A stretch of 20,660 nucleotides of DNA from positions 1-20,660 of IMG/VR virus record IMGVR_UViG_3300007735_000973; one strand, given 5' to 3'. The notes beneath the pieces are model-generated. The model was not told the DNA's origin, made no database searches, and was given only the letters and a program-made list of their open reading frames with translations. Shown here piece by piece: positions 1 through 20,660 of the stretch (positions within the stretch are counted from its first letter, which is position 1; each line of letters begins with the position of its first letter). The position numbers were made by a program, and so were the translations under genes. Source of the DNA: a virus.

Positions 1-847
1 CGCTTACTCGTGTCGAGGGGGTATCGCGACCAGCAAATCCACTTTGACTACTAATTGTTGGACGGAAAGTGCGATCAGAGTCGCTAGCTTCGACAAGATC
101 ACTACGAGGACGCGAACTAATAAGTGTCGGGTTACCAAAAAATTCAATATTTTTAGCAATGTTCGTATTTAAGGTGTCATGAAGAACAATTTGTTCCATA
201 AAAGGTTCAAATTCGCCTTCACCAGAAGTACCGCTACTGTCTGGTTTGTTAAGAACCTCAACAGCAGGTATAAATCCAAGTGTATTTTCTCGTGTATTTC
301 TTGAAGTAACGAGTCCTCCGGGCTCTAGGTCAAAACTCAACTCTGTATTGGATTCAAATTCTGATATGCGTTCTTCCGTAATAGAAATTCGAACATAACG
401 TTCGTTTAACCCTGACGTGTCAGAAGGTAACCCGATGTTAGAGCTACGAATTTTATACTTATAAATTATTACAACTTCATCTAGGTTTCCATTTACATCG
501 TGGTAAACACGATACTGATCTTTAGAGAAAAAGTATATTTGATACTTTAATTTGGGGTCAGGTCGAAAATAAAATAAACCACATCCGTCGATTAAAAAAT
601 TACGAATAATCGAAGGAAAACGAATATCAATTTTATTTAAAGTAATCAAGCTATCTAAAAATTTAGATCTAGCTTTATAAGTGTCTTGTTCGCAATAAAA
701 AGTCAAGCCCTTCTTAATCATCAACAGCGTCATCTGCTGGATGTGACTAAGAACGACTAAAGTAGACGCCTGTTTGGATCTATCTTGAGTCCGCGAAGCC
801 TCAAGAATTTCTTGAAAGCGTTGACGGACTCCGATCTGGTCGGCCAT
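1..847 (-). CDS. Phage portal protein, N-terminal part (runs off left edge)
   Basis: The reading frame opens at ATG 847 and is still open at base 1, giving 282 codons of the N-terminal part. The portal forms the dodecameric ring at the capsid vertex through which DNA is packaged and ejected. Visible support: an early helical segment (TLVVLSHIQQMTLLMIKKG), a mixed alpha/beta region with a D-x-Y-R-V-Y-H-D strand segment, then FIPAVEVLNKP followed by an acidic glycine stretch and FEPFMEQIVLHDTLNTNIA. That order is the usual one before the portal stem helices, which would lie beyond the left edge. It is the last visible gene of the minus-strand operon, downstream of the large terminase, the common terminase-then-portal order. 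The family call comes from sequence pattern and position. A different head-neck protein is possible but less likely. Confidence 0.75.
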   Translation of the reverse strand, partial: MADQIGVRQRFQEILEASRTQDRSKQASTLVVLSHIQQMTLLMIKKGLTFYCEQDTYKARSKFLDSLITLNKIDIRFPSIIRNFLIDGCGLFYFRPDPKLKYQIYFFSKDQYRVYHDVNGNLDEVVIIYKYKIRSSNIGLPSDTSGLNERYVRISITEERISEFESNTELSFDLEPGGLVTSRNTRENTLGFIPAVEVLNKPDSSGTSGEGEFEPFMEQIVLHDTLNTNIAKNIEFFGNPTLISSRPRSDLVEASDSDRTFRPTISSQSGFAGRDTPSTRVS

Positions 848-882
848 TCTGTTAACTACACAACGAAATTAAAAATTTAAAA

Positions 883-1035
883 TTAAGCTTTTTTACCTGC
901 AGCTTTAACTTTTTTAGCTTTTCTCAAAGCTTCTTTACGCTTCTCCATTTTTTCTTCTTTATCTCCGTGTTTACCGTCGTGCTTTGCTTTATTGGCAAAG
1001 TGCTCACGGAGTTGTTCGGGCATCTGGTTAGCCAT
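883..1035 (-). CDS. 50-residue lysine-rich basic protein, unknown function
   Basis: This small gene starts at ATG 1035. Its start overlaps the stop of the upstream GT17-like gene by 8 nt (shared ATGGCTAA), which suggests translational coupling. The product is very basic and helical: MANQMPEQLREHF, then alternating K/E/H, and a C-terminal run of lysines and alanines (KKVKAAGKKA). It has no signal peptide or membrane segment. A second in-frame ATG lies four codons in at 1023. Small basic proteins of this kind next to portal genes may bind DNA or act as assembly factors, but no family is recognised. The tight overlap and absence of another frame here make a real gene likely. Confidence 0.6.
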   Translation of the reverse strand: MANQMPEQLREHFANKAKHDGKHGDKEEKMEKRKEALRKAKKVKAAGKKA

Positions 1036-1870
1036 CAGGAAGCAAATAATTTCTTACTCTATCTAGTTTAAACAACTCTGGCGGTAATAGGTCATGTGGG
1101 TACGCTTGTAAAATATGATCTTTTCGACCTAAAGGATCCGTGCTTCCAGGTAAAGCTTTATAAGAGTCTAAAAAATCTAACATTTCCTGGCTGTAGGCAG
1201 GAGCATGTGCGTTAGGGATATCGTCGTAGCAATGAGAAAACGATGTTAGTTTTCGTTTCATTCGAGCTGAGTCACCCATCCAAGAAAAATGCCAACCGCA
1301 ATCGCAATCCCCCACAACAAGGCCGTTGTCCTTCATTCGGATTTGCGAAGGTGTTTCTTCTAAGTGATCATATAAAACCACGGTGCCACAAGTCCAATTA
1401 TTTGGGGGTTTGGAAGGATCCCCTTTCGGATCAATAACTCTAAGATCTGCCCTCCCGTAAAACATAGGCATCGACAGACGTACACACCGGTCTGGATTCG
1501 CTTTCGCAATTTCGACAGCTTGTAAAACCGCCTCCGGCTTCGGTATTTCATCGACATCACTAAAGAAAAAGACGGAATCTGGTGGAGTTAAACGCATCCC
1601 CACAGCGAGAGCGTCTCGTTGTGCGTATTCCCGTACCCATGGATTAGGAGCTACTTCCTTAGAGGGTAATTCAACGTGAAGAACTTGTATTTTTTCCTCA
1701 GGTAAACCTAGTTCTCGAATCGTATCAAGACAAGTAAAGGGTTTTGGGTCCCCTTTAAACGTCAAATTTCCATCCGTAATGATAAAACCGTCAACAATAT
1801 CTTTTAAAAGATTTATTCTTAGCTCAAGGAGTTCTTTTTCGTCAAAATATAAAAAACAATCGTAGAGCAC
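1028..1870 (-). CDS. GT17-type glycosyltransferase (beta-1,4-N-acetylglucosaminyltransferase-like)
   Basis: The 280-residue protein opens with LYDCFLYFDEKELLELR, the hallmark N-terminus of glycosyltransferase family 17. In its eukaryotic members that family adds bisecting GlcNAc to N-glycans; phage and bacterial members act on undefined glycans. The nucleotide-sugar/metal motif SDVDEIP is at residues 104-110, with DVD at 105-107. Family-typical segments follow, including a tryptophan-rich CGWHFSWMG. It has no membrane segment, so it is probably cytoplasmic. The start codon is GTG; no ATG gives the conserved N-terminus. It lies between two small virion-operon genes on the same strand, so it is co-transcribed with late genes. 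Sugar donor and acceptor cannot be read from sequence. Confidence 0.85.
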   Translation of the reverse strand: MLYDCFLYFDEKELLELRINLLKDIVDGFIITDGNLTFKGDPKPFTCLDTIRELGLPEEKIQVLHVELPSKEVAPNPWVREYAQRDALAVGMRLTPPDSVFFFSDVDEIPKPEAVLQAVEIAKANPDRCVRLSMPMFYGRADLRVIDPKGDPSKPPNNWTCGTVVLYDHLEETPSQIRMKDNGLVVGDCDCGWHFSWMGDSARMKRKLTSFSHCYDDIPNAHAPAYSQEMLDFLDSYKALPGSTDPLGRKDHILQAYPHDLLPPELFKLDRVRNYLLPDG

Positions 1871-1889
1871 GACCTTTAGGCGAGTGTCA

Positions 1890-2201
1890 CTATGATGCTA
1901 GCACTGACTTGGTTGGATTACCATTCCCTGCTCGCGCTGTAAGAGAGCTTTGTGTTGGTCCTTTCTGAGTTGCCTTATTGATCGCAGACTGAATTAGCCT
2001 GTTTTTTACGTCTTCCATAAACGTTTCGGAACTATGCATCGGTGAATCAGGATCGTAAGCTTCTTTTCGTGTAGGAAAAAAATCGTGCCTCATTGGTTGA
2101 TCTACACTGCGTTGATACTGAGTTTGCTGACCTGCGGCAGATTCCTGCTTTGCAAAAGCATCCGAGAAAAAATCCCTAGCTTGATTAAAAGGATTAGACA
2201 T
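1890..2201 (-). CDS. Unknown 103-residue phage protein
   Basis: The frame starts at ATG 2201, 2 nt after the stop of the upstream gene at 2204, and ends 19 nt before the GT17-like gene. The product is hydrophilic and rich in glutamine, serine and asparagine. Aromatic residues are at the front (NPFNQARDFFSDAFAKQ), a helix is likely around residues 60-80 (FMEDVKNRLIQSAINKA), and the tail is disordered and threonine/glycine rich. There is no cysteine motif, membrane segment or recognisable fold. Its position in a tightly packed virion operon suggests a minor structural or assembly protein, but that rests on context only. Confidence 0.6.
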   Translation of the reverse strand: MSNPFNQARDFFSDAFAKQESAAGQQTQYQRSVDQPMRHDFFPTRKEAYDPDSPMHSSETFMEDVKNRLIQSAINKATQKGPTQSSLTARAGNGNPTKSVLAS

Positions 2202-2203
2202 AA

Positions 2204-2434
2204 TTAGCTTGCCTTTCTCTTAATATACTCAGAAGCTCTCCGACGAGCCTCACGAGCTTTTTCTGTATTAGGAACGTGGGTATTGACGGGTTTATTACCA
2301 GCCGTTTCTTTTTTCTTTTTTTCGTCCGTTTCACGTCTTTCGGCAGGGCTCATTTGTGCCCACGCTGAACGAGGTAAATAACGTTCTGTGCGCCCGTGCT
2401 CGCGAGCTAAATCAGGCATTTCTCCTTTCCTCAT
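2204..2434 (-). CDS. Small basic phage protein, 76 residues, unknown function
   Basis: The product is strongly charged, with the segment YLPRSAWAQMSPAERRETDEKKKK. That segment resembles short phage and plasmid proteins carrying an S-A-W-x-x-[LM]-S-P-x-[EQ]-[RK] pattern, which are uncharacterised. Two starts are possible: ATG 2434, which overlaps the upstream gene by 23 nt, or ATG 2419, which has a purine-rich AAAGGAGA just before it and overlaps by only 8 nt. The second may be the main one, although its spacing from that sequence is very short. The C-terminus is an arginine/lysine-rich helix. A nucleic-acid-binding role would fit the charge but is speculative. Confidence 0.6.
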   Translation of the reverse strand: MRKGEMPDLAREHGRTERYLPRSAWAQMSPAERRETDEKKKKETAGNKPVNTHVPNTEKAREARRRASEYIKRKAS

Positions 2435-2642
2435 CCCTAACCTTTTGTTGAATTGATTTAAAAATTAAATCTTCTGTTGTATTTGCAATTATTTGATTTA
2501 ATCGTGGATCTAACGAATCAGAACTAAACATAGACCCACTTTTATTAAGTCCCGCAAGCATGTTATCAAACGTAGGTAAGTTACGCTCTCGATAGCTCTT
2601 ACCCGATCCAGTTAAGGCAGCGACAAGTGATGCGGGGGTCAT
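2412..2642 (-). CDS. Unknown 76-residue phage protein
   Basis: The frame starts at ATG 2642, and the ATGA junction overlaps the stop of the upstream gene by 4 nt, so translation is probably coupled. The N-terminus is small and serine/alanine rich (MTPASLVAALTGSGKSYRER). The GSGKS string looks like part of a P-loop, but there is no room or context for an NTPase, so I treat it as coincidence. A C-terminal amphipathic helix follows (DPRLNQIIANTTEDLIFKSI). No family is recognised. It belongs to the run of small virion-operon genes between the terminase and the portal. Confidence 0.55.
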   Translation of the reverse strand: MTPASLVAALTGSGKSYRERNLPTFDNMLAGLNKSGSMFSSDSLDPRLNQIIANTTEDLIFKSIQQKVRDEERRNA

Positions 2643-2872
2643 TGTTTTTCTCGGTTGGATTCGTATTCTTCTTTAGTCTGCCAATCTTCTTTACCCCATT
2701 GGCGTAGACGATTACTGTCGGATTTCTTTCCTTCGTAAGAACCGCCAGCATCTTTATAATACTTCACAGCAAGCTGCATGGCACGAGCACTGTGCCCTCC
2801 CATTTTTTTACGGGCTTTAGCTTTTGCTTGTGCCCATTTTTCAGGGTCACGTTTTTTAGCAATGTCTGCCAT
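2639..2872 (-). CDS. Small protein resembling a DUF5872-like family
   Basis: The 77-residue protein has the pattern WAQAKAKARKKMGGHSARAM, then AVKYYKDAGGSYEGKK, then LRQWGKEDWQTKEEY. I recall this arrangement (basic helix with G-x-x-S-A-R, YK-x-x-G-G-x-Y-x-G-K-K, then W-x-K-E-[DE]-W-x-T) from a small domain of unknown function found in phages and large algal viruses, which I believe is catalogued as DUF5872; the name should be checked. It starts at ATG 2872, overlapping the upstream stop by one base (TAATG). The net positive charge and conserved tryptophans suggest binding to nucleic acid or to another virion component. No enzymatic motif is visible. Confidence 0.65.
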   Translation of the reverse strand: MADIAKKRDPEKWAQAKAKARKKMGGHSARAMQLAVKYYKDAGGSYEGKKSDSNRLRQWGKEDWQTKEEYESNREKQ

Positions 2873-3156
2873 TAGTAAAGAACGTAAACGTGATCTGCCG
2901 TGCTTATTCCACTAACCGCTGTCACAGATATTGGTAAAAGCACATCTGTTCTTATGTGATCAAAACTTAGAAATGAACCAGGAGAGTCAGCCAGTCGAAC
3001 AACAAGAGTTTTGTCTGTGGTTTTATTTGAGGTTTCTACATAAACTGCTCTACATGCAGGAAAAACTGAATTAGTACCGGCGTTAACTACAAACCCACTG
3101 GCGTAAGGCAATGTAGCTGAAAAACCGTAGCGACTTCCAAAAGCCCTAACGTCCAT
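2872..3156 (-). CDS. Beta-rich spike-base-like virion protein
   Basis: The 94-residue protein has the pattern FPACRAVYVETSN, then LVVRLADSPGSFLSFDHI, then VLLPISVTAVSG and a terminal TADHVYVLY. This matches the small beta-sandwich family seen in many phages and gene-transfer agents, with C/S-R-A-[IV]-Y-V-x-T, an x-V-x-L-x-D core, an L-P-[IV]-x-V strand and a closing [IV]-x-[AV]-L-[YW]. It is annotated in gene-transfer agents as a spike base protein (RCAP_Rcc01079 type). There is no signal peptide. It starts at ATG 3156, 2 nt after the upstream gene, and overlaps the next start by one base. A structural role on the capsid or tail is likely. The resemblance is recalled from memory, so the precise role is uncertain. 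Confidence 0.6.
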   Translation of the reverse strand: MDVRAFGSRYGFSATLPYASGFVVNAGTNSVFPACRAVYVETSNKTTDKTLVVRLADSPGSFLSFDHIRTDVLLPISVTAVSGISTADHVYVLY

Positions 3157-3158
3157 GA

Positions 3159-3395
3159 TTACTCAAGTGTTTCTATAAGTTTAGCCAAATAAACAGCAGC
3201 TTTCTGTAAATCTTCTTTTCCATTTTTTTCTTCCCAACGCCACAAATATTTAAAAATACAACACTCTAAATACCCTTGAAATTTACTAAGGCCGACAGAC
3301 GCTAGCTGCGCGTCATAGCATTCCATACCATTCCGGACATAATAATCTGGGTTAGTATTGTCCTTTGGCGGGGTTAAACCAGTAGATTGTTCCAT
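3159..3395 (-). CDS. DUF3310-type phage protein
   Basis: The 78-residue protein carries the complete DUF3310 pattern: NPDYYVRNGMECYDAQLA, then GFQGYLECCIFKYLWRWEEK-type helices (here LSKFQGYLECCIFKYLWRW), then KEDLQKAAVYLAKLI. Phage members of this family are sometimes annotated as nucleotide-kinase-like, but the function is not established. The family appears as a stand-alone small domain or fused to other proteins, and this copy is the minimal form. It starts at ATG 3395, with AT-rich sequence containing TATATA just upstream in the 122-bp gap. That gap could hold a local promoter for the block of small genes that follows. Confidence 0.85.
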   Translation of the reverse strand: MEQSTGLTPPKDNTNPDYYVRNGMECYDAQLASVGLSKFQGYLECCIFKYLWRWEEKNGKEDLQKAAVYLAKLIETLE

Positions 3396-3517
3396 TTTTC
3401 GATTCTATATATCTCCGCAACGCATAGGCTTCTAATTTTGGTAAAACTTCACATTTATGCTTTTTGTTCAAAACGTAACAAATAGAAACAAAACGGGCGC
3501 CGCCGGGTAACACTGTT

Positions 3518-4390
3518 TTATATGGTTAACATACTTTCACAGCATATCAACAGGTCAGGATCATATAATAAATTTTTTGTGTATTTGTCGTCGTCATGAC
3601 AAATCAGCCCACAAGGGAGGACTTCATAATGGTCCTTAAACTTACGTACAGGAACACAACGCCTATGCTCAAAACCAGAAGGAGGGTTTTCAAAAGCTAA
3701 GCCCATCGAGCTCCGGTCAGCTATAGGCCAATTTCGAATCCCAACTTTTTCATAACTTTTTTGAGGATCATAGCTATCGGAACGAATATAGTAATCTCCG
3801 TCTTCTTGATTTAGGATCATAGCTCCGTAATAAGGATTAGCTAAAGCAACGAAAAAACTAACAGAGTGGTCTACAACTAAAACATTGGGGACTTTATAGC
3901 CCTGAGTGGACCAGACATTAGGGGTTTCTTTAGTAAGGGAATACCTGTAATAGTTATCAAAAGGAATTTTTTTATTATATTTTTTTTCGTATCTAACAAA
4001 CCCAGGTTCAAGTTCGTATTTAGCTAAGACTGGTTTCCACTTCAAATAATATTTAAAATTGTCATAAGTCATTAACATATCATTTTCTGTATAGATATAG
4101 TAATCTGCTTTTTTGTTTAAAATTGCCAAAGCTAAATCTGTCTTGTGAGCCCAAGTTAAAAACCAACCTTCGTACCCAGGAGAAGCAACTTTAATTTGTA
4201 GATTTAACTTATTAAACTCGCTTAAAAGAGTTTCTAAAATCTCTACGTCGTCTTGAGAACCATAATCTATGTAAATATTTGTTTCAAAAGTAAAAGGAAA
4301 CTCCATATAGCCACGCAAAAGATTGATTAGACAATCAATGCGCTCTAAGGGTTTATGCGCCGTAATGGCAACCCAGATCTTCTTGGACAT
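3518..4390 (-). CDS. GT-A fold glycosyltransferase-like protein
   Basis: The protein (290 residues from ATG 4390) begins with a short beta strand KKIWVAITAHKPLERID, which then runs into a helix, as in GT-A transferases. The motif YIYTENDMLM (residues 99-108) replaces the usual DxD with END and is followed by LAKYELEPGFVRYE. The C-terminal half has WPIADRSSMGLAF and HRRCVPVRKF segments. I recall similar phage and marine bacterial proteins annotated as glycosyltransferases. A TTG at 4399 would add three residues, but ATG 4390 sits directly before the first strand and has GAGG upstream, so I prefer it. The gene lies just after the terminase on the same strand. Donor and acceptor are unknown, and it is more divergent than the other transferases here. 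Confidence 0.65.
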   Translation of the reverse strand: MSKKIWVAITAHKPLERIDCLINLLRGYMEFPFTFETNIYIDYGSQDDVEILETLLSEFNKLNLQIKVASPGYEGWFLTWAHKTDLALAILNKKADYYIYTENDMLMTYDNFKYYLKWKPVLAKYELEPGFVRYEKKYNKKIPFDNYYRYSLTKETPNVWSTQGYKVPNVLVVDHSVSFFVALANPYYGAMILNQEDGDYYIRSDSYDPQKSYEKVGIRNWPIADRSSMGLAFENPPSGFEHRRCVPVRKFKDHYEVLPCGLICHDDDKYTKNLLYDPDLLICCESMLTI

Positions 4391-4406
4391 AAACCCCAAA
4401 ATCCTC

Positions 4407-6938
4407 TTAGTACTCTATTGAATAATTGCCTCGCCTTTGTAAATAAGTTATTAAATGCGTGTATGCGTCTAAAAGGTCGTCGTGCGACGTTGCCCCTACA
4501 TTGATAATCTGATCAAACAACGCATCAAATTTTCTATACCTGTTAAACACAATTTTTTTATTTTCTAGCAAACCTAGTGTTCCTCTAAAACGAGCTATTT
4601 TATCTCCTCTAAAACCGTTAACTTCATGAATATGTAAATTACTCAATCCCCGCTCATTTAACAAAACTCTTCTAAGGTCCGCCGCTAAACTCGCTTGGTA
4701 AGCAACTGACTCAACTACCAGCGTAACCGTAGAATAAGTCGGAAAATACGTATCATTCTGAAAAGATAAGATCCCCCATTCAAGTAGCATATCGCATAAC
4801 AAATCTATTTTTTCTAGATTTCCAATAGACCGACATTGGTGAGAATCAATAATGAAGTATTTGTCTTTAAGCCTCCCTCCTAAAACAAAAGCTGTATAGT
4901 CACTGGTTTCATTTCTACTTGCGGATAAATCAATACCGATAGCCAACGAATCAAATTCAGTTTCAACTTCAGCTCGAACAAGCAAGTCTGGAGAAACAAT
5001 TAAATCTGTGGTTAATACCGGCTGTTGCTGGTACTGGAAAGCAAATGCCACGGGGTCGAGTTCTTTCTGACCAAGTAAGTATTGAACACTCCACTGCTCA
5101 GGCCAATAACTTACGGGGTTACCTTGATTGTCGTAAGTGACAGCTTCTTGAGTCACTTGTTTCCAATTTTTTTCCGGCGCAAACATTGTTTTATGTATAT
5201 CTAACGGGTGAAAACGTGTACCTAAACAAATAGCTCTACCCCCTTCAAAAATAATTGGTGCGATAACAGATGACCAGTTGTTGTTCATTTCATCTCTAAT
5301 AGCAGGGTTTCGTATATCGGCGCTGCTTTTGATGGGGTCGTCGATGAAACAGTTGCTTACAACGAATCCATTCGCAATAAAATTATGATCTGGATGATCT
5401 ATTTCAAGGTCATAGACAATGTGCGTTCCTCCGCTAATTTCTTCAACTCCGGAAACGGTGAGAGTCTCCCAGCTTTGTCTGTAATCTGATGGTGAGCCAC
5501 ATGGCACTGGCGGCAAAGCGTTATAAGATTGCAAATAATGTTGTTTGACCGGTCGTGATCTATGTGATGAACACACAGGTTCGTTCGCACTGTTCCGTCT
5601 TTTGTAGATAACTTCTTCTCCTTCGTATTGCAACCGACACAGATGAAACTGTCTCGATTTAAAACTATCTTCCTCAGTTTTTTGAAGTCTCCTATATAAC
5701 CCCCATGCTGGTAATTTGGATTGTCCACACCGGTCATTTCTTTGGAATGATTTAAATCTGCACACTGGCGAGAACAAAACTGTGTCGTGTGTGATGTTGG
5801 GCGAAACCTTTTGTTGCAATACAGACACATCTGAGGTTTTAAAATTTGCTTCGCCTGCCCCGCACAAGTCCGAGAACAACACAGAATTTTTTGATCGGTG
5901 CTTAATCTTTGAGCTAAACGGGAAGACACAACCGTGAATATCTCCTGACAACAGGGGCATTGAATCTCTACTTGAAACTTTCCTAGTTTTTGCCAACAAG
6001 TTGTACAGATTCTTTGTGTGCGTTGTTTTTTCTGACCGCAACTTAAACAAACTTTTAGTTGATTCGCAGGCGGATACTCCGATAAGGGTTTGCCCTGTAC
6101 TAATATCTCCCGCCCATTCGTACCCTTGGTCTGTCGTAAGGAAAGGATGCTCGGGAGTTGCGGAAATATAACGGTTATCTGTTGTTCTAATTCGAACAAT
6201 TTTTGAGGAACAACGCCGTGTAGCTGCTGCCACGTCGCTCCAATCAATTTGATGTGTTTTTGAGTTTCTGACAGCAATTTGGAAGCGTCCTGGGTCTGCA
6301 TAAATTTTTTTAATTGGCTGTTCGCCTTGATCTGTCAAAATTAGTGTATCGCCCGTAAGACACAAGTGTGCGCGTTTTGAGGTAATTGATCCTCTAAGAC
6401 CTGCAGCACGTAGTGTGAATTCTTCGTCACCTACTCTAGGAATACCTGCGTATTCAAAATCAATAGACCAACCAACGTCACTTTGCATACCCGGTTTAAG
6501 CCTGCAATTAGGAAATATTTTTTTAAACTCAACTGAGTCAACAATTTGTTTGATTATTCGGCTTTTAGGAATAGCAGTAGCAATATTGTAAGAAATATAA
6601 ATAATCTGAAGGGGCATCTTTGCTGCTGTATGACGCCCGATACACCACGCAGTGAACATATTGAGCACTGTGCTTTTTGCTGATCCTCTGGGACTTAATA
6701 TATCAAGGTTTGATCCTGCTATATCTAATAAGTACTTATTGCTTTCGTTTGTTATCAAGTGTGTATACCACTCCAACATATGTCTTGCTGGAGGTTTATC
6801 TAAAAGAGTACAAAACGTTTGAAAGTCACCTGCTGCTTTGGTGTAAATAGAGTTTTCTCTTGTGCTCGAATCTTCAACAGCGCGAACAGCATTTAACTGA
6901 GCCCGGCGACGATAAGCAAAAGTTTCCCGGCTAGGCAT
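4407..6938 (-). CDS. terL: Terminase large subunit interrupted by an intein
   Basis: This is the packaging motor ATPase and nuclease. The 843-residue precursor divides into extein 1 (1-192), an intein (193-529) and extein 2 (530-843). The spliced protein would be 506 residues, a normal size for a large terminase. The N-terminal ATPase has a Walker A variant LSPRGSAKST (81-90) and a Walker B region HL/CFIDDP, where the intein breaks the protein directly before the strand ending in DD (532-533). The coupling motif may be CLGTRFHP (571-578). The C-terminal RNase H-like nuclease has GIDLSASRNETSDYT (D670), VVESVA (E743) and SHDDLLDAY (D820, D821), the expected acidic triad. The gene starts at ATG 6938, facing a plus-strand cassette across a 54-bp divergent gap. 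Without splicing the ATPase should be inactive, so the intein must splice for the phage to package DNA. Confidence 0.92.
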   Translation of the reverse strand: MPSRETFAYRRRAQLNAVRAVEDSSTRENSIYTKAAGDFQTFCTLLDKPPARHMLEWYTHLITNESNKYLLDIAGSNLDILSPRGSAKSTVLNMFTAWCIGRHTAAKMPLQIIYISYNIATAIPKSRIIKQIVDSVEFKKIFPNCRLKPGMQSDVGWSIDFEYAGIPRVGDEEFTLRAAGLRGSITSKRAHLCLTGDTLILTDQGEQPIKKIYADPGRFQIAVRNSKTHQIDWSDVAAATRRCSSKIVRIRTTDNRYISATPEHPFLTTDQGYEWAGDISTGQTLIGVSACESTKSLFKLRSEKTTHTKNLYNLLAKTRKVSSRDSMPLLSGDIHGCVFPFSSKIKHRSKNSVLFSDLCGAGEANFKTSDVSVLQQKVSPNITHDTVLFSPVCRFKSFQRNDRCGQSKLPAWGLYRRLQKTEEDSFKSRQFHLCRLQYEGEEVIYKRRNSANEPVCSSHRSRPVKQHYLQSYNALPPVPCGSPSDYRQSWETLTVSGVEEISGGTHIVYDLEIDHPDHNFIANGFVVSNCFIDDPIKSSADIRNPAIRDEMNNNWSSVIAPIIFEGGRAICLGTRFHPLDIHKTMFAPEKNWKQVTQEAVTYDNQGNPVSYWPEQWSVQYLLGQKELDPVAFAFQYQQQPVLTTDLIVSPDLLVRAEVETEFDSLAIGIDLSASRNETSDYTAFVLGGRLKDKYFIIDSHQCRSIGNLEKIDLLCDMLLEWGILSFQNDTYFPTYSTVTLVVESVAYQASLAADLRRVLLNERGLSNLHIHEVNGFRGDKIARFRGTLGLLENKKIVFNRYRKFDALFDQIINVGATSHDDLLDAYTHLITYLQRRGNYSIEY
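5352..6362 (-). other. Intein in TerL (splicing blocks A, B, F, G)
   Basis: The element covers precursor residues C193 to N529 (337 codons). Block A is CLTGDTLILTDQG (193-205). Block B is ATPEHPFLTT, with the T-x-x-H at T261 and H264. Block F is VYDLEIDHPDHNFIANG (508-524). Block G is FVVSN (525-529), followed by C530 as the +1 nucleophile. The penultimate residue is serine instead of the usual histidine. Splicing segments add up to about 135-140 residues, a normal mini-intein. The roughly 200 residues between them (about 296-492) look like no known protein in this frame, but the +1 frame there encodes an HNH endonuclease. Insertion is at the Walker B site of the terminase, a functionally essential position of the kind favoured by homing elements. 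Confidence 0.88.
5399..6301 (-). CDS. HNH homing endonuclease encoded in the +1 frame inside the intein
   Basis: The frame runs 300 codons from ATG 6301 to TAG at 5399-5401, offset +1 from the terminase/intein frame. Codons 1-82 overlie the intein N-terminal splicing domain and look like a shadow. From codon 83 on the protein is convincing: zinc ribbons C85-x2-C88 with C99-x2-C102, a second cysteine cluster at 115-118 and 141-146, C159-x2-C162 with C176-x3-C180, a GVDNPNYQHGG segment, then the HNH nuclease with C221-x2-C224, HHIDHDRSNN (245-254), N258 and LCRQCHVAHH (262-271). Such enzymes cut intein-less alleles and drive homing. There is no clear ribosome binding site before ATG 6301. It could be translated by internal initiation or by frameshifting, or be untranslated. 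The terminase frame stays open throughout. Confidence 0.7.
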   Translation of the reverse strand: MQTQDASKLLSETQKHIKLIGATWQQLHGVVPQKLFELEQQITVIFPQLPSILSLRQTKGTNGREILVQGKPLSEYPPANQLKVCLSCGQKKQRTQRICTTCWQKLGKFQVEIQCPCCQEIFTVVSSRLAQRLSTDQKILCCSRTCAGQAKQILKPQMCLYCNKRFRPTSHTTQFCSRQCADLNHSKEMTGVDNPNYQHGGYIGDFKKLRKIVLNRDSFICVGCNTKEKKLSTKDGTVRTNLCVHHIDHDRSNNIICNLITLCRQCHVAHHQITDKAGRLSPFPELKKLAEERTLSMTLK

Positions 6939-6992
6939 GTCAGTAAGCTGGCAATGTCGCTATACTAATCGTACTTCAAGTTTACCGTAAAA
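6939..6992. promoter_or_regulatory. Divergent promoter region between terL and the GT4 cassette
   Basis: The 54-bp gap separates the minus-strand terminase from the plus-strand glycosyltransferase. On the plus strand TATACT (6961-6966) is a good -10 element, 26 nt before the GTG start; no good -35 box is seen. On the minus strand TTTACG with an 18-bp spacer to TAGTAT is a weaker candidate. The same TATACT box at a similar distance occurs before other cassette genes in this window. Confidence 0.45.
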
Positions 6993-8165
6993 GTGGCAAA
7001 AGTACTCTGGTACGGAGATGCATGTTCTAACACAGGATTTGGTCGTGTAACAACTAGCGTACTAGAACACTTACAGAAAGAACATGAAGTAGAGGTTATA
7101 GGAATCAACTATAACGGAGATCCTCATGATCTTCCCTATAAAATTTACCCAGCATCAAACTTAGCTTGTCCGGATCGTTTTGGTATTCCACGGTTGCCGG
7201 AGTTGATCGACAAGATTAAACCTGATATTTTTATCTGTTTAAATGACGTTTGGATTGTAAATCAAGTATGGGAACGCATTCAATTCCTGAAAGATCAGTA
7301 CAAATTTAAGTTTATTGCTTATTTTCCTATCGACAGCGAAGCTTATTACCCAGAAATGTTGCGGAATATTCCGCATTGGGACTTAGCCATAACATTTACA
7401 GTTAACTGTGCTCATAGAATTCTTAAACACAACATCCAACCAAGCAGGCTAGGTGTGTTACCCCATGGTGTAGATACATCTAAATTTACTCCTATGCCTC
7501 GGGATGAAGCTCGTGATGCACTAGGAATTCCAAAAGATAAATTTATAGTTTTTAATGGGAATAGAAACCAACCTAGGAAACGAATAGACCTGACAATACA
7601 GGCTTTTGCTAAATTTGCAATTGGAAAACCAGATACCATGCTTTACCTCCACATGGGGGTAAAAGATTTAGGTTGGGACATAACCGCTTTATTTAAACGG
7701 GAGATGTCTAAGTACGACCTAGATGACAAACAAAGGTTGATCTTGACATCGAACGAAATAAATTATATTGCGGCTCCACCTGACGATTTACTAAACAAAA
7801 TTTATAACTCATGCGACGTTGGTTTAAATACCGCCGACGGGGAAGGTTGGGGTTTGGTTAGTTTTGAACATGCCAGTTGTCGTAAACCACAAGTTGTGCC
7901 AAACCATACGGCGTGTAAAGATATTTGGGAAGGAGCTGGTTTGCTTATCGACATTTCTACGTGGGTAACGGATAAAGATCTAGGTGTAGAAAGAGGTTTA
8001 GTTGATGTAGACGACGCTGCAGCACTACTTACATCCTTATATAACGATAAAGAAACTTACGATAAAGTAGCTGACGCTTGTTTTGATGTAACGCAACGCA
8101 ACGAATATCGTTGGGAATCCGTTTCAATGGGATTCACTAAAGCCATCTCTGACCTCCTCGCTTGA
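6993..8165 (+). CDS. GT4 family glycosyltransferase (GT-B fold)
   Basis: The 390-residue protein transfers a sugar from a nucleotide sugar to an unknown acceptor. It shows a typical GT-B layout. The N-terminal Rossmann domain has the glycine-rich loop YGDACSNTGFGRVTTSVLEH (7-26), and the linker is LPHGVDTSKF (156-165). The C-terminal domain has FNGNRNQPRKRIDLTIQAF (187-205) and ends with the E-x7-E signature at E284 and E292 in GEGWGLVSFEHASC. No signal or membrane segment is present. The start codon is GTG. It lies one base upstream of the next gene, so the two form a two-gene operon on the strand opposite to the virion genes, with its own TATACT promoter candidate. This suggests an acquired cassette of moron type. 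Confidence 0.9.
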   Translation: MAKVLWYGDACSNTGFGRVTTSVLEHLQKEHEVEVIGINYNGDPHDLPYKIYPASNLACPDRFGIPRLPELIDKIKPDIFICLNDVWIVNQVWERIQFLKDQYKFKFIAYFPIDSEAYYPEMLRNIPHWDLAITFTVNCAHRILKHNIQPSRLGVLPHGVDTSKFTPMPRDEARDALGIPKDKFIVFNGNRNQPRKRIDLTIQAFAKFAIGKPDTMLYLHMGVKDLGWDITALFKREMSKYDLDDKQRLILTSNEINYIAAPPDDLLNKIYNSCDVGLNTADGEGWGLVSFEHASCRKPQVVPNHTACKDIWEGAGLLIDISTWVTDKDLGVERGLVDVDDAAALLTSLYNDKETYDKVADACFDVTQRNEYRWESVSMGFTKAISDLLA

Positions 8166-8166
8166 T

Positions 8167-9246
8167 ATGCAAACTACATTCCGCTTTCGCCACGTCAATT
8201 CAGACGTAACCTTCCCTATAAAAAAAGAATGCGAAGGCATTCCCAGTGTTTATAGACAAGCCGAAAACCTTAAAGGTAGTTTTACAAGAATTGTTTATGG
8301 TTTACCCGAAGATAGCGTAGGTAATTTTAGTCCTTCGATTCTACAACACAACAAAACTACCTATATTGCCTGGAGGTCTCAACCTGAACCTTTTGGTTTT
8401 AAGTACGACAACAACTACTACTACTTAAATAACACACCTACAGATATTTATCTAGGTCAACTAGCTGATGATTGTACGGTTCTCGGGGCTAAGAAACTAC
8501 GCTCCGCGCCGCACCGACTTAGCTACGAAGACCCCAGGTTGTTTGTCGGACCAGATGAACAGATGTACGTACAATTTGTTACTTCTAAGTATGCCAGTAA
8601 GTACGACTTAAAAGGTAAAAAGCTATTTGATTTCCCTAAAGTAGCCGTCTGCTACGTTGATCAAATAGGGGAAGCAATCAGCGCTGCGATTCCTCCTATA
8701 GGAAAAAACAGGATTAAAGGCGAAACAGAAAAAAATTGGTGCTTCTTTTCACATAAGGGTTTGCTGCACTGTCTGTACTCCATCAGACCTTTTGTTATTG
8801 AAAGAGAAGATAAGACCTCAATAACAATAAACAGTGATGTTCTTGAAAATGTAACTAAAGGAACGCCGACGTTCTGTTCGTTGCCGCCGCTAGAAGTAGA
8901 CGAAGGAAACCTTGTGTTTTATCACTGGAAACACATGACGTTTGACAAAAACGGTCAGCCTTATTTGCTTTATCATTTAGGCGTTTTTATGGTAGATAAA
9001 CAATTTACAAAGATAACCCACGTGGCAAACGAGCCTTTATTTAGTGGGTCACTGGAAGATACACTAATCACCTGGACAGATTACGGAGGTAATCCAGTTT
9101 CCAAACAACCAGCGGTGTTATTGCCCTTTGGTGCCTTTATAGAAGACGGAGAACTTGTAATGTCGCTAGGAGTAAACGACGCTTTTATGGGGATTTTACG
9201 TTGCCCTATAGATGAAATACTAAAAAAATTACAGGAAGTAAGTTAA
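8167..9246 (+). CDS. GH130-like glycosidase or glycoside phosphorylase
   Basis: The 359-residue protein resembles the five-bladed beta-propeller family that includes mannoside phosphorylases (GH130) and the related GT108 enzymes. Visible landmarks are FSPSILQHNKTTYIAWR near residue 55-70, LSYEDPRLFVG (118-128, the conserved E-D-P-R), ETEKNWCFFSHKGLLHCLYS around 185-205 (the E-K-N-W motif before the Y-[ST]-I-x-P strand) and LPFGAFIEDGELVMSLGVND near the end. Known members phosphorolyse or transfer beta- or alpha-linked mannose, though specificity cannot be assigned here. Coupled to the GT4 gene with a 1-nt gap, it may trim or extend the same glycan. Its stop codon overlaps that of the convergent minus-strand gene by 3 nt, leaving no space for a terminator. 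Confidence 0.7.
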   Translation: MQTTFRFRHVNSDVTFPIKKECEGIPSVYRQAENLKGSFTRIVYGLPEDSVGNFSPSILQHNKTTYIAWRSQPEPFGFKYDNNYYYLNNTPTDIYLGQLADDCTVLGAKKLRSAPHRLSYEDPRLFVGPDEQMYVQFVTSKYASKYDLKGKKLFDFPKVAVCYVDQIGEAISAAIPPIGKNRIKGETEKNWCFFSHKGLLHCLYSIRPFVIEREDKTSITINSDVLENVTKGTPTFCSLPPLEVDEGNLVFYHWKHMTFDKNGQPYLLYHLGVFMVDKQFTKITHVANEPLFSGSLEDTLITWTDYGGNPVSKQPAVLLPFGAFIEDGELVMSLGVNDAFMGILRCPIDEILKKLQEVS

Positions 9247-9770
9247 GACTTTTCTTCACGTTCTAAAGTAGACCAAATAATTAAACCTGCGTCTTCAAGT
9301 AAAGACGCTATTGTCGGTTGATCTTGGAAAGTATTTGCTAACTCGCGTAAACAACGATCCGCGCCAGCTAACAGTAGCCCTCTACGATCTAAACCGTCAG
9401 AAATAGCACGTACTGTTTGTATGTGGGATCTTAGTTCTTTTTGTAAAGACGCAATTTTTGTAGCTGCTGTGGCATAATCAAGCATACCTTGAGTGGTCAT
9501 ATTTCTTACATTTGTAATATCCATACGAAGTTCATCGATTTCAATTAGAAGAACTTTACGTAAATCTTCTTTTGGATACTTCTCTTGAGTCCACGCTGTT
9601 AAATCTGCGATACTACCTGCGTAAGACGGTTTTAGAAAACGTGCATAAAGATAAGATTCTATATCACTTGTCGCATTTTTAGCGTAATACGCAAAAGCAT
9701 CCCGGTCTGATTTTTCTAACGAATTTAACCAGTTCCCTACAGTGGTACTATTTGCAATAAGTGTCGTCAT
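9243..9770 (-). CDS. Helical protein upstream of terL; candidate terminase small subunit
   Basis: The 175-residue protein is predicted to be almost entirely helical. It has a small N-terminal domain (TVGNWLNSLEKSDRDAFAYY, residues 11-30), then DLTAWTQEKYPKEDLRKVLL, then a long central coiled-coil-like segment (about 75-125, with repeated I/L spacing such as ATKIASLQKELRSHIQ). That plan, a DNA-binding head and a helical oligomerisation region, fits a terminase small subunit. In the minus-strand gene order it comes immediately before the large terminase, with only the opposite-strand cassette between. No clear helix-turn-helix signature is visible, so the call is from size, fold and position. 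It starts at ATG 9770, sharing one base with the upstream stop (TAATG). Confidence 0.5.
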   Translation of the reverse strand: MTTLIANSTTVGNWLNSLEKSDRDAFAYYAKNATSDIESYLYARFLKPSYAGSIADLTAWTQEKYPKEDLRKVLLIEIDELRMDITNVRNMTTQGMLDYATAATKIASLQKELRSHIQTVRAISDGLDRRGLLLAGADRCLRELANTFQDQPTIASLLEDAGLIIWSTLEREEKS

Positions 9771-10675
9771 TAAGCAAACGACGCACGTCCTTGTGCGGCC
9801 ATTTGAGCGCCAAGCCGTCTCATCGCCATCTGTCCTTCAACTTGACCTCGTTGGAGCGCCAATTGATTTCGAGTGTTTTCTTGAGCTCTAGCAATATCTA
9901 AGTTTGTAGATGCTATCTGAGCAGCTAGTTGGTTTTGCCCAGCTAAAGCCTGACCGCCTGCTTGAGCTAAAGATGTGGCTGTTGGTTGTAGTAGTGATGT
10001 TTCTCCTGTAAGAGTTTTACCCGCAACATCGGCTTGGCTTGCAAGAGTTTGTTGCCCTAATTGAGCCGTTCCTTGCTGCGCTCCCATACCTAGTTGGGAA
10101 GCCCCAGCTATTTGTTGTCCGCCAAGAGTTGTCTGAGACTCAATACCAGACCGACCCACAGCGCCTGTTTCGCCGACTAACTGCTTACCTATTTCACCTA
10201 TTGATTTAGACCCTGTTTGAGCTAGGTTAGAGGCAGCTTCACCGTATTGCTTAGCAAAATCTTTTGCTGTTTCAACAGGTGTTAACTCGGTGGCAAGCTG
10301 GCTTTCTGCTGCTTTAGTTTGAAGACCAATATCTGAACCAGCATATTGACCAGCAATACCAGCCTGCAAACCAGCCGCTGCTCCTTGTTCAGCTATAGCT
10401 TCATTTCCAGCACCTAATTGCAACCCTTGAGAACCACCGGCTTGCATTGCTGTCAAGCCATATAACGCTCCTTGCGCAGCCGCAGCTCGCTGTTCGGCTC
10501 CAGTTAGACCTACATTACCAGCAGATAATGTACCGCCATAAAGTATATTAAAATCCGCCATTGGATCTTTATATTGTTGCTGCTGTTGTGGCTTATTAAA
10601 TATGGCACTACCTATAGATCCAAGACCTCCAAGGACCGATCCGATACCGCCGAGCGTAACAAAAGGTTCTGGCAT
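9770..10675 (-). CDS. Ala/Gly/Gln-rich ejection-type virion protein
   Basis: The 301-residue protein has a glycine-zipper hydrophobic N-terminus (TLGGIGSVLGGLGSIGSAIF, 7-26) followed by a polyglutamine patch (NKPQQQQQ). A long low-complexity region built of A, G, Q and L follows. The C-terminus is a charged helix (LDIARAQENTRNQLALQRGQ). Internal virion or DNA-ejection proteins of podoviruses commonly combine membrane-active glycine-rich segments with alanine/glutamine-rich helices, and I infer that role here. It follows two other proteins of similar character in the same operon, giving three consecutive candidates as in P22-like phages. No peptidoglycan hydrolase motif is visible. A tail-length or scaffold protein is the main alternative. 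Confidence 0.55.
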   Translation of the reverse strand: MPEPFVTLGGIGSVLGGLGSIGSAIFNKPQQQQQYKDPMADFNILYGGTLSAGNVGLTGAEQRAAAAQGALYGLTAMQAGGSQGLQLGAGNEAIAEQGAAAGLQAGIAGQYAGSDIGLQTKAAESQLATELTPVETAKDFAKQYGEAASNLAQTGSKSIGEIGKQLVGETGAVGRSGIESQTTLGGQQIAGASQLGMGAQQGTAQLGQQTLASQADVAGKTLTGETSLLQPTATSLAQAGGQALAGQNQLAAQIASTNLDIARAQENTRNQLALQRGQVEGQMAMRRLGAQMAAQGRASFA

Positions 10676-10706
10676 ATCAGTTTTTTAGTACTTTCTTCTC
10701 ATCATT

Positions 10707-11639
10707 CTAAGCACGAGTGCGAACACGGGCCGAAAATGGTGCCGCCCCAGCATTAAAAGCCTCACTGATCGCACCCATAAAATTAACATTAGGTTGCTGT
10801 AAAGCTGTCATCAATGAAGCGGTTAGTGCTGCACTACGAGTCTGAGCCTCAATTTGAGTTTGAGATATATCACGCCACGCCTTAATGTTCTCTAGCTCAA
10901 CTTGACGCTGAGTATTAAGTCTTGACTTTTCTAACGAACCGCGTTCGTATTGAGCTGCAATTTGTTGCTGACGTTCAAAATCTTTAGCTCTTTCGGCTGC
11001 AACCTTTGCGTATCCTTCTCGTGTAAGATCAATTAATTCTGGGGGAAGCGATGGAGGGTTTTTTGTCTGACCAGGTATGCTCGTGCTTTCCGAACCCGTA
11101 GACGCTGGTGCATTTAGTACTGTTGGCTTTTTTTTATCGGGCTCAGTATACCCGGTAGGAAAAGCCCCCGTAACTACTTTATAGGAAGGGGCTGACTGAT
11201 ATCCATAGTCTTTACCAGCATAGAATTTACCATCTTTCTGCGCCCCCAGGATTAACTCCTCTAATGCTTTTTGTTCTTTAGTTTGTTCTTCTTTAGCTTG
11301 TTGCTTTGCTGCTTCATCTAATTGTGCTTTTTGTATTTCTCTATAGGAACGCGGATAAGCGCCATAAATTTTTTTATACGATTCCGGACTTTGGTACCCA
11401 TATTTCTCATTTGCATAATATTTTGCATCTGCGTTAGGCGTTACAAATCCTTGAGGAGCTCCTACATCTGGAACAGCAGATTTATTGAGTACATTATTGC
11501 TTAATAAATTAAGGGGAAAAGGAAGAACTTCTACTCCCATTTTTACCGCCTCCTCATAACTTGGAATAGCTTCCAATGTTTCCCTGCCCACAGAGGGCAT
11601 TTTGTTTATACTTTCGTTTAAGAATGCAAAAGGATCCAT
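10707..11639 (-). CDS. Virion-type protein with a duplicated YGYQS/SYK motif
   Basis: The 310-residue protein carries an internal repeat of about 27 residues at 73-99 and 138-164. The common pattern is K-[YF]-Y-A-x-x-x-Y-G-Y-Q-S-x-x-S-Y-K-x-x-x-G-A-[YF]-P-x-x-Y. The copies are separated by a charged, K/E/Q-rich helix (about 104-130). A proline/serine-rich linker (172-200) leads to a long helical C-terminus rich in Q, E and R (residues 203-275). This architecture suits an extended internal virion or ejection protein. It starts at ATG 11639, 2 nt after the upstream gene. I do not recognise the repeat as a named domain; it could be a binding module for peptidoglycan, DNA or another virion subunit. 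Confidence 0.55.
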   Translation of the reverse strand: MDPFAFLNESINKMPSVGRETLEAIPSYEEAVKMGVEVLPFPLNLLSNNVLNKSAVPDVGAPQGFVTPNADAKYYANEKYGYQSPESYKKIYGAYPRSYREIQKAQLDEAAKQQAKEEQTKEQKALEELILGAQKDGKFYAGKDYGYQSAPSYKVVTGAFPTGYTEPDKKKPTVLNAPASTGSESTSIPGQTKNPPSLPPELIDLTREGYAKVAAERAKDFERQQQIAAQYERGSLEKSRLNTQRQVELENIKAWRDISQTQIEAQTRSAALTASLMTALQQPNVNFMGAISEAFNAGAAPFSARVRTRA

Positions 11640-11641
11640 GG

Positions 11642-12370
11642 TTATACAGGGGTAGCGACTTGACGCAAATCGGGATTATTTGCGTATGAACCTTGACCAG
11701 AAATAGCAGTAATCGTAGAGTTTAATAAAGTTTTTGCTGCGTCATAGGCAGATGAATACTTTTCTTGCTCAATATCTCCGATAGCTTTTTGTTTAACTTC
11801 TTCTAAACTAAAACCTCGTTCTAATCCAGCTCGCGCTAAGTCAGCTCCTTTTTCCATTTCAATTCTTTTAAATTCTTTATCCGCCCTAAGCTGTTCAAGC
11901 ATACGTTCTTGTATCCCTAAAGCTTGTAGTTTTTTTATGTCACGGCTAGTTATTCCTTCTGCTTGACGTTCTTGAGACTGCTCGATATTTTGCATAAACT
12001 CGGCGGTTGTAGGAACATTAGGAAGATCAACCCCAAATTTCCTTAAAAACGCACGGTTAAAATTTTCTCGGTTTCGATACGAAGTTTCGTAGTTAAGAAA
12101 GGGAGCGGCCCCGAGAAAATATTTACCCGAATTATCCTGTACTCCAACTGGACTATAAGGGCTAGAGGCAGTAGCACTAATAGCACCGCCAGCAAGTTGC
12201 GAAACTAGAGGTTCAAAATTAAAGTTTTTTTGTTTATCCCCACCTTCGCCACCGACCATTCTGGTAACTAAGTATTCAACAGCAAGCTGAGGACCTAATA
12301 CTTTAGCTAAACTTGCTAGTAAACCTTCCATAGAGGCGGCACTAGCACCAGCAATAAGAGGAACAGCCAT
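11642..12370 (-). CDS. Ejection-type virion protein with hydrophobic N-terminus
   Basis: The 242-residue protein starts with an alanine-rich hydrophobic stretch (MAVPLIAGASAASMEGLLAS) and a helical segment VLGPQLAVEYLVTRMVGG. It then has SGKYFLGAAPFLNYETSYRN (81-100), and its C-terminal half is a charged helix bundle (about 125-215, for example IKKLQALGIQERMLEQLRA). The membrane-active front and helical body are what is expected of an internal virion protein that leaves the capsid with the DNA; that is inference. It is first of three comparable proteins in the operon. The ending DLRQVATPV is short and disordered. No enzymatic motif is seen. Confidence 0.5.
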   Translation of the reverse strand: MAVPLIAGASAASMEGLLASLAKVLGPQLAVEYLVTRMVGGEGGDKQKNFNFEPLVSQLAGGAISATASSPYSPVGVQDNSGKYFLGAAPFLNYETSYRNRENFNRAFLRKFGVDLPNVPTTAEFMQNIEQSQERQAEGITSRDIKKLQALGIQERMLEQLRADKEFKRIEMEKGADLARAGLERGFSLEEVKQKAIGDIEQEKYSSAYDAAKTLLNSTITAISGQGSYANNPDLRQVATPV

Positions 12371-12375
12371 ATCAA

Positions 12376-12609
12376 TCAGGAACTAGCTGGGTTATCGAAA
12401 GAGGTGCCTGAGCGAGGCTTCTTATTATATTCTACACCTTTAGTCTGTAACTCAGCTAAAACTCCATACTCATTTTGTTTAGCGGACGGGTGTGCAGCTG
12501 TCTGAGGAAAATTAGACTTTAAATATGCCTGCAAAAAAGCAGACGAATTTAAATCCGGGCTTTCCCGACGCACATCTTTCTCAATTAACTGATGTTGTTT
12601 AGCGTTCAT
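12376..12609 (-). CDS. Unknown 77-residue phage protein
   Basis: The gene starts at ATG 12609, one base inside the stop of the upstream gene (TGATG), so it is probably translated by coupling. The product is hydrophilic, with a helical N-terminal part (HQLIEKDVRRESPDLNSSAF and LQAYLKSNFPQTA) and a disordered lysine/proline/serine tail. No motif is recognised. Its position in the late operon next to the ejection-type proteins suggests a minor virion or assembly protein. Confidence 0.55.
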   Translation of the reverse strand: MNAKQHQLIEKDVRRESPDLNSSAFLQAYLKSNFPQTAAHPSAKQNEYGVLAELQTKGVEYNKKPRSGTSFDNPASS

Positions 12610-13115
12610 CAGCCTAGTTCTTGATAAGCTTGCGATGGAGGAATTACAGAACTTGCAGGAGCGTTCAATATTGAATAGTTTGACCCGTAATTAGGCATAT
12701 CATACGCTGGGGGACGTTGAGCGCTCAACATATCCATATGCTCATCCCCTTGATTTTCTAAATTATGCAAGAAATTAAGGAACATCTCCCCAACTTCAGG
12801 ATTATTTGTAATTAAATCAATAAGATCTAGAATTTCTTGTTCGTGGTGTGGGTCAGTAACTCCAGCTTGGAGCCTGTGCTGAAGTTGATTACGATAAACG
12901 GGCTGAGTATTGTCTGGTGGTGCGTTTAAAGAACGAGTAGCCCCCATATTCATCATATGTTCGTCTTCCATCCCAGGAGCGGGAGGTAACGTCTGACAAA
13001 AAGTCCTCATAACCACAGCGGTCATGGGTGCGGCAGCGGCTTGTTCGGCTGCGGTGATCGGAACGGGAAGCCCCAGAATCCGAGCAGCTAATTCATAATC
13101 CTGAGGCGAAAACAC
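12609..13115 (-). CDS. Unknown 168-residue phage protein (GTG start)
   Basis: The frame opens with GTG at 13115, inside the last 23 nt of the upstream regulator gene; the first internal ATG comes only at residue 31. The N-terminus looks natural (FSPQDYELAARILGLPVPIT), followed by an alanine-rich stretch, a methionine- and histidine-rich region (MEDEHMMNMGATRSLNAPP) and an acidic helix (EQEILDLIDLITNNPEVGEM, 89-108). The C-terminal 45 residues are proline/serine/tyrosine-rich and probably disordered. No family is recognised. The leucine/acidic helices and the disordered tail would fit a scaffold- or adaptor-type protein, but I cannot support a function. Confidence 0.55.
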   Translation of the reverse strand: MFSPQDYELAARILGLPVPITAAEQAAAAPMTAVVMRTFCQTLPPAPGMEDEHMMNMGATRSLNAPPDNTQPVYRNQLQHRLQAGVTDPHHEQEILDLIDLITNNPEVGEMFLNFLHNLENQGDEHMDMLSAQRPPAYDMPNYGSNYSILNAPASSVIPPSQAYQELG

Positions 13116-13377
13116 CAGAACACACCACTACTGATTCCTCTATTGTAGGCATTATTTTCAATAAATCGCCGGGGACAATGTTCAACGTCAAACAAATCCG
13201 TTCGATAACGTCTGGAGAAGGTATATATTTGGTGTCGTAGTAGATCTTGCGTGTTGTAGTAGGCGATAGATCTGCTAACTTACTCAGTTTAAAAGAAGAT
13301 AAACTTTGTGCGTCGACGATTGACTTTAAGTTATTTATTAATTTACCATACGTTGTGTACGAAGAGTAAAAAGGCAT
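13093..13377 (-). CDS. XRE-family helix-turn-helix transcriptional regulator
   Basis: The 94-residue protein holds a single Cro/CI-type DNA-binding domain at about 13-76. It has helix 1 LINNLKSIVDAQ, helices 2-3 FKLSKLADLSPTTTRKIYYD, then PSPDVIERICLTLNIVPGDL, the typical closing helix with the [IV]-x-x-[IL]-C-x-x-L-x-[IV]-x-P-G-D-L signature. The short tail ends in VVVCSGVFASGL. It is the first gene of the late operon after a 33-bp gap that holds a TATACT box on the minus strand. It may therefore be autoregulated or control the operon it heads. It overlaps the next gene by 23 nt. Confidence 0.85.
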   Translation of the reverse strand: MPFYSSYTTYGKLINNLKSIVDAQSLSSFKLSKLADLSPTTTRKIYYDTKYIPSPDVIERICLTLNIVPGDLLKIMPTIEESVVVCSGVFASGL

Positions 13378-13410
13378 AGGATTAGTGTCAATATAAAATT
13401 AGTATAGTAG
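13378..13410 (-). promoter_or_regulatory. Putative promoter of the XRE gene and late operon
   Basis: On the minus strand a TATACT box (complement of 13401-13406) lies 23 nt before ATG 13377, matching the spacing of the other TATACT boxes here. The rest of the gap is A/T rich. No clear -35 box is seen. The GT2 stop lies immediately upstream at 13411. Confidence 0.4.
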
Positions 13411-14181
13411 TTAAAACCCAAGATTTTTACGTCTTACAAAGCTAAGATCGTAAGTTGTGAAGTCTAACGGAAGAGTAGGTGTATTAAAAGGAGACTCATA
13501 CACCTCACCTTCTATGTGTGCTTGCCACGCTGGTGACCACTTGGCATGAAGATACTGCTTATTAAGCTCATGAGCGACATGTATTCCTTGAGCTAAGGCT
13601 GGCTCGCTGCGCCAAGTCTGACTCCCATCCTCATATGAGTCCGTGGCCCACCCATGGTAATAAGGAACACCGACAGACATCTCACGTTTAATCTCTTGAT
13701 GCTTAAACCTCATACCGTAATCCATATCTTCGCAGTAGCCAGGGTATAAGTTTTCATCAAATAGACCAAAGTTTTGTACAACCCAGTCTTTAAGAAGAAA
13801 AACATCCCAGCTTCCGTTTAGCCCGTGGACAATACCTGTATCCGGATCGTCAGCTTTTTCCTTCATGGCTTTTAAAAAGCCAGGAGTAAACATAATATCG
13901 TGATTTGTGATCACCCAATAGGGGTTCATCATGGCCGACTTAATAATTAAGTTCCATGCACCAGAACATCCGAGATTTGCAGGAAGGTGACAAACTTTAA
14001 CTTTCTTCACGAAAGCATGAGGAATGTGTTCTAGCGCATCAAGTTTGCGTGTAATTTGATCTCGGCCATTATTGTTAAAAACTATAAAAGTATCAACAGG
14101 GTAATCAATGCTATAAAACAAACGATAAACCCAATGAGGGGCACTAACTACCGCTGTACCAATAACAGGAATAGATTCCAT
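13411..14181 (-). CDS. GT2 family glycosyltransferase
   Basis: The 256-residue GT-A enzyme shows the standard motifs: IPVIGTAVVSAPHWVYR at the start, HLPANLGCSGAWNLIIK (65-81, the N-x-G-x-[AS]-x-x-x-N loop), the metal-site region NHDIMF (93-98) and the acceptor/catalytic motif FDENLYPGYCEDMDYGMR (141-158) with E151 and D152. No membrane anchor is present. It probably transfers a sugar to a growing glycan in the cytoplasm; specificity is not predictable. It starts at ATG 14181 and faces the FkbM methyltransferase gene across a 44-bp divergent gap, so the two may be expressed together. It lies upstream of, and on the same strand as, the late operon. Confidence 0.85.
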   Translation of the reverse strand: MESIPVIGTAVVSAPHWVYRLFYSIDYPVDTFIVFNNNGRDQITRKLDALEHIPHAFVKKVKVCHLPANLGCSGAWNLIIKSAMMNPYWVITNHDIMFTPGFLKAMKEKADDPDTGIVHGLNGSWDVFLLKDWVVQNFGLFDENLYPGYCEDMDYGMRFKHQEIKREMSVGVPYYHGWATDSYEDGSQTWRSEPALAQGIHVAHELNKQYLHAKWSPAWQAHIEGEVYESPFNTPTLPLDFTTYDLSFVRRKNLGF

Positions 14182-14225
14182 TTTAAAACCAATGATGCTA
14201 ACATAGTAGCACTCACAGAAGCTTT
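14182..14225. promoter_or_regulatory. Divergent promoter region GT2 / FkbM methyltransferase
   Basis: Only 44 bp separates two divergent start codons, so promoters must overlap each other or the genes. A plus-strand TAACAT at 14199-14204 (21 nt before ATG 14226) is a possible -10 element, and the minus strand has a TACTATG stretch in the same place. Both are weaker than the TATACT boxes elsewhere. Confidence 0.3.
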
Positions 14226-14942
14226 ATGACTAAATTTATTTGGGGACCAGAAGAAAGCTTAATCCTTCCTCTACCTGAAATTTCTTTTCTTATGAATAAC
14301 GATGACTCTGGTAGGTGCCAAATGCACCAAGTAGGAATACCAGAATACGAAATTATAAAATGGGCAAAACAGTTTGGAGATAAAACAAAAAGATTTATTG
14401 ACTGTGGTGCCCATATGGGAACCTATTCGTTATTACTTGCAGACGAATTTAAACATGTAGAAGCGTTTGAAGCTCAGCGAAGAACCTATTTTCAACTGTG
14501 CGGCAACATCTTTATGTTTGATAAAACCAATGTATCTCCTTACCACGCGGCGGTTACAGACAAAGAAGGAAGTAATGAAATTGTAGAGTTGTTTATTGTA
14601 TCCGAAGATGGTGGCGGATCTACAATTTTACCTTTACCAGAAAACCAACCCGTACTAGCAACCGAATACATTGACACGTGCGACATAGATAACTTCGAGT
14701 GGAACGATATAGGACTGATAAAGCTTGATGTAGAAGGAAATGAACTCGCTGTTCTGCGAGGAGCGCACGATACGATTATTGACTCTGACTACCCTCCAAT
14801 TATTTTTGAATCAAACTCACACGCTTGGAACGTAAAACACAAAAGTGAATTATTTAACTATTTACAAGTTAAGTTTGGTTACTCGATTGGTGAAATTAAA
14901 CCGTTTAACAATATGTTTATCGCGGCAATTAAGGATAAATAA
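14226..14942 (+). CDS. FkbM-family SAM-dependent methyltransferase
   Basis: The 238-residue protein has motif I RFIDCGAHMGTYSLLL (56-70), the post-I acidic strand VEAFEAQRR (78-86, FEA rather than the commoner FEP), and the FkbM signature IGLIKLDVEGNELAVLRGA (162-180), followed by PPIIFESN. Members of this family O-methylate sugars or other hydroxyls; FkbM itself methylates a macrolide. In phages they usually sit among glycosyltransferases. Here the neighbour across the divergent promoter is a GT2 enzyme, which supports methylation of a phage- or host-linked sugar. The gene ends exactly where the convergent zinc-ribbon gene ends, with no gap. Confidence 0.85.
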   Translation: MTKFIWGPEESLILPLPEISFLMNNDDSGRCQMHQVGIPEYEIIKWAKQFGDKTKRFIDCGAHMGTYSLLLADEFKHVEAFEAQRRTYFQLCGNIFMFDKTNVSPYHAAVTDKEGSNEIVELFIVSEDGGGSTILPLPENQPVLATEYIDTCDIDNFEWNDIGLIKLDVEGNELAVLRGAHDTIIDSDYPPIIFESNSHAWNVKHKSELFNYLQVKFGYSIGEIKPFNNMFIAAIKDK

Positions 14943-15140
14943 CTATTTAGATTTTTCTAACAGTCTGCTTTCTGACGCTCTCTTTGCGTTGTACTTTGCA
15001 GAACATTTATAGTGACAAAAAGGTCCTTTACGGTCAGGTTGTTTTTGTTTCTTGCCGCACCACGCCTTGAGCTTTGACCCTTTCAAGGAAAACGAAACGC
15101 CGCAGGTCGGACACACAGCGTGTAAAACAAAAATTTTCAT
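14943..15140 (-). CDS. 65-residue zinc-ribbon protein
   Basis: The small basic protein has C10-x2-C13, C28, and FCHYKC with C42 and C46. The spacing CPTCGVSFSLKG...GPFCHYKCSAKY resembles the zinc modules that accompany HNH homing endonucleases, including the C159-x2-C162/C176-x3-C180 module of the HNH protein in the terL intein. It may bind DNA or RNA, or be a zinc-stabilised accessory. It starts at ATG 15140, directly after eight T residues that form the U-tract of a terminator on the same strand, and no ribosome binding site is visible. Expression would therefore need readthrough or a promoter I cannot see. The stop abuts the FkbM gene stop. Confidence 0.6.
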   Translation of the reverse strand: MKIFVLHAVCPTCGVSFSLKGSKLKAWCGKKQKQPDRKGPFCHYKCSAKYNAKRASESRLLEKSK

Positions 15141-15175
15141 AAAAAAAAGAGAGACTCGGTTATTAAACCCGAATC
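15141..15175 (-). terminator. Rho-independent terminator downstream of the membrane protein gene
   Basis: On the minus strand the arm GATTCGGGTT pairs with AACCGAGTC around a TAAT loop (one G-U pair, one bulged G), followed by TCTC and eight T residues. The T-run touches ATG 15140 of the zinc-ribbon gene. It would end transcripts from the gene at 15566. Confidence 0.65.
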
Positions 15176-15206
15176 CCTCCCTTAGAGCAAGCTAGGAAAA
15201 GTAAAA

Positions 15207-15566
15207 TTAATGTGGAGATAATCCGTATTTTGTTTTGACGTTGTAACGAGCTAAAGCAAAACAGTTAACAAACGGGTATCTTTTTGTTTCGTTACCCATA
15301 GGATCAAAAATAATCCTGCCGTTATAAGGGTTTTCTAACTTACACCGATCTAGTTCCTGGTTATACACCTCTGAATATTTAATCGAACGTTGACCTTCTT
15401 CTCTAACCTGCTTTAGAAACGAATAAATAAATAAAGATGCAAAAAGAAGTAAAACCCAAAAAGTTGTAAAACTTAGAAGAAGTCCCAAGAGACTAGGGGA
15501 TCGGTACGCTAGAGCAGTTATAGGAAGATCTTTGCTTTTGAGATCGATTTTAATGTCGTTAGTCAT
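15207..15566 (-). CDS. Small single-pass membrane protein, unknown function
   Basis: From ATG 15566 the product is 119 residues. It has a short polar N-terminus (MTNDIKIDLKSKDLP), one strong transmembrane helix at about 25-51 (LLGLLLSFTTFWVLLLFASL and onward) and a charged C-terminal domain with CKLENPYNGRIIF and YPFVNCFALARYNV; the two cysteines could form a disulfide. An upstream ATG at 15602 would add 12 residues and run through a 14-bp palindrome that looks like an operator, so I prefer 15566. A single-pass protein of this size could be a holin- or spanin-like lysis factor or a superinfection-exclusion protein, but neither signature is clear. A terminator follows the gene. Confidence 0.6.
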   Translation of the reverse strand: MTNDIKIDLKSKDLPITALAYRSPSLLGLLLSFTTFWVLLLFASLFIYSFLKQVREEGQRSIKYSEVYNQELDRCKLENPYNGRIIFDPMGNETKRYPFVNCFALARYNVKTKYGLSPH

Positions 15567-15581
15567 GTGAGCTAGGTGTGA

Positions 15582-15595
15582 ACCATACGTATGGT
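15582..15595. promoter_or_regulatory. 14-bp perfect palindrome, probable operator
   Basis: ACCATACGTATGGT reads the same on both strands, and the flanks extend the symmetry imperfectly (TGTG on the left, CACA on the right). It lies in the divergent gap between the membrane protein and the methyltransferase cassette, where a repressor dimer could control one or both genes. Confidence 0.5.
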
Positions 15596-15611
15596 AGCAC
15601 ATTATGACTCC

Positions 15612-15642
15612 TTGTCAACTCTCAGGGGGCTGCTAGTATACT
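15612..15642 (+). promoter_or_regulatory. Putative sigma70-type promoter of the methyltransferase-exostosin cassette
   Basis: TTGTCA (15612-15617) and TATACT (15637-15642) are separated by 19 bp. The -10 box ends 24 nt before ATG 15667. The spacing is slightly long, but both boxes are close to consensus. Confidence 0.5.
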
Positions 15643-15666
15643 GATGTCAACAAAGAGACACAGCAC

Positions 15667-16293
15667 ATGGCCGAGGCTCCACCTCTAGATCAAAGATATA
15701 CAATAACTCACGGCTGGTACAAACATCTTACCGATGGTTATGAAATTATTAAAAAACATGAACCAGCAAAAAAATTAGTTTTTGATCCTAAAAGCGAAAG
15801 GCTTATTGTCGAAATAGGCATGTATGAAGGAGCTTCAACTGTTTGGTGGATTGATAACTTCCTAACGCACGAAAATAGTAGGTTAATCGGAATTGATCCG
15901 TTTACCGGGTCAAAAGAGAACATTGAAAACCCAGAAGCACACCCGACCTTAGATAAAATTGAAAAAATCACAAAGAAAAATGTATCTTTGAGTAAACACC
16001 CAGAAAAAGTTGATATTTATAAAGGTTGCAGTTGGGATTTGTATTCAAAATTGCAACCGGAGTTCGAGGAAGGGATTGACATTCTTTATATCGATGGTGC
16101 CCACGACAGTTTGTCGGTTTGTAGAGATATTGCTCTGTATTACCCTCATGTAAAGCCAGGTGGGGCCTTGATTTTTGACGACTATGGAGCAGAATCTGTC
16201 AAAAAAGCCGTGGACTCCTGCCTAAGTTTGTTTGGAAATATTGAAAACGCTTTCTACACAGGTTGGCAGCTCTGGTGTGTCAATGGAAAGTAA
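15667..16293 (+). CDS. Class I SAM-dependent methyltransferase (Methyltransf_24-like)
   Basis: The 208-residue protein has motif I IVEIGMYEGASTVWW (47-61), the acidic strand LIGIDPFTG (73-81), IDILYIDGAHDSLSVCRDIA (137-156) and KPGGALIFDDYG (163-174). The Y-I-D-G-x-H-[DS] plus F-D-D signature marks the cephalosporin hydroxylase/Methyltransf_24 type, often found in glycan and lipopolysaccharide loci. It probably methylates a sugar or sugar nucleotide. The downstream exostosin-like gene starts inside its last codons, so the two are translationally coupled and likely act on one product. The cassette has its own promoter candidate and an operator-like palindrome upstream. Confidence 0.85.
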   Translation: MAEAPPLDQRYTITHGWYKHLTDGYEIIKKHEPAKKLVFDPKSERLIVEIGMYEGASTVWWIDNFLTHENSRLIGIDPFTGSKENIENPEAHPTLDKIEKITKKNVSLSKHPEKVDIYKGCSWDLYSKLQPEFEEGIDILYIDGAHDSLSVCRDIALYYPHVKPGGALIFDDYGAESVKKAVDSCLSLFGNIENAFYTGWQLWCVNGK

Positions 16294-17182
16294 TAAAACA
16301 GTTAATCTTATCTGGTTTGGCGAAAGCGCAAACTTGTGGGGTAGAAGTTGGATCGAAGAACTATTAAAGGATGTGGATTTAGTGTACCACTACCCAAAAG
16401 ACAAAGAAGGTGCGGTTTTACTGGACAATTGCATTGTGGTCACAAACAATAGCGAGTCATACAACTACATAGAAGCGTTAGATCGAGCTAATAAAAAGTA
16501 TGCGGTGATTCTGTTATCGGACGAAACTTTAACAGAACCCATGTTTTACTTGTCAAGCCCTAACTGTATATACGCGGCACGGAACTATTTTAGTCCGCGT
16601 TACTGGCGCGACGATAAAGTATTTACTTTTGGCCTCGGCCACAGGCACAAATTTGAACACTACGTAACTCCGAAGGTATTAGCCTCAAAAAGACGACGTA
16701 CGTGGAGTTTCGCAGGTTCTTTAAAAGCAGACCGAATACACGCATTTGACTGTTTTAAAGATATAAAGCCTTACCAATTAAACATAATTGAGTTTTTTAA
16801 CGATTCAAAAGGGCTAACTACTGAAGAGTATGCAGATTTGTTGTCGGATACAGTTTTTTGTTTAGCACCACAAGGTGGTTGTAATATAGATTCTTTTCGA
16901 ATCTACGAGGCTTTAGAGGCTGGAAGCATACCCGTGGTACTAAAACAGACGGAATATCAAAAAATACATCCTTCGTACTGGCATTCTATTTTTATAGGCG
17001 AAAAAGATATGCCTTTTGTGTGTGCGTCATCTTGGGAGGAAGCAGCGCAAATTTGTAAAAAAATAATTCAAGAAGATCGTGCGAACGAAATTCAGAAAAA
17101 ATGTAGTGTTTTCTGGGACTCGTGGAAACTTAAATGGCGTTCTACCTTTGCCACGCGGACCGAGCAACTCAAAAAAGAATAA
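16283..17182 (+). CDS. Exostosin-like (GT47-type) glycosyltransferase
   Basis: The 299-residue protein shows the exostosin-type C-terminal pattern: RTWSFAGSLKADRIHAFDCF, then YADLLSDTVFCLAPQGGCNI (the F-C-L-x-P-x-G core), then SFRIYEALEAGSIPVVL with the conserved S-x-R-x-x-E-A-L-x-x-G-x-[IV]-P-V. The N-terminal part begins with a strand TVNLIWFGES, as in GT-B enzymes. A start 17 codons upstream at 16232 is possible, but ATG 16283 sits immediately before the first strand and overlaps the methyltransferase stop by 11 nt, a typical coupling. It probably adds a sugar to the glycan modified by its partner. It is the last gene before the noncoding control region. Confidence 0.8.
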   Translation: MESNKTVNLIWFGESANLWGRSWIEELLKDVDLVYHYPKDKEGAVLLDNCIVVTNNSESYNYIEALDRANKKYAVILLSDETLTEPMFYLSSPNCIYAARNYFSPRYWRDDKVFTFGLGHRHKFEHYVTPKVLASKRRRTWSFAGSLKADRIHAFDCFKDIKPYQLNIIEFFNDSKGLTTEEYADLLSDTVFCLAPQGGCNIDSFRIYEALEAGSIPVVLKQTEYQKIHPSYWHSIFIGEKDMPFVCASSWEEAAQICKKIIQEDRANEIQKKCSVFWDSWKLKWRSTFATRTEQLKKE

Positions 17183-17234
17183 ACGCTAAAAATAAGAATT
17201 AAATTTTTTTAACCAGGGCCTGTCAATATAGTGC

Positions 17235-17240
17235 TATACT
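17235..17240 (+). promoter_or_regulatory. TATACT box downstream of the exostosin-like gene
   Basis: TATACT matches the boxes before the cassette genes, but no coding start follows it. CCCGC (17261-17265) with GCGGG (17285-17289), and TTCAC (17256-17260) with GTGAA (17271-17275), lie just downstream. A short structured RNA could be made from here, but I see no terminator that would define it. Confidence 0.25.
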
Positions 17241-17327
17241 CAGGTTTGAGGTCACTTCACCCCGCTGATTGTGAAAGGGTTCTCGCGGGCCCCGTCGTAT
17301 AAGTGCTGTATATAAAAAAAAGGCCGG

Positions 17328-17360
17328 ATTGCGGGCAGCTAATTGTTACATTGCGGCAGC
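17328..17360 (+). repeat. Direct repeat ATTGCGG(G)CAGC, two copies
   Basis: ATTGCGGGCAGC at 17328-17339 and ATTGCGGCAGC at 17350-17360 are 22 bp apart start to start, about two helical turns, so a protein could bind both on one face. They sit left of the short hairpins CTAAGT/ACTTAG (17384-17398) and TAGTAC/GTACTA (17429-17444). Confidence 0.4.
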
Positions 17361-17434
17361 CTAAGTAATACATAGTAATCGCGCTAAGTGTTACTTAGTG
17401 TGCGCTTATTTATCTAATAGGCACAGAGTAGTAC

Positions 17435-17590
17435 CTATGTACTATCCCGCTTTTGGGTTTTCCACAGGCTGTGGAATGCGGGGGGCACGTTAAGATTTAT
17501 TTCAATTAACCAAAGCTTAACCTTGGTGTGATATACGCGGGCGCGTACGCGATCGTTATATGATCCAACCAAACCAGCCAAGTAGTACAT
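17435..17590 (-). CDS. Doubtful 51-codon frame inside the control region
   Basis: From ATG 17590 the product would be MYYLAGLVGSYNDRVRAR followed by basic and hydrophobic residues, ending in LWKTQKRDST; a TTG at 17620 would add ten residues. The amino-acid makeup is reasonable, but the frame runs through the DnaA-box palindrome and one iteron pair, has no ribosome binding site and no relative I recognise. It is listed only as a possibility. Confidence 0.2.
   Translation of the reverse strand: MYYLAGLVGSYNDRVRARVYHTKVKLWLIEINLNVPPAFHSLWKTQKRDST
17458..17476. promoter_or_regulatory. DnaA-box palindrome (TTTTCCACA)
   Basis: TTTTCCACA at 17458-17466 matches the DnaA box form I recall for cyanobacteria. 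It lies inside the perfect inverted repeat TTCCACAG-G-CTGTGGAA (17460-17476), so a near-identical box ATTCCACAG occurs on the other strand. Paired boxes of this type suggest an initiator-binding site. Confidence 0.45.
17506..17527 (+). repeat. Iteron-like pair of 11-bp units
   Basis: TTAACCAAAGC (17506-17516) and TTAACCTTGGT (17517-17527) are adjacent 11-bp units sharing TTAACC with the array at 17602. The pair also forms ACCAA/TTGGT dyad symmetry. Confidence 0.4.
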
Positions 17591-17601
17591 CTGCTCAAAG
17601 G

Positions 17602-17645
17602 TTAACCGAACTTTAACCAAACCTTAACCGAATGTTAATTGACAG
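17602..17645 (+). repeat. Four 11-bp iteron-like repeats
   Basis: TTAACCGAACT, TTAACCAAACC, TTAACCGAATG and the degenerate TTAATTGACAG follow each other with an exact 11-bp period, about one helical turn, so TTAACC sits on the same DNA face each time. Such iterons typically bind a replication initiator or regulator. The last unit contains a TTGACA box (17639-17644). Confidence 0.55.
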
Positions 17646-17695
17646 CGGATCCGATCCGGTGCATGCTTAGCTCATCGATCCCAAGGGACCGATCG

Positions 17696-17859
17696 AACCT
17701 AGACAATCGAATAGATTCAAGCCAAGCCGTGAACCGTTCACCTTGCCTTGCCGCGGGATCCTCGCATCGCCATAGTTAAACCTATGAGATGGTGCCGGAT
17801 CCTAGGACAGGCTTAGTGTAACTATACGTGAGCAGCTTAAATCTATTTGATTCTAGGTT
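17696..17859. repeat. Long-range imperfect inverted repeat enclosing smaller hairpins
   Basis: The left arm at 17696-17717 (AACCTAGA..ATC.AATAGATT) pairs with the right arm at 17840-17859 (AATCTATT..GATTCTAGGTT) with small bulges. Inside are GTGAAC-C-GTTCAC (17729-17741) and a CATAG/CTATG hairpin (17764-17795) extended by CATC/GATG. The arrangement resembles a multi-branched RNA or cruciform. Confidence 0.45.
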
Positions 17860-17882
17860 TGTGAACCTTGACAATCTGATTA

Positions 17883-17933
17883 GTTCACCCGTAGCTAGAT
17901 AGCTAGCACGGATAGCCTACACTATGGGTGAAC
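17883..17933. repeat. Inverted repeat GTTCACCC / GGGTGAAC
   Basis: Perfect 8-bp arms at 17883-17890 and 17926-17933 enclose a TAGCTAGATAGCTAGC stretch. GTTCAC here could alternatively pair with GTGAAC at 17861-17866, so two structures compete. Confidence 0.45.
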
Positions 17934-17960
17934 CTTTCTACATAGCTTCCTAGATATAAC

Positions 17961-17983
17961 TAACTGAATGTGACAATCAGTTA
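17961..17983. repeat. Hairpin TAACTGA / TCAGTTA
   Basis: Perfect 7-bp arms at 17961-17967 and 17977-17983 enclose a 9-nt loop. It is one in a row of stem-loops in the control region. Confidence 0.4.
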
Positions 17984-18001
17984 TTTATATTTACAGCGTA
18001 A

Positions 18002-18078
18002 CAGTTTGGATCTGGCACTGTATCCGAATCTAGTAGGGCTTTGGTATTAACCAATGGAGCTTCACCTAGACCAAACTG
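18002..18078. repeat. Inverted repeat CAGTTTGG / CCAAACTG with inner palindrome
   Basis: Perfect 8-bp arms at 18002-18009 and 18071-18078. Inside, TTGGTATTAACCAA (18041-18054) is itself a 5-bp-armed hairpin. Confidence 0.4.
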
Positions 18079-18129
18079 CAAACATATAGTGGCAGCATAT
18101 TAACTCTCACAACTACTACAGCTGAACCC

Positions 18130-18146
18130 TACAGTTCGCAACTGTA
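18130..18146. repeat. Hairpin TACAGTT-CGC-AACTGTA
   Basis: Perfect 7-bp arms with a 3-nt loop. As DNA this is a near-perfect operator-like palindrome; as RNA it is a compact stem-loop. Confidence 0.45.
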
Positions 18147-18152
18147 ACTAGC

Positions 18153-18203
18153 CCACACCTTTAAGTTATCTTATTGACAGTGTGGAAACTTAATACATAA
18201 GAT
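18153..18203 (+). promoter_or_regulatory. Promoter candidate embedded in three crossing inverted repeats
   Basis: TTGACA (18174-18179), an 18-bp spacer and TAAGAT (18198-18203) form the best sigma70-like promoter in the region. Three word pairs occur in the same order on each side: CCACAC, TTAAGTT, ATCTTAT and then GTGTGG, AACTTAA, ATAAGAT. Each is the reverse complement of its partner, so the stems cross instead of nesting. They flank or overlap both promoter boxes. Confidence 0.45.
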
Positions 18204-18206
18204 CTA

Positions 18207-18267
18207 AGTGTATGAGTTAGCTACCCTTTGCAGTTCATTCTGTAACGTGTAGCTAACTCTATGCACT
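18207..18267. repeat. 18-bp stem-loop, GAGTTAGCTAC / GTAGCTAACTC
   Basis: A perfect 11-bp core at 18214-18224 and 18249-18259 is extended by AGTGTAT / ATGCACT (one wobble, one bulged base). The 24-nt loop is CCTTTGCAG...AACGT. It is the longest stem in the region, just downstream of the promoter candidate, as expected in a structured 5' leader. Confidence 0.55.
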
Positions 18268-18389
18268 GTTTAAGTTTATAAGTTAATTAATCTGGTTGCA
18301 TCTATTAGGTGCCATGGTTACTGTAACTAACTAAGATCTTAATTTAGTATAGGATCATTCGTGATCTTATTAGATCATCATGCTTAAAC

Positions 18390-18434
18390 GTTCTCCTCCT
18401 GTGTATTACATAGGATGAGAACCTTTTGGTTCTC
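18390..18434 (+). promoter_or_regulatory. Two mutually exclusive hairpins before the first early gene
   Basis: GTTCTCCTCCT (18390-18400) pairs with AGGATGAGAAC (18412-18422) with one mismatch. GAGAACC (18417-18423) also pairs with GGTTCTC (18428-18434) around a TTTT loop. They share GAGAAC, so only one can form. The second lies 27 nt before ATG 18462. Another stem, GATCA-TTCG-TGATC, is at 18353-18366. The layout is switch-like. Confidence 0.45.
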
Positions 18435-18461
18435 TCACTATCATCAAACCAGGTGTAAATC

Positions 18462-18773
18462 ATGACTGATTTTGATTCTATTCTTGCGCATGAGTTAAAA
18501 CTTTATGCGGACACTTTTTCATCCGTTCATTACAACGGCATAGGCCGAACATTAAGTAAATTTTGGCTTAAAGATACGTTCAATTATGATCGGGCTTTAG
18601 GTTATGTTTACCGCAATTTAGTACTACCAGCTGCAAAGGATTACCACCTTTGCTGTGGCTCACTAACTCAAGTTTGGCACACTATGTTCCCTATTCCAGA
18701 ACGTAAACAAGCAGCAGAATGTATTCTTAACGACTTTATCGCTGAGTTTAGAGTAGGTAACTTCTGGGAGTAA
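18462..18773 (+). CDS. Unknown 103-residue early phage protein
   Basis: This is the first gene of the plus-strand small-gene bank, after the structured leader; AGGTG lies about 7 nt before ATG 18462. The product is a soluble, aromatic-rich helical protein: FDSILAHELKLYADTFSSV, FWLKDTFNYDRALGYVYRNL, DYHLCCGSLTQVWHTMFPIP and a closing FIAEFRVGNFWE. No domain is recognised. Small proteins at this position in phages often inhibit or redirect host functions, but that is positional inference only. Confidence 0.65.
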   Translation: MTDFDSILAHELKLYADTFSSVHYNGIGRTLSKFWLKDTFNYDRALGYVYRNLVLPAAKDYHLCCGSLTQVWHTMFPIPERKQAAECILNDFIAEFRVGNFWE

Positions 18774-18812
18774 CAACTTTTTCACTTTATTATCCACTTG
18801 CATTTCAACATT

Positions 18813-18992
18813 ATGACTGGCTTAAAACCATTTGCTGGCACCTTTATCTACAAAGGTGTGCAGGTTAATTGTATTGATCCATCGCGTAGATTAGGCGGCG
18901 ATTTGTTTTACTTTCAGTCGCCACTAACTAACAAGATTGTATGGACAACCACGCCTAACAAAGCCCGCAAACTTATTAAGGAGACTTTCTAA
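18813..18992 (+). CDS. Unknown 59-residue phage protein
   Basis: I place the start at ATG 18813 (MTGLKPFAGTFIYKGVQVNC); a TTG at 18798 would add five residues but is less natural. The protein looks like a small beta-rich fold: FIYKGVQVNCID, GGDLFYFQSP, KIVWTTTPNKARKLIKETF. The last part resembles a short DNA- or protein-binding beta-hairpin plus helix. No family is recognised. The end of the gene carries AAGGAG, which serves the next gene. Confidence 0.6.
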   Translation: MTGLKPFAGTFIYKGVQVNCIDPSRRLGGDLFYFQSPLTNKIVWTTTPNKARKLIKETF

Positions 18993-18994
18993 TC

Positions 18995-19252
18995 ATGGCC
19001 CGCAAAACATTTAACGTGTCAGAGTTCAAAGACTATGTGAACTCTAAGCTTGTGCTTGATTGTGTATCAGATGATGAAAAGTATGGGTTGATTACTGCAC
19101 TTGATCACGTATTACATGAAACCGGAAACTATAAAGGATTCGGTTATGTATACAAGGACGATGTAAGGCCATGCTTTCCAGATAAAGTAGGCGCCGATGC
19201 TTCTAATCCTGCGTGGGATAAATCCCGTGACGTGCGCAGAAAGTATTACTAA
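18995..19252 (+). CDS. Unknown 85-residue early phage protein
   Basis: The gene starts at ATG 18995, 2 nt after the previous stop, with AAGGAG inside the previous gene about 13 nt upstream, the clearest Shine-Dalgarno in this bank. The product begins with FNVSEFKDYVNSKLVLDCVS, then ITALDHVLHETGNYKGFGYV, then a charged C-terminus ending RDVRRKYY. I recall short phage proteins with the same [TF]-N-V-x-E-F-[KR] opening and an ETGNY-x-G-[FY] segment, all without function. It probably folds as a small helical domain. Confidence 0.65.
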   Translation: MARKTFNVSEFKDYVNSKLVLDCVSDDEKYGLITALDHVLHETGNYKGFGYVYKDDVRPCFPDKVGADASNPAWDKSRDVRRKYY

Positions 19253-19276
19253 ACTCACACTAAAACCACACTAACA

Positions 19277-19489
19277 ATGAACTTGCACTCACAACTCGAT
19301 CATTATCTCACCCAGTGGGATATTAAACAATCCACAAAGCGTGGATACAATCCATTCGCTCTAGGTATTTATCTAGAACGGGCAGAAGATTTAGCTAAAG
19401 ATGTAGCTCAAGGCGCCACAATTAGTGACGCCATTGATGTACACTTCTGCGACAGAATTGCAGCCATGCTGCATAAGAAGTTCTCTTAA
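19277..19489 (+). CDS. Unknown 70-residue early phage protein
   Basis: It starts at ATG 19277 after a C/A-rich leader (CACACTAAAACCACACTAAC) with no Shine-Dalgarno. The protein is helical: MNLHSQLDHYLTQWDIKQS, then KRGYNPFALGIYLERAEDLA, then an acidic/hydrophobic helix and DRIAAMLHKKFS. The R-G-Y-N-P-[FY]-A-L-x-x-Y-L segment recalls other small phage proteins of unknown role. No catalytic motif is seen. Confidence 0.65.
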   Translation: MNLHSQLDHYLTQWDIKQSTKRGYNPFALGIYLERAEDLAKDVAQGATISDAIDVHFCDRIAAMLHKKFS

Positions 19490-19507
19490 TTCACCCACTT
19501 AATTGTT

Positions 19508-19711
19508 ATGAAGACTCACTTCCGCAATAGACAAGTTCCTCCGGTAACTTGTGACGAATTATTATCAGTTTCAATCGACCCTTGTGATCTAGTTTGGTCC
19601 CCAACTTTTAACAGTTGGGTATTTTGTGGTCCCTTAATTATTGAGTTCCCGTACTCAACTACGGGAGCAATACTTGCCAAGTTAAATCTTATTCCAAACC
19701 CCGAAGCTTAA
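19508..19711 (+). CDS. Unknown 67-residue early phage protein
   Basis: It starts at ATG 19508, 18 nt after the previous stop, again without a Shine-Dalgarno. The product opens with a basic segment (MKTHFRNRQVPPVTCDELLS) and continues with beta-type stretches (DLVWSPTFNSWVFCGPLIIE, FPYSTTGAILAKLNLIPNP). There are only two cysteines and no membrane helix. Not recognised; likely a small beta-fold host-interaction or regulatory protein. Confidence 0.6.
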   Translation: MKTHFRNRQVPPVTCDELLSVSIDPCDLVWSPTFNSWVFCGPLIIEFPYSTTGAILAKLNLIPNPEA

Positions 19712-19715
19712 TCCA

Positions 19716-19874
19716 ATGACACTCACCAGCATCGATTTTCTCACTGCTAGGGAACAATTAATGGAAGACATTGATTGCATTCTTGATGAATACTTCCAAG
19801 AGTATGGCATTACAAACGACCCTCAACTTGTTAAGGTCTTATGTGATGCCGTATGTAACAACTTTCCTTCCTAA
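19716..19874 (+). CDS. Unknown 52-residue acidic phage protein
   Basis: This short gene fills the space between its neighbours: ATG 19716, 4 nt after the previous stop, to TAA 19872-19874, 22 nt before the next ATG. The product is acidic and helical (MTLTSIDFLTAREQLMEDID, then EYFQEYGITNDPQLVKVLCD, ending VCNNFPS). The regular spacing of hydrophobic residues and the fit into the gene array support translation. The function is unknown; small acidic phage proteins can be DNA mimics or inhibitors, but nothing specific shows this. Confidence 0.55.
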   Translation: MTLTSIDFLTAREQLMEDIDCILDEYFQEYGITNDPQLVKVLCDAVCNNFPS

Positions 19875-19896
19875 TTCACCACACAAACTAACCGCC

Positions 19897-20118
19897 ATGG
19901 ATTTCACAATCACAGACAAGCTCCAAACTATTAATGGTAAGGAATACTCCTTATCTGCTGTTAATGGATTAACACGGGTTGAGATTAACAACCGACTGCA
20001 TTACTTAGGTGATCAAATACTTAAGTTACGTATGCAACAAGATGAACTAATTAAGATGCGAGATGAGTTAGATACTCAGCCCATAGACTTATTTCATGCG
20101 ATGTTCGAAACAACTTAA
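19897..20118 (+). CDS. Unknown 73-residue phage protein
   Basis: I place the start at ATG 19897. A longer version starting at 19771 in the same frame would overlap the 52-codon gene by 104 nt and begins with a non-phage-like hydrophobic stretch, so I reject it. The product has a beta-hairpin front (FTITDKLQTINGKEYSLSAV) then a strong helix (INNRLHYLGDQILKLRMQQD and ELIKMRDELDTQ), probably a short coiled coil. No Shine-Dalgarno is present. Not recognised. Confidence 0.6.
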   Translation: MDFTITDKLQTINGKEYSLSAVNGLTRVEINNRLHYLGDQILKLRMQQDELIKMRDELDTQPIDLFHAMFETT

Positions 20119-20194
20119 ATCACTATCACAAAGTATTAGTGGGCTGCGCATACTTACCACGCAGAACTTAAACATCCACATCCAAACTATTACA

Positions 20195-20660
20195 ATGAAA
20201 CGCCCTCAAGGTTTTGTTTTGTGGGAGGGATTGTCGCCTCTCGATGGATCCCCAATCGTATGCATTGCAACACTTAAATCAGTCAATCGCAAGACTGGTA
20301 ATATGATCCAAACATTCATATTGCACCAGGATATTAATCCTGTGGCTGCACTTAAGAGCGGCGATGATTTAGCGATCTGCGGTAATTGTTACCACCGAGG
20401 ATCAGGCTTTGTAAACAACAAGCCACGCAGGAAAAGATCTTGCTACGTAAATGTAGGCCAGGCGCCTAACAAAGTATGGAACGCATATGTGCGCCTCGTT
20501 TACCCTAAGTACGATGCAGCTATACACTCTAAGTATTTCAAAACACGGAAGATTCGCTGGGGTAGTTATGGCGATGGCGCTATGTTGCCCGCTGAGTTAG
20601 TTACATATTTCAATAACCTATGTATATCCCACACAGGCTATACTCACCAATGGCGAGAAT
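20195..20660 (+). CDS. Phage/plasmid protein of widespread uncharacterised family (partial, right edge)
   Basis: The frame opens at ATG 20195 and is still open at the window end after 155 codons. It starts MKRPQGFVLWEGLSPLDGSP, continues IVCIATLKSVNRKTGNMIQT with FILHQDINP, then has a probable metal site C62-x2-C65-x-H67 (ICGNCYHRG) and C83 in SCYVNVGQAPNKVW. I recognise the pattern (a [FY]-x-G-x-S-x-L-D-G-x-P-I-V front, K-T-G-x-M-[IV]-Q, C-G-x-C-x-H-R-G, C-Y-V-N-x-G-Q-A-P) from many phage and plasmid proteins of unknown function, often near replication genes. The tail RWGSYGDGAMLPAELV is also typical. The C-terminus lies beyond the window. Confidence 0.7.
   Translation, partial: MKRPQGFVLWEGLSPLDGSPIVCIATLKSVNRKTGNMIQTFILHQDINPVAALKSGDDLAICGNCYHRGSGFVNNKPRRKRSCYVNVGQAPNKVWNAYVRLVYPKYDAAIHSKYFKTRKIRWGSYGDGAMLPAELVTYFNNLCISHTGYTHQWRE

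Follow-up and report, generated by a model that had tools for sequence, protein, structure and literature searches.

An intein in a viral terminase large subunit gene with a putative HNH homing endonuclease gene overlapping it in the +1 frame

The window, meaning the whole stretch of DNA analyzed here, is the entire IMG/VR virus record IMGVR_UViG_3300007735_000973 (20,660 bases), possibly a genome fragment, and its source is probably a cyanobacterial virus. Its reverse strand carries a gene for the terminase large subunit (terL) with an intein, and an HNH endonuclease open reading frame (ORF) lies in the +1 frame relative to TerL. The features at the locus are as follows.

4407–6938, reverse strand: terL ORF of 843 codons for an intein-containing precursor of the phage terminase large subunit (matches to Terminase_6C, phage terminase, and intein models)
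6363–6938, reverse strand: N-extein, TerL residues 1–192, joined directly to the C-extein in intein-less alleles
5352–6362, reverse strand: intein, 337 codons, Cys1 to Asn337, directly 5' of Cys+1 of the Walker B motif C-F-I-D-D-P; the site is empty in the related locus L050
6063–6362, reverse strand: N-terminal Hint half, with blocks A and B and TPEH as the TxxH motif; AlphaFold pLDDT 74–88, best Foldseek matches inteins
5478–6068, reverse strand: middle of the intein in the TerL frame, about 197 codons (196–198), stop-free, a predicted disordered linker (pLDDT about 30) not conserved as protein
5352–5471, reverse strand: C-terminal Hint half, with blocks F and G; AlphaFold pLDDT 67–86
4407–5351, reverse strand: C-extein, Cys530 to the stop; intein-less homologues align at residues 1–192 and 530–843
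5399–6301, reverse strand: HNH endonuclease ORF, +1 frame, 300 codons from the ATG at 6301 to a TAG stop
6299–6301, reverse strand: ATG, the likely start codon of the HNH ORF, found in 12 of 16 sequences
6245–6247, reverse strand: alternative start TTG at HNH codon 19, present in 14 of 16 sequences, near the onset of dual-frame constraint
5762–6049, reverse strand: zinc-binding Cys cluster, HNH residues 85–180, CxxC pairs, most cysteines invariant across the family
5489–5656, reverse strand: HNH catalytic core, residues 216–271 (C221, H245, H246, N254, N258, H267, and H271), invariant down to 28% identity

Domain models matched both frames. In the TerL frame, the intein N-terminal model TIGR01445 matched residues 193–268 (E 7.5e-12), the C-terminal model TIGR01443 matched residues 508–530 (E 6.6e-6), and PF14890 Intein_splicing covered residues 200–529 (E 8.3e-13). 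The +1 frame matched DZR_2 (zinc-ribbon, 8e-4), HNH_3 (4e-3), and an IscB-type HNH model (9e-7). These matches bear out the earlier note on this DNA, which had placed intein splicing blocks in the terL frame and an HNH enzyme in the +1 frame, and positions 5352–6362 correspond exactly to the intein.

The features of a class 1 intein were present, namely Cys1, block A/B signatures with TxxH (the Cys and TPEH being invariant in the family alignment), blocks F/G, the terminal Asn, and Cys+1, with N|C found in all nine sequences compared. The penultimate His of block G, which is common in inteins without being an absolute requirement, was absent in the cyanophage group, where Ser or Leu stands in its place (VSN|C, VLN|C); elsewhere, this residue was Ala in L155 and L158 and His in L162–L164, L035, and Gordonia phage Clown. 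The host gene is of an essential type, matching the expectation for a spliced insert. AlphaFold modeling of the TerL-frame intein gave confident predictions for the first 100 and last 40 residues only, and the top Foldseek matches of this model were solved inteins, those of DnaB (a mini-intein, E 4.6e-7) and CDC21, with E values from 4.6e-7 to 6.4e-7 for the set. The TerL-frame product is thus predicted to adopt a Hint fold in two confident halves around a disordered middle.

The HNH-frame product was modeled with a mean pLDDT of 79, and a PDB fold search with this model gave moderate matches only, to the HNH nucleases Cap5 and McrA (E about 2.5e-3). The window protein contains the HNH homing endonuclease motif HH...N...H together with the zinc cysteines, and its relatives match HNH_3/HNH models. 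Alignments revealed that the HH, N, N, H, and H catalytic residues are invariant across the family, whose divergent groups share about 28–37% HNH identity.

The start of the HNH gene appeared as a zone rather than the sharp beginning at codon 83 that had been proposed. The four of 16 sequences without the ATG at 6301 have a GTG at HNH codon 5 or 8 instead. Inspection of the sequence upstream of the HNH start found no Shine-Dalgarno motif, and the RNA of the start region was not unusually unstructured and showed no special structure. The missing Shine-Dalgarno motif would fit expression of the HNH protein as a fusion, through +1 ribosomal frameshifting or RNA polymerase slippage from TerL reading, as would the window's A7 run immediately before the ATG (AATTAAAAAAATTTATG). 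This run is not conserved, however, being absent in L010, L012, L120, and others, and because it is limited to the window's close relatives, frameshifting becomes less likely. Furthermore, each of the 16 sequences has start codons of the HNH frame in the expected zone; the Tyr codon behind the ATG is TAT in 15 of them, although the exteins favor TAC (106 versus 67 TAT). We therefore regard expression by frameshifting or slippage as unlikely, and independent initiation in the zone around the ATG at 6301 as the probable route to the HNH protein.

Selection on the two frames was evaluated with a stop test, in which synonymous HNH codons were shuffled with the protein and codon usage held (2000 permutations per sequence). 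Given the HNH protein, about 13 stops were expected in the TerL-frame middle of the window and none was observed, in agreement with the earlier judgment that a terL frame of about 200 codons was unlikely to stay open by chance. For 13 cyanophage-type sequences (the window and 12 divergent relatives), 10–14 stops were expected in 198 codons and none was observed, with zero-stop shuffles numbering 0 of 2000 for each. Most of the distant nested families were also stop-free beyond chance in this region, with approximately 3–15 stops expected across the relatives; the weak case is Clown, at 66% GC (2.7 stops expected, P(0) 0.04). The third frame contained 8–17 stops in the window and its 12 relatives, and 5–17 overall.

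Substitutions in the middle, pooled over seven pairs, occurred at 0.099 per weighted site when synonymous for HNH and nonsynonymous for TerL, at 0.093 when synonymous in both frames, and at 0.029–0.030 when nonsynonymous for HNH, whether or not TerL changed; the synonymous rate in the extein was 0.119. The HNH-nonsynonymous rate is low regardless of TerL change, so the HNH protein is under purifying selection (dN/dS about 0.3). TerL-changing substitutions are as frequent as those synonymous in both frames, so the middle protein is effectively neutral apart from stops (nonsynonymous/synonymous ratio about 1). The earlier note had suggested comparing constraint in the two frames in this way, and the outcome favors its reading.

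The fraction of synonymous TerL codons that differed fell from 0.52 at intein codons 30–34 to 0.14 at codons 35–39 and stayed low up to codon 310–320 approximately, within block F, compared with 0.56 in the extein. Thus, about 60 codons of the true N-terminal Hint half also encode HNH, and on the C side HNH coding reaches block F. The frames overlap as the earlier note had described, but HNH coding is not bounded exactly by the Hint halves: the overlap is deeper, covering Hint sequence at both ends, and part of it encodes two constrained proteins at once.

It is very unlikely that the HNH ORF is a decayed relic whose overlap persists only through the openness of TerL. Broken HNH copies do exist (L024, L033/L034, and L048/L049), whereas most copies are stop-free, dN/dS is about 0.3, the catalytic residues are invariant across families at 28–37% identity, and TerL-synonymous changes are suppressed.

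Group I introns often carry HNH endonucleases, and the HNH stretch could accordingly be read as an RNA intron, or as some other insert at the RNA level, lying within the intein, in which case the TerL frame need not be read. We give this reading hardly any weight, because an excised RNA would not need an open TerL frame, and this frame is open in every relative despite the 3–15 stops expected. Nor did the stretch match a group I or II intron catalytic core in Rfam at the gathering threshold, and the HNH coding extends into that of Hint on either side.

A search with the HNH protein recovered 40 loci, and an HNH family profile was used to widen this set. With contigs counted once, since many locus identifiers were repeat fetches of identical contigs, the nested arrangement was found in approximately 45–50 independent virus contigs and two sequenced phages, Synechococcus phage S-EIVl and Gordonia phage Clown (L121). 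In S-EIVl, a sequenced isolate, the nesting is the same at a TerL identity of 47%. In tblastn searches, TerL query residues 1–843 aligned as one piece to most loci, with HNH aligning one base later, and a frame-by-frame check gave an HNH offset of +1 at every locus. A clean score gap separated the family: all intact members above about 80 bits were nested +1 in a TerL ORF, except L032, which is truncated by a contig end, and matches below about 80 bits were free-standing HNHs or unrelated proteins. No nested member was recovered when 84,980 prokaryote species were scanned. The terL genes of S-EIVl and Clown are annotated plainly as 'terminase', and the nested HNH is invisible to annotation.

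The divergent nested loci, which include L155/L156, L157–L159, L162, L163, L164, L035, and Clown, all had intein splicing/Hint signatures in the TerL frame and the HNH in the +1 frame. The insertion site was common to all nested inteins, just 5' of the Cys with which the Walker B motif begins (CIIDD, CFLIDD, CGIIDD, CNILVIDD). C-extein identity was 16–30% across most nested groups and that of the Hint halves 20–38%; the TerL exteins of the most distant cases had only about 20% identity in common. The occurrence of the same +1 nesting in such different viruses indicates a real, old design and not a sequencing error.

Two alternatives raised in the earlier note did not survive these comparisons. 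An in-frame ancestor decoupled by two compensating indels is rejected, as the offset is always +1 and no in-frame version of the HNH was found among the relatives recovered. The second alternative, assembly or sequencing errors in which one extra and one missing base make an in-frame HNH mimic two frames, might be entertained for a metagenomic contig with the homopolymers remarked near 6065, but it has a negligible probability: the +1 offset at every locus, in contigs of different metagenomes and in the two sequenced phages, the absence of intein indels (0 over 337 codons among 24 homologues), and the distinct substitution patterns in both frames across the overlap exclude two compensating errors. 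Long-ORF matches in L198–L229, considered as candidates for an in-frame ancestor, were IscB-like proteins, helicases, and other unrelated HNH proteins.

The distribution of the element pointed to mobility. L050, whose identity to the window is 85.5% along about 9 kb, precisely lacks the 337 intein codons, with the junction SKRAHL|CFIDDP and Cys+1 kept. More than 50 other homologues are intein-less, and the intein junctions of L055 and L064 are empty. Intein identity exceeded extein identity between the window and L009 (0.868 vs 0.759) and between L012 and L021 (0.848 vs 0.758), and L029 combines an extein of the window's clade (A) with an HNH of the S-EIVl clade (B). L048/L049 are natural mini-inteins with most of the HNH deleted and the splicing halves kept, and the HNH frame is broken in L033/L034 and L024. 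The TerL frame was open in all of these HNH-broken copies; the splicing frame is thus the one that must be retained, and the endonuclease can be dispensed with, in the manner of a homing enzyme. The empty sites, the HNH-deleted mini-intein, the intein/extein discordance, and the patchy presence together support putative homing.

We consider it very likely that a mobile intein occupies the TerL Walker B motif and that its homing endonuclease is encoded by an overlapping +1 gene and made separately. TerL would be translated through the entire insert; the Hint halves (about 100 and 40 residues) would assemble into one domain across a loop of about 197 residues without conserved sequence, and the intein would be excised by the class 1 pathway (Cys1, TxxH, Asn, Cys+1) to give active terminase. 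On the same mRNA, ribosomes would start inside the N-terminal Hint coding, at the ATG at 6301 or nearby, and produce the zinc-finger HNH endonuclease in the +1 frame, which would cut intein-less terL; repair from an intein-bearing copy would then spread the whole element. Both frames, the different selection on each, the exactly empty site, the loss of HNH from copies that keep the splicing halves, and horizontal movement can be read from the sequences themselves; beyond these, we infer splicing, independent HNH translation, cleavage, and homing. The earlier proposal of an overlapping-gene homing element, in which splicing would not depend on endonuclease folding, is well supported by the two frames being open throughout the contigs and phages, the purifying selection on HNH, and the unconstrained, disordered middle. 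The absence of a Shine-Dalgarno motif, the variable HNH start codon, the lack of unusually open RNA structure at the start, and the missing penultimate His in the cyanophage group count against this mechanism.

An unselected frame of about 200 codons would be open by chance with a probability of about 4% at 66% GC, as in Clown, versus less than 1 in 10,000 at the 41% GC of the window, which suggests that the arrangement arose once, in a GC-rich phage, and then spread. Low-scoring free HNHs exist, but the HNH tree (rough bootstrap, long branches) singled out none as the parent and did not establish one origin. In our assessment, the family probably represents a distinct, ancient lineage of overprinted inteins, that is, one homing element at one TerL site in unrelated tailed phages, with the +1 endonuclease fixed and locked to the intein by dual coding inside the Hint fold, yet made as a free enzyme independent of splicing. 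An intein is described as a single polypeptide with two functions, whose endonuclease has to fold within the splicing domain. Placing the enzyme in another frame would free splicing from endonuclease folding, and the shared codons would tie the endonuclease gene to the intein, with the host gene kept open by the purging of stops over approximately 150–240 codons. 'Disordered' intein middles may therefore be worth re-reading in other frames, and the several divergent TerL groups offer a natural system for studying the origin and persistence of long gene overlaps.

Split inteins with free-standing endonucleases ('fractured genes') are similar in that the endonuclease is a polypeptide separate from the splicing domain; here, in contrast, a single uninterrupted ORF holds precursor and intein, with the endonuclease gene overlapping it. 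A survey of actinobacteriophage inteins by Gosselin, Arsenault, and Gogarten (bioRxiv 10.1101/2025.01.02.630785) announces a 'non-canonical architecture' in its title and may already include cases such as Clown. Searches of an open literature library turned up no account of an intein whose endonuclease is out of frame, and the arrangement is provisionally new relative to the papers covered.

Among canonical bifunctional inteins, the HNH intein of the cyanophage CL131 dCTP deaminase has an in-frame endonuclease and self-excises (PMC6293099), and splicing is established for inteins at TerL ATPase sites, among them an intein located in the Walker B motif of a mycobacteriophage TerL (PMC5050341). 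An in-frame intein also occurs at the P-loop of the same terL in several relatives (L007, L029, and L079). The present family resembles these elements in its mobility and in a Hint domain split by the endonuclease at the usual position, and it shares the TerL ATPase site as a target with the canonical TerL inteins. In those inteins, however, the endonuclease is in frame and part of the excised protein, whereas here it would be a separate +1 protein; the +1 offset in all family members sets them apart from canonical bifunctional inteins, in which endonuclease and splicing domain share one frame.

The closest precedent for an out-of-frame enzyme is the ShiLan domain and the Pacc40 gp60 insert, a 'hidden' out-of-frame HNH in actinobacteriophage DNA methylases (Arsenault, Gosselin, and Gogarten 2025, PMC11855218). 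Its authors found no splicing domain and considered the insert to be retained in a non-essential methylase (PMC11855218). In both systems, an HNH gene is nested out of frame within a phage gene that itself remains open across the insert, both have a patchy, homing-like distribution, and their HNH domains are related (32% over about 113 residues). They differ in that the ShiLan offset is +2 (L122) in a methylase and the present one +1 in a terminase, and in that ShiLan lacks a splicing domain, whereas in the present case a complete intein splicing domain lies on both sides of the HNH gene and overlaps it. The comparison connects the ShiLan insert in methylases, itself a puzzle, with a broader tendency among phage HNH genes.

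In a group of loci homologous to the window, an additional intein is located at the TerL P-loop (L007, L029, L034, L079, and L097; junctions ..PRG-P|L...N|SAKST..). This intein follows the TerL reading frame and contains LAGLIDADG-like motifs, and in L007, L029, and L034 a single terL gene holds both it and the overlapping-frame intein. The distant TerLs of L164, L162, and L035 also carry two inteins each (P-loop and Walker B), the Walker B intein being the one with the +1-frame HNH, while the P-loop intein of L164 showed in-frame Hom_end/LAGLIDADG matches.

L007:3137-6892, terL with P-loop and overlapping-frame inteins
L029:3119-6877, same
L034:3218-6520, same
L079 and L097, terL with P-loop intein
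L164:1957-5571, distant TerL with two inteins
L162:2257-5430, same
L035:344-3595, same

Two natural mini-intein derivatives retain both splicing halves; their deletion, a multiple of three, removes most of the HNH gene, and the HNH frame is broken.

L048:4094-6175, natural mini-intein derivative
L049:4980-7061, same

In L024:4968-5390, a TAG breaks the HNH frame while the TerL frame stays open, reflecting either recent HNH loss or a single-base error.

Among intein-less relatives, the +1 residue is Cys in those closest to the window (L050-L054; HL|CFIDD or HL|CLIDD) versus Val in more distant ones (L055-L119; HL/HI|VIVDD), representing either footprints of a lost intein or permissive target sites.

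The terminases of two sequenced phages with a nested +1 HNH, Gordonia phage Clown (NC_055867.1 gp5) and Synechococcus phage S-EIVl (KJ410740.1), are annotated without the intein or the nested HNH.
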